Positions 1 through 64,000 of a stretch of 64,000 bases of DNA are shown piece by piece. The notes beneath the pieces are model-generated. The model was given only the letters and a program-made list of their open reading frames with translations. It had not been told where the DNA came from and searched no databases. Made by a program: the position numbers and the translations under genes. How positions within the stretch are numbered: position 1 is the stretch's first letter; each line of letters begins with the position of its first letter. Source of the stretch: Planctomycetia bacterium (GTDB lineage: Bacteria > Planctomycetota > Planctomycetia > Pirellulales > UBA1268); NCBI GenBank assembly GCA_014192425.1, contig BJHK01000004.1, positions 124,001 through 188,000 of the forward strand. The letters run 5' to 3'.

Positions 1-1586
1 TTGGCCGTCGCCTGGTTGAGGCCCGACACGTACCGCAGCAGCGCGGGGCTCGCCGTGTTCAGATCCACGCCGACGTAGTTCACGCAGCTCTCCACGACGC
101 GGTCGAGCGAGGCGTGCAGGTGGCGGGCCTTCACGTCATGCTGGTAGAGGCCGACGCCGATGTTGGCCGGCTCGATCTTCACCAGCTCGGAGAGCGGATC
201 CTGAAGCCGGCGACCGATCGAGATCGCGCCCCGGACGGCGGCCTCGTGCTGCGGCAGCTCCTCGCGACCGTACTGGCTCGTGGAATACACGCTCGCTCCG
301 GCCTCGTTGACCATCACGTAGGCTACGTCGCGGGCCTGCAGTTCGCCCGCCACCAGTTCCGCCACCAGCGCCTCCGTCTCCCGGCCGGCAGTACCGTTGC
401 CGATGGCGATCACAGAGCAGTCGTGGCGGCCGACGAGGTCGACGATCTTCCGCCCCGCTTCCGCCCGCCGCTCCTCTTGCCCGATGATGTGCAGGACGGC
501 GTGTTCCAGGGGCGTGCCGCACGCGTCGATCACGACCGCCTTGCAGCCGCTCTTGAACCCCGGATCGAGCGCCAGCACGCGACGGCCGGGCACCGGGGGT
601 TGGAGGAACAGGTTCCGCAGGTTGCGGGCGAACACCCCGACGGCGTGCGTCTCGCAGAACTCGGTCATCTCCCGGCGCAGCTCCCGCTCCAGGCTCGGCA
701 GCACGAGCCTGGCGAGGGCGTCGCGAACGCAGCCGCGCAGGAAGTCGGCATGGACGTGGCCCGGGGGGACGAGCAGCTCCTCGGCCGCGGCCTGCAGCTC
801 CTCGGCCGGTCCGTCGATCCGCACCTTGAGGAGCTTGGCCCGTTCCCCGCGGTTGATGGCCAGCACGCGGTGCGGCGGTATGCGTTGGACGTGCTCGGCG
901 TAGTCGAAGTAGTCGCGAAAATGCTTCTCGTCCTTGGAGAGCGACTTGCCGGCGGCCGCGATCCGCTGGCTTGTCAGCCGCGCCTGGCGGTGAAAGATCT
1001 CCCGCAGCCGGCCGCGCACGTCGGCCCGCTCGCTGTATTCGTGGGCGATGATGTGGCCGACGCCGAGGAGCACGTCGGCCACGGCACCGACCTCGACGTC
1101 GGGATCGACGAAGTCGGCCGCCCGCGTCTCGACCTGTGCGGCGGCGGGATCGGCGGCGAGGATCTCCCTGGCGAGCGGCTCGAGCTTTCGCTGCTTGGCG
1201 ATCTCCGCCAGCGACAATTTCCGGGGCTTGAACGGCAGGTACAGGTCCTCGAGCTGCTTGAGGCTCTCGGCGGCCGCGATCCGCCCCTCCAGGGCGGGCG
1301 TCAGCTTTCCCTGGCTCTGGATCGTGCGCTGGATCGTGGCCTTGCGGTCGGCGAGCTGCCGGGCCCGGGCGACGCTCTCGGCGATCACCCTCACCTGCTC
1401 CTCGTCGAGGCCGCCCGTCTGGTCGCGGCGATAGCGGGTGATGAACGGGATCGTGTTGCCCGAATCGAGCAGGTGCACGACCGTCTCGACCCCGGCCACC
1501 GGCAGGTCGAGCCGCTGCGCGATGCGGCCGAGGTCGATGATCGCTGTGGATCCCATCCCGCTCGCAACGGACCGCACGTGTGTCAT
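1..1586 (-). CDS. tex: Tex-like transcription accessory / S1 RNA-binding protein, 3' end cut by window
   Basis: The visible ~529 residues match the Tex family. An N-terminal helical Tex domain carries the hallmark GNTIPFITRYRRDQTGGLDE near residue 40. A YqgF/RNase H-like domain starts near residue 330 with VLALDPGFKSG and continues through VIAIGNGTAGRETE and YVMVNEAGASVYSTS. The frame runs off the left window edge in the helix-hairpin-helix part (SCVNYVGVDLNTASP), so the C-terminal S1 domain is not visible. Family members bind nucleic acid and influence transcription and RNA metabolism in the cytoplasm. The start ATG at 1586 gives MTHVRSVASGMGST; an in-frame ATG at 1556 is an alternative. It is divergent from the aminotransferase to its right. 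Confidence 0.93.
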   Translation of the reverse strand, partial: MTHVRSVASGMGSTAIIDLGRIAQRLDLPVAGVETVVHLLDSGNTIPFITRYRRDQTGGLDEEQVRVIAESVARARQLADRKATIQRTIQSQGKLTPALEGRIAAAESLKQLEDLYLPFKPRKLSLAEIAKQRKLEPLAREILAADPAAAQVETRAADFVDPDVEVGAVADVLLGVGHIIAHEYSERADVRGRLREIFHRQARLTSQRIAAAGKSLSKDEKHFRDYFDYAEHVQRIPPHRVLAINRGERAKLLKVRIDGPAEELQAAAEELLVPPGHVHADFLRGCVRDALARLVLPSLERELRREMTEFCETHAVGVFARNLRNLFLQPPVPGRRVLALDPGFKSGCKAVVIDACGTPLEHAVLHIIGQEERRAEAGRKIVDLVGRHDCSVIAIGNGTAGRETEALVAELVAGELQARDVAYVMVNEAGASVYSTSQYGREELPQHEAAVRGAISIGRRLQDPLSELVKIEPANIGVGLYQHDVKARHLHASLDRVVESCVNYVGVDLNTASPALLRYVSGLNQATA

Positions 1587-1985
1587 GCAGGCCGCCGCGC
1601 GTCTCTCCTCACGATCCCCGGCGGATGCAAACGCACCGTCGCCCGACGGGACCCGGAAATCTGCTTGAATCTATGGCTCCGGGCCGATCGCTGTCAAACG
1701 AGCGAACTTGGAGAACGCGGGGCGGGACCTGCCGCGCCCCCGGCGTGCTCTCCGGAGCCTCGCAAATCATGCCCCGTCAGTGGCCTTGACCCCGACGTGC
1801 GAGAACCCCTATCTCCCCGCAGCAAGGGTTTTCCGGGACAGGATTCCGCCCGGCGGAAACCGCACCAAGAAGTCACCGATTCCACTCCAGCCGGGCGCGG
1901 CCACATGACGATCACGGAGACCGGACAGCCCGCCACGCGGCGGCCAGATGACCGCGCGGAACGGGAGCCTTCGGGAGCCTGCACG
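1587..1985. promoter_or_regulatory. Intergenic region between divergent tex and aminotransferase genes
   Basis: About 400 bases separate the tex start from the preferred aminotransferase start, and both promoters should lie here. I see no convincing sigma-70 boxes, no hairpin terminator and no small gene. An in-frame ATG at 1905 could shorten the gap, but the extra 27 residues are low-complexity and lack homology-like features. Confidence 0.35.
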
Positions 1986-3284
1986 ATGATCAGTCGGACG
2001 CCAGCCGCCACCTCCAACTCGACACCGGCGACCGGGGACGAGTTCCTGCCCGCCGTTCCCCTGCTCGCCCTCGAGCGTCAGCATGCGGTCCTCCGCGACC
2101 GGCTCCGCGACGCCATCGACCGAGTCTGCGAATCGGGGCGGTTCGTCCTCGGACCCGACGTCACGGAGCTGGAGACGGAGTTGGCCCGGGCCCTCGACGT
2201 GCCGCACGCGATCACCTGCGCGTCCGGCAGCGATGCCCTGCTCCTCGCCTTGATGGCCCTCGGCGTGGGTGCGGGGGATGAGGTGATCCTGCCGAGCTAC
2301 ACCTTCTTCGCCACGGCCAGCGCGGTCACGCGGCTCGGGGCGGTGCCGATCTTCGCCGACATCGATCCCGCCACCTACATCGCCGATCCCGCCGACGTCG
2401 AGCGGAAGATCAGCCGCCGGACCAAGGCGATCATGCCGGTGCACCTCTTCGGCCGGACGGCCGACATGGATGCCCTGCTGCCGATCGCGCGGAAGGCAGG
2501 CCTGCCGCTCGTCGAGGACGCGGCCCAGTCGATCCTCTCGACGTGGCACGGCCGCTACTCGGGCGGCCTTGGCGACGTCGGCTGCTTCAGTTTCTACCCC
2601 ACGAAGAACCTCGGCGGCGCTGGGGACGGCGGCTTCCTCACGACCACCCGCGATGATCTCGCGGCATCGCTGAAGTTGCTCCGCGTGCATGGCATGGAGC
2701 CGCGGTACTACCACCAGGTGGTCGGCATCAACAGCCGGCTGGACACGCTCCAGGCGGCGATCCTGCGCGTGAAGCTCCCCTGCCTCGACGGCTGGACGAC
2801 GGACCGCCAGGTGAACGCCACCCGCTACGGGCAATTCTTCGCCGAGTACGCCCTGGCCGACCACGTCACCGTCCCGAGCGACGAATCCCGCGGCCGCCAC
2901 GTCTGGAACCAGTATGTCATCCGCGTGGCCGGCGGCCGCCGCGACGCGCTCCGCGCCCATCTCGCCGCGGCCCGCGTCGGCACGGAAATCTACTATCCCG
3001 TGCCGCTGCACATGCAGCAGTGCTTCCGTCACCTCGGCTGGGCGACGGGCGACCTGCCGCACACCGAGCGGGCCGCCGCAGAGACGCTCGCGCTGCCGAT
3101 CTTCCCCGAGCTCACCGTGGCCGAGCAGCGGACCGTCGTCGGGCGGATCGCCGAGTTCTTCGGTGCCGCACGGACGGGCCGGCCGGCCGCAGAGCAGCCG
3201 GCCGGGGCCGGTGAATCGGTGAGCCTGCCCCGCCCCCACTTCCTGCGCCGCGCGGTCGGCTGTGCGGACGAGGTCCGCTCCTGA
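1986..3284 (+). CDS. DegT/DnrJ/EryC1/StrS family PLP-dependent aminotransferase
   Basis: About 432 residues. The fold-type I aminotransferase core begins with FVLGPDVTELETELARAL. It includes the CASGSDALLLALMALGVG cofactor region, DEVILPSYTFFATASAV, and VEDAAQS. The Schiff-base lysine is in FYPTKNLGGAGDGG, near residue 207. The C-terminal part (YYPVPLHMQQCF) is typical of sugar aminotransferases that make amino sugars for surface polysaccharides, such as 3-amino or 4-amino nucleotide sugars. No other polysaccharide gene is adjacent, so the substrate cannot be named. The start at 1986 is preferred; 1905 is possible. The open frame extends far upstream only because it lies antisense to tex. Confidence 0.9.
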   Translation: MISRTPAATSNSTPATGDEFLPAVPLLALERQHAVLRDRLRDAIDRVCESGRFVLGPDVTELETELARALDVPHAITCASGSDALLLALMALGVGAGDEVILPSYTFFATASAVTRLGAVPIFADIDPATYIADPADVERKISRRTKAIMPVHLFGRTADMDALLPIARKAGLPLVEDAAQSILSTWHGRYSGGLGDVGCFSFYPTKNLGGAGDGGFLTTTRDDLAASLKLLRVHGMEPRYYHQVVGINSRLDTLQAAILRVKLPCLDGWTTDRQVNATRYGQFFAEYALADHVTVPSDESRGRHVWNQYVIRVAGGRRDALRAHLAAARVGTEIYYPVPLHMQQCFRHLGWATGDLPHTERAAAETLALPIFPELTVAEQRTVVGRIAEFFGAARTGRPAAEQPAGAGESVSLPRPHFLRRAVGCADEVRS

Positions 3285-3312
3285 CCGGCTGACTGGCTGC
3301 ACGGCTGTCGGG

Positions 3313-3417
3313 TCAGGGATTGTCCGGGTCGAAGCGGCGATCCGGCCGACCGACCACGTAGACGCCGAGCGCCACGAGCAGGCCGACGAGAATGTACGCG
3401 AGCAGGTATTTGGGCAT
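3313..3417 (-). CDS. Possible 34-residue single-pass membrane protein
   Basis: A small minus-strand frame encodes MPKYLLAYILVGLLVALGVY followed by VVGRPDRRFDPDNP and a stop. It is one clean hydrophobic helix with a positively charged tail, which is coding-like. It sits between two plus-strand genes and was too short for a default gene caller. No family is recognised; this is a prediction from composition only. Confidence 0.45.
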   Translation of the reverse strand: MPKYLLAYILVGLLVALGVYVVGRPDRRFDPDNP

Positions 3418-3494
3418 GGGTGCGGCCCGACAGGACGGAGTGTAGGATCGGAACGCCGCGGCTCCGATTTTCAACCTCCTTTATCGTACCGCCA

Positions 3495-4637
3495 ATGCCC
3501 CCGAAGACGAAACGTTCCCCGAAGGCCGCCGTCGGCACGCTCCCGCCTGTCGACGTCAAGACCCACGGCCTGATCGTCGGCCTGGCCGACGAGGTCGCCA
3601 CGGCGGCGGAGAAACGCCGCGACCCGTGGCTCGACATCCCGACCCGCAGCCTGTCGAACGTCCGCTTCAACAAGGCGCGGAAGATCATCGAGATGGGTGG
3701 GCAGACCAACCGGCGTCAGCTCTTCAACCTCGCCCAGGCGAAGAGCTACATGCAGACGCTGCTCGTGGCCACCGGCTGCAAGCAGCTCATCGACCAGCAG
3801 AAGACGACCAGCATTCGCGGTCTGTATTACCTCCTCAAGCACACCATCGAGGGCACCCGCGAGGAGACGTTCGCCACCCAGGAAGAGTGCGACCCGATCA
3901 TCGAGGATCTGGAAGTCACGCTGGAAAGCCTCCGCGAGGAGCTGCACGTCTACGCCAGCAATCGCGGCGGCATGGTGGGGCCGATCACGCTCATCGACTC
4001 GGGAGACGAGATCGACTGCTCGCGGATGGGCTCGGGCGGCTACTCGATCCCGTCGATCGTCGAGGCCGACATCGTCAAGTTCAAGTCCTGTGACGCGAAG
4101 TTCATCCTCCACGTCGAGAAGGACACCGTGTGGCGCCGGTTCAACGAAGACAAGTTCTGGCGGAAGCACGCCTGCCTGCTCACCCATGGCGGCGGCCAGC
4201 CGCCGCGCGGCGTCCGGCGCATGCTCTATCGGCTCCACAACGAGTTCAAGCTTCCCGTCTACTGCCTGCTCGACAACGACCCGTGGGGCTACTACATCTA
4301 CTCCGTGCTCAAGCAGGGCTCGATCAACCTCGCCTACGAGTCGAAGCGGATGGCGATCCCCGAGGCCCGGTTCCTCGGCATCCGCTCCCGCGACTACGGC
4401 CGCTGCAAGCTCTCCCCGAGCGTGCAGATCGCCCTCAACGACACCGACATCAAGCGGGCCAAGCAGATCGCCGCCTATCCGTGGTTCGCGGGCAAGAAGG
4501 CGTGGCAGAAGGAGATCGAGACGATGCTCGCCAACGGCTTCAAGCTCGAGGTCGAGTCGCTGATCTCCAAGGACATCAGCTACGTCACCGACACCTACAC
4601 CCCCGAACGGCTCGCAGAGGCCGACTGGCTCGACTGA
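3495..4637 (+). CDS. top6A: DNA topoisomerase VI subunit A / Spo11-like protein
   Basis: About 380 residues, the usual size for Top6A. The winged-helix (5Y-CAP) domain carries TTSIRGLYYLLKHT; Tyr111/Tyr112 include the expected DNA-cleaving tyrosine. The Toprim domain supplies Glu208 in HVEKDTVW and the metal-binding triad Asp260-Asn-Asp262 in DNDPWGYYIYS. In a complete enzyme, A and the GHKL ATPase subunit B form an A2B2 type IIB topoisomerase. No B-subunit gene is next to it or anywhere in the window. ATG 3495 is chosen because upstream codons look non-coding. Top6A is sporadic in bacteria, so horizontal origin or a standalone Mini-A-like role is possible; full length and intact active site argue for a working protein. 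Confidence 0.88.
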   Translation: MPPKTKRSPKAAVGTLPPVDVKTHGLIVGLADEVATAAEKRRDPWLDIPTRSLSNVRFNKARKIIEMGGQTNRRQLFNLAQAKSYMQTLLVATGCKQLIDQQKTTSIRGLYYLLKHTIEGTREETFATQEECDPIIEDLEVTLESLREELHVYASNRGGMVGPITLIDSGDEIDCSRMGSGGYSIPSIVEADIVKFKSCDAKFILHVEKDTVWRRFNEDKFWRKHACLLTHGGGQPPRGVRRMLYRLHNEFKLPVYCLLDNDPWGYYIYSVLKQGSINLAYESKRMAIPEARFLGIRSRDYGRCKLSPSVQIALNDTDIKRAKQIAAYPWFAGKKAWQKEIETMLANGFKLEVESLISKDISYVTDTYTPERLAEADWLD

Positions 4638-4643
4638 TTTCAC

Positions 4644-4673
4644 GCGAAACACCGGCATCCTGCCGGTTTTCGC
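4644..4673 (+). terminator. Rho-independent terminator after top6A
   Basis: Arms ACCGGCA and TGCCGGT flank a three-base TCC loop and are followed by TTTT. The stem is extended by outer pairing of GCGAAA with TTTCGC. It starts seven bases after the top6A stop codon. The A-tract/T-tract symmetry means it could also stop transcription from the opposite direction. Confidence 0.75.
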
Positions 4674-4800
4674 TTGGGCATTCGGAGCCGCAGCCAAGGT
4701 GCGGCTCGAATGCCGGGCGGTCGCACATCCGGGCGACCGCGGCCGCCGCTGATCGGCGGCGGGCGGCCACTCGCAGAGACTGCGAGTGGAGCCGCCAGGG

Positions 4801-5112
4801 TGCCATCATCGCTTGCGCGGAGCCTGGGGTTTGCTTGGCGAGCATGAGTCGAAGCAGATGCCGGCGCCGCTGCCACGGTGCGACGACCGCTTGCGCGGAG
4901 CCGGGCTTCGCCCGGCGACCGTAAGCCGGAGCACACGCCGGGGCACCTGCCACGGTGCGACCACCGCCTGCGCGGAGCCGGGCTTCGCCCCGCGACCGTA
5001 AGCCGGAGCACACGCCGGGGCACCTGCCACGGTGCGACCACCGCTTGCGCGGAGCCGGGCTTCGCCCGGCGACCGTAAGCCGGAGCAGACGCTTTGTCGG
5101 CTGCGACGGCGC
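4801..5112. repeat. Tandem array of four ~77-bp hairpin-containing repeats
   Basis: Three units begin at 4881, 4958 and 5035 with an exact 77-bp period and few differences. A diverged unit starts about 78 bases upstream, near 4803. Each unit contains the stem-loop GCCGGGC-TTC-GCCCGGC and the motif GACCGTAAGCCGGAGC. Open frames on both strands read through the array but only repeat the same low-complexity peptide, so I treat it as non-coding, REP/BIME-like DNA. The rest of the 508-bp gap around it (4638-5145) holds only the top6A terminator. Confidence 0.85.
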
Positions 5113-5145
5113 GACAGACGACAGCCCCGGGCCGGTTGGGCTGAT

Positions 5146-5988
5146 TCACGCCTCTTCGCGCAGCAGCGGCGGGGGGTCGTCGAGCTCCTCCAGCTCCGGC
5201 GGCAGCTGCAGCTGCCGCATCGTCGCGTCGGTCTGCCGCATCCCCTCGGCCACCTCGTCCACCCGCTGGGCGATGTCGCTGACGTCCCGCGTGGCCACCG
5301 AACTTTCGGCGAGCGCCGCGATCTTCGCCTCCAGCCGCTCGATCTCCGCCCCCACCACGTCGAGCTTCCGCTTCGCCTCGTCGATGTTCGCCAGCCGGTC
5401 GCGGCTCGTCTTCAGGTGGTCCTCGAGCGCCGCCCGCATCTGGGCGTCACCATCGGCCGGCAGCTTCGCCAGCCGCTTCTCCAGGTCGGCGATCCGGCCG
5501 CGGATCGCATCGTCGTCGGTGTGCTGGAGAAATTCCGACAGGTTCGACGCCCCCCAGATCATGCGCAGGTAGCCCCACAGGAGCCGATCGAGCGATTCGA
5601 GCGTCCCACCGTCGGGCCCCTTGGCATCGGGTCCGCGGATGCTGCCGGCGAGTTCCACGAGCTTCAGGCAGTGGTCGCGGAGTGCATCGAAGCGGGCGAG
5701 CAGCGGCCGGGGCAGGCGGGCCCGGATCCGCTCGTAGGCCTGCCGGGCGCCGGCCGCCTCGGCCGCCCGCCGGGCACCGGCACCCTGCGCTTCGACGGCG
5801 CTGCGGAAGCGGTCGTTGGCGAGCATGCTCGCGAGGTAGTAGATCTCTCCGGCGGCCACCAGCGGGAGAATCACGCCGGGAAACCCGCTGACGAACGCCG
5901 CCGCCACCCCGCCACCGAAGAGGAGCAGGTTCCAGCGGGCGGTGAACGCGGCCTTGAGGTAGGCACCAAAGCGGGACAACACGGTCAC
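5146..5988 (-). CDS. Coiled-coil membrane protein at the end of the PspA/ABC cluster
   Basis: About 280 residues. Two adjoining hydrophobic segments lie near residues 15-55 (WNLLLFGGGVAAAFVSGFPG and VILPLVAAGEIYYLASML). They are followed by a long charged, coiled-coil-rich region rich in Lys, Glu, Ala and Leu. The C-terminus is acidic (PPELEELDDPPPLLREEA). The GTG start at 5988 overlaps the ABC ATPase stop codon and has GGGGAG four bases upstream, so the two are translationally coupled. No named family is recognised. The position suggests a membrane-associated partner of the transporter/PspA unit. Confidence 0.75.
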   Translation of the reverse strand: MTVLSRFGAYLKAAFTARWNLLLFGGGVAAAFVSGFPGVILPLVAAGEIYYLASMLANDRFRSAVEAQGAGARRAAEAAGARQAYERIRARLPRPLLARFDALRDHCLKLVELAGSIRGPDAKGPDGGTLESLDRLLWGYLRMIWGASNLSEFLQHTDDDAIRGRIADLEKRLAKLPADGDAQMRAALEDHLKTSRDRLANIDEAKRKLDVVGAEIERLEAKIAALAESSVATRDVSDIAQRVDEVAEGMRQTDATMRQLQLPPELEELDDPPPLLREEA

Positions 5989-5989
5989 G

Positions 5990-6895
5990 TCACTCCCCGG
6001 GCCGCTTGGCGGCCACCTCGACCTGCTCGATCCGCGCCTGCAGGGCGTTGACCTGCTCGTGGAACCAGGGCTCCGACTGCGTCTCCCGGGCCGGCCCCAC
6101 GGCGGCCGGCATGCGGATTTCCGCCGCGATCCGCCCGGGCGTCGTCGCCATGACAAACACCCGGTCGCCGAGATACACCGCCTCCTCGACGGAGTGCGTC
6201 ACGAACAGGACCGTTGCCTCCACCTCCCGCCAGAGCTTCACGAGCAGGTCCTGCATGTCGAGCCGCGTGGCCGGGTCGAGGGCCCCGAAGGGCTCGTCCA
6301 TGAGGATCACCCGCGGCCGCAGGATCAGCGTGCGGGCGATCGCCACCCGCTGCCGCATGCCGCCGGAGAGTTCGTGCGGATACTTCGTCGCGTCGCGGCG
6401 CGGATCGAGGCCGACCCGCGCGATCCACTCGGCCGCCTCGGCCTCGCGCAGCCGGCGTGGCACGCCCCGGCACTCCAGCCCGAAGGCGACGTTGTCGAGC
6501 ACCGTGCGGTTGTCGAAGCTCGTGTAGTCCTGGAACACCATACCCCGGTCGGCGCCGGGACCGACGACGGACCGGCCGAGCACCGTCACGCTGCCGCTCG
6601 TCGGCGGATGCTGCGGCTCGAGCCCCGCCACGAGCCGCAGCACCGTACTCTTGCCGCAGCCGCTCGGGCCGAGGAACGACGAGATCTCACCATGATCGAT
6701 GACGTCGGGGATCGTGAAGCTGACGTCGGAAATCGCCACGTACTCCCGGGGCGTGCCCTGGCCGTAGATCTTGGTGACGTTGCGAAACTCGACGGCCGCC
6801 GGCCGCTCGGCGGGGGCCGGCGTGGGTGCCGGGCCGCGGGCCGCCGTGGTTTCGGCTGCGGTGGCGGAAGCAGCGGCGGCGGGGACGTCACTCAT
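5990..6895 (-). CDS. ABC transporter ATP-binding protein, nitrate/sulfonate/taurine (NitT/TauT) type
   Basis: About 301 residues. After a ~30-residue Ala/Pro-rich leader, the nucleotide-binding domain shows Walker A GPSGCGKST, Q-loop VFQDYTSFDN, signature LSGGMRQRVAIART, Walker B RVILMDEPFGALD and the H-loop FVTHSVEEAVYLGDRV. The last two are typical of the NitT/TauT/SsuB subgroup. It powers the adjacent permease from the cytoplasm. The start ATG at 6895 overlaps the permease stop codon in an ATGA arrangement. Confidence 0.93.
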   Translation of the reverse strand: MSDVPAAAASATAAETTAARGPAPTPAPAERPAAVEFRNVTKIYGQGTPREYVAISDVSFTIPDVIDHGEISSFLGPSGCGKSTVLRLVAGLEPQHPPTSGSVTVLGRSVVGPGADRGMVFQDYTSFDNRTVLDNVAFGLECRGVPRRLREAEAAEWIARVGLDPRRDATKYPHELSGGMRQRVAIARTLILRPRVILMDEPFGALDPATRLDMQDLLVKLWREVEATVLFVTHSVEEAVYLGDRVFVMATTPGRIAAEIRMPAAVGPARETQSEPWFHEQVNALQARIEQVEVAAKRPGE

Positions 6896-7797
6896 GTCAG
6901 GGCCTCCGCGGGCCTGCCCGCGCCATGCAGCAGCCGGCGCAGCCCCTTCGGCAGCCAGCCGCGGCCGCCGTAGCGGTGCGGAAACAGGTCGCACTGCAGC
7001 CACCACAGCGCCCGGTCGATGGCGTAGGCGACCAGCGGGATGACGACGAGCACGATCACGATCGGCTCGCGGTCGCCGCGGCGCTGCGCGACGTTGATCA
7101 GATCGCCGAGGCCGCCGGTGTCGCCGCCGAGCTTCACCACCTCGGCGAGCATCACGTAGCCGAAGGCGATGCCGAACAGGAGCCGCAGCGAGTTGAAGAT
7201 CGCCGGCGCGGCCAGCGGCACCAGCACCTTGAGGATGATCTGCAGCCGCGAGGCGCCGAGCGTGCGAGCCGTGTCCACGTACCGCTCCGGCACATCGAGG
7301 ACGGCGGCCGTCGTGTCGCTGACGACGAACGCCACGCTGGCGATGAACAGAAACATGACCTTCTGAAACTCGCCGATCCCGAAGAAGAAGAACGTCAGCG
7401 GGATGAGCGCAGCGACGGGGATGTTGCGGCCGAAGATCGTCAGCGGGGCCACGAACGCCCGAACGGCGGGAAAGCAGGCGGCCACGACGCCGAGCGGCAC
7501 GCCGACAAGCCCCGCCAGGCCGAAGCCGAGGACCACCCGGCCGAGCGTCACGAGCGTGTTCGCCACGAGCCGACGCTCGCCGAACAGGCCCGGGACGGCC
7601 GCCAGTGTCTCCCCCGGGCTCGGCAGCGTGGCCGGGCTGATGAGCCGGCTCTCCGCCTCGCCGGCCGTGGCCATGAACCACACCGCCACCACGGCGGCCA
7701 CGCAGGTCGCGCCCCAGAGCAGTGCCGTTCCTGAACCCGTCTCGCCGCGAAGCGGCCGGGCCGGCGGCGGCGACGGCGAGGCCGGCGGCGGGGTCAT
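6892..7797 (-). CDS. ABC transporter permease, NitT/TauT type
   Basis: About 301 residues with a proline-rich N-terminal tail, then six predicted membrane segments. The binding-protein-dependent transport EAA loop reads YVDTARTLGASRLQIILKVLVPLAAPAIF (given here by its ends, near residues 180-205). A glycine-rich segment FGIAFGYVMLAEVV follows. It forms the inner-membrane channel of an importer with the ATPase at 5990. The start overlaps the binding-protein stop codon (ATGA). The substrate is unknown. Confidence 0.92.
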   Translation of the reverse strand: MTPPPASPSPPPARPLRGETGSGTALLWGATCVAAVVAVWFMATAGEAESRLISPATLPSPGETLAAVPGLFGERRLVANTLVTLGRVVLGFGLAGLVGVPLGVVAACFPAVRAFVAPLTIFGRNIPVAALIPLTFFFFGIGEFQKVMFLFIASVAFVVSDTTAAVLDVPERYVDTARTLGASRLQIILKVLVPLAAPAIFNSLRLLFGIAFGYVMLAEVVKLGGDTGGLGDLINVAQRRGDREPIVIVLVVIPLVAYAIDRALWWLQCDLFPHRYGGRGWLPKGLRRLLHGAGRPAEALT

Positions 7798-9572
7798 TCC
7801 TGCTCCGCGGCGTAGACCTTGATCTCCACGCGCCGGTTCAAGGCGTGGTTGTCGGGATGGTCATCGTCGGCCGGCCGATCCCAGCCCAGGCCGTCGACGG
7901 CGAACCGGCCGTCGTCGAACTTGAACTTCTCCACGAGCGCGTCCTTCACGGACCGGGCCCGTTCCAGCGACAGTTCCTTGACCATCGCCGCCGGCACCTG
8001 GCCGCGCATCGACGCGTCGGTGTGCCCCTCGATGACGATTCGGGCATTGCCGAACTGCTTGGCGAGGGCGCCGGCCTCGTCGAGGACGATGTCCACCCGC
8101 GGGTCGTAGGGCTCCTCGGTGTCCTTGCCGTCGATCCGCCGGATCACCTTCTTCCGCAGCTCGGCGCTGTTGGGGAAGAAGTGGATCACGATCGTGTTGG
8201 TGAGGATCTCCTCGTTCTCGGCCCGGATCTGCTGGACGGTCTTCGGTGCCAGCCGGGACGTGTACTCGTCCTTCGTCTCCGCATACTTCGGCTCCGCGCC
8301 GAGTTTCTGGATCACCGAGAAGTCCATCACCTGGTCGAAGGGGACGGGATTGTTGGCGATCGCCCCGATCTTCCGATAGAGCATGTACGCCTGCTTCCAG
8401 ATCCGCTCGAAGTTGGCCGGGTTGTTGCGGTTGATGAAGAACTGGTAGTTCTCGGCCCAGTTCGTCGAATGGGCGTCGCCGAGCATCTTCAGGGCGTCTT
8501 CGGCCGGGATCGCGTAGCCGTCGGCCATCAGTTTCGCGACCTCCGTGCGAGCCGTCTCAGCCTTGAGTTCGGCCATGGCGTCGAAGATCCCGCGGGCGAT
8601 CACCTCGATCTTGTCGGGATGATCCTTGGCGAAGTCGGCGCGGGCGAACCAGACGTCGGCGATCAACCGGTTGGCCGTCAGCGTCGTGACCAGCATCCGG
8701 TTCCCCTTGGCCTCGGCGAGATTGTAGATGTCCGGCGCCCAGGAGACGCAGCCGGCGAGGCTCTTGTCGCGGTTGAAGGCTGCCGCCGCCTCGAACGCCG
8801 TGTTGACGTAGACCATGTCGACGTCGGCCGGCTGCAGGCCGCCGGCGACGAGCATGTTGAGAGCGAAGAACTGGCTCGGCGAGTTCTGGGCCATGACGAG
8901 CTTCTTGCCGGCGAGGTCCTTGACCGTCTTGATCGTGTCGCGGACGACGATCCCGTCGCCGCCGTTGGAGAAGTCGACCTGCTGGTAGACCCGGGGCATG
9001 ATCCGTGAATCCTTGGCGAAGCTGTCGATGAACAGCGGGAGCATGTCGAGCGTCGCCCAGCCGATGTGCACCTCGCCGGCCGCGTAGGCGTCGCGCATCT
9101 GCACGGGATCGTCGATGAGCACGAGTTCGACCTTGAAGGGCTTGCCCCCCGGGGACTGCCAGACCTTGCCCGCCTTGAAGCCGTTGTTGGCGCGGATGAT
9201 CGGCGCCCAGCCGGCCCAGACATTGAGGGCGAAGCGGACGGTCTCGTCCTGGAGCGGCTTGTAGCCGCTCACGCCCTTCACCGGCGGCAGCCGCTCGGCG
9301 GGCTTGAACGTGTATTCCTTGACGGTCGTGGGCACGGAGAAGTCGGGAGCTTCGGTCATCCCCTCGGCACCGCCCCCGCCCCCTGAACCGCCGCCTGCCC
9401 CGGCCGGTCCGCCAGCGCCTCCCGGCCCGCCGGCCATCGGCCGCGGTCCCATGCCGGGCCGGCCGAGGCCGAACTGCTCGAGCATCCCGCCGCGCCACGC
9501 CGCCAGGCCGACGAGACCGAGGATCACCGCCCAGACGGCGAGCCAGAAGGGTGCTTTGGGTTGACCTGACAT
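7794..9572 (-). CDS. Fusion of ABC substrate-binding protein (NMT1/SsuA-like) with C-terminal OmpA domain
   Basis: About 592 residues. An N-terminal membrane anchor (FWLAVWAVILGLVGLAAW) is followed by a Gly/Pro-rich linker and a periplasmic binding-protein domain (residues ~120-470). That domain includes VRFALNVWAGWAPIIRANN and YAAGEVHIGWATLDMLPLFI, typical of NitT/TauT solute receptors. The last ~110 residues are an OmpA peptidoglycan-binding domain: IVIHFFPNSAEL, ARIVIEGHTDASMRG, LSLERARSVKDAL and LNRRVEIKVY. The receptor may therefore be tethered to the wall or a cell-envelope polymer. MSGQPK at 9572 is chosen because it precedes the signal-anchor directly. It is translationally coupled to the permease. 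Confidence 0.9.
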   Translation of the reverse strand: MSGQPKAPFWLAVWAVILGLVGLAAWRGGMLEQFGLGRPGMGPRPMAGGPGGAGGPAGAGGGSGGGGGAEGMTEAPDFSVPTTVKEYTFKPAERLPPVKGVSGYKPLQDETVRFALNVWAGWAPIIRANNGFKAGKVWQSPGGKPFKVELVLIDDPVQMRDAYAAGEVHIGWATLDMLPLFIDSFAKDSRIMPRVYQQVDFSNGGDGIVVRDTIKTVKDLAGKKLVMAQNSPSQFFALNMLVAGGLQPADVDMVYVNTAFEAAAAFNRDKSLAGCVSWAPDIYNLAEAKGNRMLVTTLTANRLIADVWFARADFAKDHPDKIEVIARGIFDAMAELKAETARTEVAKLMADGYAIPAEDALKMLGDAHSTNWAENYQFFINRNNPANFERIWKQAYMLYRKIGAIANNPVPFDQVMDFSVIQKLGAEPKYAETKDEYTSRLAPKTVQQIRAENEEILTNTIVIHFFPNSAELRKKVIRRIDGKDTEEPYDPRVDIVLDEAGALAKQFGNARIVIEGHTDASMRGQVPAAMVKELSLERARSVKDALVEKFKFDDGRFAVDGLGWDRPADDDHPDNHALNRRVEIKVYAAEQE

Positions 9573-9630
9573 GGAAGTCTCCTCACGGGGTGAATGGTGA
9601 TGCCGCCGCAGCGGTTCGCAGGGGAAACGA

Positions 9631-9933
9631 TCAGCCGCGGAATCGGGTCTGCGGCCGGGAGGAACCGGCCAGGTGCATGGCATGCATCAGGTCGTAGGCC
9701 GTGACCTCGCAGAGCAGGTGCGTGACCTTCTCGTGGGCCTCGGGGGAGAGGAGCGGCTCCACTTCCTTCATCAGGGTCACGACCCGCTTCTCCTGGGCTG
9801 CCAGTTCCTTCGCGTCGACCTTGCCGTCGGAGACGACGTCGAGAAAGGAGTCGAGCTTCCGGGCATACTCCGCCAGCAGCGCCGAATCGCTCGCGTCGTC
9901 GAACCACGGGGTCTTGCCTGTCGCCTTCGTCAT
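9631..9933 (-). CDS. Small soluble protein of unknown function in the PspA/ABC cluster
   Basis: About 100 residues, mostly helical and charged, with no signal peptide or membrane segment. The ATG at 9933 is preceded by a GGAGACCGAC-type ribosome-binding site; a longer frame to 10023 is less likely. It lies 58 bases upstream of the binding-protein gene and 91 bases downstream of the AAA+ gene on the same strand. I recognise no family. Confidence 0.7.
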   Translation of the reverse strand: MTKATGKTPWFDDASDSALLAEYARKLDSFLDVVSDGKVDAKELAAQEKRVVTLMKEVEPLLSPEAHEKVTHLLCEVTAYDLMHAMHLAGSSRPQTRFRG

Positions 9934-10024
9934 GTCGGTCTCCTCGGGTCGGGGTTTTGGAAGTTCGTGAACGTCGGTGAATGGAGTGTTCGAATGGTTC
10001 GCCGACCACTCTGGCCGGCTCATT

Positions 10025-11908
10025 CTATGATCGGACCACTTCGCGGATCGCCGCCAGCCGCTCCTGGAGCCGGGCCCGGCCGCCTGGCTCGCCGACCTTC
10101 CCCTTCCAGCGTTCGGGCAAAAACCGCTTCTCGGTGCACTCGAGCACCGCGGCGATCTCCTGCATCTCCTTCTCCAGGCCCTGGGCGCTGGGCATGAAGT
10201 CGTCGAGCGCCGCCTTCAGGTCCTCGGCCGTGATCGTGTCGGGGGCCGGCTGGCCGGCATCGGCGGCCCGCTCCAGCCCCTTGCGCCGGGCGGCGAGCAC
10301 GATGCTCTCGATATCGGCGCCGGACAGGCCGAGCTCCAGATCGACCGGCCCCGGCAGCCCCGGCGCGAGCCGGACGTGGGACTTCCGCGCCATGGCGGCG
10401 AACATCGCTTCCATCTCCGCCTGGTCGTGCGGATAGAAGAGGGGAATGTGGACCTCCGCCCGGCCCTGCCGCTTGAGGTCGATCGGCAGCAGGTCGGGAC
10501 GGCTCGTGAGCAGCATCCAGAGGATCTTGCCGCGGTAGCGGGTGTCTCCCATCTGCCGGGCGATCATGGAAAACACGCGGGCCGACGTCCCCGAATCTCC
10601 GTCGCTCTGCCGGTTGCCGAGGGCGGCGTCGGCCTCGTCGATCACCACGACCACCGGCCCGAGGCTGCGCAGCACGCCGAGGGCGTGCTCGAGGTTCCCC
10701 TCGGTCTCCCCGACGTACTTGCTGCGGAAGTTCTTGAGCACGACGCAGGGGATGCCGACACTACCGGCATAGCATTCGGCGATGAAGCTCTTGCCGGTGC
10801 CCACCGGACCGCAGATCAGGTAGCCCATCGGGGCGGCCTCCAGCTGCCCGCGCCGGATCGCCCGGGCATCGGCCTCGAGCCGCTGCTTGGCGTCGGCATG
10901 CCCGGCGACCGCGTCGAGCGTCAGCCGCGGCTGGATGAACTCGATGAGGCCGTGGCACGACCGCTCGATGAGGTCCTTCTTCCGGGCGGCGAACTCGGGC
11001 CCGTCGGGGGGCGTGCCGTCGCGGGCGGAGAGCGTGACGACGGCCCGCAGGCTCTCCAGCGTCAGCCCACCGGCGATCGCGGCAGCCCGCTTCACACCGT
11101 CGATCTGGCCGGGCTTCATGCCCGCCGCAGCGGCCGTCGCCAGCGCGAACCGCTCGCGCTCGGATGCATCGGGCATCGGCACGTCGATGGCGCTGACCGC
11201 GGGATTCTGCACGAGCCGCGGATGGACCTCGGCGATCGTGTCGGCAAGCAGGACCACGGCCACGTTGACCCGCCTGAGGAGCGGATTCGTCGCCCAGCCC
11301 AGGATGCGGACGAGCCGCGCCGCCGCGGCCCGCGTCCCCCCCTCGCCGGCCGGCACGAGATACTGCGCGTAGTCGAGCACGACGGCGATCCGCTTGCGCT
11401 GCTCGGGGGGATCGATCAGGTTGCGTTCCAGGATCGCGTCGATCGCGGCCACGGCCTGGTCCGGATCCCGGGGCCAGGTGGCGGCGTTGCCCGCGCGCTC
11501 GGTGAGCCATTGGGCCATTGTCCGCAGCCGCGCCGGGTCAGGCCCGGCGAGCGGCCGCAGGCCGCGGCCGACGTCGTAGGCCAGCACCACGTCCCAGCGG
11601 CCGAACATCTCCCGCGCCAGAAAGTCGGTCGTCGTGCCCCAGGCCGACGGCTCCGCCCCCGGGCTCGCGGCCTGCGCGGAGACCGGCACGAGGTCACGGA
11701 CGTTGCCGTGCAAGAGAAAGACACAGCTCGTGCCGGAGAGATACGCGTCGCCGAGCCGCTCGGCCCACGGCGGACACCAGGCCGGCAGGGCGCCCGAGGA
11801 TCCGGAGGCGGCCGATGTGCCGAGCGCGGTCGGTGCGGATGCCGCCGCCTCCGGGGCAGCGGTCGCGACGGGCATGGAGGATGTGCTCACGGTCGAATCC
11901 TGCGGCAT
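10025..11908 (-). CDS. AAA+ ATPase with degenerate N-terminal ATPase-like lobe
   Basis: About 627 residues. The C-terminal half is a classic AAA module: Walker A GPVGTGKSF near residue 370, Walker B VVVVIDEADAAL near 426, sensor 1 LLTSRPDLLP, and a lid with LSGADIESIVLAARRKGL. The N-terminal ~300 residues resemble an ATPase fold without an obvious Walker A, but with FLLHGNVRDLVP and RIAVVLDYAQYLVP. That layout suggests an inactive first lobe. Only seven bases separate it from the upstream pspA-like gene, so the two are surely co-transcribed. By analogy with PspA partners, it may remodel PspA or ESCRT-III-like polymers; this is inference. Confidence 0.88.
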   Translation of the reverse strand: MPQDSTVSTSSMPVATAAPEAAASAPTALGTSAASGSSGALPAWCPPWAERLGDAYLSGTSCVFLLHGNVRDLVPVSAQAASPGAEPSAWGTTTDFLAREMFGRWDVVLAYDVGRGLRPLAGPDPARLRTMAQWLTERAGNAATWPRDPDQAVAAIDAILERNLIDPPEQRKRIAVVLDYAQYLVPAGEGGTRAAAARLVRILGWATNPLLRRVNVAVVLLADTIAEVHPRLVQNPAVSAIDVPMPDASERERFALATAAAAGMKPGQIDGVKRAAAIAGGLTLESLRAVVTLSARDGTPPDGPEFAARKKDLIERSCHGLIEFIQPRLTLDAVAGHADAKQRLEADARAIRRGQLEAAPMGYLICGPVGTGKSFIAECYAGSVGIPCVVLKNFRSKYVGETEGNLEHALGVLRSLGPVVVVIDEADAALGNRQSDGDSGTSARVFSMIARQMGDTRYRGKILWMLLTSRPDLLPIDLKRQGRAEVHIPLFYPHDQAEMEAMFAAMARKSHVRLAPGLPGPVDLELGLSGADIESIVLAARRKGLERAADAGQPAPDTITAEDLKAALDDFMPSAQGLEKEMQEIAAVLECTEKRFLPERWKGKVGEPGGRARLQERLAAIREVVRS

Positions 11909-11915
11909 GCCACGG

Positions 11916-12665
11916 TCAGTTGGCCTTCTGCACCACCCGCTCGGAACCGAGTTCCTTGTCGTCGGCCTTCACGCCGGCCGTCTCGGGGGTGACCATGCCC
12001 ATCTGGATCTCGAACTCGCGAAGTGCCTGATCGGCCAGCGCCTTCTCCACGCCCTCCTCGCGCTTAATGCTGTCCAGTCCTTCGCCGGAGAGGTCCGCCG
12101 CAACGCGAACCTTGGCCCGATTGAGGCCGATCTTGTCCTGGATGACGTCCTCGATCTGGCCGAAATCGGTGGTGATGTCGAAGTTGAAACTCGTCGCCAG
12201 TTTGGCCAGCTCTGCCTCCGCTCGCGAGAGCTTCAGCTCGGCGTCGTACTTCTGGATCTTGTCCTTGAGATCGGCGAGCTTCTTCGTGGCGTGCTTGATC
12301 TTGGTGACATTGTTGTTGTAGGCCGTCTCGTGGAGCTGAAGCTGGGCCTCGTTCTCGGCGAGCTCCTTCTTCGCCTTCTGCAGCTCGAGGGCGAACCTGG
12401 AGGCGGTTTCGCGCTCGCCGGCCTGGAGGTAGGCCTTCACCCGGGCTTCGAGCGAGGCGACGTGCTGCCGATCGCCGTTGACCTGCCGGGTCACCCGTTC
12501 GACGAGCGCCCGGTACTGCTCCAGTCCCTCCCGACCCTCCTTCATCTGGTCGACCGCCTTGTCGTACTCGTACTGCAGTTGGGCGATCGGGTCGGCGGTC
12601 CAGAAGAAATTGGCGATCTTGTTCATCTGGGCCGCGAGCGTCTTCCAGAGCTTGCCGAGGATCAT
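11916..12665 (-). CDS. PspA/IM30 (Vipp1) family protein
   Basis: About 249 residues, nearly all amphipathic alpha-helix and coiled coil. It has the family N-terminus (KLWKTLAAQMNKIANFFW, DPIAQLQYEYDKAVDQMKEG). PspA/IM30 proteins are ESCRT-III-like and form rods or rings on the inner face of stressed membranes. MILGKLW at 12665 is chosen as the start; the longer open frame upstream lies antisense to the oxidoreductase gene. It is the first gene of the minus-strand cluster that continues to 5146. Confidence 0.88.
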   Translation of the reverse strand: MILGKLWKTLAAQMNKIANFFWTADPIAQLQYEYDKAVDQMKEGREGLEQYRALVERVTRQVNGDRQHVASLEARVKAYLQAGERETASRFALELQKAKKELAENEAQLQLHETAYNNNVTKIKHATKKLADLKDKIQKYDAELKLSRAEAELAKLATSFNFDITTDFGQIEDVIQDKIGLNRAKVRVAADLSGEGLDSIKREEGVEKALADQALREFEIQMGMVTPETAGVKADDKELGSERVVQKAN

Positions 12666-12891
12666 GGGATCTCTCCGAAGGGGCGGGACGGTACGGGACC
12701 CGGACAAGTCTTGATACCGCTGACGGCGGGGTCCGTCAAACGCCCCGCCTGCCCCGGCCGGAAGGAAAGCGGGACCGCCGCCGTGTATCCTATGGCGGTC
12801 GGACAGGACGCCCCCCGAACCGCCCCGCAAACAGAACCAGCGCGGTCTGCGCTCCGCGGATTCCCGATCCAACTCCCAGGAAAGGATTGCC

Positions 12892-14418
12892 ATGGCTCTG
12901 GCCTCTCGACGTCGGTTTCTCGGCACGGCCTCCCTCGCCGGTTCGTACTTCATCGCCGCCGGCCGGCCGGCCTGGAGCGATGCCGCCAACGAGCGGCTCA
13001 ACGTCGCCTGCATCGGAGTCGGCGGCAAGGGAAGCAGCGATTCCGACAACGCAGCCATGTTCGGCAACGTGATCGCGATCTGCGACGTCGATCGCAAGAC
13101 GCTCGCGAGCAAGGGCAACGCCGAGCGGTTCAAAGAGGCCGAACATTTCACCGACTACCGGGAACTGCTCGCCAAGCACGGGCCGAAGATCGACATCTGC
13201 GTGGTCAGCACGCCGGACCACATGCACGCGCCGGTCACGCTCGACGCCCTGCGCATGGGCATCTCCTGCTACACCCAGAAGCCGCTGACGCGGACGCTCT
13301 ACGAGTCGCGGCTCATCGCCCGGCTGGCGGCGGAGGCGGAGAAGAAGGGGGCCTGCACGCAGATGGGCAACCAGGGGACGTCGCTGGCCACGTCCCGCGA
13401 GGCGATCGCGATGATCGAGGCCGGCGTCCTCGGCACACCCGTCGCCGTGCATGCCTGGTCGAACCGTCCAATCTGGGCCCAGGGGCCGAAGCGGCGCATG
13501 ACGCTCCGCACCTACCAGGCCCAGGCCCTGGCCGAGGTCGAGGAGACGGAGGCACCGCACGTCAGCGCGGAGCAGGTGGCCAGGATCGTGGCAGACCTCG
13601 TCGCCCAGAAGCGGATGGAGGTGGAGAAGGCGCTCACGCAGCTTGACTGGAAGAACTGGCTCGGCGTCGCGCCGCCGCGCGAGTTCTGGCCCGGCCTCTA
13701 TCACTCGTTCCAGCATCGGGGCTGGTGGGACTTCGGCACGGGCGCCCTCGGCGACATGGCCTGCCACATGCTCACCGTCCCGTACGCGGCCCTCGAACTT
13801 CGCGACCCGGACTCGGTCGTGGCCCGGACCACGGGGCACGATTTCGACAGTTTTCCCGCCAGTTCGACGATCCGCTACGAGTTCGCCGCCACCAAGCGCC
13901 GGCCCGCCATTCCGCTCTGGTGGTACGACCGCAAGGGCAACAAGCCACCGGCCGAGGTGTTCGCGAAGTGGGGCATCGACGAAGTCGGCGACCGCGGCGT
14001 GCTCATCGTCGGCGAGAAGGGCGCGTTCCTCAGCCTCGACGACTACTGCTCGAAGTACGAGCTCAAGGGAGTCGAGAAGATGAAGGTCGACTTCGAGCCG
14101 GCCGAGGATCTGGGCAAGGGCTTCGACGTCAACAACATGTACGAGTTCTTCCGGGCCAAGCAGGCGGGCCAGCCGCGGCTCGCCAAGTCCAACTTCGTCG
14201 ATCGGGCCTGCGGCCTCACGGAAACCGTCCTCCTCGGCAACCTCGCCGTCTGGGCCGCGGCCAAGGGAGGCGACAACGGCGGCATGGGTGAATGGGGCGA
14301 GACGATCGAATGGGATGGCGGCAAGCTGGAGGCCCGGAACCTCACCGCCCTGAAGACGCCCGGCATCGCCGGCCTGATCAAGCCGACCTACCCCGCCGGC
14401 TACCGGCTCGATTCCTGA
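12892..14418 (+). CDS. Tat-exported Gfo/Idh/MocA family oxidoreductase with an internal insertion
   Basis: About 508 residues. The twin-arginine signal is SRRRFLGTASLAGSYFIAAG. The NAD(P)-binding Rossmann start is LNVACIGVGGKG, and the family motif is PLTRTLYESR where most members read EKPL; here the text is TQKPL. The planctomycete-type C-terminal domain includes LDWKNWLGVAPPREF and HSFQHRGWWDFGTGALGDMACH (split here). Between PIWAQGPKR and LDWKNW lies an insertion of about 48 residues, lysine/glutamate-rich and predicted helical, not usual for the family. Such proteins usually oxidise or reduce sugars in the periplasm. It is the first gene of a pair with the LRR protein 14 bases downstream. 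Confidence 0.9.
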   Translation: MALASRRRFLGTASLAGSYFIAAGRPAWSDAANERLNVACIGVGGKGSSDSDNAAMFGNVIAICDVDRKTLASKGNAERFKEAEHFTDYRELLAKHGPKIDICVVSTPDHMHAPVTLDALRMGISCYTQKPLTRTLYESRLIARLAAEAEKKGACTQMGNQGTSLATSREAIAMIEAGVLGTPVAVHAWSNRPIWAQGPKRRMTLRTYQAQALAEVEETEAPHVSAEQVARIVADLVAQKRMEVEKALTQLDWKNWLGVAPPREFWPGLYHSFQHRGWWDFGTGALGDMACHMLTVPYAALELRDPDSVVARTTGHDFDSFPASSTIRYEFAATKRRPAIPLWWYDRKGNKPPAEVFAKWGIDEVGDRGVLIVGEKGAFLSLDDYCSKYELKGVEKMKVDFEPAEDLGKGFDVNNMYEFFRAKQAGQPRLAKSNFVDRACGLTETVLLGNLAVWAAAKGGDNGGMGEWGETIEWDGGKLEARNLTALKTPGIAGLIKPTYPAGYRLDS

Positions 14419-14432
14419 CGCGGAGATCGGTC

Positions 14433-15701
14433 ATGCAAGCACACACCGCCGCGCCGCAGCGGCCTGCCCGCGGCTGCTGCCCGTCGTGGCTCTCCCGAAC
14501 GGCGCAAGCCGTCTGCGTCGCTTGGGCGGCGCTGACCTGCAGCGCGGACGACGGGGCCGCGGTGCGCCGCCGGCTCGACGCCCTCGGGCCGACCGCGAAA
14601 TACACCGTCGACGACGCCGGCCGGCTGACTGCGATCACGATCGAGGACGGCGCCGCCGTCAGCGCGGCCGACGTGGCGGCCTTCGCGGCGCTTCCCGACC
14701 TGCGCCGTCTGCAGATTCTCGACTGCCGCGCCCTCGACGACGCGATGGTCGCCGACCTGACGAGCGGGGCGAAGCTGGAGTCGCTCGCCGTCACCAACTC
14801 GCTCCTCGGCGACGCGTCGGTGGAGGCGATTGCCAAGGCCTTTCCCGATCTCATCGAGCTCGACCTGTCCTCGAACACCAACCTCTCGGCTGCCGCCATC
14901 AAGTGGATCGCCGAGCTCGGCAAGTTGCGCAAGCTGACGCTGATGCAGACCCGGCTCAACGACCTCGGCAGCCGGCGGCTGGCGAAGCTCCGTGACCTCG
15001 AGACGCTCGACCTGCGCGGCAACATGGAGGCGGGCGACATGACGCTGGCGGTGATCGCCGGACTGCCGAAACTGCGGAGCCTCAAGCACCGCAGCTCGGC
15101 GGTGACCGACGAGGGCCTCGCCCGGCTCGCCGAGAGCACGTCGCTGGAGTCGCTGCTGATCCAGGATTTCGCGATCAGCAGTGCGGCTGGTCCGCACCTG
15201 GCGAAGCTGCGCACGCTCGAATCGCTGGAGGTCTTGCGCTGCCCGGGGTTCGGCTCCGAAGGGGTGCTGGCTCTCGCGGGCCTGCCCCTCACCCGGCTCA
15301 CGCTCCGCGACCTGCCCGACGTCGGCGACGACGCGTTGGCCGTGCTCTCCACACTCCCCGCCCTGCGCCGGCTGGCATTGCACGAGCTCGCCTCCGTCGG
15401 CGACAAGGGCGTTGCCCAGCTCGCCACGGCCCGTCAGCTCCAGTCGCTCGACATCTGGAGCCTGCCGTCACTGACCGACGCGACGGCCGAGGTGATCGCG
15501 GGGCTACCCGCGGTCGAGGAGCTCTCGATCCGCGAGACCGGCATGACGGAGGCGGCGGTTCTGAAGTTCGCCGCCCTGCCCGGCCTGCAGTCGCTGACGT
15601 TCAAGAACAACGGCCCGCTCTCGGCGGCCGCGGTGGCGAAGCTCAAGGAACGGCGCTGGAAGAAGCTCGACCTCGGTGCCGCGACCGCCGGCGGCCGGTA
15701 A
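14433..15701 (+). CDS. Secreted leucine-rich repeat (RNI-like) protein
   Basis: About 422 residues. A signal-like N-terminus (SWLSRTAQAVCVAWAALTCSA) precedes at least ten ~24-residue leucine-rich repeats of the form L..L..L.L..... Examples are LESLAVTNSLLGDASVEAIA and LETLDLRGNMEAGDMTLAVI. This pattern is the RNI/GALA-type repeat common in planctomycetes. It is likely a protein-binding scaffold in the periplasm or outside. It lies 14 bases after the oxidoreductase and is probably in the same operon. ATG 14433 is chosen because the earlier frame is shadow of the upstream gene. Confidence 0.82.
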   Translation: MQAHTAAPQRPARGCCPSWLSRTAQAVCVAWAALTCSADDGAAVRRRLDALGPTAKYTVDDAGRLTAITIEDGAAVSAADVAAFAALPDLRRLQILDCRALDDAMVADLTSGAKLESLAVTNSLLGDASVEAIAKAFPDLIELDLSSNTNLSAAAIKWIAELGKLRKLTLMQTRLNDLGSRRLAKLRDLETLDLRGNMEAGDMTLAVIAGLPKLRSLKHRSSAVTDEGLARLAESTSLESLLIQDFAISSAAGPHLAKLRTLESLEVLRCPGFGSEGVLALAGLPLTRLTLRDLPDVGDDALAVLSTLPALRRLALHELASVGDKGVAQLATARQLQSLDIWSLPSLTDATAEVIAGLPAVEELSIRETGMTEAAVLKFAALPGLQSLTFKNNGPLSAAAVAKLKERRWKKLDLGAATAGGR

Positions 15702-15824
15702 ACGGCAAATCGGCCAGCCCCGCTCTGGGGAGTTCGTGGTCGGCGCTTACGGAGCCTCCCGCGTGGCGGCTGTCTCCGACTGCAGCCAAATGACGCCTGG
15801 TGTTGTCTGCCCGGAAGGCTGCCG

Positions 15825-16769
15825 TCACTCGGTCACGGTGTCGGCCGGTTGGGTGGCGACTTCAACCGCGGCCTCGACGGCTGCGGGCGGCGTCTCGGCG
15901 GCCGCTTCGGCCTTCGGTTCGACGGCCGACTCCTCGTCACGGGCAGCGGCCTGTTCCGGTGCGCCGCTGACCGGCGTCTCGGTGTCGATCGCTTTCTCGA
16001 CAAGTGGCAAGCCCACGGCGACCGTCGGCGGCACGTCGGCTCCGGCCGGCGTGTCCGCGTCGGTCTCCTCCTGCAGGCAGGTGACGATCTGCCGCAGGCC
16101 GTCGAGTTGCACGGCGATCGCCTCGGTGGCCTCGCCGAGCAACCGCTGCTGCCGCGACCGCATCTGCACGGCGGCCGCGTTCATGGCCTGCTGCTGCGTT
16201 CGTAATTCCTCCGCCTGCTGCCGCATCACGTCCTCGACACCCGCGATCGCCTTCGTGACGGCCGCCAGCATCTCGTCGCGGCCGACGCGGGTCGCGTCCT
16301 GGTGGGCTGCGAGCCGATCCTCGGTGTCGCGACGGAACCGTGCGAACTCCAGCGTCAGTTCCGAAAGGTGGCGACCGTGTTGCCCGACGGCCTCCGCATC
16401 GCGGGTCGCCACCCGCTCGAGGGCCGCCAGGGCAGTCTGCGTGTCGCGGCCGGCTGCCTTGATCGTCGTCAGCGCGGCGGCCAGATCGGCCATGGCACCG
16501 GCCTGCGCGGCAAGTTGGCCATCGACCCGCCGGAACGCCGTCTGCGAGTCGGTGGTCGAACGTTCCACCAGCGTCGTGAGCGCCCGGAGCCCACTGTCGA
16601 TCACGGCCGCCTTGTCGCCCAGTCGCCAGGTCAGGCTCGTGGCCGCGAAGCCGAGCACGGCAGCACTGCCGGCCAGCCAGAGCAGCGGCCGCTGCGCGGC
16701 CGGGCCGCCGACGGATGTGCGGTCGATCCGCGCGTCCGGCGTGGTGATCGGGTCATGGATGGATGTCAT
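15825..16769 (-). CDS. Single-pass membrane protein with long coiled coil and acidic tail
   Basis: About 314 residues. The one membrane segment is PLLWLAGSAAVLGFAATSLT near residue 35. It is followed by ~190 residues of heptad-like helix (many Ala, Gln, Arg and Thr, e.g. LRTQQQAMNAAAVQMRSRQQ) and an Ala/Glu/Pro-rich tail of low complexity. No family is recognised; methyl-accepting or RmuC-like topologies look similar but no motif supports them. The start ATG 16769 has a GAGGG site; an in-frame ATG at 16826 has an even better GCGAGGGGG site and would add 19 residues. Confidence 0.7.
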   Translation of the reverse strand: MTSIHDPITTPDARIDRTSVGGPAAQRPLLWLAGSAAVLGFAATSLTWRLGDKAAVIDSGLRALTTLVERSTTDSQTAFRRVDGQLAAQAGAMADLAAALTTIKAAGRDTQTALAALERVATRDAEAVGQHGRHLSELTLEFARFRRDTEDRLAAHQDATRVGRDEMLAAVTKAIAGVEDVMRQQAEELRTQQQAMNAAAVQMRSRQQRLLGEATEAIAVQLDGLRQIVTCLQEETDADTPAGADVPPTVAVGLPLVEKAIDTETPVSGAPEQAAARDEESAVEPKAEAAAETPPAAVEAAVEVATQPADTVTE

Positions 16770-17090
16770 GCCTGGGCCCTCGCGACAGGAAATCGGGCGG
16801 CGTTCCTCGCCCCCCGACGTCTCCATCGGAACCCCCTCGCCCTGCCTTGAAAGGCCGTCTGTTCGGGCGGCCAAGTCGGGCCGGCGGGTCCACCCAGTCG
16901 GCAAACCTCCACAATCGCCCGATCGCCGTCGCCGGGCTGGCAGTGGCTGAAACCCTGTTCTCAGGGCAGTCACGACGGACCGCCCACATCACAATGTAGG
17001 ACTCCTGAGAACGCTCACAATCGGCAGAGTATTTCCCGGGCTGCACGCGATGACGCTGGATCCACCGCCCTCGATGCCCGGAGACGAAGA
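16770..17090. other. 321-bp intergenic region, no gene seen
   Basis: The left part may still code if the upstream start at 16826 is used. Beyond it, TTCTCAGG and CCTGAGAA form an eight-base inverted repeat (about 16957-17009) around a 37-base spacer. It is too loose for a standard terminator. Nothing else is recognisable. Confidence 0.4.
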
Positions 17091-17366
17091 TCACCGGGGC
17101 TTGGTGACTGCAAACTCCTCGTCCGCGATCGTCTCCAGCATGAGCAGCCGTTCGAAGACACCCATGGCGTTGGTTTTGTCGTTCACGGCCTCGATCAAGA
17201 CATCTCGAATCTCACCGTCAGTGAGGTCGAGCCCCGTCTCTCGGCGAATGGCGAGAATCAACACCCGTTCTTCGCCACGATTGTAGTCGCCGAGCAGCCA
17301 GGCCTTGATTGCCGAAATGGCATCGAGGTGTTCGAGACGGTCGTAGGGATCTTGCTTCGTGAGCAT
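17091..17366 (-). CDS. Small soluble protein of unknown function
   Basis: 91 residues, acidic and helical, without signal or membrane segment. A clean ATG start (MLTKQDPYDRLEHLDAISAI) and a normal amino-acid mix make it coding-like, and its base composition is lower in GC than its neighbours. It stands alone on the minus strand. I recognise no family. Confidence 0.62.
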   Translation of the reverse strand: MLTKQDPYDRLEHLDAISAIKAWLLGDYNRGEERVLILAIRRETGLDLTDGEIRDVLIEAVNDKTNAMGVFERLLMLETIADEEFAVTKPR

Positions 17367-17597
17367 CGCTGGCTTCTCCTTGTTGACTTCTCCATGTCAT
17401 ACGAGCGGGATCCTAGCGATCGATTGTGAGCGGAATACGACTCACGAAGATCTAAAACTTGGCGCGGGTATGCTCCGCGGGTCCGCGGAGCCGCCTGATG
17501 ACCGCCCAGTCGATGACCGACTACATCGGGCAGCATGTTCACGGCAGGCTGCAGGATTGGCTCCGGCGCAGGCTGTGCACTCCCTGGCATGGTGGCG

Positions 17598-18413
17598 ATG
17601 AAACGGCTTCCCGCCCATCACACGGCGTCGGTCTGGCGGTGCAGGGCTGCGGTCGCGCTGCTCTCCATCTGGCCGGTTGACGCGGTCGCCGCAGGGATCA
17701 CGCCGCGCGACGGCTACACCGCCGTCGCCGCCCTCTCATCGCCCCACGCCGTGCAGGCAGCGGCCGCCGACCGGGACACCGTGTATGCGATCTCGAGCAC
17801 GGTGGTCGCCCGCTACGACCGCTGCACCGCCCGGCTCCTCGACGTCGCGACCGGCCCCGACACCCGGCATCTCAACAGCGGTTTTCTCCATGACGGCAGG
17901 CTGTATCTCGCGCATTCCAACTATCCGGAGTCGCCCCCCGAGTCGGACATCAGAATGATCGATCCCGCCACCGGCCGCCTGGAGGTGTTCCACCGCTTCA
18001 CGGACCCTCCGGGCAGCCTGGTATGGTGCGTGAAGCGGGAGGAAGCCTGGTGGTGCTGCTTCGCCCACTACGGCGCCGAGAATCACCGCACGATGCTCGT
18101 CCAATACAGCGAAGGATTCGACCGGGAGATCCGCCGCGTCCGGTTTCCGGCGAAGGTTGTCGCTGACTGGGATGGCATGAGCGGCTCCGGCGGCCTGTGG
18201 ATGGGCGACACGCTGCTGGTCTCGCACCATCATCACCGCGTCCTCTACAGGCTGGCGGTTCCGCGGGACGGGGAGGAGCTCGAGTTGGTCGAGGCCCTGC
18301 ACTGCCCTTTCCCCGGGCAGGGCATCGCCGCCGACCCGGCGACGGGGGGGCTCGTGGGCATCGACCGCGCCTGCCGCCGCGTGCTGTTCGCGCGGCCGGT
18401 GAAAGGCGAGTGA
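17598..18413 (+). CDS. Secreted protein, possibly beta-propeller-like
   Basis: About 271 residues with a signal-like N-terminus ending near WPVDAVAAG. The rest is rich in beta-strand-type blocks with repeated Asp/Gly turns (DGYTAVAALSSPHAVQAAA, IRMIDPATGRLEVFHRF, GLWMGDTLLVSHHHHRVLYR). This suggests a partial beta-propeller, but no blade repeat can be proved by eye. The ATG at 17598 has GGTGG upstream; an ATG at 17589 is an alternative. No operon partners. Confidence 0.68.
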   Translation: MKRLPAHHTASVWRCRAAVALLSIWPVDAVAAGITPRDGYTAVAALSSPHAVQAAAADRDTVYAISSTVVARYDRCTARLLDVATGPDTRHLNSGFLHDGRLYLAHSNYPESPPESDIRMIDPATGRLEVFHRFTDPPGSLVWCVKREEAWWCCFAHYGAENHRTMLVQYSEGFDREIRRVRFPAKVVADWDGMSGSGGLWMGDTLLVSHHHHRVLYRLAVPRDGEELELVEALHCPFPGQGIAADPATGGLVGIDRACRRVLFARPVKGE

Positions 18414-18617
18414 AGACCCTGCAGCCGCCCCACGCAAAAGATACTACCGGGAGCATCCAATAGTTGACAGAACGCTGCGACGGTTCGGGGCTGCCCATGC
18501 CCCGCTTGCCGGACGTTCACTCCGGCCCTCCAGCCGGCGGCACAGCCGGGATCGCTTGATCTGGTCCGCCTGGGCCTGCGTCAGCGTCGGCACGGCGGCA
18601 CGCTGGAGATACACTGC

Positions 18618-18932
18618 ATGCATCAGATTGGTGGGGACGTCAACGTGTACCGGCGTGAAGGCAGAGGTGAGAAGGATGTGGCACACCTTGTGCGCCGTGC
18701 AGAAATTGGTGCCAGCCTTTGCGACGTTGCAAGCTGGACGATTGGGGGCATGACCGCCACAGCCGTTGAGCGATTGCTGGAAACGATCGACGAAGAAGAC
18801 GCCATCCGTCCCCGAGACCCGAACCACGACCGTCTCATCAACCCATTACCGGACGACATCGAGATCGAGCTCGGCGTCCTTGAACTTCCTGGCGATCGTC
18901 CGATGGCTCTTCTATTGACCGATGAAAAGTAA
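18618..18932 (+). CDS. Possible small acidic protein
   Basis: 104 residues with a GGAG ribosome-binding site eight bases before the ATG. The second half is acidic and well balanced (VERLLETIDEEDAIRPRDP, LPDDIEIELGVLELPGDRP). The first half (DVNVYRREGRGEKDVAHLVR) is basic. An overlapping minus-strand frame (18444-18827) is Cys/Pro-rich and less protein-like. The local GC is lower than average, so it may be a transferred gene or a fragment. Confidence 0.4.
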   Translation: MHQIGGDVNVYRREGRGEKDVAHLVRRAEIGASLCDVASWTIGGMTATAVERLLETIDEEDAIRPRDPNHDRLINPLPDDIEIELGVLELPGDRPMALLLTDEK

Positions 18933-19117
18933 ATTCATGAGCGGCAGCGACAAATCCCCGTCGCGATGCGACGGCAGACCATGAATGGTTTATTCATGCC
19001 TCAACAAGCGTTGGCTTTTGGTAACACCAAACGCTGTCATGCTGCGAGGAGTGGAGACATGCAACGGGATTCCAACGCGGTTGATCGGCCGCTCTGGCGG
19101 AGTCGCATCGAGTAGGA

Positions 19118-19420
19118 ATGGCGTGCACGGCGGTTCGTGAGGCTCGCCGATCCGCGCCGACTCGGCAAGACGACGCGATCGCCGCCGACCACTTCCCCGA
19201 CGTGCATGTGCTGGCCACCGGGTCGTCGATGCTCGGCGCCAGCGCCCGGTTTCGCGACACGCTCGCCGGGCGGAAGCGCACGGTCCGTCTGCTGCGAGGA
19301 TCGGCAGTCGTGGACCACCCGCCACAATGGTTCCTGAACTGTACCTGCTCCTCGTCAAGCACGATCGCTTCGTCGACGCGAAACCGAACCTCAAAAATCC
19401 CTGTTTTTCAGGGTGACTGA
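19118..19420 (+). pseudogene. Remnant of a DUF4143-type AAA ATPase gene
   Basis: One frame carries FPDVHVLATGSSMLGASARF followed by RDTLAGRKRTV. That is the segment in DUF4143/AAA_14 ATPases where the second strand-sensor region reads as LATGSS...FRDSL.GRK. Just upstream, in a different frame (from 19137), PRRLGKTT resembles the Walker A of the same family. The ~150 residues that should lie between are missing. Downstream the homology stops. The scar is therefore a deletion derivative with a frameshift, next to a tRNA gene. The 479-bp gap 18933-19411 contains nothing else I can name. Confidence 0.55.
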
Positions 19421-19486
19421 CGGGACTTGAACCCGCGACCCTCGGTACCACAAACCGATGCTCTAACCAACTGAGCTACAGTCACC
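19412..19486 (-). tRNA. tRNA-His (GUG)
   Basis: On the minus strand the acceptor stem GTGACTG pairs with CAGTCAC, and a G precedes it as the -1 residue typical of tRNA-His. The D-arm TAGCTCAGTTGGTTAGAGCA, anticodon loop TTGTGGT (anticodon GTG) between TCGGT and ACCGA, and T-arm GCGGG-TTCAAGT-CCCGT are all intact. No CCA is encoded. Confidence 0.95.
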
Positions 19487-19734
19487 GCGTTGCTGAAATC
19501 ATACCATTCCGCCCGTTCGCTTTCACTCCCCGCAGCCCAACGCCCGGCAGAGTGCCGACCGGACCTGCGGCGGCCCCCACGCCGAGGCCCACGATCCCGG
19601 TGCGAACGACGGCGGAAACTGACATGGCGAATGTTCCCTCGAGGATCGAGGCGGACTATCATGCGAAAATCACGGCGGGCAAACGAAAGGCCCGCAGGAC
19701 CAGGCATCCAAACGTCCGCGGGAGTCAGGCGACC

Positions 19735-19995
19735 ATGCCACAGCAGACGGAATCGCAGCCCGCCGATCCAACGCCGACCGACGGCAAGGCTCCGGACGAA
19801 AAGAAGCCCTGCAACACACTCCCCGAAGTGGCGAGCGAGCGCGACAACGACATCGTCGAGCGGATCGGCGTGCTCATCGAGCATGCCGACATCGCGGGCC
19901 CCGACTGGATCAAAGACGTCCTCGGGACCGCCAGGCAAACGATCGTCGATCTGCGGACCGCCGCTGCGGTGCGAGACCCGTCACGGCGGCCCTGA
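19735..19995 (+). CDS. Small hypothetical protein
   Basis: 86 residues from ATG 19735. An N-terminal Gln/Pro/Asp-rich stretch is followed by a helical, acidic part (NDIVERIGVLIEHADIAGPD and WIKDVLGTARQTIVDL). The frame is open further upstream, with an in-frame ATG at 19624, but that part is Arg/Lys-rich and less convincing. It lies downstream of tRNA-His on the other strand. No family recognised. Confidence 0.5.
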   Translation: MPQQTESQPADPTPTDGKAPDEKKPCNTLPEVASERDNDIVERIGVLIEHADIAGPDWIKDVLGTARQTIVDLRTAAAVRDPSRRP

Positions 19996-20032
19996 CGGGC
20001 GGCACGGCGCAGGGCTCACTGATCCGCTTCCG

Positions 20033-20902
20033 TCACTCGGCCCGGGCGACGACCCGCGCCCGGCCGGCGTCGTATTCGCCGTCGCCCCCCGGCTCCTCGG
20101 CCGTGACGACGAACATCGTCGGCCCCTGAACCGGTGCCTGCGGCAGAATCGGTACGACGACCTCGCCCACGTCTTCGGCCACCTGGAAGACGCCGCCGGA
20201 GATCGGCTTGCCGCGACTGCCGTCCAGGATCCAGATCCGATACTGATTCCGGCCAGGCTCGCTCCGCGCCAAACCCTTGACCCGGAGGAAGCCACGACGC
20301 CGCTGATCGCTCCAGACCACGTCGCCGTCCGCGTCGGCCTGCTCGTCTGAGCCAGCGGCCGCGACGCAGTCGATCGTCTGCGCGTCCCGCACGCTGGCGA
20401 GCATCTCGTCGCGCTGCAGCGCCGGTGTCGGCAGCCGCGTCGGCGGCACCTCGGGCACGCGCGGCGCGACCTGCGGCGGATCCTGCGCGATCACCGGCTC
20501 GGGATCCGGCGCGGAGTCCTTGTCGCGGCCCGGACCAGCCACCATGAACAGCACGCATGCCGCCGCAGCGACGGTCCCGAGCAGCATCAGGCCGCCACGC
20601 AATTCCACCGGCAGCCAGGCATGCCGGCCCGGCACCACGGCTTCCCCGGCGGCAAACCGCCGGGCGTCGCCCCGCAGCCGCGCGCGGAGTTCGACCGGCA
20701 TCGCGCCGTGAACTCCGGCAAGCGCCACGGCCGTCTCCGCCGCGAGCCTATCGAACTGCTCCCGATCGGCGACGCTGCCGCTGGCGAGCAGGTCGGCACA
20801 CTCCCGCTCCTCGGCTGCGTCGAGTCCGAACAGGGCCTTGTCGGCCAGCAGGTCGAGCAGCCGGCCGTCGGCGCCGTGCCGGTCATCGTGATCTGTGCTC
20901 AT
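20033..20902 (-). CDS. RskA-type anti-sigma factor
   Basis: About 289 residues. The N-terminal part (LLADKALFGLDAAEERECAD) resembles the anti-sigma docking segment. One membrane span (ELRGGLMLLGTVAAAACVLFMVAG, near residue 105) is followed by an extracytoplasmic RskA domain ending in QYRIWILDG, PISGGVFQV and TMFVVTAEEPGG. Such proteins hold the ECF sigma at the membrane until a signal triggers release. The start overlaps the sigma stop in an ATGA arrangement, confirming the pair. Confidence 0.88.
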   Translation of the reverse strand: MSTDHDDRHGADGRLLDLLADKALFGLDAAEERECADLLASGSVADREQFDRLAAETAVALAGVHGAMPVELRARLRGDARRFAAGEAVVPGRHAWLPVELRGGLMLLGTVAAAACVLFMVAGPGRDKDSAPDPEPVIAQDPPQVAPRVPEVPPTRLPTPALQRDEMLASVRDAQTIDCVAAAGSDEQADADGDVVWSDQRRRGFLRVKGLARSEPGRNQYRIWILDGSRGKPISGGVFQVAEDVGEVVVPILPQAPVQGPTMFVVTAEEPGGDGEYDAGRARVVARAE

Positions 20903-21468
20903 GGTTTTCGCGCCGTCGACGGCGTCTCCTCGAAGGTGTCGTCCGCGGCCTCGCGCCGCACCAGGTCGCGCAGCCTGATCAGGCCGCGCCTGGCATGTGA
21001 TTTGACGGTGCCCATCGGCATGCCGGTCCGCTCCGCGATGGTAGCCTGCGAACAGCCCTCGCCGAGGGCCAGCCGCAGCACCAGCCGCTCTTCGGGGCGC
21101 AGGCTCTCCAGCAGCCGGCTGACGTGGCGAAACTCGTCGCGCATCTCGACCGCGCAGGCGGCGGCGGGCTGGGCCATCTCGCCATGATCCTCCAGCCGTT
21201 GAAAGCGGGGCCGGACGGTCTGACGGCGACGGCGATCGATGAGGCGACGACGGGCGATCATGGCGATGAACGTGGTTTCGGAGGCAACCGCCGGATCGAA
21301 CCGGCCGGCATGCTTCCAGACGTCGATGAATATCTCCTGCACCGCCTCTTCCGCATCCTCACGCCCGGCGGTCATCCGCAGCGCCAGCGACCAGACCATG
21401 CCGCCGTACGTGCCGAGGCATTCCTCCATGGCTTTCGGCAGCCCTGCGGCCACTTTGGCGAGGATCAT
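20899..21468 (-). CDS. ECF-subfamily RNA polymerase sigma factor
   Basis: 189 residues. Region 2 shows YGGMVWSLALRMTAGREDAE and VQEIFIDVWKHAGRFDP. Region 4 shows LESLRPEERLVLRLALGEG followed by the helix-turn-helix ERTGMPMGTVKSHARRGL. It directs RNA polymerase to stress-type promoters and is inhibited by the RskA-like protein encoded next. It is probably autoregulated, though I could not identify a GAAC-type -35 box in the 317-bp upstream region with confidence. Confidence 0.93.
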   Translation of the reverse strand: MILAKVAAGLPKAMEECLGTYGGMVWSLALRMTAGREDAEEAVQEIFIDVWKHAGRFDPAVASETTFIAMIARRRLIDRRRRQTVRPRFQRLEDHGEMAQPAAACAVEMRDEFRHVSRLLESLRPEERLVLRLALGEGCSQATIAERTGMPMGTVKSHARRGLIRLRDLVRREAADDTFEETPSTARKP

Positions 21469-21785
21469 GGAACGGCTCGTTCATCCGCGGACGTGTCTGG
21501 CAGACGGCTGCGTTCCGAGCATACCCCGTCATGGAACACCGGCCGGCGGGCTGAACGACCCGGTCCAAGAATCCCTTCGCAGGCCGGCCAGGGCCGGATG
21601 CACGACCCGTCCAGACCCCCGCGGAGGGCCTGTTTACGCCGGCGAATACCCGTTTTGTGGCACCCTGTGCCAGTGCCGCTTTCCCGGTCGGTGCCCCGGA
21701 ACTGCCATTTCCTCCGCCTGCCCGGGACGCTTCAATTTGGCTCCGTTCGCGATCCACGGTCTCCCCGTCACGCACCAGGCCCGCC
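21469..21785. promoter_or_regulatory. Divergent promoter region, ECF sigma / E2-like acyltransferase
   Basis: The 317 bases hold the start signals of two divergent genes. GC-rich short inverted segments (CCGGCCGGCGG, GGCCGGCCAGGGCCGG) are visible, but no standard promoter, terminator or small gene. Confidence 0.35.
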
Positions 21786-22562
21786 ATGCACCCACCGGTC
21801 CAGATCGCACCCATGAGCGGCCCGCGCGGGTGCGTGGCCGATATCGCCGTCGTTGCCCGGGATCTCCCCCTGTTTCCCGTCGACCGCTGGCTGCACGTGG
21901 GGCCCGTCGCCGAGGCTCGGTCGAGGGCGGCTGCCCGGATCGGCTGGGCCGCCATCTTCCTCAAGGCGTACGGCATCGTCGCCGCGGAGATGCCGGTGCT
22001 GCGAACGTGGGTGGTGCGCGGGCTGCGGCGCAGGCTGGCGACGGCGGCGGAGAGCGTCGCCACGCTGGCGGTCAACCGGCGCGAGGAAGACGCCGACCGG
22101 CTCTGCTTCGGCCGCCTGCACCGGCCGGATGCCGTCCCGCTCGCCGCCATCCAGCAGTTCGTGGACGACTGCCAGACCCGTGATGTCGCCGAGATGTTCA
22201 AGCGACAGGTGCAGCTGGAGATGCTGCCGGGCTGGCTGCGGCGCACCGTCCTGCGCTGGAACCTCCACTCACCGTCGCCCAAGCGGCCCAGTCGGCTCGG
22301 CACCTTCAGCCTCTCGACGCTCGCCGGCTTCCAGGCCTTCAACCGTTTCCATCCGACGCTCTGCACGACGAGCCTGGCCTACGGGCCGCTGGAGCCGGAC
22401 GGCCGTTGCCTCGTGACGATCATCGCCGATCATCGCGTTCTCGACGGCGCCGCGGTCGCCGCAGCGCTCGTCCGGCTCGAGCAGGTACTCGCCACGCAGA
22501 TCGCCGCCGAGCTCACAACGGCCCGGCAGCCTGCGGCCGGTCGTCCCGGAGCCGCCGCCTGA
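21786..22562 (+). CDS. Standalone E2-like (2-oxoacid dehydrogenase acyltransferase/CAT-fold) protein
   Basis: About 258 residues. The C-terminal portion carries LVTIIADHRVLDGAAVAAAL, matching the catalytic DHRVxDG motif of dihydrolipoyl acyltransferases and chloramphenicol acetyltransferases. The N-terminal lipoyl and subunit-binding domains of true E2 proteins are absent. Preceding segments (RIGWAAIFLKAYGIVAAEMP and FSLSTLAGFQAFNRFHPTL) fit the trimerising CAT fold. It likely transfers an acyl group from CoA or another carrier to an unknown acceptor. No E1/E3 genes are nearby. The 3' end overlaps the convergent rarA by 50 bases. Confidence 0.72.
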   Translation: MHPPVQIAPMSGPRGCVADIAVVARDLPLFPVDRWLHVGPVAEARSRAAARIGWAAIFLKAYGIVAAEMPVLRTWVVRGLRRRLATAAESVATLAVNRREEDADRLCFGRLHRPDAVPLAAIQQFVDDCQTRDVAEMFKRQVQLEMLPGWLRRTVLRWNLHSPSPKRPSRLGTFSLSTLAGFQAFNRFHPTLCTTSLAYGPLEPDGRCLVTIIADHRVLDGAAVAAALVRLEQVLATQIAAELTTARQPAAGRPGAAA

Positions 22563-23850
22563 TCTCGGCGAGCCGCCGGCCCAGTTCCCCCTCCAGCCCG
22601 CGATCGGTCGGCTCGTAGTAGGTCTTCTCCACGCCCAGGTAATCCTGCGCGGCGATGCCATCCGGCGCGTCGTGGGCGTAGGCATAGCCCTGGCCGTGGC
22701 CAAGCCGCTTCGCGCCGGCGTAATGCTTGTCCTGCAGGTGCCTGGGCACCGGGATCACCGCCTGCTCCCGGACGTCGCGGCGGGCGGCGCCGATCGCCGT
22801 CGTGCAGGCGTTGCTCTTGGGCGCCAGCGCCAGGTAGATGACCGCCTGGGCCAGCGTCAGCTGGCACTCGGGGAGCCCCACGAACTCGGTCGCCTGCATT
22901 GCCGCCACGGCGATCACGAGCGCCTGCGGATCGGCGTTGCCGACATCCTCGCTGGCGAGGATCACGAGCCGGCGGGCGAGAAACCGCACGTCCTCGCCTC
23001 CCTCGAGCATCCGTGCCAGCCAGTAGAGTCCGGCGTCGGCATCGCTGCCGCGGATGCTCTTGATGAGGGCGCTGGCACAGTCGTAGTGGGTGTCGCCCGC
23101 GTCGTATCGGAGGGCCTTCCGCTGCACGCTCTCGCGGGCGAGGTCGAGCGTGAAGACGAGCGGCCGCGCGGCGCTCGACAGGACGCCGATCTCCAGGGCG
23201 CCGAGCGCCCGTCGCGCGTCGCCGTCGGCCGTCTCGACGAGAAACTCGCGGGCCTCGGGCGTGAGCGCGACCTGCTCGGCGCCGAGTCCATGCTCCCGGT
23301 CGGCCACCGCGCGGTCGAGGATCGCCGCCACGTCGTCGCGGCCGAGGCTCTCCAGTTCGAAGATCCGGCTTCGGCTGACGAGGGCGCTGGTGAGGGCGAA
23401 GAACGGATTCTGCGTCGTGGCGCCGATGAGCGCGATGACGCCGCTCTCCACGTCGGGCAGGAGGACGTCCTGCTGGGCCTTGTTGAAGCGGTGGATCTCG
23501 TCGATGAACAGGCAGGTCCGCTGGCCGTCGTCCTCGAGCCGGCGCCGGGCGGCGTCGAGCACGTCGCGGACGTCCTTGACGCCGGAGGCAGTGGCGGAGA
23601 GCTCGACGAACCGGCGCTTCGTCTCGCGGGCGATGATTTCGGCCAGCGTCGTCTTGCCGACCCCGGGCGGGCCATAGAGGATCACCGAGCCGAGCCGGTC
23701 GGCCTCGATGAGCCGGCGCAGCAGCGTTCCGGGGCCGACGATCTTCGCCTGCCCGACGTAATCGGCCAGCCGCCGGGGCCGCATCCGCGCGGCGAGCGGG
23801 GCGGCGCGGGCGAGGTTGGCGGCGCGCGAGGCGGCGAACAGGTCGGGCAT
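22513..23850 (-). CDS. rarA: Replication-associated recombination protein A (RarA/MgsA), AAA+ clamp-loader-like ATPase
   Basis: About 445 residues. PLAARMRPRRLADYVGQAKI is followed by Walker A YGPPGVGKTTLAEI near residue 63, Walker B TCLFIDEIHRFNKAQQD near 116 and sensor 1 LIGATTQNPFF. The C-terminal tetramerisation part holds DAGLYWLARMLEGGEDVRF and the conserved IPVPRHLQDKHYAGAKRLGH. RarA acts at stalled replication forks. The start ATG 23850 gives the family's usual short N-terminus. The gene is convergent with the acyltransferase. Confidence 0.95.
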   Translation of the reverse strand: MPDLFAASRAANLARAAPLAARMRPRRLADYVGQAKIVGPGTLLRRLIEADRLGSVILYGPPGVGKTTLAEIIARETKRRFVELSATASGVKDVRDVLDAARRRLEDDGQRTCLFIDEIHRFNKAQQDVLLPDVESGVIALIGATTQNPFFALTSALVSRSRIFELESLGRDDVAAILDRAVADREHGLGAEQVALTPEAREFLVETADGDARRALGALEIGVLSSAARPLVFTLDLARESVQRKALRYDAGDTHYDCASALIKSIRGSDADAGLYWLARMLEGGEDVRFLARRLVILASEDVGNADPQALVIAVAAMQATEFVGLPECQLTLAQAVIYLALAPKSNACTTAIGAARRDVREQAVIPVPRHLQDKHYAGAKRLGHGQGYAYAHDAPDGIAAQDYLGVEKTYYEPTDRGLEGELGRRLAEIRRRLRDDRPQAAGPL

Positions 23851-23966
23851 CGTGGTCGGCTCGTGGGTCCACCCGCCGACGTGACACGCGGACGGCGGGG
23901 CAGACGGAATGTCTTCCCCTCATCGTACCCGATGCAGGAACGACGCCCGTGCGGACGTGCCGCCGC

Positions 23967-26093
23967 TCAGTCGAGCTCGAGCTGCTGGAGGAAATCGTCG
24001 AGCTCGCGGCGGGCCGCCTGCTCCTTCTGGATCAGTACGGTGATCTCCTTCCGCAGCACGTCCACCCGGTCCTCCTGCTCCGTCATCTTGCGGACGTACT
24101 TGAGATACAGCTCGTTGTTCCGGTCCAGGTTTCCCATGTTCTGCCGGAGACGGTTCTGCTCCTGCTCCACCACCTGGATCTCACGCTCCTTCTCCTGCTT
24201 CGTCCGCACGATCTCCTCGATCCCACGCTTCTTCGCCAGCACCTGCCCGAGCGCGTCCTTGACCCGCTGGCTCGGCACCTTGCTCTGCACGAAGATTCCG
24301 ATCTGCCCGGCGTCGATGTTGGACAGCGCGATCCGCTGCTCCCCCGGCTGCTCCTCCACCACCTCCAAGGTCGCCGGCTTCCCCGGCTCCGCCAGCACCG
24401 CGAACCGGTAGCGATCGCGGGTCGTCTCCGCCGTCTTCTCCGGCGCCACGAGCTTCCAGTTGCCCCCGTCACGCGGATGCTCCACCAGCATCTTCACCGG
24501 CTTAGACCCCGAGTTCTTGATCTCGAAGACCTTCTTCCGCGTCGCCTTCCGCGTGACCACCAGCGTCCCCTTCACGATCTTCACCGCCAGCATCTCGTCG
24601 GCCTGCGACTGGGTCCGCGGGTTCACCTCCACGTCCAGGTCGATCGCGTAACTCAGGAGCCGCTCGCTGCCGGGCGCCATGTCCTCGACTCGCGAGTCGC
24701 CCGCGTAGCCCCCCGCCTCGAACACGGTCAGCGGGCCCTGCATCAGATTCAGCTTCGTCGAGTTCACCAGCCGCAGCCCGGCCAGCGGGTGCTTCGCCAG
24801 CACCCGCTCGTCGTAGATCGCGACCTTCTCCACCTCCACACCCTCCGCCACGATCGGCAGCATCGCCGACCGCTGCCGGTCGATCGTCACGGGCCTCTCG
24901 ATCTCGTAGCGGAACAGTTCGCCGAGGTTCTCGCCCGCCGCCAGGCTGCGGATGCTCTCGGCGGCGGAGAACATGTCCTTGGCTTGCTGCGCGCGTCTCC
25001 TGGTGTCGCTGGTTTCGTTTTCTTGTTTCGCAGCACCTTTATCGGCCTCTTTTCCACCACCGCCGCCGCCGGCGATTCGGCTGGCCTTCGCCGCCAGCGG
25101 CGATTCGGCTGGCCTGCCCTTACCTTCGGCCCGGCCGAACTCCCGCTCGGCGTCCACCAGATCCTGCCCGTAGACCTGCGGGAGGAGCGACGCATACAGC
25201 TCCGGCACGACCCGCGGCCGGGGCACGTACAGCGGCTGGTAGAGGTCCATCGTGAACGAGATCGGCCGCCCGCTCACCAGCGACATCCGCACATCCTTCC
25301 AGTCCTGGTCCGTCGTGTTCTCCACGATCGCCCAGCCCTGGAGCCGGGCCTTTGTCCGCTGCTCGCCCGCCGCCGGCTCGTCCAGCACCAGCCGGTAGCT
25401 CGTCTTCCAGAGCGGTGACTCCTGCACGTAGCCCACCCGCACGTTCCGCTGACCCTTCCCCGTGAATTGCAGCACCACCGACTTCTTGTCGTTGTCGTGC
25501 CCCAGCGCCAGCACCGCGAGCGCCTTTTCCAGCTCCCCCTGCAGCCGCTTGTCCACGAGCCGGATCTCGGTGATCGCGTCGAGGGCCAGCGTCCGCAGGC
25601 CGCCCGCCGTGAGGAGCGTCAAAAATTCCTTCTCGACCGTCTGCTTCTCGCCCGCGGGAACCGTGCGCCGCTCCACGCCCACGATCGTCCCCGCCATCCG
25701 GTTGGCGGCGTCGAGTTCCACCTTCTCGCCGCGCAGCCGGCCGATGATCTGCCCCAGCGACGGATTGTCGGTGAGGTTCACCGCGAACGTCCCCAGCGTC
25801 TTCGTGATCGGATCGCGGGAGGCGTAGCTCACCGTCGAGACGCTCCCGCCGTCGAGGTCCTCCAGCACCATGCTCTTGAGCAGGTCGTTGACGTCGGCCG
25901 CCGGAAACTTCATCTCCACCATCGCGTCATCGGTCACCTTCCCCGTGTGCTGGAAGAAGCCGACGCCCGACGTGAACAGCGCCACCCGCTCCAGCGGCAG
26001 CCGGTCGGCGCCCGACTGCGGCTCGGCACCCACGGTCATGCTGCACGCCAACGCCAGACCGGCGGCGAGGAGGCAGTTCGAAGTGGCTGACAT
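23967..26093 (-). CDS. Secreted DUF4139 domain protein
   Basis: About 708 residues with a signal peptide (CLLAAGLALACSMTVGAEPQ). The N-terminal half begins RVALFTSGVGFFQHTGKVTD. DUF4139 follows, with SPLWKTSYRLVLDEP, GWAIVENTTDQDWKDVRMSL and LVSGRPISFTMDLY. A linker near residues 330-400, rich in Gly, Lys and Glu and lower in GC than its surroundings, splits the domain. The C-terminal ~90 residues are coiled coil (QEKEREIQVVEQEQNRLRQN). These proteins are widespread in planctomycetes and of unknown cell-envelope function. ATG 26093 is chosen because the signal peptide starts there. Confidence 0.85.
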   Translation of the reverse strand: MSATSNCLLAAGLALACSMTVGAEPQSGADRLPLERVALFTSGVGFFQHTGKVTDDAMVEMKFPAADVNDLLKSMVLEDLDGGSVSTVSYASRDPITKTLGTFAVNLTDNPSLGQIIGRLRGEKVELDAANRMAGTIVGVERRTVPAGEKQTVEKEFLTLLTAGGLRTLALDAITEIRLVDKRLQGELEKALAVLALGHDNDKKSVVLQFTGKGQRNVRVGYVQESPLWKTSYRLVLDEPAAGEQRTKARLQGWAIVENTTDQDWKDVRMSLVSGRPISFTMDLYQPLYVPRPRVVPELYASLLPQVYGQDLVDAEREFGRAEGKGRPAESPLAAKASRIAGGGGGGKEADKGAAKQENETSDTRRRAQQAKDMFSAAESIRSLAAGENLGELFRYEIERPVTIDRQRSAMLPIVAEGVEVEKVAIYDERVLAKHPLAGLRLVNSTKLNLMQGPLTVFEAGGYAGDSRVEDMAPGSERLLSYAIDLDVEVNPRTQSQADEMLAVKIVKGTLVVTRKATRKKVFEIKNSGSKPVKMLVEHPRDGGNWKLVAPEKTAETTRDRYRFAVLAEPGKPATLEVVEEQPGEQRIALSNIDAGQIGIFVQSKVPSQRVKDALGQVLAKKRGIEEIVRTKQEKEREIQVVEQEQNRLRQNMGNLDRNNELYLKYVRKMTEQEDRVDVLRKEITVLIQKEQAARRELDDFLQQLELD

Positions 26094-26341
26094 GATGAAA
26101 CTCCTCGGATGATGACGGTCACGATCGACGGCGGGCCACGCGCCCCGACGATGCCTTCGCTCCCCGGCCGGGGCCGGTTGCACGCACACGGGGACCCGAC
26201 AAGGTCACCCAGCCGGTTGGACGCCCGGGCCCGGAAAAAAGTTCCCGGGCGGCCGAGCAGTCGGCGCACGGCATGAAATCGGCGCCCGGCGCCGATTGAC
26301 CCAGGCCCCATGAATGCACACTGCCGACGTATAGTCGTGGC

Positions 26342-26611
26342 ATGCATGAATCGACTCCCCCGCAGCCCGAGCCGAATCACGAGACGCAGGAGGGCGTCGC
26401 CGCTCGCGCTCAGGACCGGTCGTCGTGGCCCGTCTGGATCGGGCGGGTCGGCGGCCCGCAGCCCCGGGCCGATTACTCCGCACTCACCCCCTCGCAGCGG
26501 ATCGAACTGTGCTGGGAGGCGACCAAGCAGGCGTGGGCCCTGACCGGAAGGGAACTGGATGAATCCGCATTTTGTCGAGATTCTGAAAGCCTTTCGCGAC
26601 GAGGGGGTTGA
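26342..26611 (+). CDS. Small partner of nucleotidyltransferase (antitoxin-like)
   Basis: 89 residues. The core YSALTPSQRIELCWEATKQA followed by WALTGRELDES resembles the short proteins that precede MNT-type nucleotidyltransferase genes, which often read LTP..R...W.LT..AW. The start lies two bases after a purine-poor leader, so expression may depend on a -10-like CGTATAGT just upstream. It overlaps the next frame by 53 bases. Since that partner is broken, this gene may be a relic. Confidence 0.55.
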   Translation: MHESTPPQPEPNHETQEGVAARAQDRSSWPVWIGRVGGPQPRADYSALTPSQRIELCWEATKQAWALTGRELDESAFCRDSESLSRRGG

Positions 26612-26806
26612 GCACCTCGTCATCGGCGCTCATGCACTGGCCGCCCACGGCCACGTGCGGGCGACGCTCGACATCGATATCTGGGTCAGGCCCACGGAGG
26701 AGAACGCAGGCCGCACGTGGCGGGCCTTGAAACGGTTCCGGGCACCGCTTTCCGAAATGAAGCAGGGCGATTTCGCCGAGCCGCTTGTGCTCCGGCACAC
26801 CCCGAC
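26559..26806 (+). pseudogene. Truncated nucleotidyltransferase-fold gene
   Basis: The first ~80 residues match DUF6036/MNT-like nucleotidyltransferases: MNPHFVEILKAFRDEGVEHL, VIGAHALAAHGHVRATLDID with the metal-binding DID, and WVRPTEENAGRTWRALKRF. Homology stops at about GDFAEPLVL, where the family normally continues with QIGVPP.RIDILT. The frame then runs on to 27035 only antisense to the PhoD-like gene. The catalytic GSxxxD loop is present as GAHALAAHG, but the rest of the domain is lost, so the product is unlikely to be active. Confidence 0.7.
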
Positions 26807-26809
26807 TGG

Positions 26810-27970
26810 TCAGCGCAGAGCGGTTAGCGGAATCGTCACCGAGTTGACCGCCGCGCCGCTCTCGTCGCGGATCGCCAGCGTCAGCCGGGGCCCGCCGCCG
26901 CCGGCCGGCTCCCAGTCGATCTCGATCGTGCCGAAGTTGACCGTGCGGCAGATCGCGCCGAGGCGGGTCGCGTTCGGCTCGTGCTCCAGCCCCGGGGCCC
27001 GCTCCTGGTTGAAACTGCTGGCGGTCAGGTCGTAGAGCGGGTAGCCGAGCGCCTCAGGCCCCGGCGGGATGCGGCTGATCTCACCGGCATGCCGGTCGCC
27101 GCTGACGACGATCACGCCTTCAGACCGCGCGTCGCGCAGGAGCTTGAGCAACCGGGCCCGCTCGGCGGGAAAATTGCCCCAGTGCTCGTAATGATGCTCG
27201 ATCGACGCGAGCTGGATGCTGGAGAGAATGATCCGGATCTCGGCCGGTTCCCGGACCGCCGCCGCGAGCCATTCCCACTGCGCGGCGCCGAGCACCGTGG
27301 CGTCGGGATCGTCGGTCGGCCGATAGGGCCCGTCCCCCTTCACCCGCTCGGCCGCAGGCAGAATGGCGAGCGGCGAGCGATGAAAGCGGGTGTCGAGGCA
27401 GATGAACTGCACCCGCCGTCCCGGCGGGCCAACCGTCAGGGTCCGGTAAATTCCCTCCTGCCGGCGCAGCGGGGCGTCGGCCGGCACGCCGAGAAAGTCG
27501 AGGAACACCTGCTGCGACTCCCGCCGCCTGGGGTACTCGCGGCCCGCATCGTTGGCGCCGTAGTCGTGATCGTCCCAGACGGCGACGAGTGGCACGGCGC
27601 GACGGACCGCGGCGAACCCCTCGTTGGCCGCAAGCAGCGCGTACTTGTCACGCAGCACCTGCATGTCCTCGGTGTCACCGTAGACGGTGTCACCGAGGAG
27701 CAGGAGCACGTCCGGGCGGAAGTCGCCGACGGCCTTCCAGATCGGCTGCGGTCGATTCTGCCGGATGCAGGAACCGGCCGCGATCCGGTGGAGCGTCCGC
27801 GCCGGATCGAGGTCGGCGGCCCGCGTCTCGGGCATGACGGGAATCAATGCGGTCACAAGAAGCGCTGCGACGAGCCGGACCGCGATCGTCCGCCGACTGC
27901 GACGGCCTGATCGGCACGCCTGTCCTGCCCCTGGGGTCCGTCCTGCCGCTGCGGCCAGCCGTTCATCCAT
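26810..27970 (-). CDS. PhoD-like metallophosphoesterase (alkaline phosphatase D family)
   Basis: About 386 residues. The signal peptide is IAVRLVAALLVTALIPVMPE. Metal-binding motifs are LLLLGDTVYGDTE, VAVWDDHDYGANDAGREYP and VVSGDRHAGEISRIP. These match the PhoD family, which hydrolyses phosphodiesters and monoesters outside the membrane using Fe/Ca-type centres. MDERLAAAAGRT at 27970 is chosen; its start overlaps the OsmC stop by a few bases, implying coupled translation. The 3' end abuts the truncated nucleotidyltransferase. Confidence 0.9.
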   Translation of the reverse strand: MDERLAAAAGRTPGAGQACRSGRRSRRTIAVRLVAALLVTALIPVMPETRAADLDPARTLHRIAAGSCIRQNRPQPIWKAVGDFRPDVLLLLGDTVYGDTEDMQVLRDKYALLAANEGFAAVRRAVPLVAVWDDHDYGANDAGREYPRRRESQQVFLDFLGVPADAPLRRQEGIYRTLTVGPPGRRVQFICLDTRFHRSPLAILPAAERVKGDGPYRPTDDPDATVLGAAQWEWLAAAVREPAEIRIILSSIQLASIEHHYEHWGNFPAERARLLKLLRDARSEGVIVVSGDRHAGEISRIPPGPEALGYPLYDLTASSFNQERAPGLEHEPNATRLGAICRTVNFGTIEIDWEPAGGGGPRLTLAIRDESGAAVNSVTIPLTALR

Positions 27971-28373
27971 TCCAGACGAACTCGATCGCCGCATCGATCT
28001 CGGGATGGATGCTCTCGTGGACGGGGCAGGACAGCCCGGCCTTTTCCAGCACCGCCCGCTGCGGGTGATCGGCCGGCAGCGGCACGGTGATCGTCGTCCG
28101 CAGGGCGGCGATCCGGCGCGGCGGGGCCTGCGTCATCTCCTTCACCGTCTCGGCCCGCATGCCGGCGAGTTCGATGCCGTGCCGGGCAGCGACGATCCCC
28201 ATGATCGTCATCACGCACGATCCCAGCGCCGCCGCCACGAGATCGGTGGGCGAGAACGCCTCCCCTTTGCCGTGGTTGTCCACCGGCGCGTCGGTCAGCA
28301 CGACCGCGCCGGAGGGCCCGTGCTCGGCGCGGCAACGCAGGCCGCCCTCGTAGGTGCTCGTGATCCGGACCAT
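27963..28373 (-). CDS. OsmC family peroxide-resistance protein
   Basis: 136 residues. YEGGLRCRAEHGPSG, AFSPTDLVAAALGSCVMTIM with the resolving cysteine, and GLSCPVHESIHPEIDAAIEF with the second cysteine are diagnostic for OsmC/Ohr-fold proteins. These reduce organic hydroperoxides with a thiol cofactor. It is translationally coupled to the downstream PhoD-like gene. The long open frame continuing upstream is antisense to ubiD and is not part of it. Confidence 0.93.
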   Translation of the reverse strand: MVRITSTYEGGLRCRAEHGPSGAVVLTDAPVDNHGKGEAFSPTDLVAAALGSCVMTIMGIVAARHGIELAGMRAETVKEMTQAPPRRIAALRTTITVPLPADHPQRAVLEKAGLSCPVHESIHPEIDAAIEFVWNG

Positions 28374-28517
28374 GCAGGACGACTCCGTGGGAAAACCGGG
28401 GCGCGGGGGATGAGCCGACCGGATTCTACACGCCAGCCGCACGTCTCGCCGCCGGCGGACTACCATTTTGCATCCGCCGGGCAGCCATGCCCCGCCGGCG
28501 TCACCCCCGGAACACCG

Positions 28518-30410
28518 ATGGGATTCCGTTCGCTCAAGTCCTGCGTCGAGGCGCTGCGTGCCGAGGGGCAGGCGGTGATCGTGGAGCACCCGGTCGATCC
28601 GCACCTCGAGATCGCCGAGATCCAGCGCCGGCTGTTTCATGCGAACGGCCCGGCCGTGCTGTTCACCAGGCCGCGCGGCTCCGCGTTTCCGGTGCTCATC
28701 AACCTCTACGGCACGAAGCCGCGGATCGAGCGGATCTTCGCCGACACGCTCGACCGGGTGCGGCGGCTGGTGGAACTGAAGATCGACCCCACGGCCGCCC
28801 TGCGTCGGCCGCTCCGCTACTGGCGCAGCCCGCTCGACGCGCTGACGACGCTGCCGCGGCATGTTCGCTCGGGCCCCGTGCTCGGCGGCCGCGTTCCCCT
28901 TTCCAGCCTCCCGCAGGTCGTGGCCTGGCCCGGCGACGGCGGCCCGTTCATCACGCTGCCAGCGGTCTACACCGAGCACCCGGATCAGCCGGGAACGGCC
29001 CGGTCGAACCTCGGCATGTACCGGGTGCAACTGGCCGGCAACGACTATCTTCCCGACCGCGAGATCGGACTCCACTACCAGCTCCACCGCGGCATCGGCG
29101 TCCATCATGCCGCGGCGCTGGCCCGCGGAGTACCGCTCAAGGTGGCGATCTTCGTCGGCGGCTCCCCGGCGCTGGCGGTCTCGGCGGTCATGCCGCTCCC
29201 CGAAGGTCTCCCGGAACTCACCTTCGCCGGCGCCCTCGCCGGCCATCGGATCCCGATGATCCGGCGCCCCGGCGGCCCCGCCATCTATGCCGACGCCGAC
29301 TTCGTCATCGAGGGAACCGTCGAGCCGGGCCGGACCAAGCCCGAGGGCCCGTTCGGCGATCACCTCGGCTACTACGCGCGGCGGCACGAGTTTCCGCTGC
29401 TCACCGTGGACAACGTCTGGCATCGGCCGGGGGCGATCTGGCCGGTGACGGTCGTCGGTCGTCCGCCGCAGGAGGACACGCTCTTCGGCTGGCTGGTGCA
29501 CGAACTCACCGGGCCCGTGATCCCCACCGTGCTGCCCGGCGTGACGAGCGTGCATGCGGTCGACGCCTCGGGCGTCCATCCGCTCCTGCTCGCCGTGGGC
29601 AGCGAGCGCTACCTGCCCTGGAAGCGGGCCGACCGGCCGGCCGAGCTGCTCACGCAGGCCGCGGCGATCCTCGGCCAGGGGCAGTTGTCGCTCGCCAAGT
29701 ACCTGTTCATCGTCGCCGGCGGCGACGCGCCGGGCCTCGACGCCCACGACATCCGCCCGTTCCTCGCCCATCTCCTCGCCCGGGCCGACTGGCGGCGCGA
29801 TTGCCATTTCCACACCGAGACCACGATCGACACGCTCGACTACTCGGGCACGGGCTTCAACGCCGGCTCGAAGCTCGTCGTCGCCGCCCGCGGCCCGGCG
29901 ATCCGTGAGTTGCCCGTCTCGCTTCCGGCCGGCTCGAGCCTGCCCGCCGGCTTCAGCGGCCCGCGGGTCTGCCTGCCCGGCGTCGTTGCCGTCTCCGGAC
30001 CGCGGATCGAACCGCGGCCACGGCTCGACGCGGAGGGGGACGAGGCGATCTGGTCGCTCGCCGCCGCGGCCCCGTGGGGTGCCGACATCGAGCGGTTCTG
30101 CGCGGCGATCGGCCCCGACCATCCGCTGCGGGCGTTCCCGCTCGTCGTGATCGTGGACGACGCCGACTTCGCGGCCGGGACGCTCGAGAATTTTCTCTGG
30201 CTGACGTTCACCCGGTCGAATCCCGCCCTCGACGTCCACGGCGTCGAGGCGTTCACGCTCCACAAGCACTGGGGCTGCCGCGGCCCGCTGGTCATCGACG
30301 CCCGGCTCAAGCCGCACCATGCGCCGCCGGTCGAGGAAGACCCGGCGGTCACGGCCCGGGTCGATGCGCTGTGCGCCTCAGGCGGCCCGCTCGCCGGCCT
30401 CGGGCTGTGA
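28518..30410 (+). CDS. UbiD family decarboxylase
   Basis: About 630 residues, longer than E. coli UbiD (497). The start FRSLKSCVEALRAEGQAVIV, the prenylated-FMN region around IEGTVEPGRTKPEGPFGDHL GYYARR (E-x-R-E acid-base network in the EGPFGD segment), and ILGQGQLSLAKYLFIV are typical. UbiD enzymes reversibly decarboxylate aromatic or alpha,beta-unsaturated acids using prFMN made by UbiX. No ubiX or quinone gene is adjacent, so the substrate is not set. ATG 28518 lies shortly after GGAAC. The extra C-terminal ~120 residues are common in planctomycete and Aquifex-like forms. Confidence 0.9.
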   Translation: MGFRSLKSCVEALRAEGQAVIVEHPVDPHLEIAEIQRRLFHANGPAVLFTRPRGSAFPVLINLYGTKPRIERIFADTLDRVRRLVELKIDPTAALRRPLRYWRSPLDALTTLPRHVRSGPVLGGRVPLSSLPQVVAWPGDGGPFITLPAVYTEHPDQPGTARSNLGMYRVQLAGNDYLPDREIGLHYQLHRGIGVHHAAALARGVPLKVAIFVGGSPALAVSAVMPLPEGLPELTFAGALAGHRIPMIRRPGGPAIYADADFVIEGTVEPGRTKPEGPFGDHLGYYARRHEFPLLTVDNVWHRPGAIWPVTVVGRPPQEDTLFGWLVHELTGPVIPTVLPGVTSVHAVDASGVHPLLLAVGSERYLPWKRADRPAELLTQAAAILGQGQLSLAKYLFIVAGGDAPGLDAHDIRPFLAHLLARADWRRDCHFHTETTIDTLDYSGTGFNAGSKLVVAARGPAIRELPVSLPAGSSLPAGFSGPRVCLPGVVAVSGPRIEPRPRLDAEGDEAIWSLAAAAPWGADIERFCAAIGPDHPLRAFPLVVIVDDADFAAGTLENFLWLTFTRSNPALDVHGVEAFTLHKHWGCRGPLVIDARLKPHHAPPVEEDPAVTARVDALCASGGPLAGLGL

Positions 30411-30648
30411 TACAGAATTCCTATACTGCTCGCGCATCGACCGAGCGTCCCGAATCGATTCGCGGACGGGGCTGCCCGTGCCACCGCAGTCGGTCGGAGG
30501 CACGCCCAGGAGTCCGGGGTGCTTTGCCTGCACCACAAGACGCACCATGACGCACGAGGCGATATCGGCAAAGTCCCCCGGCGACGAGCATGCCTCCGAC
30601 CGGCTGCCCCGTGCGAGGTGCACGTGTGAGCCGCATACGCCGCCGCGG
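30411..30648. other. Intergenic region, no gene seen
   Basis: About 240 bases between convergent genes ubiD and the prenyltransferase-like gene. Short frames here have no coding character. No clear hairpin terminator is seen. Confidence 0.35.
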
Positions 30649-32238
30649 CTACTCGCGAAACTCGTCGTCCACCGCCTGTGTCCTATAGAGCGGGGCGTGC
30701 CGGTAGGTGACCTCGAGGATCAGCGTCGCCAGCGCCGTCGTGTAGAGCCGGCCGCCCTGGCTGCCGCCATGGCCACCACTCACGCCGTCATACCAACTCC
30801 CCTTCTCGTGCCCCTCCTGGACCTGCGCCGCAAGCAGCAGGGCCGTCATCTTCTCGTTCCAGGTGGTCCACGCGTCCCCCCCCATGTGATGCATGACCTG
30901 CGTCGCGTAGGAGTCGTAATACAGGTCCTGCGAGGGGCCCTTCCGGGCCAGTTCCGCCACGCCGCGGGCGAGCGCCGGGTGATCCTTCTTCCAGCCGAGG
31001 TACATCCGGCAGAGCAGGCCGACGGCCGTTGTGCCGATGCCCGTATGGTGATCGGCTGCGGTGTAGCCATAGGTCGCCCCGCTGTCCGACGAAACCGAGT
31101 CGAGAAACTCGGAGGCCTTCTTGATCGTCTGCGGGCTCACCTGCAGGTAGGCCATGTGGCCGCTCTTCAGCGCCATGATCTGCCAGCCGACCGCCGACGT
31201 ATCGCCGGGCTGCCGGGGCGTGTACCGCCAGCCGCCACCGACCGGATCCTGGGCCTGCATGATGAAGTTCAGCGTGGCCTGTGCCGGTGCCTGCAGCCGC
31301 TCGTCCTGCGACATGCCGTAGGCCTCCGAGAGGACGATCGCGGCGAGACCCTGCACGTACATCCCGTGCCCGCCACCGGCATAGATCTGGCCCTGCTGTG
31401 CCAGCGCCCGTCTGGCAAGCACATCCAGCCCGGCGCCGATCTGCTTCTTGTAGGGTCCTTCCTTGTGCGTGTAGCCGCGGCCGAGAAAGGGAAGCAGGGC
31501 CAGCGCGGTGGCTGCGGCGGCATCTTCGTAGCTTCCGTTCCGCGAGCACTTGCCCCGGCAGGACGGGCACGCGTCGAGCCGAAAGCTCCAGCTGCCGTCG
31601 GGCATCTGGTGGGCGGCCAGCCACTCGAGCGCCCGGTCGACGGCCGCCTCCGTGACGGGGTTCGCCCTCCCGCGGCGGTTCTGGCGGCCGGTGAACCCGT
31701 CGTTGCCGGCGGGGCCGACGCCAGGACCGGTCGAGGGGCCACTACCATCCAGGCCAGTCATTCCCTCCGGCAGCCCGGGGAGCAGGCTCTCCACGTCGGC
31801 AAATCCCGCGGTCACGGGCGGCTCGGCCGGGAACGTTGACAGGCTGCTCTCCAGCAGGGTGGGGCTGTCGGTCAGCGACGCCGCCGGTGTCGGCTCCGGG
31901 ATCACCGGCCGCGGCAGCGGCGCGTCGAATTCCGTCGGGAACGGATCTTCCTCCGCACCGCGGGCGATGATGTCCGTCGCCTTCGGCTTGTCGTCCGGCC
32001 GGCTGACGAAGAGAGCCAGCATCAGCAGCACCACGATGTGCAGGAGCAAACTCACCGCCCACGCGGGGGTCTGCCGGCGCAGGGCCGCTGTATCGATGAA
32101 TCCCGCGTCCTCGGCAGGGACCGCGACGGGCACGGGCCGCGAGCGCGATGCTGATCGCCGACCCTCGGCGGCCCGCCGGGACGGCAGCGGGCGGCACTCT
32201 GACTGGCCGCGGGGCAGCGGATCGATGGCACTCGACAT
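30649..32238 (-). CDS. Membrane-anchored prenyltransferase/squalene-cyclase-like repeat protein
   Basis: About 529 residues. One N-terminal membrane span (AWAVSLLLHIVVLLMLALFV, near residue 65) is followed by a Pro/Thr-rich linker. An alpha/alpha-toroid region then spans residues ~200-520: TEAAVDRALEWLAAHQMPDG, SWSFRL, YVQGLAAIVLSEAYGM and GGGWRYTPRQPGDTSAVGWQ. A CxxC..C cluster ACPSCRGKC near residue 226 interrupts the first repeat. The catalytic DxDD motif of cyclases is not seen, so it is probably a binding or structural protein. The family is abundant in planctomycetes with unknown role. Confidence 0.85.
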   Translation of the reverse strand: MSSAIDPLPRGQSECRPLPSRRAAEGRRSASRSRPVPVAVPAEDAGFIDTAALRRQTPAWAVSLLLHIVVLLMLALFVSRPDDKPKATDIIARGAEEDPFPTEFDAPLPRPVIPEPTPAASLTDSPTLLESSLSTFPAEPPVTAGFADVESLLPGLPEGMTGLDGSGPSTGPGVGPAGNDGFTGRQNRRGRANPVTEAAVDRALEWLAAHQMPDGSWSFRLDACPSCRGKCSRNGSYEDAAAATALALLPFLGRGYTHKEGPYKKQIGAGLDVLARRALAQQGQIYAGGGHGMYVQGLAAIVLSEAYGMSQDERLQAPAQATLNFIMQAQDPVGGGWRYTPRQPGDTSAVGWQIMALKSGHMAYLQVSPQTIKKASEFLDSVSSDSGATYGYTAADHHTGIGTTAVGLLCRMYLGWKKDHPALARGVAELARKGPSQDLYYDSYATQVMHHMGGDAWTTWNEKMTALLLAAQVQEGHEKGSWYDGVSGGHGGSQGGRLYTTALATLILEVTYRHAPLYRTQAVDDEFRE

Positions 32239-32426
32239 GGCCGGGGCCTCCGTTTCCCGTTCCTTCGTGCGCAGCCCGACGGGCTATTCCCGATCCGCCC
32301 CGGACCGGACTCTCCGCACGCAGCCCGCCGACCAGCCGCGCCCGCAGCGGAGACCACGGAGATGACCGTGGTCGGTGGGAGTGCCGCGGGAAGCGGGACG
32401 CCGAACGGCCGGCAACCCAGCCACGG

Positions 32427-32711
32427 TCAGCCGATGTCGTCGTCGCTCTCGGTGGCGCAGGCGTCGGCGTAGGGGTCGCGGATGCAGGCCATCTCCGCGT
32501 ACCCATCGTCGTCGTCATCGACGTCGCAGACGAGCGACAGAAGGGCGTTCTTCTCCGACTCGGAGATCTCGGCCCGGCGAAAACTGCGGACGATCTCCGC
32601 CACGGGATCGACCGCCGCGTCACAGAGCGTGACGCTCACCCGGCCGGTCATCACCTGCCCGCGCAGACCGGCGACCCGTTTGCAGAATGCCTGCAGGTCC
32701 TCGCGATCCAT
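32427..32711 (-). CDS. Small acidic protein of unknown function
   Basis: 94 residues with a helical N-terminus (MDREDLQAFCKRVAGLRGQV) and an acidic tail containing the DVDDDDDG stretch and ESDDDIG. The tail could bind metal ions but this is only suggested by composition. It precedes the prenyltransferase-like gene on the same strand by ~190 bases. No family recognised. Confidence 0.6.
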   Translation of the reverse strand: MDREDLQAFCKRVAGLRGQVMTGRVSVTLCDAAVDPVAEIVRSFRRAEISESEKNALLSLVCDVDDDDDGYAEMACIRDPYADACATESDDDIG

Positions 32712-32894
32712 CGCACGCTCCCGGAATCTCCGGGCCCTCCGTTGCCGTCCGCCCTGCCCTTCTGGCCGCGCCGCTGACTCGAAGTTTGCGCGGCGAACGT
32801 TAGGGGCTTGTACGGATGGCGTGAGAAATTGGTTCGGACCCCGGGCAGCGGCCCCGGCCCCGGCCGTCGCGCGGCCGTCTTCACGGGCCCCGAT

Positions 32895-33812
32895 TCACGC
32901 CCCGGCGAGGTCGAGCGTGAACGACTCCCCCGCGCGAAACACCCCGCTGACCGGGTCGTAGACCCGACGATCGGCGGTCAGCCGGCTGCCGGCCACCGTG
33001 TAGCGGTTGTAGCCGTGGCTGCGGGAGTCGGTCGTGCTGCCGACGCAGATCACCGGAAACGGCGCCACCTGCGGATCGTCGAGCCGGTAGGGGCGGTGCT
33101 GATGGCCGTGCAGCCAGAGCCCCACGCCGCCACGGCGGGCGACGGCGACGAGGTCGGCCACGTCCCGCAGGCCATGGTGCGGTTTCTCGGGCCGGCCATC
33201 GGGCCCGGCCGCGGGATAGTGCGTGACGAGCAGACGCGGACCGGGCTCGAGTTCCCCGAACAGCCGCTCGAGACGGTCGAGCTGGGCCCGGCCCACGAGG
33301 CCGCTGGCATCGGTCGGCCGGCGATGGCCCCGGCAGGAGTTGACTCCGACGAGCCACAGGTGGCCGACCTGCTGCGCGAACGGATAGGTCGCGCCGTTGA
33401 TCCGCCGGCCGGCCTGCCAGGGGGCGAAGCAGCGTTCGAACGCACCGCGGACCTCGTCGGCCGGCGTGTAGTAGTCGTGGTTGCCCGGCACGGCCAGCCC
33501 GGCGAGCGGGGCGGCGGCGTGGACGCCGAGCAGCCGTGCCGCCCGCTCCATCTCGGCGGCCAGGCCGAGGGCCGTTGCGTCTCCGGAAAAGATCAGCCGA
33601 TCGGGCGGCTCCCCGCGGCAGTCGGCAGCGAGGGCCGCGAGGATCCTCTCACAGTGGACAAAAAACGTGCCGCGTCCGAGCAGCCGCAGATTGACCCAGC
33701 CGGTGATCCGCTTGGAAAAAAAATCACCCGTCCGCCACCGGGCCCCGGCCGCCGCCACGTGAACATCGCTGACATGCACCAGCCGGACCGGGCGAAGTGG
33801 CGTGGGCGTCAT
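32895..33812 (-). CDS. Calcineurin-like metallophosphoesterase
   Basis: About 305 residues. The five metal-binding blocks are present: VRLVHVSDVHVAAAG, LIFSGDATALG, LAVPGNHDYY, RLLVTHYPAAG and GLWLHGHQHRPYR. Cytosolic, dinuclear-metal phosphodiesterase or phosphatase; the substrate cannot be read from sequence, although UDP-diacylglucosamine hydrolases and cyclic-nucleotide phosphodiesterases share this layout. It follows rplU on the same strand with a 46-base gap. Confidence 0.92.
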   Translation of the reverse strand: MTPTPLRPVRLVHVSDVHVAAAGARWRTGDFFSKRITGWVNLRLLGRGTFFVHCERILAALAADCRGEPPDRLIFSGDATALGLAAEMERAARLLGVHAAAPLAGLAVPGNHDYYTPADEVRGAFERCFAPWQAGRRINGATYPFAQQVGHLWLVGVNSCRGHRRPTDASGLVGRAQLDRLERLFGELEPGPRLLVTHYPAAGPDGRPEKPHHGLRDVADLVAVARRGGVGLWLHGHQHRPYRLDDPQVAPFPVICVGSTTDSRSHGYNRYTVAGSRLTADRRVYDPVSGVFRAGESFTLDLAGA

Positions 33813-33858
33813 GGCATGGGCGACCCCGGCACGCGGCCCAGAATCGGACGCAGACGGC

Positions 33859-34266
33859 TCAGGCCGAGATCGAAGCGATGCGGATCCTCGTCGCCAGCGC
33901 CCGATGCCCCGTCCGGCGCCGATAGTTCTTCCGGCGCTTGAACTTCTGGACGTAGATCTTCTCCCCCTGCACGAGGCCGAGCACCTCGGCCTTCACCGAC
34001 GCCCCCTTCACCTTCGGCTTGCCGAGCGTGAGTTTGCCGGCGTCGCTGACGGCGAGCACGTCGGCGAACACGACCTCGCTTCCGGCCGGCAGCGGCGTGC
34101 CGTCGTCTGCATGGCGGAAGTCGATCTGCAGCTCCTGCCCCTCGCGGACCGTGTACTGCCGGCCGCCGTCGACGACGACGGCGTAGCGGTGGCCCGCGCC
34201 CGCCATGCTGGCGGCGCTGGGGCTGGTGGCGGCTTGCGAAGCGTCGGGGCTGGATGCCTTGGCCAT
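33859..34266 (-). CDS. rplU: 50S ribosomal protein L21
   Basis: 135 residues. The core from HRYAVVVDGGRQYTVREGQE through KRRKNYRRRTGHRALATRIR is unmistakable L21. The N-terminus has an extra ~25 residues rich in Ala and Ser, absent from E. coli L21 (103 aa); a start at an internal ATG in front of AGAGHRYAV (MAGAGHRYAV) would remove them. Usually rplU is followed by rpmA (L27), but here a metallophosphoesterase gene follows. Confidence 0.95.
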   Translation of the reverse strand: MAKASSPDASQAATSPSAASMAGAGHRYAVVVDGGRQYTVREGQELQIDFRHADDGTPLPAGSEVVFADVLAVSDAGKLTLGKPKVKGASVKAEVLGLVQGEKIYVQKFKRRKNYRRRTGHRALATRIRIASISA

Positions 34267-34411
34267 GATTCGAATCCGGTACGGGAAAACGTGGGAAAAT
34301 GCCGCCCGTGGCGGGTCGCGAAGACTACCACGCCGCCGGCCGCGGGTCGAGTGGGGCCTCGATTCGGCCCCGTTCGACCCGCGGCGGCAGGCGTTTCAGC
34401 CGCTGGCCGCG

Positions 34412-36028
34412 TCAGGGAAACCGCACCGGCCGGCCGGCCGTGTCCCAGGCCTCGATCACGAGGTGCTCGGGGGAGACGCCGTCCCGGCCGTCGACGTGGA
34501 GCTGGATGTGGGTCTCGTCCTCGAACTGCGTGATCTCGCGCCGCTTCCGGTTGTTGATCCAGGTCGCGACCTCGTCGTGGACCGTGACGTTGAGCCGGGT
34601 CACGTCGTCGCGGATGGCGGAGAGCTGCAGCGTCCGCATGACCTCGATCGCCATGCTCTCGGCCGTCTTCACGATCCCCGTGCCGGTGCAGGTCGGGCAG
34701 TCGCGGAAGATGCTCTTCCGCAGCGAGGGCCTGATCCGCTGCCGCGTCATCTCCACGAGGCCGAATGGGCTCGTCCGCAGGATCTTGGTCCGGGCCCGGT
34801 CGCGCTTCATGGCGTCGTGGAGCGCCTTCTCGACCCCGCGCCGGTACTTCTCCTTGCGCATGTCGATGAAGTCGTTGACGATCACGCCGCCGAGGTCGCG
34901 GAGCCGGAGCTGCCGGGCGATCTCCTTGGCGGCGATGAGGTTCATCTGGTAGGCGTTCTCCTCCGCGCTCTTCTCGGTGCGGAACGAGCCGGAGTTGACG
35001 TCGATCGCCACCAGCGCCTCGGTCTGGTCGATGACGATCGACCCGCCCCCCTTGAGCGGCACCTTCCGCTGGTACATCTTCCCGATCTCCTCCTCCAGAC
35101 CGTAGCGGTGGAAGAGCGGCTCCTTGCCCTCGTAGAGCTGGAGCCGCTCGGCGTACTTCGGCATCACCAGCTCGAGAAACTCCTTGGCCCGCTCGTAGGC
35201 CGCCTGCTCGTCGATCAGGATCCGCCCCACGTCCTCCGTGAACATGTCACGGATCGTGCGGATGATCATGTCGCTTTCCTGGTAGATGTCGATCGGCGCC
35301 GAGAACTTCCGCATCCGGCGGACGATGCTCTTCCAGAGATTGAGGAGGTAGGCCATGTCGCGGGCCATCTCCGACTTCGTCCGCTCCGTGCCCGCCGTGC
35401 GGACCACGAACCCGACCCCCTTGGGCGGCTTGAGGTCGAGCATGATGTCGCGGAGCACCCGCCGGTCGCGCTCGTCGTCGATCTTCTTGGAGATCCCGAC
35501 CCGGCCCAGCGGCGGCATGAGCACGAGGTACCGGCCGGGGATCGAGATGTAGGTGGAGAGCGTCGGCCCCTTGGTGCCGAAGCCCTCTTTGATCACCTGC
35601 ACGAGGACCTCGTCGCCGCGGCGGAGGATGTCCTGGATCGGCGGCTTGACCCGGGGCCGATCGCCGATCCGCGGCTTGCGCCGGGTGGCGGTGCGGGCGG
35701 CGGCATCCCCGTCTCCCTCGGCTCCGGCCTCGCCCGCCCGGCCGGGCGGCTCGGCGTCGAACGCCTTGTCGGGGTCGAGCCCTCCCTGCCGGTAGTACTG
35801 CGGCTCGACGTCGCTGATGTGGAGGAAGCCGTTGCGGCCGACGCCGAAGTCGACGAACGCCGCCTGGATCGAGGGCTCGATGTTGACGATCCGCCCCTTG
35901 TAGATGTTCCCCACCAGGTTGTCCTGGCTCGTCCGCTCGACGTACAGCTCCTCGAGCTGGCCGTCCTCGATGATCGCGATCCGGCATTCCTCCGGCTGCG
36001 ACACGTTGATCAGCATCTCTTGTTTCAT
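34412..36028 (-). CDS. rng: Ribonuclease E/G family protein
   Basis: About 538 residues. The S1 domain begins with VGNIYKGRIVNIEPSIQAAF and is split by an Arg/Ala/Glu-rich insertion of ~45 residues (about 85-130). The RNase H-like and DNase I-like catalytic part holds VAIDVNSGSF and DLGGVIVNDFIDM with the two metal-binding aspartates. The Zn-link CPTCTG sits near the end. It lacks the long scaffold tail of RNase E, so it is RNase G-like. It sits 45 bases downstream of ptsI on the same strand and is likely in the same transcript. Confidence 0.93.
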   Translation of the reverse strand: MKQEMLINVSQPEECRIAIIEDGQLEELYVERTSQDNLVGNIYKGRIVNIEPSIQAAFVDFGVGRNGFLHISDVEPQYYRQGGLDPDKAFDAEPPGRAGEAGAEGDGDAAARTATRRKPRIGDRPRVKPPIQDILRRGDEVLVQVIKEGFGTKGPTLSTYISIPGRYLVLMPPLGRVGISKKIDDERDRRVLRDIMLDLKPPKGVGFVVRTAGTERTKSEMARDMAYLLNLWKSIVRRMRKFSAPIDIYQESDMIIRTIRDMFTEDVGRILIDEQAAYERAKEFLELVMPKYAERLQLYEGKEPLFHRYGLEEEIGKMYQRKVPLKGGGSIVIDQTEALVAIDVNSGSFRTEKSAEENAYQMNLIAAKEIARQLRLRDLGGVIVNDFIDMRKEKYRRGVEKALHDAMKRDRARTKILRTSPFGLVEMTRQRIRPSLRKSIFRDCPTCTGTGIVKTAESMAIEVMRTLQLSAIRDDVTRLNVTVHDEVATWINNRKRREITQFEDETHIQLHVDGRDGVSPEHLVIEAWDTAGRPVRFP

Positions 36029-36072
36029 CCGTTTGTCCTTTCCTTGTGAACAGCTCTCCGGGCGTCGCCGTC

Positions 36073-37812
36073 TCAGGCGACCGTCCCGCCGAGCAGGCGA
36101 CGCATCTGATCCCGGAGGAAGGCCTTGACCTCCCGGGCATCATCCATCGCCAGGGCCTTCTCGGCGACCAGGCGGCAATCGGCGACCGAAACGCTTCGGC
36201 ACACCTGCTTGACCTCCGGGATGGCGCTCGCCGGCACGCTCAGCTGCCGCAGCCCCAGCCCCAGAAGCAGCTGCGTGTACATCACGCTGCCGCTCATCTG
36301 ACCGCATACATTGGCCGGCACGCCGGCCTCCCGCGCCACGTCCAGCGACCGGCGCAACAGCCGGAGCACCGCCGGATCGCAGGCGTTGTACAGATCCGCA
36401 ACCTCCTTGTTGCCTCGATCGACCGCCAGCGTGTACTGGATCAGGTCGTTGGTGCCGATGGAGACGAAGTCGACCTCCTTGATGAAGGCGTCGAGCATCA
36501 TCACCGCGGCCGGGGTCTCCACCATCATTCCCACCGGCATGCGCGGATTGAAGGCGATGCCGTGCTCGGCGAGGTCCTCCATCACGTCGGCGAGCACCAT
36601 CCGTGCCTGCCGCAGCTCGACGATCGTCGACACGAGCGGAAACATCACGCGCACGTCGCCGAGGGCGCTGGCGCGGAGGATGGCCCGGAGCTGGGTGCGG
36701 AACATCGGCAGCTTGCGGAGCGAGAGCCGAATGCTCCGCAGCCCGAGGCACGGATTCCGCTCCTCCTCGGGCGTGGTCTCGGTGTGCATCTTGTCGGCAC
36801 CGAGGTCGAGCGTGCGGATCACGACGGGCTTGCCCCCCATCGTCTCCACCACCGCCCGGTAGGCCGCGAAGTGGTCGTCCTCGGTCGGCTCGCGCCGCGA
36901 GGTGAGGTAGAGAAACTCGGTGCGATACAGGCCGATGCCGTCGCAGCCGCGGGCCAGGCAGTGCTCCGCCTCGCTGGGAAACTCGATGTTGCCGGTGATC
37001 TGCACGCGGACGCCGTCGGTGGTCTCGGCGGGCAGGTCGCGGAGCACGTCGAGCCGGGCGGCGGCCGTCCGCGCATCCTCCAGCTCCTGCCGGTAGCGGG
37101 CGATCGTCTCCTCGTCCGGCTGCAGGATCACGACCCCCTGGTTGCCGTCGAGGATCACCGGCTCTCCGCCGGAGACGTCGGCCAAAAACGGCCCGATCCC
37201 CACGACGGCCGGGATCTCCAGCCCCTCGGCCACGATGGCCGTGTGGCTCCCGGGGCCGCCGAGCTCGGTGGCGAATCCCTTCACCAGCCGACGGTCGAGG
37301 TTGGCCGTCTCGCTGGGGGTGAGGTTGTGGGCCAGCACGATCACCGGCTGCGAGATCGAGGCCAGCGTCTCGCGGCGCTGGCCGAGCAGGTTGCGCAGCA
37401 GGCTGCGCTCGATGTCGTGGATGTCATGGGCGCGCTGGGCGATGTGGTTGTCGAGGTTCTGGAACGCCTTGGCATACCGGCGCAGCGTCCGACTCACGGC
37501 GTACTCAGGCCACCAGTTGCGGTCGCGGACGGCGCTCGTCAACTCCTGCTGAAGCCGCTCGTCGTGCAGCATCGCCAGATGAGCCTCGAAGATCGCGGCA
37601 TACTGCTCGCCGAGCTCGGCGCGGATGGCGTCGCGATTGCGCTCGATCTCCTGGGCCGTGTCGGCGATCGCGGCCCGCAGCCGGGCGAGCTCGGTGTCGA
37701 CGGCGCTGCGCTCGACGAACCGGCGCGGGATCCGGAATCCCTCGCTGTCGAGGACAAAGGCCTCGCCGATCGTGACGCCGGGGGAGACGGCGATGCCCTG
37801 GAGTTTCAGCAT
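36073..37812 (-). CDS. ptsI: PTS enzyme I (phosphoenolpyruvate-protein phosphotransferase)
   Basis: About 579 residues, the normal length. The phosphorylatable His190 lies in ELGGPGSHTAIVAEGL. The PEP-binding part shows GIGLYRTEFLYL, PVVIRTLDLGADK, MFPLVSTIVELR, VGMMVETPAAV and the active cysteine in ANVCGQMSG. It transfers phosphate from PEP to HPr. A gap of ~220 bases separates it from ptsH, its presumptive partner. No sugar-specific EIIB/C gene is in the locus, pointing to a regulatory PTS. Confidence 0.96.
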   Translation of the reverse strand: MLKLQGIAVSPGVTIGEAFVLDSEGFRIPRRFVERSAVDTELARLRAAIADTAQEIERNRDAIRAELGEQYAAIFEAHLAMLHDERLQQELTSAVRDRNWWPEYAVSRTLRRYAKAFQNLDNHIAQRAHDIHDIERSLLRNLLGQRRETLASISQPVIVLAHNLTPSETANLDRRLVKGFATELGGPGSHTAIVAEGLEIPAVVGIGPFLADVSGGEPVILDGNQGVVILQPDEETIARYRQELEDARTAAARLDVLRDLPAETTDGVRVQITGNIEFPSEAEHCLARGCDGIGLYRTEFLYLTSRREPTEDDHFAAYRAVVETMGGKPVVIRTLDLGADKMHTETTPEEERNPCLGLRSIRLSLRKLPMFRTQLRAILRASALGDVRVMFPLVSTIVELRQARMVLADVMEDLAEHGIAFNPRMPVGMMVETPAAVMMLDAFIKEVDFVSIGTNDLIQYTLAVDRGNKEVADLYNACDPAVLRLLRRSLDVAREAGVPANVCGQMSGSVMYTQLLLGLGLRQLSVPASAIPEVKQVCRSVSVADCRLVAEKALAMDDAREVKAFLRDQMRRLLGGTVA

Positions 37813-38033
37813 GGGGCACCTGCCACGCGCCGGCAGCGGAGACCCCGCCGGGAGATCGCGCCGCGGGCCCGACCGGCACGGGCCAAAACGGCCGTGGAGA
37901 CGGAGCGGAGCAGGCGATCGGAATCCCGGGGGGGTCGCGCCAGGCGGGGAGGAGCGGCTCCTGTGTGTTGTCTCAAAGGTCGGGGACCGCCGCGGGCGGG
38001 GGCCGGGTCCGGCCCCCTGCCGCCCGGAGGCGG

Positions 38034-38444
38034 TCAGGAATCATTCGGTTCCGAAGGTTCGTCGTGTTCGTCAAAGCGGCGATCGAACAGGCTGCCGATC
38101 GCCTCTAGGGCGGCCTGGGCATCGGGCCCCGTCGCCTCCACCACCAGCCGTGTGCCCGCCTCGGCCGCGAGCGTCAGCACGTCGAGGATGCTCTTGCCAT
38201 CGACCCGCTGGGCGGCGGCCACCAATTCGATCCGCGACTGCCAGCGCCGCGCCTCGCGGGTGAGCAGGGCCGCGGGTCGGGCGTGCAGCCCGTGCCGGTT
38301 GGAAACGACGACCTCGCGGGAGAGCGTGTCGCCGGTCACCCCGGCCTGATTCAGTGCGGCCTGATTCAGTGCGGCCTGATTCAGTGCGGCCTGATTCAGT
38401 GCTTCTTGGTTCAGTGCTTCTTGGTTCAGTGCTTCTTGGTTCAT
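38034..38444 (-). CDS. ptsH: HPr phosphocarrier with N-terminal pentapeptide-repeat extension
   Basis: 136 residues, of which the last ~100 are a normal HPr. His54 (the His15 equivalent) is in NRHGLHARPAAL. Ser85 in DGKSILDVL matches Ser46 exactly by offset (39). The first 36 residues are MNQEAL followed by near-perfect NQEAL and NQAAL repeats, encoded by seven 15-bp DNA units. HPr passes phosphate from EI to the EIIA-Ntr-like protein at 38453. The upstream ptsN stop is nine bases away. Confidence 0.94.
   Translation of the reverse strand: MNQEALNQEALNQEALNQAALNQAALNQAALNQAGVTGDTLSREVVVSNRHGLHARPAALLTREARRWQSRIELVAAAQRVDGKSILDVLTLAAEAGTRLVVEATGPDAQAALEAIGSLFDRRFDEHDEPSEPNDS
38337..38441 (-). 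repeat. In-frame 15-bp minisatellite inside ptsH
   Basis: Seven tandem 15-bp units encode NQEAL three times, NQAAL three times and NQAGV once. The first three and the next three are identical within each block at DNA level. The unit length is a multiple of three, so copy-number change would keep the frame. Such arrays are prone to slippage. Confidence 0.9.
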
Positions 38445-38452
38445 GGACGGTG

Positions 38453-38929
38453 TCACGAAGCCACGCCGTGGCTGTCCGCCTCCTCGAGCAGCGACTGGAT
38501 GTCGGCCGGACCGTGGGCGGCTTTGAGGAGCCGGCAGAAATGGTCGTCCCGCAACTGCCGCGAAATGTTCTCCAGCGCCCGGAGGTGATCGCCGGGGCGG
38601 TCCGGCGGGGACACGAGCAGGAAGAACAGCTGCACGGGCTCGCCGTCGAGGCTCTCGAAGTCGACCCCCGCGGGGCTGACGGCGACGGTGCCCACGAGCC
38701 GGCTCACGCTCGGGTGCTTGGTGTGAGGTACGGCCACGCCGCGGCCGATGCCGGTGCTGCCGAGGTCCTCGCGCTTCATGATCGCCTTGACGATCCCCTC
38801 CAGGTCGCCCGCCGCGATCTTGCCTGCATCGACGAGCGCCCGGGCCATCTCCCGAATGACGCCCTCCTTGCTGGAGGCATCGATCCGCGAACGGATGGCT
38901 TCGGGGGCGACGAAGTCTGAGAATTTCAT
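38453..38929 (-). CDS. ptsN: PTS EIIA-Ntr-like protein (PtsN)
   Basis: 158 residues. GSTGIGRGVAVPHTKHPSVS contains the phosphorylated histidine (VPHTKH), and FFLLVSPPDRPGDHLRALEN and ISRQLRD complete the mannitol/fructose-like EIIA fold. It is regulatory in most bacteria and affects potassium and nitrogen control. Together with hpf upstream and ptsH/ptsI downstream it mirrors the rpoN-hpf-ptsN-npr arrangement of proteobacteria, here without rpoN. Confidence 0.94.
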   Translation of the reverse strand: MKFSDFVAPEAIRSRIDASSKEGVIREMARALVDAGKIAAGDLEGIVKAIMKREDLGSTGIGRGVAVPHTKHPSVSRLVGTVAVSPAGVDFESLDGEPVQLFFLLVSPPDRPGDHLRALENISRQLRDDHFCRLLKAAHGPADIQSLLEEADSHGVAS

Positions 38930-39016
38930 GCGTGGCTGCGTCCAGCGTCCGTGGGGCTGTGTGGTGGATCCGGTGGGCGGATGTGCGAGGTGTCGGTACC
39001 GGCGCCGATGGGCCGG

Positions 39017-39337
39017 TCAGGAATGCCGGGATGTCTGGACGTGTTTGTGGTCGCGGACCTTCTCCTTGTGCTTCCGCAACTGCTGCTCCAGTTTCTGCAC
39101 CGCCCCGTCCACGCTCCGCCACAACTGCGCCGCGGCCTCGTGGCTGACCATGTCATGGTAGTGCTCGGCGGAGGCGACGATCTCGACGCTCGGCTGGTTC
39201 GAATTCTGCAGGTCCACAGTGACGTTGAGGGCCGTCAGCCGGTCGAAGTACCGCTTCAGCCGCGAGACCTTGGCCACGACCTTCGACTGTGATGCCGGGC
39301 TCAAATGCCCGTGCCGCGAGGAAACGTTGATCTGCAC
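39017..39337 (-). CDS. hpf: Ribosome hibernation promoting factor (HPF/RaiA family)
   Basis: About 106 residues. VQINVSSRHGHLSPASQSKV, LKRYFDRLTALNVTVDLQNS and VDGAVQKLEQQLRKHKEKVR match short HPF proteins, which bind the 30S decoding site and dimerise or silence ribosomes in starvation. The GTG start at 39337 has GGAAAGGA about ten bases upstream; no upstream ATG preserves homology. It lacks the C-terminal dimerisation domain of long HPF. It is the first gene of the PTS/RNase G transcript. Confidence 0.9.
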   Translation of the reverse strand: MQINVSSRHGHLSPASQSKVVAKVSRLKRYFDRLTALNVTVDLQNSNQPSVEIVASAEHYHDMVSHEAAAQLWRSVDGAVQKLEQQLRKHKEKVRDHKHVQTSRHS

Positions 39338-39588
39338 CCGCTTGTCCTTTCCGTCAAAGATCCTGCGGAGGTCCGTCAATGATCCGGGAAGGCCCGGCAC
39401 TGATCCGGGGGAGGCCCCCGGCGAGGATCGACTGCCGATTGCACCGGCGACCGCCACCGGAGGCGGCCCCGGCAATCGAGGCCGCATACCTGAACTGACG
39501 CAGCATATCACCCGGTTCGGGCCGCCGACAAACCGCGGCCGCAATCACCGCGTGCCGTGCGGATTCGAGCCGCTTCCGCCGGTCACGG

Positions 39589-41883
39589 TCAGGGATTCGC
39601 CGCGCCGGGGCGGCGAATCCGCCCCGCCTCCACCTGCTTCCGCCACCAGCCGACGGCGTCGCCGCGCAGCTGCTCCGACCAGTCCGGGTCGAACCGCGAG
39701 CGGATCGGGTCGGCCTGCGGGACGATCGCGTTGAGATTCCGCCAGGCGTAGCGCCGGACGACGAGCTCCGGCGCGTCGAGCCCGTCCACGAGCCGGGCAT
39801 CGGCACCGGCAGCGAGTTCGGCGTCGGTCACCCCCCGTGCCAAGGCGAAGACCTCCCGCCCCCGGCCGGCCGGGGCATGCGCCTCGAAGGCCTGTGCCAG
39901 CCGCTCCGCGGCGTTGACCCCGCGGGCCAGGGCCAGCGGAACCGTCGCCTGCTCGAGCGCGCGCCAGCGGCCGCTGCGCAGCCCTGCCGCGGCCGTCTCC
40001 GCACACAGCAGTTTGGCGAGTTCGTCGTACTCGCCCACGAGGGCCAGGGTGGCTGCCGCGAGGGCGCGGTTCTCCTCCCGGTCGCGTGGGTCGGCGGCGA
40101 CGGCCCGAAGCGTCGTCTCCAACGGCCGGCCGCCTGCGAGCCGCGCCTGCATCGCGGCGGCAGCGGCCGCGTCGACGCGGTCGATCCGCGCCGGCGTTGC
40201 GATCCAGTCGAGATCGCGGCCCGGTCGCACGGCCGCCGCGTCGGGCTCCTGGCTGTCCCACGCCAGGCGCCGGCCGGCCTCCAGCAGCCCGTCGGCCGCA
40301 ATCCCGATCAGGGCCGCATCGGGCGCGCCGCCGTCTGCCCGCGTCTGCCGCCAGCGGATGCCCGCGGTGGTGGTGATGATCGCGGCGCGCACGCGTGCGT
40401 CGCCCGCCTCCGCTCCGGGCGGGCGCTCCAGCAGGACTTCGACACCAACCGGCGTCCGCAGCCCGTCCGTGACGATACCCGACAGGCCTGCCGCCGTGAG
40501 TCCCAGCCGGGCGTCGGCGGCGGCGGCCCGGACCGTGGCCCGGCCGAACACCAGCTCCAGGCGCGGCGTACCGTCCGCATCCCGCGTCAGCGTCGCGCGG
40601 GAGTCAGGCTCCAGCCGGATCATGACTCCCGCCACGTCGAGTTCGGGCCGCGAAGCCGGAGGCGCGATCAGTTCCTCGCGGGCCGCAAGGCTGCTGGCCC
40701 GGGGCAGCGCGGCCCAGCCGGACGAACCGTGAACCGGATTCGCGTCTGCAGCCGGGGGACGATGCAGCAGCAGGCCCGGTCCGCTGACAAGCGCCGCCGG
40801 CACCGCGGGCGCCGCCGCGGCGGGATCGTCCGGAGCCGGCCGGCGCGGCGGCTCCACCACCGCTGGCCGCGCCGCGATCGCGAGCGCATCTCCCTGCGGC
40901 ACCGTCGGCCGACCGGCAGCATCCTGCGGCGCGGCTGGGGCAGCCGGCTCGGGCGGCGCGGCCCCTGGCGCCGGTGCGGCCGGGCGGGTGGTCGTCGTGG
41001 CCGCGCTCATGGCAGGGGGCGTCGCGACACCTGCACCGGGGGCAGCCGGCGGCGCTGCAGGGGGCAGGACGGTGACCGCGGCCGTTGGCGGCTGGACTGG
41101 GGTCGGGACGTGGACTGGGGTCGGGACGGGCTGCGCCCCATCAGCGTCGGCCGGCGGGGCCGCCGGCTCGGCCGGCCGAGGCGGCGCGCGGTCCGGCGCG
41201 ACGCCGGCTGGAGCGGGAGCATCGACTCGAGCCGGCTGCCCCGACTCCGGCGCGTTCACCGCCACACGACGCGGTTGGCTTCCGGTCGTGAGCGAGCGGA
41301 CGAACACGGTCACCAGGCCGACGAGCAACACGATCGCGACTGCCGCCGAGATCCAGGCTTCCAGCGGCGCCCGCCGCGCTGGTCCCGTCGGCTTTGAACG
41401 CGGCCGGGCATGCCCGGCCGTCGGCTCGGCGGACGTCGGGGGCCCGTCGGCAACACTCGTGACCGCCTCCGATGGCCGCGACGCGACGTGGTCGCGAACC
41501 GCCGCCAACAGACGCTTGCACGTGGTCGCATCGATCGGTGCCGCCGCCTCGGCTTCGCGCGACATCTCCGCCAGCACCCCGTGGCAGGACGCCACTTCGG
41601 CAAGGTGCACGTCCGACTCGATGCAGATTCGCTCGAATGCCTCCAGCCTGTCTGCCGGCAGGCAGTTGTCGAGGTACTCGGCAACCGAGTTCGTATCGTC
41701 GGCGAGGCCCCGGGCATCGATCCGCGGAGCGGCCAGGGCGGCGTTCTCCACGACGTCCTGGATGCGGCGCACCAGGGTCGGCGCCACCGGGCTGGCGGCC
41801 ACCTTGTCGGCGAGGACCTGCTGGTCCTCGGCGGAGAGCAGCCCGTCGAGCCAAGCGAGCAGGGTGCGCAGCGTCAGTCGCAT
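39589..41883 (-). CDS. Large single-pass membrane protein with FecR-like extracytoplasmic part
   Basis: About 764 residues. The N-terminal ~120 residues (LTLRTLLAWLDGLLSAEDQQ and FERICIESDVHLAEVASCHG) form a planctomycete-specific domain seen in front of many anti-sigma-like proteins. A membrane span (WISAAVAIVLLVGLVTVFVR) near residue 185 is followed by ~200 residues of Ala/Pro-rich linker. A beta-rich region (LDVAGVMIRLEPDSRATLTR, LELVFGRATVRA) then resembles FecR-type sensing, and a C-terminal helical part follows. It may be an anti-sigma or stress sensor; no sigma gene is adjacent. Confidence 0.75.
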   Translation of the reverse strand: MRLTLRTLLAWLDGLLSAEDQQVLADKVAASPVAPTLVRRIQDVVENAALAAPRIDARGLADDTNSVAEYLDNCLPADRLEAFERICIESDVHLAEVASCHGVLAEMSREAEAAAPIDATTCKRLLAAVRDHVASRPSEAVTSVADGPPTSAEPTAGHARPRSKPTGPARRAPLEAWISAAVAIVLLVGLVTVFVRSLTTGSQPRRVAVNAPESGQPARVDAPAPAGVAPDRAPPRPAEPAAPPADADGAQPVPTPVHVPTPVQPPTAAVTVLPPAAPPAAPGAGVATPPAMSAATTTTRPAAPAPGAAPPEPAAPAAPQDAAGRPTVPQGDALAIAARPAVVEPPRRPAPDDPAAAAPAVPAALVSGPGLLLHRPPAADANPVHGSSGWAALPRASSLAAREELIAPPASRPELDVAGVMIRLEPDSRATLTRDADGTPRLELVFGRATVRAAAADARLGLTAAGLSGIVTDGLRTPVGVEVLLERPPGAEAGDARVRAAIITTTAGIRWRQTRADGGAPDAALIGIAADGLLEAGRRLAWDSQEPDAAAVRPGRDLDWIATPARIDRVDAAAAAAMQARLAGGRPLETTLRAVAADPRDREENRALAAATLALVGEYDELAKLLCAETAAAGLRSGRWRALEQATVPLALARGVNAAERLAQAFEAHAPAGRGREVFALARGVTDAELAAGADARLVDGLDAPELVVRRYAWRNLNAIVPQADPIRSRFDPDWSEQLRGDAVGWWRKQVEAGRIRRPGAANP

Positions 41884-41904
41884 CGGAACGTGATCTCCGG
41901 ACTA

Positions 41905-41988
41905 GGACAGAGGCCGGGCGGACGCTCCGGCGGGACAGAGGCCGGGCGGACGCTCCGGCGGGACAGAGGCCGGGCGGACGCTCCGGCG
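41905..41988. repeat. Three perfect tandem copies of a 28-bp repeat
   Basis: Units at 41905-41932, 41933-41960 and 41961-41988 are identical, each starting GGACAGAGGCCGGGCGG and ending CTCCGGCG. They lie between divergent genes for the FecR-like protein and the TPR protein and fill part of a 343-bp non-coding gap (41884-42226). No coding sense; may be a minisatellite or protein-binding array. Confidence 0.9.
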
Positions 41989-42226
41989 GCCCACGCGCTC
42001 CCACTTATGAGTGGCGCCGGCGCCGGGATTTCGTGCAAAGCCCGTCCCGCGGCCCGCCCGGGCAAACGCCGGGGTCCGATCCAAGCCCGCGGGGGCTGCG
42101 TAGGATAGTGCGAACCGTTCACGAAGGCCCCCGGGATTCGGCTCCCGCCGGGGCTTGCCTGACATCCTTACTGGGGCGGTCCGCCGCTGCCCTGCCAGCC
42201 GCGGACCGAGGCCAGGGCACGATCCG

Positions 42227-42790
42227 ATGGATACCTTCGCACCGACACGTCGCGCGAAACTGCTGTCGAACGCAGCGGGCTCGATCGAACTCGCCGAACT
42301 GCTCGTCGACGGCGCGGATCCACCTCCGGAGTCCGCCCGTCGGCTGCTCCGCCGGGCCCTCGCCACGCTCGCGGAACTCCCCGGCTCCGACCAGGCCGAC
42401 CCGCAGTGCCTGCTTCTCGAGGGGGAGGCCCTGCGGGCCCTCGGTGAGTGGCAGGCGGCACTCGAGCCTCTCGCCGCGGCCGCGGCGGCCGGCCCGGCGC
42501 GGGTCGAGGCCGCGCTGGGGCTCGGCTGGTGCCTGAAGCGGCTCGGCCGCCTCGACGACGCCATCACGGCCCTGGAACGGGGGCGGACGGTGTCGCCGCA
42601 GCAGCCGATCCTGTTGTACAACCTCGCCTGTTACCACTCGCTGGCCGGCAACGTGCCGGCGGCCATCGAAAACCTGACCCAGGCGATCGCGCTCGATGCC
42701 CGGTATCGCGACCTCACGGGCAGCGAGCGCGACTTCGATCCAATCCGCGCCGACCCACGGTTCGTCGCCGTGACGTGCGTCATGGCCTGA
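42227..42790 (+). CDS. TPR repeat protein
   Basis: About 187 residues. Three tetratricopeptide-type units are visible: LEGEALRALGEWQAALEPLA, ALGLGWCLKRLGRLDDAITA and LYNLACYHSLAGNVPAAIEN. The C-terminal DLTGSERDFDPIRADPRF motif is common in planctomycete TPR proteins. A soluble scaffold; partner unknown. ATG 42227 is chosen; the earlier frame is Arg/Pro-rich shadow. The next gene starts 38 bases downstream on the same strand. Confidence 0.8.
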   Translation: MDTFAPTRRAKLLSNAAGSIELAELLVDGADPPPESARRLLRRALATLAELPGSDQADPQCLLLEGEALRALGEWQAALEPLAAAAAAGPARVEAALGLGWCLKRLGRLDDAITALERGRTVSPQQPILLYNLACYHSLAGNVPAAIENLTQAIALDARYRDLTGSERDFDPIRADPRFVAVTCVMA

Positions 42791-42827
42791 TCCGGCCGGT
42801 CGCGCTCCCCTGCACCGGACACGCCGC

Positions 42828-43652
42828 ATGACCAGTCCGGCTCTCCAGGACGTGATCGCCCTGCTCGGTGCGCCGGCCGCCGGCAACCCGGCGCAGTATC
42901 TCTTCGAGCGGGCCATCGAGGCCGCCGCGCTCGACTGGCGGTTCGTCACGTTCGATGTCGATCCCGGCCGGCTCGCCGACGCCCTGGCCGGCGTCGCCGC
43001 CCTCGGCCTGCGCGGCTGTTTGCTGTCCGGTCCGCTGTGCAGCGCGGCTGCCGCGCTGCTGGCGGCCCGGACGCCGACGGCCGAGTTCGCCGGCGCCGTG
43101 AACCTCATCGCGCGCAAAGGGGACGGACTGGATGGCCACCTGACCGCCGGCCGCGGCGTCGTCGAGGCCCTGCGGTCCCACATCGATCCCGCCGGCTGCC
43201 GCGTCGCGATCTTCGGCACGTCGCCCGCCTGCCGGGCGACAGCCCTGGAACTCGCCCTCGCCGGGGCTGCCCGGATCCTGGTCTGCGACGCCGACCCCCT
43301 GCCCGCCACGGACCTCGTCGGCCGGTTGCGGTCGCTCGACACCGCGGCGGTGGACCTGCTCCCCTGGGGAGCGTCGGTCGAACTCCCGGCCGACATCGAC
43401 ATCCTCGTCGCCGACGGGCCGCCCGCCGCGCTGCCCGAGATCATGAACCTCGCACCCGACCAGGTGGCGGCCGGCCTGACCCTCGCCACCGAACCGACGC
43501 CATTTCTCCGCCGGGCCGGCCGCGCCGGCTGCTGCGTGGTGGATGGCCTGGAGGTGCACGCCGCCCGGACGGCGATCGACTTCCAGACGCTGTCGGGCAT
43601 CGCGACCGACGCCGACATGCTGCGCGAGGCACTCGACGAGTTCCTCGCCTGA
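42828..43652 (+). CDS. Shikimate dehydrogenase-like (AroE-fold) protein lacking catalytic residues
   Basis: About 274 residues that follow the AroE layout: NPAQYLFERAIEAAALDWRF, then GLRGCLLSGPLC where AroE reads GVNVTIPHK, AGAVNLIARKGDG, and GHLTAGRGVVEAL where AroE reads GYNTDGPGFL. Thus the catalytic Lys and Asp are both replaced (to Cys and Ala by this alignment). The nucleotide loop is GTSPAC instead of GAGGAA. It is probably not a dehydrogenase; it may be a binding or regulatory derivative. It follows the TPR gene and converges on the HEAT protein. Confidence 0.72.
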   Translation: MTSPALQDVIALLGAPAAGNPAQYLFERAIEAAALDWRFVTFDVDPGRLADALAGVAALGLRGCLLSGPLCSAAAALLAARTPTAEFAGAVNLIARKGDGLDGHLTAGRGVVEALRSHIDPAGCRVAIFGTSPACRATALELALAGAARILVCDADPLPATDLVGRLRSLDTAAVDLLPWGASVELPADIDILVADGPPAALPEIMNLAPDQVAAGLTLATEPTPFLRRAGRAGCCVVDGLEVHAARTAIDFQTLSGIATDADMLREALDEFLA

Positions 43653-43667
43653 GCGGCCGCAAAAAAA

Positions 43668-44705
43668 TCAGGGGGCGGCCGTCTCCGCGGTCTTGCCTCC
43701 CCGCGTCGTGAGCCGGCCGATCTTCAGCCGCAGAGCGGTGGCCGCCTCGCGGACGTCCTGAGCCGGGTCCTTCTCCAGCACCGCGATCGCCGTGACGATG
43801 GACTCCGCGGGCGCGACGCGGCCGGCATCGATGAGCAAGCCCGCCCCACGCAGCGCATTGACGACGATCACCACCCGCTTGTAGCGGCTGGCCTGGGCCT
43901 CCTCGTCACCGGGAGCGGCGGCGATGTCGGGGAGCGCGAGCATCTCGCCCAGCGTCTCCCAGGCGGCGACGTCGCCGCGCCGGGCGAGGCCGACGGCCGC
44001 GTTGTAGCGCACGTTGTCCGACTGGTCCACCAGCAGTTCCCGGAGCCGGGCGTTGCCGTCGTCGCCGGCGGCGACGCCGATGGAGTAGGCGGCCCTCGAC
44101 CGCAGGGCCGCGTCCTCGGTCCGCGAAGCGGCGAGGAGCGCCGCGCTGACGGCGGCCGGGTCGGGAAACTCCCGGTTCGCCGCGTGCAGGTTCTCCGCCA
44201 GCACCGCGATCGCCTCGACGGCGGCCTGCGCGACCTGCGGGATGCCCGGATCGGCGATTCGAGCCAGCAGCGGTGCGGCCGCCTCGGGAACGGCGAACTC
44301 GCCCAGGGCCCGGCACAGGTAACCGCACAGCGTCCGCGCCTGCTCGCCGCCGTCGGTCGTCAGCCGGGGCCTGCCGCTGGCCACCTCGGCATCGAGAATG
44401 GCCGCGAGCTGGGTGGCGAGCGCCGGATCGTTCTTCAGCCGGGCCCCGTCCCTGCCGCGCAGGTCGTTGGCGAAGTTCAGGGCCGCGTGCCAGCGGCCCT
44501 CGGTGTTCCGCTGCAGCGCCTTGAGGGACGCCTGCGGGTCGTTGCCCAGGTGTGCCAGCCAGTAGAACGCCAGGTAGACGCAGACGATGATCCCCACGAT
44601 CACCGCGGGGACGAGAAACAACTGCACGAGGAAGCCCGCGTTGGGGGGCTCGACCGGGGGCAGGGTGTCGTCTGCGGAGAGCGGGCGACGCGGCAAATCG
44701 CTCAT
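43668..44705 (-). CDS. Membrane-anchored HEAT-repeat protein
   Basis: About 345 residues. A membrane span (LVQLFLVPAVIVGIIVCVYL, near residue 30) is followed by helical repeats of HEAT/Armadillo type: EAAAPLLARIADPGIPQVAQ, AALRSRAAYSIGVAAGDDGN and VRYNAAVGLARRGDVAAWET. Such anchors display a protein-binding solenoid on one face of the membrane. The start ATG at 44705 is chosen over GTG 44717. No enzyme domain is seen. Confidence 0.82.
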   Translation of the reverse strand: MSDLPRRPLSADDTLPPVEPPNAGFLVQLFLVPAVIVGIIVCVYLAFYWLAHLGNDPQASLKALQRNTEGRWHAALNFANDLRGRDGARLKNDPALATQLAAILDAEVASGRPRLTTDGGEQARTLCGYLCRALGEFAVPEAAAPLLARIADPGIPQVAQAAVEAIAVLAENLHAANREFPDPAAVSAALLAASRTEDAALRSRAAYSIGVAAGDDGNARLRELLVDQSDNVRYNAAVGLARRGDVAAWETLGEMLALPDIAAAPGDEEAQASRYKRVVIVVNALRGAGLLIDAGRVAPAESIVTAIAVLEKDPAQDVREAATALRLKIGRLTTRGGKTAETAAP

Positions 44706-44782
44706 GGTATCGTGCACTTCCTCGGGCGTGACGGGCGGCGGTCCGGGATCGACGGGAGGATTCTAGTCCGCGTCGCGCGGGT

Positions 44783-45634
44783 GTGCAGACGTCAGGCCCG
44801 GCCGCCGGCGGGCCCGGCATCGATTCCTGCGACGAGCTCCCTGTGTATCCCAGCGTCGAAACCGCGAACGAACGGCCGACGATCCGCTTCGAGCCGCGGA
44901 CTCCGGCGGACTGGCTGCCTGCCACGTGCGACGGCGTCACGGAGAACCTCGCCCTTGACGAGGCGCTCCTCGAGGAGGCCCACGAAGGCCTCGTCGAGCA
45001 TGCCGTCGTGCGCACGTGGATGGCCGACGAGCCGACCGTGGTGCTCGGCTCTTCGAGTCGGGCCGAGGACGAGGTCGATCTCGAGTCCTGCCGGCGGCTG
45101 GGGGTGCGGGTGCTGCGGCGGCCGAGCGGAGGCCTGACGGTAGTCCTCGGTCCGGGCTGCCTGATGTGGACGGTGGTCGTCCATCAGCCGGCCGGCCCGC
45201 CGCCGATCGAGGTGATCCATGGGGCGATCCTCGACCCGCTCGTGGCGGCCTTGCGCACGGCCGGCGCACCGGTGACGAGGCTCGGTTCGAGCGACCTCGC
45301 GATCGGACCGGGCCCGGCGGCCCGCAAGGTCTCGGGCAATGCCCTGCGCGTCCGCCGGCATGGCGTGCTCTATCATGGCACCCTGCTCGACGCCTTTGAT
45401 CTGGACGTCATCGGCCGCGTGCTGCGGCATCCACCCCGGGAGCCGGCCTATCGGGCGGGCCGCTCCCATGGCGCGTTCCTCGCCAACCTCGGCCTCGGAC
45501 GGCCCGTGCTCGAGGCCGCCGTCCGGGCCGCGTTCTGCGCGACCCGCGACCGTGACGGCCGCCCTGTCGAACGGGTCGCCCGGCTCGTCCGCGAGCGCTA
45601 CGCGAACCCCGCCTGGATCTCGCGCCGCGACTGA
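44783..45634 (+). CDS. Lipoate-protein ligase A / BPL-LplA-LipB family protein
   Basis: About 283 residues. NLALDEALLEEAHEGL, VLRRPSGGLTVVLGPGCLMW (the lipoyl/biotin-binding RRPSGGxxV loop) and ARKVSGNALRVRRHGVLYHG (the KxSGNA catalytic lysine region) are diagnostic. It likely attaches lipoate or octanoate, or a related acid, to a carrier-domain lysine. The start is a GTG at 44783; a start nearer the TIRFEPRTPADW segment is possible. No lipoyl-enzyme gene is adjacent. Confidence 0.82.
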   Translation: MQTSGPAAGGPGIDSCDELPVYPSVETANERPTIRFEPRTPADWLPATCDGVTENLALDEALLEEAHEGLVEHAVVRTWMADEPTVVLGSSSRAEDEVDLESCRRLGVRVLRRPSGGLTVVLGPGCLMWTVVVHQPAGPPPIEVIHGAILDPLVAALRTAGAPVTRLGSSDLAIGPGPAARKVSGNALRVRRHGVLYHGTLLDAFDLDVIGRVLRHPPREPAYRAGRSHGAFLANLGLGRPVLEAAVRAAFCATRDRDGRPVERVARLVRERYANPAWISRRD

Positions 45635-45894
45635 CCCGGGCCGGATGCCGGCGAAAACGGGCAGGCTGGGCAAGGGATGCCGACGGCGCCGGATGCAGAG
45701 TTGCGGGACCGCCCCTTGAATCCGCCGACCGGCATGGGCCGATGACAACCGGCGAACGGTGGGTCGGCAGCAGCCCTCCGGGAGGCTCGAGGCGACGGCG
45801 AAAACCAGTCTTTCGCCGACGCTGGCTCCCCGATAAGGTTCCCGGCCCGATCGACAGGACGTCGTTCGACAGCCCGCAACAGGAGGTTGCCCTC

Positions 45895-46164
45895 ATGCGC
45901 CTGCACATGAACGCCGCGGATGTCCGCGGACTCGTCTCCCGTCACTTCCTTCAGCTCGGCGCCGACGAGGCCGACGTGGCGGACGTTCAGGAGAACATCC
46001 GCATCGACCGTGGCCGGTGCGTGGCCCGCTGCTACAGGGTCGCGGAGATGTTCGCGATGTGGCTGATCGACGTCGGCGTGCTGCAGTTCTACGACGCCGA
46101 AGGCGAGATGCTGCACACGGTCAACCTGTTTACGGAACTGCAGCCGCAGCGGGCCGCTGCCTGA
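45895..46164 (+). CDS. Small soluble protein of unknown function
   Basis: 89 residues preceded by a textbook AGGAGG eight bases before the ATG at 45895, which decides the start over the longer frame from 45742. It has mixed alpha/beta composition (AADVRGLVSRHFLQLGADEA and YRVAEMFAMWLIDVGVLQFY). No family recognised, but the strong ribosome-binding site suggests high expression. Confidence 0.72.
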   Translation: MRLHMNAADVRGLVSRHFLQLGADEADVADVQENIRIDRGRCVARCYRVAEMFAMWLIDVGVLQFYDAEGEMLHTVNLFTELQPQRAAA

Positions 46165-46252
46165 GCGGATCGGCACGGGGTCGGAACGGCGAGTCGTCGT
46201 CCTTGGGGGGAAGGTCCGCGCTACCGGTGCGGACCCGGAGCGGGGCAATCAC

Positions 46253-47260
46253 GTGAACGGATCGCATGCGCGTCCTGCGCCACGGCTGTCGATCGTCATT
46301 CCGGCGGCCGGCGATGCCGCCGCACTCGAGGAGACGCTCGTCAGCGTCCTCGAGAATCGTCCGGCCGACTGCGAGGTCATCGCGGCGCATGCCTGCGACT
46401 ACGCCGACCCGTGGAGCATCGGCGACGAGGTGCGGCTGCTGCGGGCACCGCGCCGGACGAACGTCGTCGGCTGCACGAACCTGGGGATCGCCGCGGCCAG
46501 CGGCTCGGTGATCCACGTGCTCGCGGCCGGCTGGCGGGCGACCGACGGCTGGACGGACGCGCCGGTGGACCTGATCGCGGCGGGGCGGGCCGACGTGGTG
46601 GTGCCGATCGGCGTGGCGGCCGACGACGGCGACCGGATCGTGTCGGCGGGAATCCGGCACACGGCCGGCGGCCGGCGGATCGCGGTCGTGCAGCCACAGG
46701 ACGCGGCCGGCGGGCGGCCGACGGCGCCGCAGCTCGACGCGGGCTTCTGGTCGGCCGAAATGCTGGCGGCGATCGGCGGTGGTGTCACCACGGCGTGCGG
46801 CGCTGAGCTTGCCGACGCCGATGCCGCGGCGGCGATTGCCTGTGCCGGCGGCACGGTCGTCCTCGAGCCGCTCTCGCGCGTGATCGTCGGCCCGCCGCGG
46901 CGCCGGCCGGGTCCGTTCCTTGCCGGCCTGCATGCGGAACGGCTCTTCTGGCGGTCACTGCCCGCGACGGCGCCGCTGCCGGCGGTCGCCCTCCACGCGG
47001 TCGAGTGGCTGCGGCACATGGCTGCCACGGCGCCCCTGGGCACGCTGCCGATGCTGGCCGGCCGGCTCATGGCCTTGGTGCAGTTCGGGTCCTGCATGCC
47101 CCGTGCGGCACACCTCCGCGACCTGCGCCGCCAGGCGAGTGCCGCGGGGGGCCGAAACGCACCCGATCGTGAGCGCACGATCCGGATCGACGCCCCGCAC
47201 CCGAGGCCGTCCGAGCCGCGGCGTCAGGAGCCGCCGACGCCGCTGCGCCGGAGTGCCTAG
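46253..47260 (+). CDS. Family 2-like glycosyltransferase
   Basis: About 335 residues from a GTG start. The nucleotide-sugar fold is seen in RLSIVIPAAGDAAALEETLV, CTNLGIAAASGSVIHVLAAG and GGGVTTACGAELADADAAAA. Compared with active GT2 enzymes, the DxD motif is not clear (the ADDGDR segment is a candidate), so activity is uncertain. The C-terminus is Arg/Pro-rich. It is the last host gene before the tRNA-Arg that carries the integrative element. Confidence 0.75.
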   Translation: MNGSHARPAPRLSIVIPAAGDAAALEETLVSVLENRPADCEVIAAHACDYADPWSIGDEVRLLRAPRRTNVVGCTNLGIAAASGSVIHVLAAGWRATDGWTDAPVDLIAAGRADVVVPIGVAADDGDRIVSAGIRHTAGGRRIAVVQPQDAAGGRPTAPQLDAGFWSAEMLAAIGGGVTTACGAELADADAAAAIACAGGTVVLEPLSRVIVGPPRRRPGPFLAGLHAERLFWRSLPATAPLPAVALHAVEWLRHMAATAPLGTLPMLAGRLMALVQFGSCMPRAAHLRDLRRQASAAGGRNAPDRERTIRIDAPHPRPSEPRRQEPPTPLRRSA

Positions 47261-47386
47261 CACGCGCCGCAGCCGTCCGACCGCGGATTGAGCGTTGTCG
47301 TCCCGGATGAGATGCGCCGTTTTCGGCAGGCCCGTGGCATCCTGTTGCCGGGAGCGGGCCGATGCTACACTCCGAGTGTCGCGTTC

Positions 47387-49120
<1,734 letters not shown>

Positions 49121-49241
49121 GGCGGGTTCCTCCCGGGGGCAGGGGCAGCGTACAGGGTCGTCGGGCTCGCGTCGTCGTCGGTTCAATCCGGGGCCGCGGC
49201 AGCCATCAGGCGGCCGCCGGCCCTTCTGCTTTCTGGGATAT

Positions 49242-49306
49242 GTGAACCCCGGTTCACTAGGTTTGACACCCGTGGTTCACTAGGGGTAGGGAACCCCCGT
49301 TCCCTA
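49242..49306. promoter_or_regulatory. Operator-like palindromes between wHTH gene and integrase
   Basis: GTGAACC-CC-GGTTCAC (49242-49257) is a perfect dyad. TAGGGAAC-CCCC-GTTCCCTA (49287-49306) is another with eight-base arms and includes the stop codon of the wHTH gene. A third half site GGTTCACTAG lies between them (about 49274-49283). On the minus strand these share the core CCTAG(T/G)GAAC three times. The site precedes the integrase start by ~120 bases, so a repressor or iteron role is likely. Confidence 0.6.
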
Positions 49307-49696
49307 GGTCGGCATCTTCAACCGGTAAGTATTCGGCCTCCCGTCGATGGTCCCCCGTTCCGTCACTTCGATGATGCCGCGATCCTTCAGGCCGGCAACG
49401 GCCTTCACGACCCCGCGACGGGTCAGGCCGGCCCGGCGGGCTATGTCGCCCATGCCAGTGCGGGCCGCGCCGCCCCGTTCGTCGCGGTACAGTACGAGCC
49501 AGACCCGCAGCTCGGCGCCGCCCAGCTCGCGGAGCATCCGATCGACTATGCCATTCAAGAGCGCCCAGCGGCCCTTGTCCTTCGCCGGGGCCGTCCGAGC
49601 CGGCTTCACCCCCGGGGCGGATACAGGCCGTTCCCTTGCGTCCGTGGGGCGTCGAGCCGCAGCTCGTGCCGCAAGGTCGATCGGTGGCGGGCTCAT
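49304..49696 (-). CDS. Winged-helix DNA-binding protein (replication/regulation)
   Basis: About 130 residues. A basic linker is followed by a wHTH: LLNGIVDRMLRELGGAELRV, GDIARRAGLTRRGVVKAVAG and RGIIEVTERGTIDGRPNTYR. This resembles RepA-type and phage replication-initiator/regulator winged helices. The start overlaps the helicase stop (ATGA). It probably binds the palindromes just downstream or the element's origin. Confidence 0.8.
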   Translation of the reverse strand: MSPPPIDLAARAAARRPTDARERPVSAPGVKPARTAPAKDKGRWALLNGIVDRMLRELGGAELRVWLVLYRDERGGAARTGMGDIARRAGLTRRGVVKAVAGLKDRGIIEVTERGTIDGRPNTYRLKMPT

Positions 49697-51099
49697 GTGG
49701 ACGCCTCCGGCGGCGACCATGCGTCGAGCGACACGGCGCCGAAGCCGGTGGCCGGCGCCGTGGGCGGATCAAAGCCGTGCGGATCATCCGCCGCGTGGAA
49801 GGTCTGGGCGTCCCCGTCGAACCTCGTCACAAGGTCGCGCGGCTCGACGTTCCGGGATTTGGCACACCGCCACGTAACGGCCACCATCCCGTCGGGTCCG
49901 ATCACCGGCCGGCCGTCGGCCGTTTCTTCCCTCTCGGCCGCATAGACCAGCTCCGCGGCGTACCCCAGCTCGGCGGTGCCGCGGCAGAGCTGGCCGGCAT
50001 GGGCCGCCGACGTTGTCGGCTTGGATATCGACGAAACGACGATCATGGCGCACTCGCGGCGGATCGCGAGGTCGCGGAGCATTCCGACGGCTCGATCGAG
50101 GTCGGCAACACGGTCACGGCCGCCGTCGGGCACCGCGACGAGCTGAAAGTAGTCCACGACGACGAGCCGCGCCCCGATCCGGGCCACGGCGGCGTCGATC
50201 GCCCGCACCGTGAGCGGCTTTTCGTCTGCGAACGTGAGTCGGTCGCCGATTGTTTCCACGACCCGTATGGCGGCGGCACGAGCCTGCGGCAGCCTCCGGC
50301 GGGCCTGCTTATGCGTCACTTGCGCGGCCCCTTCCACAATCCCTGAGCCGACCGTGACGAGCCGACCCCCGATTCCCGCGAGGGTCATCTCGCCCGCGGC
50401 CCACACCGCGCGGAGGCTCGTGTCCGCGACCAACGCCCCCGCCGTGAGCTGCAGCGCGAGGGCCGATTTCCCAACTTGCGGAGGAGCCCCAAGGACAACG
50501 AAGCCGCCGACCGGCAGCCCGCCGTCGGTCGCAAGGTCGAACCACGGGTATCCGGTCGGCACCCCCGGCGTCGTCTCATGCCGCGCCCATCGGTCGATCG
50601 CGTCTACGGCGGTCGGCAGTGGCCGCGCCGCTGCGAAGCCGGCCTCGACGGCCGCGAGGGCTTCCCCCAGCTCGGCAAACGCGGCCGCATCGGGGCTTGC
50701 GGCGTATCGCTCCGCGGCTTCCCGTGCGACGGAATCGGCGTGGTGCCGCTTCAGCCGCTCGGCCGCGCCGCGAGCGGTGTCGATGGCCCGGCGGCCCGTG
50801 TTCACGTAGTCGCACAACGCATCGACAAAGGCGATCCGCACCGGGGAGCCGTCACCGTGGCCGGCCTCCCGCAGCCGCGCGGAAACGTCGCCCGCCGTCG
50901 GCGTCACGCCGGCCGCGACGGCTGCGCGGATCACGTCCACGATCGGGCCGTGGATCGGATCGGCGATCACTCCAGGGGGGACGGCATCGACGAGCGCGGC
51001 CACGTCACTCGGATGGCGGTCGAGACAGTCAAGCAGCGCAGCCGCGAGCGCGGCCGCGTCGGATTCGGCGGGCGATTCATGGTCAAGGCGGGGTGTCAT
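49693..51099 (-). CDS. DnaB-like replicative helicase of the element
   Basis: About 468 residues. An N-terminal helical domain (LLDCLDRHPSDVAALVDAVP) is followed by a RecA-fold DnaB domain: YPWFDLATDGGLPVGGFVVL, Walker A GAPPQVGKSALALQL, VVVDYFQLVAVPDGG and SSISKP. It probably unwinds the element after excision. The start ATG 51099 has GGAGGG nearby and overlaps the upstream small gene's stop. No primase is seen with it. Confidence 0.9.
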   Translation of the reverse strand: MTPRLDHESPAESDAAALAAALLDCLDRHPSDVAALVDAVPPGVIADPIHGPIVDVIRAAVAAGVTPTAGDVSARLREAGHGDGSPVRIAFVDALCDYVNTGRRAIDTARGAAERLKRHHADSVAREAAERYAASPDAAAFAELGEALAAVEAGFAAARPLPTAVDAIDRWARHETTPGVPTGYPWFDLATDGGLPVGGFVVLGAPPQVGKSALALQLTAGALVADTSLRAVWAAGEMTLAGIGGRLVTVGSGIVEGAAQVTHKQARRRLPQARAAAIRVVETIGDRLTFADEKPLTVRAIDAAVARIGARLVVVDYFQLVAVPDGGRDRVADLDRAVGMLRDLAIRRECAMIVVSSISKPTTSAAHAGQLCRGTAELGYAAELVYAAEREETADGRPVIGPDGMVAVTWRCAKSRNVEPRDLVTRFDGDAQTFHAADDPHGFDPPTAPATGFGAVSLDAWSPPEAST

Positions 51100-51359
51100 C
51101 GTGTCGGCCCTCCCCGGCGGCGAGCCGCTTTCATCGCGGCTTGGCGGTCGCCCCACTGGAGCGCGAGCCGTGACGCGAGACGAGCGACACCGCGAGCTTT
51201 CCAGGACAATCCGGCGGCCATGTAGCCCAAGTACGCCCCCGCGAATGCCACGAGAGCGGTGGCACCCATGGCAGGATCGTCGCCTGCGATGGCGGCCCGA
51301 CGGCGGGCAATCAGCAGCTCCAGGTCGGCGGCTTCGACAAGATCAGCGCGAGGCATCAT
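51096..51359 (-). CDS. Small element protein with one hydrophobic segment
   Basis: About 87 residues. ATALVAFAGAYLGYMAAGLS is a possible membrane segment; the C-terminus is basic. ATG 51359 follows GGGAGGGCCTCCC. Overlaps both neighbours by ATGA-type junctions, so it belongs to the core operon. Unknown function. Confidence 0.7.
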   Translation of the reverse strand: MMPRADLVEAADLELLIARRRAAIAGDDPAMGATALVAFAGAYLGYMAAGLSWKARGVARLASRLALQWGDRQAAMKAARRRGGPTR

Positions 51360-51601
51360 CGGGAGGCCCTCCCCTTGCGGCATGAAGGGCAGCCGGCCAA
51401 GATCCATTCGCGGATCGCACGGCGCGACCATCTGCGGAGTCGGCCCACCTTCAGGCCGGCGGGCATCTTGCCGGCATCGGCGAGCCGCTCGACGTGCCGG
51501 GTGGAAACCCCGCCAAGCATCACGGCCACCCCGTGAACGTCGGTCAGTTCCGGCTCGACCGCCGCTTTCTGCGGGGCGTCGTCCGTCCTATAGACTTGCA
51601 T
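51356..51601 (-). CDS. Excisionase-like helix-turn-helix protein
   Basis: About 81 residues. LTDVHGVAVMLGGVSTRHVE, LADAGKMPAGLKVGRLRRWS and RRAIREWI match the MerR-like HTH_17 fold of AlpA/Xis proteins. It likely directs excision. Preceded by AAAGGA. Contains a CPSC motif near the end (GCPSCRKG) that could bind metal. Confidence 0.8.
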   Translation of the reverse strand: MQVYRTDDAPQKAAVEPELTDVHGVAVMLGGVSTRHVERLADAGKMPAGLKVGRLRRWSRRAIREWILAGCPSCRKGRASR

Positions 51602-51974
51602 CGTCGAATCCTTTCTTTCGCAAGGAGGGGGCTCGATCACCGACGGCTCGGGAGTTGCCGCTCCCGGGCCGTTGTCTTTTGGTTGGCCGGTGGCGCCGGC
51701 GATACCGGCGCGATACGGCCTGCATTTCCTTGGCCAGCCGCGCGACCATCGCCGCACGCCAATCGGGCGATCCGGCGGGGGCGGTCATCGCGTCACCGCT
51801 TGCCGCGCGATGCACGAGCGCAGCCTCGACGGCGGCGAGCGCGAAGCGGTATCGCTTGCCAGCCCGCAGGCATGGAATCCGGCCGGCTTCGGCTTCCGCC
51901 TCCAGCCAGTTCTCGGGCACACGTAACGCGACGGCCAGTTCCGTGAGCGTCAGGAGCGAAGTGGTGTGATTCAT
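51588..51974 (-). CDS. Second small HTH protein of the core operon
   Basis: About 128 residues. TLTELAVALRVPENWLEAEA, EAGRIPCLRAGKRYRFALAA and VEAALVHRA form another HTH_17-type domain, followed by a basic, unstructured tail. It overlaps the next gene by 14 bases. The two HTH proteins side by side may be an excisionase and a regulator. Confidence 0.75.
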   Translation of the reverse strand: MNHTTSLLTLTELAVALRVPENWLEAEAEAGRIPCLRAGKRYRFALAAVEAALVHRAASGDAMTAPAGSPDWRAAMVARLAKEMQAVSRRYRRRHRPTKRQRPGSGNSRAVGDRAPSLRKKGFDDASL

Positions 51975-52003
51975 GGCCCCTGTTGTGACGGGGGCCATGT
52001 GCG

Positions 52004-52903
52004 CTAATGGCGCTTTCGCGTTGATTTTGCGTTGATTTTGCGGCGCGGCCGTTTTCGTGATCGTTCCGCCTTTTCCGGCGGCGCCGCGAGCTTGTACGCG
52101 CCCGTGCCCGCGGGAACGATCATGGTGCCCCACGCGGGATGCTCGCGAAACACCAACGGGAGACGGAACCTATCGCGCTCGATGCTGGAATCGAGCAAGC
52201 CGAGAATCGTGCCGGCGTGTAGGCCGAGCCCGGGCGACTTTTCCCATTGTGCCCAAAGCGCTTTCACCGAATCTGCCTGCATTCCGCGACGGAAGTAGTA
52301 TTCCGTGCCGTACCACACGACGGATGTGAAATCGTCAGAGTGATGCACGACGGGCTTCGCGTCGCCCGGAACCATCGGCGCCGGTTCTGCCGCCGCGGGC
52401 GGCCTTGTCAGCCCCCGCAGCGAGTCGATGGCGGGGAGTAGGAATCCGTGCTTCTCCTCCAGCCAATCCTCGCGAGTGGATACGTAGGAATCGACCGTCG
52501 CCCGGACCCCCCCAACCCCGTCTGCGTCGCGTTCCATGAGGTAGACGCGAATATCGTCTGACGCGAGCCGGCCAAGCGCCTCGATCGCTTGCTCGCTCAC
52601 TTCCGCCACCCGCTCGCGGTTTGGCCATGCCTCACACTCCGCCGCAACATCGCTCCGCAGGTTTGCGAGCCTCAGCGGCGCGAGGAGCCGCTGGCGGATC
52701 TCGGCCAACTCCTGGAGGATCCCGGCGCCGCTTCGGCCCTTGGCAGTGCTGCCCTCCAGCGCGGCAGCGAACGCTCGCACCACCGCATCGCACTGAGCGA
52801 TCAGCCGCTCCACCGCGGTTGTCTCGGGCTCGGCCACTGCGGCAGCGGTCGCCTGACGCGGAGCTTTGGAGCGGCGGGAATCCGGCCGCTTGGCCTTTGG
52901 CAT
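52004..52903 (-). CDS. Element protein of unknown function, first gene of core operon
   Basis: About 299 residues. Basic N-terminus, helical middle, then FTSVVWYGTEYYFRRGMQAD followed by LHAGTILGLLDSS, reminiscent of a winged helix, and a Lys/Arg-rich C-terminus. I recognise no family. The perfect 24-bp palindrome lies 74 bases upstream of the start, in its promoter region. Confidence 0.7.
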   Translation of the reverse strand: MPKAKRPDSRRSKAPRQATAAAVAEPETTAVERLIAQCDAVVRAFAAALEGSTAKGRSGAGILQELAEIRQRLLAPLRLANLRSDVAAECEAWPNRERVAEVSEQAIEALGRLASDDIRVYLMERDADGVGGVRATVDSYVSTREDWLEEKHGFLLPAIDSLRGLTRPPAAAEPAPMVPGDAKPVVHHSDDFTSVVWYGTEYYFRRGMQADSVKALWAQWEKSPGLGLHAGTILGLLDSSIERDRFRLPLVFREHPAWGTMIVPAGTGAYKLAAPPEKAERSRKRPRRKINAKSTRKRH

Positions 52904-52976
52904 GACGAGTCTCCCATGTAGCGGCCGGCCGGGCGGCCACGGGCATGGGAGTACCCGCGGCCGGCCCGAGCCGTGA

Positions 52977-53000
52977 GCGGTAGTCTGGCCAGACTACCGC
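52977..53000. promoter_or_regulatory. Perfect 24-bp palindrome upstream of the core operon
   Basis: Arms GCGGTAGTCTGG and CCAGACTACCGC meet with no spacer. Located 74 bases before the first gene of the minus-strand core operon. This suits a repressor operator or replication-initiator site. The half site GGTAGT recurs in the nested inverted repeat at 53303-53487. Confidence 0.7.
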
Positions 53001-53302
53001 GACCGAGTTCGTCAGCGTATGTATTCCCCCAGTTGTGGCAACCATTTTTCCGGGCACCGGTATGCACCCGGGCCGCATCCGGTCGCCACCGCTGGGGCCG
53101 CGCCCGTGAGCGTGCGGACCGCCGATCAGGCCCGGGAGCCACCCGCGGGCCGGTGTCCGGCTTTCGAGGATTACGCCAGAAGGCCGATCAGGGTCGCGGC
53201 CGGCTCCGGATGCTCCCACGCCGCAGACGGGCACCGGAACGGCGGTGCGGCCGATGCCGGGGGCGCGACCATCGCGAAGGCGGGCCGGGCCGGTATCCGG
53301 TT

Positions 53303-53487
53303 GGCTACCAGTTCGCGAAGGTACTACCGGATGCCCCGGCCGATGCCGATGGCCCTCGGATCGCCGCCCTATTGAGGCAGACTTGTCCCACCGCAGGATG
53401 CCGCGCAGGGCAAGTCTGCCGCCGCGGGGCGGCGATCCGTAAGGCGTAGGGCGCATTTGCAACTTCTGGTAGTACCTTTTGGTAGCC
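53303..53487. repeat. 185-bp nested inverted repeat (cruciform or structured RNA)
   Basis: Four pairs of arms nest around a centre near 53398. Outer: GGCTACCA (53303-53310) with TGGTAGCC (53480-53487), and AAGGTACTACC (53318-53328) with GGTAGTACCTT (53468-53478). Middle: CGGATCGCCGCCC (53357-53369) with GGGCGGCGATCCG (53427-53439). Inner: GGCAGACTTG (53376-53385) with CAAGTCTGCC (53411-53420). The loop holds GCAGGATGCC. Lies in a 682-bp gene-free gap (52904-53585) between core operon and cargo. Could be an origin, an oriT-like hairpin, a small non-autonomous transposon, or a non-coding RNA. Confidence 0.8.
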
Positions 53488-53585
53488 CGCCGTCCAACGA
53501 AACACCAGAAATCCGGGGAAAACGCCACGCCGAAGCGAACGGGGGCTCAATTACTCGGCGGTGAAGGGGCACGCTGGCGGGCTCG

Positions 53586-54440
53586 TTACGACCGCTTTTT
53601 GGCCGGATTCGATCCGCCGTTTTTACCGCCGCCGCAGTCGCCGATCACTCGCGCACGAGGATCCATTTCGTGGCATTGGCCATCCTCGAAGTGCCGACGA
53701 TGAGCACGCGGGTCGATTGCATATTGGCCGAATCGCACCTCCGCAGCGCGGCCCATCCAAGCCAGGATCCCGTTTGAGAGTAGGGAAAGAAAGTCGATGA
53801 CCTCGTCGTTGTCGGTGTTGGCAGGGGTGAACTGCCAGAAGTTTGGCGTGCCCTGTCGAAACAACCAAACGCCCCGTCCGGCTACGCAAATCGCAGAAAG
53901 TGCTGGGCGGACGAAGGCGTTCGAGTCATGTTCAAGATATCGAGCCAGCTCCGTCTTTCTTTTGTCCCCAGGCAGGTCACTGCCCAGAGCGAACAACGCG
54001 CTACTGGTTCGCGATGTTACCGGCGTTGCCTGGGCTGCGGCATCATCTTTGTGCCGCAACGCTGCTACCGAGCGTGCGTTCGCGATGGCTTTTTTTAGTT
54101 CCGTCGCATTCAGGGTCGTCTTTATCTCAACTGTGTTTATGCATGTTTCGATGGGTATGAGTTGGTCACCGGGTTCGCGGTGCACAAAAATTGCCGGCAT
54201 CACAAAGGATGAGAAGACAGCGAGATCTATTTCATTGGATTGCCCACCGTAGATGTCGATCACTTTTCCCGAGCCTGTCTTGGCCCAACTCGGCAGGACC
54301 TCGCCGACCAGTGCTCGAAATGCTTGCTCGGCGACGCCACCTCGCATGCCTGAATGCGATAGGCCTTTAGATGCCCTTGCCAAACCTAGCAGCGAGCGAA
54401 CACGTTCCTTCAGCATGTTCCTAAGGAGATCGCTGGCCAT
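53586..54440 (-). CDS. DUF6602 protein with PD-(D/E)xK-like nuclease motif
   Basis: About 284 residues. GLSHSGMRGGVAEQAFRALV, GSGKVIDIYGGQSNEIDLAV and IPIETCINTVEIKTTLNATE match DUF6602. Asp in NEIDLAV (near 71) and Glu-x-Lys in VEIKTTL (near 108) fit a restriction-nuclease-fold active site. It could cut or bind DNA, in a defence role. Codon use is more A/T-rich than the host. It lies 147 bases downstream of the MmeI-like gene on the same strand and may be part of the same unit. Confidence 0.75.
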   Translation of the reverse strand: MASDLLRNMLKERVRSLLGLARASKGLSHSGMRGGVAEQAFRALVGEVLPSWAKTGSGKVIDIYGGQSNEIDLAVFSSFVMPAIFVHREPGDQLIPIETCINTVEIKTTLNATELKKAIANARSVAALRHKDDAAAQATPVTSRTSSALFALGSDLPGDKRKTELARYLEHDSNAFVRPALSAICVAGRGVWLFRQGTPNFWQFTPANTDNDEVIDFLSLLSNGILAWMGRAAEVRFGQYAIDPRAHRRHFEDGQCHEMDPRARVIGDCGGGKNGGSNPAKKRS

Positions 54441-54587
54441 CGCATTTTTTCCTTTCGAGACTATCATCTGGGCGAAAATCGTAACGCTTACGTGCGATGA
54501 TTCGATGCCTGCCCTAGTACGGGCTGGTGCCGTATTCAATCACTGGCTCGCAGCCCGGCCGCATCCCCGTCCCGTCCGGCGGGGCAA

Positions 54588-57470
54588 TCACTCCGCCCCC
54601 GCTCGCTCCAGGTTCAAGGCTAGAAGTCGGGCGAGGAGGTCCTCGTCGGAGAGATCGGTCGGCCAGGCATACGCGGCGAAGACGGCTTCATCAAGGCGCT
54701 TGTGGGCGAGATCGAGCCAGGTCGGGCGTTCGTTGTAGAGGTTGGTGAGGGTTCGCTTCGCGAGTTTCTTCGCGGCGGCGGCATCGGCGGGCACGACCCG
54801 CGGATACCGCACGGTGCCGATCCCCTTCGCGTTCGGCTCCGTCACGTATCGGGTCCAGGGGCCATCGACGGAGCCGGGGAACGTGAGAACTTCCTCCCTT
54901 GTCCACTCCGGCGGATTGAGCCAGTTCGTGCGGAGCGTGTCGAGTTCCTTGGCGGCAGCGCTAATGGCGTCGCGCTGGGCCGCCGTTGGCTCGGGGAGTG
55001 GGAAGGTTTCAAAACATGTCGTCGGCGTGTACCGGGGTCTGGTTTCCAGGCGTGTCCCGCGTTTCAATGCCCAGAGTTCGTGAGGCCGGGAGTGTAGGAC
55101 GCCCAAGTAGAAATCATCGTCGCGGGCAAAGACGATTAATTGGTCATCAGGCAACAACGGCAGGGCAATCCAGGCAAACAATCGATATTTCGCCACGCGA
55201 GCGGTCACGCAGCAACGCGGAATGCGGCTTAGGGCAGCTCGCATCGCGGGTTGGGTGATACCGTGTAGCCACCATGATGTTTTCAGTCTGGCGTCGTTGT
55301 TCTTCATGCGCTCGGAGTGGACATGCGCGCGTACATACTCGAAGGGCAGCTCATATTGTGCCGCGTCGTCGTGCGAGCGGTCGCTTCCGAAATCAATGAT
55401 CCACATGTTTCGGCTGCGCCGCGTGAGGTCCATCCCATTCCAATATGGCACGACAACGTCCGAGTTTGGGACGCCGTGGGCATTGATCGGAGCAAGGATC
55501 ATCGACTCAGCAACGTCGCGAGGAATGTCGAACGCGCCGCGTTTCTGGGACCCACGCGAGCATATTCCACGGTTGGACTTCAGTATCTGCGAAGTGGTCA
55601 CGTCTTCGAGTGGGCTTAGATCACTGTTGATCTTGCTCACCGATCGCCCATCTAACGTACGGACGATTTCGGATTTGCCGCCGAAGCCGACAATCGAAAT
55701 ATGAACGTTTGCACCGTCGAGAATCCAATCTTTGTCACTAATTGCGAAAAAGATGGTTCCAGTTTCGGCGATTCGCGATAGCACCTCACGATTTTTGCCG
55801 CCACGAATTCCTTGAGTCGCAAGTAGGCCGGCGCTAGTTGACCGCCCTTGCTCTATCGCTGCCCGGGCTCTCTCAAACCAATAGCAACAGAGGTCGCTAG
55901 ACGGTGGAAGTCGGCCATTGTAAACGGCAAACAGCGCGGCGACGTATGCGACACTGAGTTCAGAACGCAAAAAACTTCGGCCGAGGAACGGCGGGTTCCC
56001 CACGATCACGTCGGCCTCCGGCCACTCGGGTTCCTTCGGATTCTGCGGGTCCGTGAGGTCGATGATCGCGTCGGTGTTTCGGATCGTGTCGATCGGTTGG
56101 AGGATCGGATCACGCGGCGCGGCGAAGCCGTTGAAGTGCATCCACTGGAGATAACCAATCCAAATGACCACTTGCGCCAGTTCGGCGGCATAAGGATTGA
56201 TTTCGAGCCCGTAGAGTTGCGACGGTCGCACCTGCGGCAGCAGCGTCGTGCCGAAGGTGGCGGCCTTCGCGATGACTTCCTTTTCCAGATCCAGAAGGAG
56301 CGTGATCGCCACGTAAAGAAAATTTCCCGACCCGCAGGACGGGTCAAGAATTTTGACAGCGGCCAGTCGCTCGACGAAGTCGCGGAGAAGTCTATCGAGT
56401 TCCTTTCGGGCCTTGGCGGCCTTTTTCTTGTCGGCAAGCTGCGGCCATAGTTCCTCCGCGCGGCTTTGGACGGCGGCCCATTCCCGTCGCAGCGGAGCCA
56501 TCAGGACTGGCTCCAGGAGCGTGAGGATGTCTTCCCGGCTTGTGTAGTGAGCGCCGATTTGGGATCGCTTCGCAGGATCAAGGGTACGCTCGAAAAGCGT
56601 TCCGAAAATGCTCGGCTCGACACTCGCCCAGTCGTAGGCGTTGAGCGTGATGAGCCGCTCCACGTCGGTGCTGAGAAGCGACGGCACGGGCTCTCCCGCC
56701 TTGAACAAGCCGCCGTTGAACCAAGGGACGGAAACGGGGCCATAGTCGCCGCCGCTCGCCATGCAGTCGAACAGGGATTTCAGACGGCCGGCCAGCCGCG
56801 CGGGGTCTTTCTTCGCGCCCTCGATCGTGGAGCGGAATGTCCGGTCGGGGAGAAGATCGATGTCTTCGGCAAACATGCAGAAGAGGAGCTTCATCGCGAA
56901 GTGGGCCGCGTCATGCCCCGTGATGCCGCGGTCGCGCCACCCGTCGATCATGGTGGCAAACGTCTTCGCCGCCTCGACCGTGATGTCTTCGGTCGTGTGT
57001 TCCGGACGCAAAGCCTGCGGATCGTGAAACAGCTTGCGGAGAGTGCCTAGATTCACCGGGTGGTCCAGTGAGTCGAGGTCGAAGGCGTACACCCGTTTGG
57101 CGCAGCCAGTGAAGTTGGTGTGAATCTCGAAGCGGTTCAGGTCGCAGACGACCAAGAGCGGTGGGTTTTCAAGTGATTCGCGGTAGAGCTGGAGCTGCGC
57201 GTACGCCGCCTTCAAGTCCTTATGCTTGCCTTTGTATTCCCAGCCGAAGTAGCCGCGTTTCCACACGTCGGCCCAGCCGTTGCCACCCTCGGACTTTTCC
57301 ACGCCCCGCTCGAAGGTGTACTCCTCGCCGGTCGGGTCAGCCTCCGCGGGCGTCGGGTGGCCGAGCATCCGGCACAGGTCGATGAAATGCTCCTGGCAGG
57401 CTGCCCGTTCGGATAGGTCGGCCGGCTTCCACTTCGCGATGAAGGCGTGAGGCGTGAGGGATTGCAACAT
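54588..57470 (-). CDS. MmeI-like (type IIL/IIG) single-chain restriction-modification enzyme
   Basis: About 960 residues. The N-terminal nuclease domain has WADVWKRGYFGWEYKGKHKD near 65-80, with D and E-x-K. A helical spacer follows. The N6-adenine methyltransferase core holds motif I ILDPSCGSGNFLYVA near 380 and motif IV DVIVGNPPFLG near 490. A target-recognition domain covers ~600-850. One chain therefore recognises, methylates and cuts DNA. Homologues also serve as BREX/DISARM-like methylases, but no partner genes are here. The left part of the gene is distinctly A/T-rich compared with the host. Start ATG 57470, giving MLQSLTPHAFIAKW. Confidence 0.92.
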   Translation of the reverse strand: MLQSLTPHAFIAKWKPADLSERAACQEHFIDLCRMLGHPTPAEADPTGEEYTFERGVEKSEGGNGWADVWKRGYFGWEYKGKHKDLKAAYAQLQLYRESLENPPLLVVCDLNRFEIHTNFTGCAKRVYAFDLDSLDHPVNLGTLRKLFHDPQALRPEHTTEDITVEAAKTFATMIDGWRDRGITGHDAAHFAMKLLFCMFAEDIDLLPDRTFRSTIEGAKKDPARLAGRLKSLFDCMASGGDYGPVSVPWFNGGLFKAGEPVPSLLSTDVERLITLNAYDWASVEPSIFGTLFERTLDPAKRSQIGAHYTSREDILTLLEPVLMAPLRREWAAVQSRAEELWPQLADKKKAAKARKELDRLLRDFVERLAAVKILDPSCGSGNFLYVAITLLLDLEKEVIAKAATFGTTLLPQVRPSQLYGLEINPYAAELAQVVIWIGYLQWMHFNGFAAPRDPILQPIDTIRNTDAIIDLTDPQNPKEPEWPEADVIVGNPPFLGRSFLRSELSVAYVAALFAVYNGRLPPSSDLCCYWFERARAAIEQGRSTSAGLLATQGIRGGKNREVLSRIAETGTIFFAISDKDWILDGANVHISIVGFGGKSEIVRTLDGRSVSKINSDLSPLEDVTTSQILKSNRGICSRGSQKRGAFDIPRDVAESMILAPINAHGVPNSDVVVPYWNGMDLTRRSRNMWIIDFGSDRSHDDAAQYELPFEYVRAHVHSERMKNNDARLKTSWWLHGITQPAMRAALSRIPRCCVTARVAKYRLFAWIALPLLPDDQLIVFARDDDFYLGVLHSRPHELWALKRGTRLETRPRYTPTTCFETFPLPEPTAAQRDAISAAAKELDTLRTNWLNPPEWTREEVLTFPGSVDGPWTRYVTEPNAKGIGTVRYPRVVPADAAAAKKLAKRTLTNLYNERPTWLDLAHKRLDEAVFAAYAWPTDLSDEDLLARLLALNLERAGAE

Positions 57471-57690
57471 GGGGCCAGAGTGTACGCCCCCCGGTAGAGC
57501 GGGACTAGCCAAGCGTTTGGGCTGCGAGCAAAACCGACTGAGGCGTCACAGGCGAACGAAGTGGGCCATTGGAAACCGCGGCCGCGCGTCAGTGTTTGGT
57601 TTTGTGTTCGGGCGGGGGGCTCGATACATTCCGCTCGACGGCGGCGAACAGCGTGATCCAACGTAGGCCTCAGAAGACGGAGTCGCAGAC

Positions 57691-57969
57691 TTGAAGATTC
57701 CAAGCAAGGTTCGGGATGAGTACATGGAGCTTGGAAAGAGCTTCCAAGGGACGTCGGGAATGCTCATGAAGGCGATGCAAGCGTTCACCAGGCGTGAGGC
57801 GAGAAACCTGCTTGCCGCCGGCGCGTCGAAGCCAGAACTAGCCGATGGCTTCAAACAACTTGCGGCGGACTGCTACGAGAAAGCGTGCCGCGAGAAGTGG
57901 ATGAACGATTATGCGCTTGACCTGGCGGAAACCGTGCGGGCAGCGGTCGTGTCCTTACGAGCGAAGTAG
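57691..57969 (+). CDS. Small element protein of unknown function
   Basis: 92 residues from a TTG start with GGAG eight bases upstream. Helical, charged (VRDEYMELGKSFQGTSGMLM, YEKACREKWMNDYALDLAET). The only plus-strand gene in the element besides the tRNA fragment. No family recognised; an ATG at 57724 is an alternative start. Confidence 0.6.
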   Translation: MKIPSKVRDEYMELGKSFQGTSGMLMKAMQAFTRREARNLLAAGASKPELADGFKQLAADCYEKACREKWMNDYALDLAETVRAAVVSLRAK

Positions 57970-58518
57970 ACGGCGGACGGTCTTGCCCGCGGCTGGGACG
58001 GAGGCGGCGGGAGCCATGACCCGCCAGCCCGACGCGAGACGAGGAGCCGCCGTCGCGAACGGCCATCTCAATCGAGGAAGCGACAAGTGCGGCGGTTGCC
58101 CGGCGGCATGGATGCCGCCGATGAGGCTGGCAGGATGCCTTCTGGCGGCCGCTTGCGGCCGCTTCCTCTAGCCGCACGATGCGGCCATCAGCGGCGGGGA
58201 TGCCCTCGATTCCGCTATGGGGGAGGGGGAAGCCGGGGGCGCGGCGAATGCCGCATCGCGGGGGGCGGCGAGGGGGAGGGAGGCGAGACGATGCCGGATG
58301 CGGAGGCGAGCCCCCTTCCCCCTGATGAGCCCCCCGCAGAGAACAACATCGAGGGCTAGCCGCTGCACAGATCAGCGGGAGGGCAGGATGCCCGACTTCC
58401 GCTTTGTTGTCTTTGCGGCACGACGGAAGCCGCCCCCAAAGAGCTGGAGTCGTGCAGCCCCGGGGCGGGGACCGCCACAGTCGCCTTGATGTTCGAAGGC
58501 TGGCGACGGCGCCGCCCC
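57970..58518. other. 549-bp gene-free region with hairpin-forming repeats
   Basis: Contains CGGCGGCAT-GG-ATGCCGCCG (58101-58120), GGCAGGATGCC (58129-58139), GCGGCCGC-TT-GCGGCCGC (near 58145-58162) and GGGCAGGATGCCC (58381-58393). Long frames crossing it on the minus strand have poor composition. It may hold a non-coding RNA or REP-like elements; no gene is supported. Confidence 0.5.
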
Positions 58519-59175
58519 TCATGGCTCGGTGGAGTAGTCCACTTCGCGAACCTGCTTTCGGGTGCGGAGTTCCTCAACGCATCCACGAATGGCCTCCCGC
58601 ACCCATTGCGCGATCGGCGCCGGAACGCTGTCGATGGTCGTGATCGGCGTCGAATGATCCGAAGACGTGATCCGCACGGTGGCCAGCCCGAAGACCCGTT
58701 CAAAGACGGACTGCGAAAAAGCCGTGTCTTTGACGCGGTAGAGTTCCAACTCTTCGACGTGCCGCGAAATGATCCCCCGGGTCGTGCGGAGCCGTTGCGA
58801 CGTGAGTTCGTAGCGCGTGGTGCGGACGATCAGGTATCGCCAGACGGCCCGACCGAAGGGCAACACGAGCCAGCAAAACAGCACACCGAAGACGAACGTG
58901 CGAAGGTTGACCAGTTGCGACGGCCGCCCGGCCCAGAGGTCACGCTCCCCGGTCGGTGCGGCCCCAAGCGGTGCCGGGGGGGCGGCCGGGGCCGGTGGAA
59001 TCGCGGGGAACACGAGCCCGCGGACGGCCGATGCCCGATGCCATGGGCCGGCCGGGCCGGTGGCGAACTCCGCATCCGGTGTGATCCGGCCCTCGCGGGC
59101 GAGCGCCTGAACGCGGGCCGACGGGTATGGCCCATAGACGGCCGTTCCCTGTCGCACGTACCAATCTCGGGCCAT
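58519..59175 (-). CDS. GYF_2 (DUF4339) plus bacterial PH domain membrane protein
   Basis: About 218 residues. The N-terminal GYF_2 domain is WYVRQGTAVYGPYPSARVQA with the WxxxxxxxxGP pattern. After a Pro-rich linker and a membrane segment (VFGVLFCWLVLPFGRAVW), a bPH2/YdbS-type domain follows: IVRTTRYELTSQRLRTTRG, ELYRVKDTAFSQSVFERVFG and VRITSSDHSTPITTIDSV. Probably an inner-membrane adaptor. It is the last element gene before attR. Confidence 0.85.
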   Translation of the reverse strand: MARDWYVRQGTAVYGPYPSARVQALAREGRITPDAEFATGPAGPWHRASAVRGLVFPAIPPAPAAPPAPLGAAPTGERDLWAGRPSQLVNLRTFVFGVLFCWLVLPFGRAVWRYLIVRTTRYELTSQRLRTTRGIISRHVEELELYRVKDTAFSQSVFERVFGLATVRITSSDHSTPITTIDSVPAPIAQWVREAIRGCVEELRTRKQVREVDYSTEP

Positions 59176-59550
59176 GGTGGAGTTCGTCCGGAGGCGGGGG
59201 GATGCTACCTCCGGCCGTGGCCTGCCGGCAATCGAGCGGCCGATCGACCCGGCAACGGGCTCCGCTCACCTAGGCACGGCCCGCGGCGGGGGCACCCCGC
59301 CGCGGGCCGCTCGCCCTCCCGCGATCATCCCGGGGGCCTGGCTGGGCCGCCGCTGGCATGGTCACGTTCGATCCGCTCGACGATGGCCGCCCGCTCGTCG
59401 TCGGTCAGCCCGGGGAGCCGCACGACGAGGAGCACCGCGCGGGCGAGCACGTCGAGCCGATCCGCGGCTTGGGTGTAACGTGGGGTGTAACGGGCCGGGG
59501 CGGCCGTCGCTTCGTCCCTTGTTTTCCCGTGCGAAGTGACACCCTGCCCG
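59176..59550. other. Right end of element with arm-site repeats and a partial frame
   Basis: A minus-strand frame from about 59540 to 59325 encodes PRYTQAADRLDVLARAVLLV and TDDERAAIVERIERD, which looks protein-like, but no start codon is present on the element side. It may be a fragment or rely on a start across attR. The GTGTAACG pair at 59473-59492 lies within it. Confidence 0.4.
59473..59492 (+). repeat. Paired GTGTAACG repeats inside attR (putative integrase arm sites)
   Basis: GTGTAACG at 59473 and 59485, 12 bases apart as at the left end, followed by G. They end 58 bases before attR. Confidence 0.65.
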
Positions 59551-59596
59551 CAGCCTCCGGAGCTGAAGGTTACAGGTTCGATCCCTGTCGGGAGTA
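59551..59596 (+). repeat. attR direct repeat (partial tRNA-Arg copy)
   Basis: 46 bases identical to 47415-47460. It lacks the tRNA 5' half, so it is not a functional tRNA. Host DNA resumes here; the following 305 bases (59597-59901) show no gene. Confidence 0.93.
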
Positions 59597-59901
59597 CTTG
59601 TTGTTCGCCTCCACACCGTTGCCGTCGCCCCGCCCAATAGAGGGGATCGGCGAGGTAATCTTTGGCGGCTGCGTCGCCCAACTTGAGGCCAATCGGCTGC
59701 GGGCGCGGGGGACCAGGGCGGCCTTCTGCAACAACGCACTCAGACCGCGCGGCGACAGCGCCTCCAGCCGCTTCAGGGCATGAAGGGCGACGTGCCCCTT
59801 CCGGCCGGCCAACGACGGGCGCGAATCGCCGCGACGACCTCGGGGCCACACATCTCCACCGACCGTAACGGTGACTCGTCCCCGCTCGTCCGGTCAGGCC
59901 A

Positions 59902-61308
59902 TCAGGCGAGGATCTCAGCCAGCGGCCCGGCCGTGTCGATGCCCGCCAGGCCACGGTCCACCTCGCCGAACGTCTTCCGCTCGTCGCCGAAGGCCCGCAG
60001 CAGCGCCAGGTAGAAATTGCCCAGCGTCCGGTGACCGGGCTTGCCGTAGCCGGGGTACTGCAAGAACCGGCCGGCGGTCTTGAGCCGGCCACCGAGGTTG
60101 CCCACCAGCACGAGCGGCCACTGCTGGCCCGTGCCATGGTGCTCCTCGGCCGCGTCGCTCATCCAAACGATCAGCGTGTTGTCGAGCAGCGTGCCGTCAC
60201 CCTCCTTCACCGCGGCCAACCGGGTGGCGATGTCGGCGACCCGCTCGGCATGAAAGCGGCGCACCGGCACCGCGTGCTCCTCACGACCGGGCTGTCCGGC
60301 CATGTGGCCGATGGCATGGCCGTCGATCTTCACGCCCAGGTCGGTCCAGTGATGGTATCCCTGGTGGAAGCAGACGGCGTCGATCACCACCACGTTCGTC
60401 AGCCGCGCGGCGAGGGCCGAGGCCGCGATGGCGCACTGCGCCTTGAACCGATCCGTCGTCCGCTTGGCTTCGACTCCGGCAAGGTCGGGCCGATTGGCCC
60501 GCAACTGGTCACCGATCGCGTCGATGCTGTCCTGCCGGGCCCGCATCTGGTCGAACGAGTCGAGATAGATGTCGAGTTTTTCCCGGTCCATGGCCGGCAA
60601 CGCGTCGCGGACACGCCGGACGTCGCCCCGGATGTGGTCGAGGAGTTCCGCCCGGGCGGCGAACACCTTGCGCGCGTCCCCCCCGGCCACGCTGCCGAAC
60701 AGGGTCCGGAAGGCGACGTTGGGATCGGCGATGAGCGGCAGGGGACGACGCGGCGCGATCAACGAGGCATTGCTGACGAACACGGTGCCCGGTGTCGGAT
60801 GGACGGCCAGGCCGAGCACGGGGAACGGCGTGGTCGCCTTCCCGGCCAGCGCATGGTCGATCGTCTGCATGTGCAGGGGGCGGGTGCCGGGGATGCTCGT
60901 GGCGCAGTTATTGAGCGCCCCGCAGCCGGCGCCGTGGTTGGGACTGATGTGCTTGCCCGACAACCCAAGCACGATCGACATCCGGTCCTTGAACGGCTCC
61001 AGCGGCGCGATCGGCGCGGGCAGGTCATGCCCCGCCAGCGGGGCGTCGATGACCGTCTCCGCGGTGCTGTTCCACATGCTCTCCTTGCCGAGCGTTGCCG
61101 GCCGGATGTGGTGCCCCCAGAGTCCGTTGCTCTCGATGACGAACACGATCCGCGGCGGGGCCGCCGCGCCACGGGCCTCGGCGGCCAGGCCCTCGAGGAA
61201 CGGCTGGAGGACGACCGCGCCTGCGCCGAGCGAGACGCCCTTCACCAGGCTGCGGCGATCGATCGCGTCGGGCGTGAGCATCCGAGGCGCATCGGAGAAC
61301 GGCGTCAT
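59902..61308 (-). CDS. Tat-exported DUF1552 protein
   Basis: About 468 residues. Tat-type signal RRSLVKGVSLGAGAVVLQPF. DUF1552 blocks include RIVFVIESNGLWGHHIRPAT, CGALNNCATSIPGTRPLHMQ and TLIVWMSDAAEEHHGTGQQW. In planctomycetes such genes usually follow a DUF1592-type cytochrome gene; none is adjacent here. Function is unknown; the fold resembles DUF1501/sulfatase-like proteins. It was probably directly downstream of the tRNA-Arg before the element arrived. Confidence 0.9.
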   Translation of the reverse strand: MTPFSDAPRMLTPDAIDRRSLVKGVSLGAGAVVLQPFLEGLAAEARGAAAPPRIVFVIESNGLWGHHIRPATLGKESMWNSTAETVIDAPLAGHDLPAPIAPLEPFKDRMSIVLGLSGKHISPNHGAGCGALNNCATSIPGTRPLHMQTIDHALAGKATTPFPVLGLAVHPTPGTVFVSNASLIAPRRPLPLIADPNVAFRTLFGSVAGGDARKVFAARAELLDHIRGDVRRVRDALPAMDREKLDIYLDSFDQMRARQDSIDAIGDQLRANRPDLAGVEAKRTTDRFKAQCAIAASALAARLTNVVVIDAVCFHQGYHHWTDLGVKIDGHAIGHMAGQPGREEHAVPVRRFHAERVADIATRLAAVKEGDGTLLDNTLIVWMSDAAEEHHGTGQQWPLVLVGNLGGRLKTAGRFLQYPGYGKPGHRTLGNFYLALLRAFGDERKTFGEVDRGLAGIDTAGPLAEILA

Positions 61309-61538
61309 GACGACTCCTTCGAGGCGGAAACGTTGGAAATCGAGGCGCCAGGCGGCGAATTGGTATCACCGACCTATTATACACAGTATCGGCTGTCTCA
61401 CCACCCGTCCACCACTCGCCCGCCGCCCTGAAAAAGGGCAGTTTTGCCGGCATTTCTCCTCCCAGACGCGTCGGCCCTGAAGCGTCCGCGGACGCCGGCC
61501 GGATGACCGGCCGGTCGTGCCGGCTGTACAACCGGGAC

Positions 61539-62627
61539 ATGCGGGTTGCGGGACTCCTGACCAGATCGCTGCGGACGCACCCGCGGGAAGCATCCCCGCG
61601 TGGTCGGTGGTTGGCGTCGGCGCCCATCATCGTGGCTTCCGCGCTCGTCGCCACGGCCCATGCCGGTGACGACGCGACCGCGCCGGCGATCCATGTCGAC
61701 GACACGCCCGCCGTGATCGAGATCGAGACGCGGTCGCTGCGGGCCCGGATCGCCAAGGAGGGCTACGTCAGTGGCATCCAGGCCGGGTCGTTCGAGGACC
61801 GGGCCACCGGCACCCGCGACCTCGGCTTCGGCCTCGACGTGGCCGACTGGATCATGGAGCCGGGCAGCGACCGGGAATACCGCGACCGGCTTCCGCCAGA
61901 ACTCGTCTACGATCACGGCACCATGCATCACGGCGACCTGCCCAAGCGTGGTATCGAGGGGCCGCAGATCTGCACGCAGGCGCGGCGACTGCAGCCGACG
62001 ATCACCCGCGGCCCCGACTTCGTCGCCGTCGAACACTCCTTCCGATTCACGCTCGCCGCGCCGGGCCGGCGGGCGGGCTCGCTCTGGACGCAGCGGCTGG
62101 TGTTCCCCGCCGGCACGCGATACTACCTGTCGATGCACCGCATCGATTCCGTCAACGACAGCCCGGCGCTGTTCCTGCGGATCGACATGCCGGGGCACAT
62201 CCGCCACACCGCGGGGGACCGGTTCGCGGAGGTGTTCCTCAGCACCCATGGCCGCATCCCGGCGGCCGAGTTCCGCGCCGATTTTCCCCCCGACGCCCGG
62301 TTTCTCTACCGCCGCGGCAAGGACCCGTTACCACGCCGCATGATTCGTGCCTACAGGCCGACCCGTGCCGACGGCGCGCCGGGCCCGTGGCTCGCGGGCA
62401 TGACGCTCGATCCGGAGGTCGTCTCCGAGGCATGGTGCCACCAGCGCGGCTACGTCTGCATGATCGAGGAGTTCGGCGGCTTTCCGGTCCGCGCCGGGGA
62501 GAGCTTCTCGGCCGCGTTCCTCGTCGGCTATTTCGACTCGATCGCCGACATGGAGGCGGCCTACGATCGGCATCGCGGGGCGCGGCGACTGGAGGTCGAG
62601 GACGACCGCTGGCGCTTGCTCCCCTGA
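61539..62627 (+). CDS. Secreted protein of unknown function
   Basis: About 362 residues. Signal region WLASAPIIVASALVATAHAG. The body is beta-rich (AVIEIETRSLRARIAKEGYV, FVAVEHSFRFTLAAPGRRAG, TRYYLSMHRIDSVNDSPALF) and ends with an Arg/Asp-rich segment. The pattern suggests a carbohydrate-related beta-sandwich, but I do not recognise a named family. It precedes the GH2 gene by 86 bases on the same strand, so a shared role in glycan breakdown is plausible. ATG 61539 is chosen as it leads into the signal peptide. Confidence 0.72.
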   Translation: MRVAGLLTRSLRTHPREASPRGRWLASAPIIVASALVATAHAGDDATAPAIHVDDTPAVIEIETRSLRARIAKEGYVSGIQAGSFEDRATGTRDLGFGLDVADWIMEPGSDREYRDRLPPELVYDHGTMHHGDLPKRGIEGPQICTQARRLQPTITRGPDFVAVEHSFRFTLAAPGRRAGSLWTQRLVFPAGTRYYLSMHRIDSVNDSPALFLRIDMPGHIRHTAGDRFAEVFLSTHGRIPAAEFRADFPPDARFLYRRGKDPLPRRMIRAYRPTRADGAPGPWLAGMTLDPEVVSEAWCHQRGYVCMIEEFGGFPVRAGESFSAAFLVGYFDSIADMEAAYDRHRGARRLEVEDDRWRLLP

Positions 62628-62713
62628 GATCGGGGCGACACGGGCGTGGTATGATCCCGACGCGTTCCGGCGACGGCCGCCGGGAGCATTTCCCCTTCCG
62701 GAAGCGGTCGGCC

Positions 62714-64000
62714 ATGACCTCCATTCGCGCGGCGCTCGTGATCCTCCTGTCCGGCGTCTGCGGCGCCGCGGCCGGGGCGGAACCGGCCGTCGACCCCCCG
62801 TGGCGGTACACGTTTGAGAAGCCGGGCCCGAGCTGGGCGGAAGAAGGCTTCGACGACTCCGGCTGGCGGCAGGGGCCGGGCGGATTTGGCGACGGCAAGG
62901 CGCCGCAGTCCCGCATCGGAACCGAGTGGACGACGGACGACATCTGGATCCGACGCACGATCGAACTGCCCGCGCCCTGCGCCGAGCCGGCCCTGTACGT
63001 GCACCATGACGACGACGCCGAGGTGTTTCTCAACGGCCGGCCCGTCGCCAGCCTGCCCGGGTCGCAGAGCGAATACCGGGTCGTGCCGCTCGACGCCCAG
63101 GGGCGGGCCGCGATCCGAACCGGCCGCAACACGGTCGCCGTTCACTGTCGGGAGAAGCGGCTCGGGCAATTCATCGACGTCCACGTCATCGACGCCACGC
63201 GCATACCCCTCCTGCCCCAGCCGGAGTGGACGAAGCGAATCTTCAAGTCGGACCTCGTCACCCGCTGGGGCGCCGCGGTCACGCCGGCGAGCGCCTGGCT
63301 CGACTATCCGCGGCCGCAGTTTGTCCGCGACTCATGGACGAATCTCAACGGCACGTGGGACTACCGGGTCACACCGCGGGCCGAGCAGGCGATTCCCGAC
63401 CGCTGGGAAGGCACGATCCTCGTCCCGTTCTGCCTCGAGTCGCGGCTCGGCGGCGTGCGCCGGCCGCTCAGTGACGCCGACACGCTCTGGTATCGGCGGT
63501 CCTTCACCGCCACCCCCGCCCCCGGATACCGGACCCTGCTGAACTTCGAGGCCGTCGATTACCGGTGCCGCGTGTACGTCAACGGCACGGCCGTCGGCGA
63601 CCACACCGGCGGCAACACCCCGTTCAGCGTCGACGCCACGCCGGCGCTGCGGGCAGGCACGAACGAGCTCGTGGTGCGGGTCGAGGACGACACCGAGGGG
63701 ATGCAGCTGCGCGGCAAGCAGTCGGTGTCGCCGGTGGGCATCTACTACACGCGCGTCTCGGGGATCTGGCAGACGGTGTGGCTGGAGACCGTGCCCGAAA
63801 ATCGGCTCGCCTCCGTCGCGATCACGACCGACGCCGCCCGCGGCACGATCACGGTCCGGCCCACGGTGGCCGGCACGGCGGGCCGGCTGCGGGTCCGGGC
63901 CACGCTCGCCGGCGTTGCAGCCGGCAACGCCGAGGGCCCGGCCACCGGACCGGTCACGGTCACTGTGGCCGAGCCGCGACTCTGGTCGCCAGCCCACCCG
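62714..64000 (+). CDS. Glycoside hydrolase family 2-like enzyme, 3' end cut by window
   Basis: About 429 residues are visible. After a signal peptide (ALVILLSGVCGAAAGAEP) comes an extra galactose-binding-like domain with DDIWIRRTIELPAP and YVHHDDDAEVFLNG. The GH2 sugar-binding domain follows: RDSWTNLNGTWDYRVTPRAE, ILVPFCLESRLGG, DTLWYRRSFTATP, VYVNGTAVGDHTGGNTPFSV and GIYYTRVSGIWQTVWLETVP. The catalytic TIM barrel lies beyond the window. Likely a secreted beta-galactosidase or related exo-glycosidase. Confidence 0.9.
   Translation, partial: MTSIRAALVILLSGVCGAAAGAEPAVDPPWRYTFEKPGPSWAEEGFDDSGWRQGPGGFGDGKAPQSRIGTEWTTDDIWIRRTIELPAPCAEPALYVHHDDDAEVFLNGRPVASLPGSQSEYRVVPLDAQGRAAIRTGRNTVAVHCREKRLGQFIDVHVIDATRIPLLPQPEWTKRIFKSDLVTRWGAAVTPASAWLDYPRPQFVRDSWTNLNGTWDYRVTPRAEQAIPDRWEGTILVPFCLESRLGGVRRPLSDADTLWYRRSFTATPAPGYRTLLNFEAVDYRCRVYVNGTAVGDHTGGNTPFSVDATPALRAGTNELVVRVEDDTEGMQLRGKQSVSPVGIYYTRVSGIWQTVWLETVPENRLASVAITTDAARGTITVRPTVAGTAGRLRVRATLAGVAAGNAEGPATGPVTVTVAEPRLWSPAHP

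Follow-up and report, generated by a model that had tools for sequence, protein, structure and literature searches.

We think it somewhat probable that the seven genes read on the minus strand at positions 5146-12665 of the window (i.e., the whole 64-kb stretch of planctomycete DNA that was analyzed) encode a PspA polymer system equipped with a dedicated motor for taking the polymers apart, which is often joined to a wall-tethered ABC importer. The genes run in the order pspA, AAA+, g3, SBP-OmpA, permease, ABC ATPase and g7 (Table 1). All seven, the pspA, AAA, SBP-OmpA and transporter genes among them, lie where a first-pass annotation had placed them, and the parts named in its title for the cluster (PspA/IM30-AAA+-SBP::OmpA-ABC) were correct, but that title omitted g3 and g7, both of which are conserved. 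The tight spacing that it had described holds for the 7 bp between pspA and AAA+ (11909-11915) and for the ATGA overlaps that join SBP-OmpA to the permease gene and the latter to the ABC ATPase gene, which is itself separated from g7 by 1 bp, but not for the regions flanking g3, where the AAA+-g3 gap is 91 bp and the g3-SBP-OmpA gap 58 bp. Clear ribosome-binding sites precede the g3 and SBP-OmpA starts, and since that of g3 is GAGGAG, g3 probably starts at 9933 and not at 10023. From this layout the seven genes are predicted to form one apparent operon. A consensus scan upstream of pspA revealed no sigma-70-type promoter, and an RNA search of the window detected no RNA elements within the operon, the only ones in the window being two tRNAs. 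Directly downstream of g7 there is a 77-bp tandem unit (3.9 copies, 88% match, window 4794-5092), and the operon is adjoined by a bacterial topoisomerase VI subunit A/Spo11-like gene (PF21180, PF04406; window 3498-4637, plus strand), a relative of which was also found near the operon in loci L061 and L093.

Table 1. Genes of the apparent operon and the codons of the PspA tail (positions in the window).
Feature	Position	Strand	Description
pspA	11916..12665	-	PspA/IM30 (ESCRT-III-like), 249 aa; PF04012 (PspA_IM30) 51.4 bits, gathering cut-off 33.9
PspA tail codons, residues 237-243 (KELGSER)	11937..11957	-	motif [KR]-x-[LMI]-G(-P)
AAA+ ATPase	10025..11908	-	627 aa; PF00004 (AAA) 74.6 bits
g3	9631..9933	-	100 aa; predicted helical; no known domain
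SBP-OmpA	7794..9572	-	hydrophobic anchor, NMT1/TauA/SsuA-type domain (NMT1 33.2 bits), C-terminal OmpA-like domain (PF00691, OmpA, 42.3 bits, cut-off 27.2)
permease	6892..7797	-	TauC/SsuC/NrtB-like; PF00528 (BPD_transp_1) 68.2 bits; EAA-type loop
ABC ATPase	5990..6895	-	TauB/NrtD-like; PF00005 (ABC_tran) 97.5 bits; catalytic motifs all intact
g7	5146..5988	-	GTG start; N-terminal hydrophobic hairpin and long helical domain

The profile of the window PspA matched solved Vipp1/PspA chains (E 1.5e-13), and from its family membership the protein may be expected to polymerize and to remodel membranes. Its tail carries the residues K-E-L-G (237-240), and an alignment of 34 divergent PspAs encoded at such loci showed the motif [KR]-x-[LMI]-G(-P) near the C-terminus, following a linker that is constant neither in length nor in sequence. 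Position 237 was K or R in 34/34 of the aligned proteins and position 240 was G in 32/34; the four-residue form [KR]-x-[LMI]-G was likewise kept in 32 of the 34, the exceptions being the proteins of L038 and L041, where the AAA is present. Among 62 non-redundant PspAs of the loci, the tail classes KxhGP, KxhG, KTh-COOH and LPE-COOH were found 28, 15, 5 and 9 times, respectively (57 in total), vs 0, 3, 0 and 0 times among 27 canonical planctomycete PspAs, the 3 being of the loosest form; shuffled tails predict ~0.1 KxhGP. The LPE-COOH tails accompany the most diverged AAA proteins.

The tail also tracked the AAA from genome to genome. A tailed PspA was present in 29 of the 32 planctomycete genomes with AAA and a readable PspA, vs 2 of the 28 with PspA and without AAA. 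Both counts were obtained after inspection: the regular expression matched all 32 AAA genomes, of which 29 were kept as having genuine tails (G003, G108 and G079 were excluded), and five chance internal matches were removed from the 28 genomes without AAA. The two genomes with a strict tail and no detected AAA, G131 and G187, are ~81-82% complete, so that the AAA may have been missed there. In seven AAA genomes, the window's own included, there are also canonical PspA paralogues that lack the tail (G000:C46:3193-3840, L001, and G000:C34:11418-12065, L002, in the window genome). If the tail serves the AAA, a genome with an unlinked AAA should have a tailed PspA elsewhere, and this expectation was run on the five genomes of the acidobacterial sample in which the AAA lies away from any pspA: a PspA with [KR][ST]LGP near its C-terminus was found elsewhere in each of the five. 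Furthermore, the tail was present in genomes where AAA but no SBP was found (e.g., G009, G027, G065, G076, G081, G130 and G174), and this finding, together with the tracking of the AAA, makes the AAA, and not the importer, the best-fitting partner of the tail. The tailed PspAs seem to belong to a single subfamily, so that the association of tail and AAA is in part due to shared ancestry. It would take independent losses to tell function from descent, and G102 (79% complete) is possibly one such case, with a PspA of the tailed type (184 bits) that has no tail, and no AAA found.

The C-half of the AAA+ protein is a classic AAA module, with Walker A K373, the pore-loop YVG at 398-400, Walker B DE424-425 and the arginine fingers R480/R483. 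K373, D424, E425, R480, R483 and G400, as well as an aromatic residue at 398, were present in 36/36 aligned AAA sequences, and a Walker A in the N-half (~42-300) in 0/36. The best solved relatives of the protein were VAT/p97/Cdc48. The N-half matched the C-half only weakly, though in register (P-value 0.017, probability 2.7%), the match taking in Walker-B-like, sensor-like and lid-like segments, which would agree with the 'inactive AAA' described in print. Neither a MIT nor a Vps4_C domain was listed in a Pfam scan with E up to 1, so the protein was not filed as a Vps4 orthologue. In five genomes (G040, G061, G269, G253 and G357) the AAA was found and no PspA of the tailed family was detected; therefore, the ATPase may have other substrates. 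A plasmid search showed that five Bacillota megaplasmids carry distant relatives of the AAA, with 26-35% identity for those on the Paenibacillaceae megaplasmids L290, L291, L292 and L293, and none of the four Bacillota megaplasmid regions inspected has an annotated pspA near the AAA; another substrate or a phage-plasmid context is possible for these proteins.

The genomes searched were 246 spread over Planctomycetota, one per species of GTDB r220, and 199 of Acidobacteriota; the flanks of the loci were annotated with iterated HMMs, and linkage was counted only where the AAA is flanked on each side by 5 kb or more. The conservation check that the first-pass annotation had proposed gave a divided answer: among close relatives, the importer was linked in 22 of 28 full-flank loci (pspA in 26), but in the phylum-wide even samples it was linked in only 10 of 31 planctomycete loci (pspA in 24) and 9 of 22 acidobacterial loci (pspA in 13). 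Every full-flank locus with the importer also had pspA, including all 19 of the phylum-wide samples. From these counts, PspA and the AAA constitute the core and the importer is a frequent partner. Two gene orders were observed, pspA-AAA-g3-SBP-permease-ABC-g7 in close planctomycetes and the window, and pspA-SBP-permease-ABC-g7-AAA(-g3) in Acidobacteriota and distant planctomycetes. In four planctomycete genomes pspA-SBP-permease-ABC-g7 (L176, L177, L179 and L180) and the AAA (L144, L143, L138 and L146) are on separate contigs, and pspA+AAA pairs also occur with neither importer nor g7 nearby (e.g., L039, L043, L044 and L132). An AAA scoring >200 bits was present in 35 of the 246 Planctomycetota genomes, and the operon is patchily distributed at the phylum level. 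A strong SBP (>250 bits) was present in 20 genomes, and 18 of these also carry the AAA vs ~2.8 expected, a figure uncorrected for relatedness. The six main proteins diverge in step with one another (pairwise distances, Mantel r 0.82-0.95, p=0.001; 28 non-redundant loci, 999 permutations), so the set was mostly inherited as a unit; because the distances co-vary and dozens of divergent loci in two phyla carry the same set, the association is not due to chance.

Variant loci were also found. A vWA protein with a membrane or lipoprotein-like N-terminus recurs with the SBP in some of them (L227:3461-4249, L181:7440-8336, L182:10523-11425, L105:13950-14816, and L112, L038, L041, L051, L052, L054, L242 and L243). 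In L051, L052, L054, L242 and L243 a larger variant, the gene order of which varies, carries genes for the vWA protein, several SBP-like proteins, a 2-TM helical protein, an LPE-ending PspA-like protein, the SBP, the permease, the ABC ATPase and a diverged AAA, and in these loci a different type of tail goes with a different subtype of AAA.

The two genes missing from the earlier title are both helical in their AF2 models (four helices and pLDDT 84.6 for g3; all-helical and pLDDT 88.1 for g7), and neither gave a credible Pfam or NCBIfam match (none at all for g3). g3 was found in 70 loci, directly after the AAA in both gene orders among close relatives. A MIT-like domain was considered for g3 and rejected, as the 7 rows that Foldseek returned were all weak (E 1.6 at best) and none reached Z 2, a no-match that is not proof. 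In lineages without g3, a coiled-coil-like unannotated protein is in most cases encoded immediately behind the AAA gene or close to it (L134:8647-9270, L136:8225-9013, L138, L140, L144, L145 and L181) and is possibly a g3 replacement; no similarity was detected between g3 and the different AAA-adjacent gene of L134/L136/L140. g7 was found in 76 loci, directly 3' of the ABC ATPase gene in most of the transporter-bearing ones, and it accompanies pspA and AAA without the importer in L042, L221 and L222. The protein is predicted to have a hydrophobic hairpin at ~19-57 (hydrophobic segments 28-57), and its PPxLR-like end is conserved. The idea that g7 is a second ESCRT-III protein was not supported: profile comparison with PspA gave a probability of only 2-3%, and the fold search returned generic helical bundles, with BAR/F-BAR rows at Z 7-9, as is usual for any helical bundle. 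Nor did g7 show similarity to the 2-TM helical protein encoded in loci of the L051 type.

The receptor of the importer appears to be fixed to both membrane and wall. SBP-OmpA has a hydrophobic anchor at residues 7-25 and matches TauA 6ssy (its binding domain being nearest to TauA/SsuA) and OmpA 3td3. In the OmpA domain D519 was present in 25/26 and R538 in 26/26 sequences, in GHTD and RA motifs that align with 3td3, and we take this Asp/Arg pair to be the diaminopimelate-binding residues of the OmpA-like domain. A second SBP in L136 starts with a lipobox-like sequence, LMTGCS, which is an alternative anchor. The EAA-like loop of the permease is VDTARTLGAS. A literature search retrieved no papers on SBP-OmpA fusions. 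Lipid, which the first-pass annotation had offered as one cargo, is not supported: the ATPase, the permease and the binding protein are nearest to taurine/sulfonate/nitrate-type small-solute importers, and a Pfam scan of the operon found no MCE, Lpt or other lipid-carrier domain. TauABC/SsuABC/NtrBCD-type models gave the three parts their top scores or scores close to the top, but all below the NCBIfam equivalog cut-offs (TauB 205.8 vs 357; TauC 95.6 vs 342; taurine SBP 45.9 vs 490), and hence no solute is named. This shortfall counts against the view that the locus is in essence a nutrient importer of the taurine/sulfonate/nitrate-like kind to which stress genes have been added, PspA and the AAA only protecting the membrane during transport; the profile matches speak for it, but of all the parts the importer is also the one most frequently absent from loci that keep pspA+AAA, so we consider this view very improbable.

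Taken together, these data suggest the following mechanism for a PspA polymer system with its own motor. PspA would polymerize on the cytoplasmic face of the inner membrane, as expected from its family. The AAA+ protein would form a ring whose catalytic half, judging from the catalytic and pore-loop residues, threads polypeptide, and whose N-half may act as the substrate receptor. The PspA tail, [KR]-x-[LMI]-G(-P), would be the handle gripped by the AAA, as its tracking of this protein suggests, so that PspA subunits could be extracted for reuse, much as Vps4 acts on ESCRT-III. Gene order suggests that g7 may anchor or nucleate the assembly beside the importer and that g3 could be a cofactor of the AAA in close relatives. 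A small solute would be imported via a receptor fixed to membrane and peptidoglycan, and the importer might tie PspA remodeling to the state of the solute or of the envelope, which is the least certain step.

The same proteins could be arranged differently. The AAA might be an assembly chaperone for membrane complexes, such as the importer or g7, with PspA recruiting it to the membrane, and the PspA tail might only dock it there, PspA itself staying unthreaded. Chaperone-like roles for PspA-linked AAA+ proteins are favored by Ravi et al. 2024 (PMC11237479), the AAA occurs in a few genomes without a detected PspA, and its best solved relatives are p97/Cdc48/VAT-type segregases of broad substrates; but the importer is not an obligate client, as the pspA+AAA pairs without importer or g7 demonstrate, and we regard this arrangement as rather unlikely. 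It is improbable that the tail has a partner other than the AAA, for instance g7 or the ABC ATPase, through which it controls the importer, and that the AAA is a separate stress ATPase retained in the operon. The position of g7 next to the ABC ATPase gene, and the four loci in which pspA is found with the importer and not with the AAA, would agree with such a partner; however, the genomes of these four loci still hold the AAA elsewhere, and the tail persists where the SBP was not found. Anti-phage defence was also rejected, since the PADLOC rows were weak AAA, coiled-coil or OmpA cross-matches.

PspA/double-AAA+/ABC/permease/PBPB-OmpA operons (example OGG56892.1) have already been reported by Ravi et al. 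2024 (PMC11237479), and the window, where the pspA, AAA+, ABC ATPase, permease and PBP-OmpA genes are all in one operon, is therefore a member of a known association; by description the gene set is the same, the AAA with an inactive N-terminal copy included. There the authors proposed, without experiment, an ATP-dependent membrane remodeling tied to solute transport. The envelope-maintenance machine of the first-pass annotation fits this proposal and the parts found here, but the linkage of the importer is only partial across relatives. When the main text of that paper was searched, neither Planctomycetota nor Acidobacteria, MIM or a C-terminal motif turned up, and the TM-bearing 'Snf7 homologue' described there may correspond to g7, for which no homology to PspA was detectable. 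As far as the searched literature shows, four things are added here: the tail, the way it follows the AAA even in genomes where the two genes lie apart, the second gene order, and g3.

The system shares with ESCRT-III/Vps4 an ESCRT-III-superfamily protein and a classic AAA that has arginine fingers and an aromatic residue in pore loop 1. In both, the subunit of the polymer ends in a short peptide; in ESCRT-III this is the C-terminal MIM, which the MIT domain of Vps4 binds, and the Vps4 pore unfolds ESCRT-III (PMC7618577). It differs in that the window AAA has a degenerate N-half and no MIT/Vps4_C match in the Pfam scan. The sequence of the PspA tail is, we presume, also different from MIM sequences. 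By analogy, the AAA most likely works like Vps4 on PspA polymers, with a putative grip on the tail, but is not a Vps4 orthologue. A structural study of PspA (PMC11746142) compares PspA with Vps4 and, as to disassembly, goes no further than suggesting chaperones or PspF. The E. coli-type pspFABC system also combines a PspA-family protein with an AAA+ protein, but PspF activates transcription, is of the NtrC type and contains a DNA-binding domain, whereas the window AAA belongs to the classic clade (p97/VAT-like) and no DNA-binding domain was found in it. TauABC/SsuABC are among the nearest relatives of the importer ATPase, permease and binding domain by profile, but in the window the binding protein has a membrane anchor as well as an OmpA-type domain.

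A wider reading, which we put forward tentatively as quite possible, is that bacteria have a dedicated ESCRT-III disassembly system in which a classic AAA, through a pseudo-AAA receptor half, reads a MIM-like C-terminal tail code of PspA, [KR]-x-[LMI]-G-P, and couples filament turnover to a wall-tethered importer. The code would be carried by the cognate PspAs and not by the ordinary PspA paralogues of the same cell, and its KTh-COOH and LPE-COOH variants would go with diverged AAA subtypes. The tail motif turns the vague notion of a PspA near an AAA into a specific two-protein prediction on bacterial ESCRT-III disassembly, and, if this is true, the pairing of ESCRT-III and AAA proteins via a C-terminal peptide would extend beyond archaea and eukaryotes, by common origin or by convergence.

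Follow-up and report, generated by a model that had tools for sequence, protein, structure and literature searches.

An in-frame array of seven 15-bp units, likely translated, at the 5' end of a planctomycete HPr gene

The HPr gene and its neighbours

The DNA analysed here, called the window below, is a stretch of 64,000 nucleotides from a bacterium of the Planctomycetia, and all coordinates are positions within it. On its minus strand, the genes for an S30AE family protein, a IIA protein, HPr, Enzyme I and an RNase E/G follow one another in that order, as listed here.

39017 to 39544, minus strand: S30AE (HPF/RaiA) family gene, PF02482; start of the reading frame unrefined
38453 to 38929, minus strand: IIA gene of the PtsN/fructose type, upstream of HPr, PF00359
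38034 to 38444, minus strand: HPr gene, 136 amino acids including the probable tail considered below, stop codon at 38036-38034; PF00381, TIGR01003
36073 to 37812, minus strand: Enzyme I gene, downstream of HPr; PF02896, PF05524, PF00391, TIGR01417
34412 to 36028, minus strand: RNase E/G gene, PF10150

The HPr gene is the sole copy in the 3.98-Mb genome, and the IIA protein scored under the NCBIfam cut-offs for both PtsN and fruA. A profile search of the genome for HPr kinase (PF07475) gave no match, the same search having been positive in just 3 of 14 control genomes.

The core of the protein is that of an ordinary HPr. PF00381 matched residues 42-121 (E 4.7e-26; 91.1 bits, above the cut-off of 23), and TIGR01003 matched with 82.2 bits, above its cut-off of 47.9. 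The GLHARPA and GKSIL stretches of the core are invariant, and H54 and R56 within GLHARPA, which we take to be the active-site His and Arg of HPr, were unchanged across the 30 rows of our alignment. The NPr (PtsO) equivalog PRK10897 scored 47.3 bits, under its cut-off of 119, so that the protein can be called NPr-like by its gene neighbours only. In contrast to the core, the 36-residue tail that precedes it matched no Pfam family at E values up to 10, and a pentapeptide-repeat fold (PF00805) was rejected for it on account of this missing profile match. In each of the 33 matching HPr-like sequences of solved structures, the matched stretch began at query residue 38 at the earliest. A tblastn search for plasmid-borne relatives returned 127 records, all of less than 60% identity and none spanning 80% of the query, among which there was no similar tail. 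Likewise, a limited search of the open-access literature found no repeat-tailed HPr, consistent with the claim made in a preliminary description of this DNA.

The seven-unit array and repeats elsewhere

The tail would be encoded by the following feature, which was identified by reading the sequence and with Tandem Repeats Finder.

38337 to 38441, minus strand: array of seven 15-bp units (7 x 15 bp), encoding (NQEAL)3(NQAAL)3(NQAGV)

The units are, in order, AACCAAGAAGCACTG three times, AATCAGGCCGCACTG three times and AATCAGGCCGGGGTG once. Units 1-3 (NQEAL) are identical to one another, as are units 4-6 (NQAAL); the two blocks agree with each other at 11 of 15 positions, and the decayed unit 7 (NQAGV) agrees with units 4-6 at 12 of 15. 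Such blocks of identical units would fit two rounds of recent copying. The frame of the array runs open, with no stop codon, from an ATG at 38444-38442 into HPr. Tandem Repeats Finder placed the array at 38342-38443 with scores of 126-132, and the lag-match score of the 250 nt preceding the HPr core was 75, the highest value among 300 dinucleotide shuffles being 10. The array is real, and is confirmed at the place where the preliminary description had put it; the seven 15-bp units, the 35 additional residues and the normal HPr core reported there all hold, as judged from the sequence itself and from the PF00381 match.

A 24-base pattern allowing up to 3 mismatches located no further copy of the unit in the 3.98-Mb genome. 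The RNA structure predicted for the leader was unremarkable (z -1.43), with 18 of 200 shuffled sequences folding equally well or better. Third-position G+C was 0.59 in the array, as against 0.84 in the HPr core, a difference that counts against translation of the array, although it was lower in the leads of most congeners also. Among 65 distinct HPr loci the tail array was present in one; the next score, 29, was that of locus L008, at a period of 17 bp, and the one after that was 12. L008 comes from another family of the same order, and its array, whose 17-bp period is not a multiple of 3, lies in the IIA-HPr spacer, upstream of position 1501 of that locus.

Repeats were also observed in other settings. 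In the window, three exact 28-bp units occupy positions 41905-41989, 22 bp ahead of the ATG (41883, minus strand) of a 764-aa reading frame that has no Pfam match, and a 77-bp unit is repeated 3.9 times at 4794-5092, between reading frames that end at 4637 (plus strand) and 5146 (minus strand). A locus of the same family as the window (L105, from genome G067) contains an open frame 180 codons long in which LQAPV/NQAPV pentads recur with a 15-bp period, and constitutes a separate case. In a contig from the Acidobacteriia (L092, around 2001-2072), a 15-bp array is situated where two genes, presumably PilB-like and PilM-like, meet, and one reading of it prefixes the second gene with ESGSV-type repeats.

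We considered whether the unit could derive, by chance insertion, from a mobile or cross-phylum family of DNA repeats having TGAATCAGGC every 15 bp. Comparable tandem 15-mers do occur in contigs from Acidobacteriia, Acetobacteraceae and Sinosporangium, and the loci L092, L093 and L095 share TGAATCAGGC at 15-bp spacing; the three foreign loci were, however, found through a search with the encoded peptide, so that their likeness is in part a product of selection. With up to 1 mismatch allowed, just 2 of the 392 genomes from the phylum contained the TGAATCAGGC pattern, and each of the three foreign genomes had it at a single site. Allowing up to 2 mismatches within the taxonomic family of the window gave 14 matches, which were spread over 10 of 72 genomes and of which 4 fell in the window's own genome; most of these looser matches arose from coinciding codons in open frames that were unrelated and shared no context. 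On these counts the repeat family was rejected; as a source of the array it is largely refuted and scarcely credible.

The translation start and the lead in related genomes

Three possible start codons lie between the IIA stop and the HPr core: a GTG that overlaps the IIA stop (-4), an ATG (+8) and a second GTG (+113). The first two take in the array and the third leaves it out. The two that matter most for the argument are as follows.

38442 to 38444, minus strand: ATG immediately 5' of the array, 8 nt past the IIA stop; favoured start
38337 to 38339, minus strand: GTG forming codon 5 of unit 7, with GLH 16 residues further on; alternative start, coinciding with a start position found in sister genera

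In 17 of 20 HPr loci from congeners, the first possible start fell between -4 and +2 nt relative to the IIA stop, which places 11-24 residues N-terminal to the conserved core. The remaining three were G016 (+7), G001 (+70) and G007 (+13 for a GTG and +70 for an ATG). In two congeners, G019 and G006, there is just one possible ATG, GTG or TTG each, and their leads must accordingly be translated if initiation is standard. The set of 20 leaves out a second HPr locus of bin G017 (G017b, locus L040), which groups at 100/99 with another genus, specifically with G028, and is probably a contaminating contig; no HPr match was present in G010. Since the genus as a rule has starts beside the IIA stop, together with additional residues at the N-terminus, the tail of the window's HPr is likely to be translated from the ATG at 38444-38442.

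A start farther downstream, near the core, at the GTG at 38339-38337 is possible, in which case the array would be an untranslated minisatellite within the IIA-HPr spacer, noncoding and having a nil or mild effect on coupling and on HPr level. The GTG is exactly 16 residues ahead of GLH, and a start at -15 or -16 was available in 13 of the 14 sister-genus loci read (G024, G034, G033, G036, G023, G029, G025, G027, G030, G028, G022, G031 and G032), the exception being G026; a fifteenth locus, G035, was left out because the search pattern missed its HPr. An AGG sits 5 nt upstream of this GTG, where pairing with the anti-Shine-Dalgarno sequence is predicted at -1.9 kcal/mol, slightly stronger than the -0.9 kcal/mol of the ATG; the value for the GTG at -4 is -2.0 kcal/mol. 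All three energies are weak, and secure starts in congeners, for example those of G019 and G005 (-2.2), pair equally weakly, so that Shine-Dalgarno energies cannot choose between the starts in the window. A noncoding array would also have parallels in the L008 spacer and in the 28-bp array ahead of another reading frame in the window. Yet it would set the window apart from the 17 of 20 loci in the genus that start at the IIA stop, and it would leave to chance both the position of the array directly after an in-frame ATG and a period that is a multiple of 3, features expected only if the array is read. We therefore consider an untranslated array unlikely, although it is the principal alternative to a translated tail.

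The leads of congeners were also informative as to constraint. In five close pairs of congeners, the changed codons of the lead were 7 silent and 16 replacement, and those of the core were 67 silent and 16 replacement (Fisher p 1.1e-5). Changes at the first, second and third codon positions numbered 6, 12 and 11 in the lead and 10, 4 and 72 in the core. These counts are for pairs with leads of equal length; two more pairs, in which the leads differ by 3 nt, were left out. The lead of congeners is thus free to vary, without amino-acid constraint. Expansion of such a segment would be tolerable, and a conserved function for it is unlikely, although the absence of amino-acid constraint, taken alone, also fits untranslated DNA.

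The nearest congener by identity is G016 (84.8% over IIA and the HPr core), and a comparison with it bears on the origin of the array. In our tree the fork that groups it with the window's genome, G000, is drawn open, and support for their shared clade was 81/86. The G016 start is an ATG at +7 with GAGGA ahead of it, and SREAV then precedes SQETLSREVVV: the sequence reads ATG AGT CGG GAA GCC GTG AGC CAG GAG ACG CTG, or M-SREAV-SQETL, with a GTG at -16. In the window the sequence is M-(NQEAL)3(NQAAL)3-NQAGV-TGDTL, with its GTG likewise at -16, and the array therefore fills the exact place of the single SREAV of G016. Resemblance between the G016 pentads and the unit is weak: unit A agreed with two G016 15-mers at 9 and 10 of 15 positions, the best of 87 in-frame 15-mers from the G016 core agreeing at 8. 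G016 looks like a one-unit version of the locus, and we infer that the array grew to its seven units from a single one. A change of copy number in frame is plausible on these grounds, with the identical blocks pointing to recent copying and G016 apparently carrying one unit.

AlphaFold2, supplied with the 30-row alignment, predicted a single helix for residues 3-35, with pLDDT of 86-92 over residues 1-30, followed by strands and helices in the order of HPr (mean pLDDT 75, pTM 0.51). The alignment rows were cut at the core and no other row had a tail, so that the predicted helix reflects local sequence only. By this model the 35-residue tail is probably helical. A confidently predicted helix, together with unit blocks that preserve the frame, might be taken to indicate a selected, functional arm whose helix length, set by the number of units, alters contact with Enzyme I, IIA or a partner at the membrane or nucleoid. 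Such an arm would be at odds with the occurrence of the tail in 1 of 65 distinct HPr loci, with the non-triplet period of the next-scoring array (L008) and with the unconstrained leads of congeners, and the structure model was built on no related tail; we regard it as very improbable.

A probably tolerated tail and its relation to known systems

Our preferred explanation, which we think probable, is that the array encodes a translated, slippage-grown and tolerated N-terminal tail on an ordinary HPr belonging to a regulatory-type PTS cluster. As judged from congeners, translation would restart at the ATG just past the IIA stop. The lead precedes the first beta strand and, as the congeners show, is free to vary in the genus; within it, a 15-bp unit would have been duplicated in tandem by slippage or recombination, from about one copy to seven, the frame being kept and the product tolerated. 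The outcome would be an otherwise normal phosphocarrier bearing a tail of 35 residues that is probably helical. The effect of the tail on phosphotransfer or on partners is likely to be small, if there is any, and the altered partner access suggested in the preliminary description found no support in this analysis. A bolder scheme, in which HPr length is switchable, with the ATG and GTG yielding long and short HPr, slippage tuning a helical arm and repeat number adjusting the regulatory PTS, appears to us exceedingly unlikely.

If the tail is translated, the locus would provide an HPr with an N-terminal arm built of repeats, and with it a small natural test of the amount of added protein that a phosphocarrier tolerates before its first strand. 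It would also clearly exemplify how the start of a gene can drift upstream and then expand. Start-codon calls in the genus are uncertain, and in this respect the case serves as a warning. A repeat-tailed HPr by itself opens no long-standing question.

Comparison with known systems places the locus as follows. Enzyme I genes of group R have been placed in Planctomycetes, among others, and organisms of that group are described as being without PTS transporters, some Proteobacteria aside (PMC2405797); a GAF extension has been treated for Enzyme I-Ntr (PMC2937029). The window resembles the NPr (PtsO) and planctomycete regulatory PTS in that genes for a PtsN-like IIA, an S30AE protein and Enzyme I are neighbours of an HPr family gene. 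It differs from that system in the tandem array that its HPr gene carries in frame at the 5' end, and in that HprK was not found here. As in the FruB-type fusion of IIA with HPr, a IIA immediately precedes HPr, and PRK11109 scored 71.8 bits on the HPr part, against a cut-off of 302; unlike that fusion, IIA and HPr are here two separate genes in different frames with a stop codon between them, and the tail is without a family match. The in-frame coding repeats of E. coli TolA can be altered in number by recombination or slippage, and their number differs among strains, with measured effects (PMC3477136). The array described here, if translated, would share with TolA its in-frame coding repeats, whereas its site is N-terminal, it is known from one genome and it has no known effect. 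In E. coli AhpC, a small enzyme changed by an in-frame repeat expansion, the expansion is of a triplet repeat and one added unit changes activity (PMC3477136), whereas the 35 residues here lie outside the folded core. We regard the probably repeat-tailed HPr as a curiosity, not as a new system: in-frame coding tandem repeats are of a known kind, exemplified by TolA and AhpC, and what would be new is HPr as the host gene.
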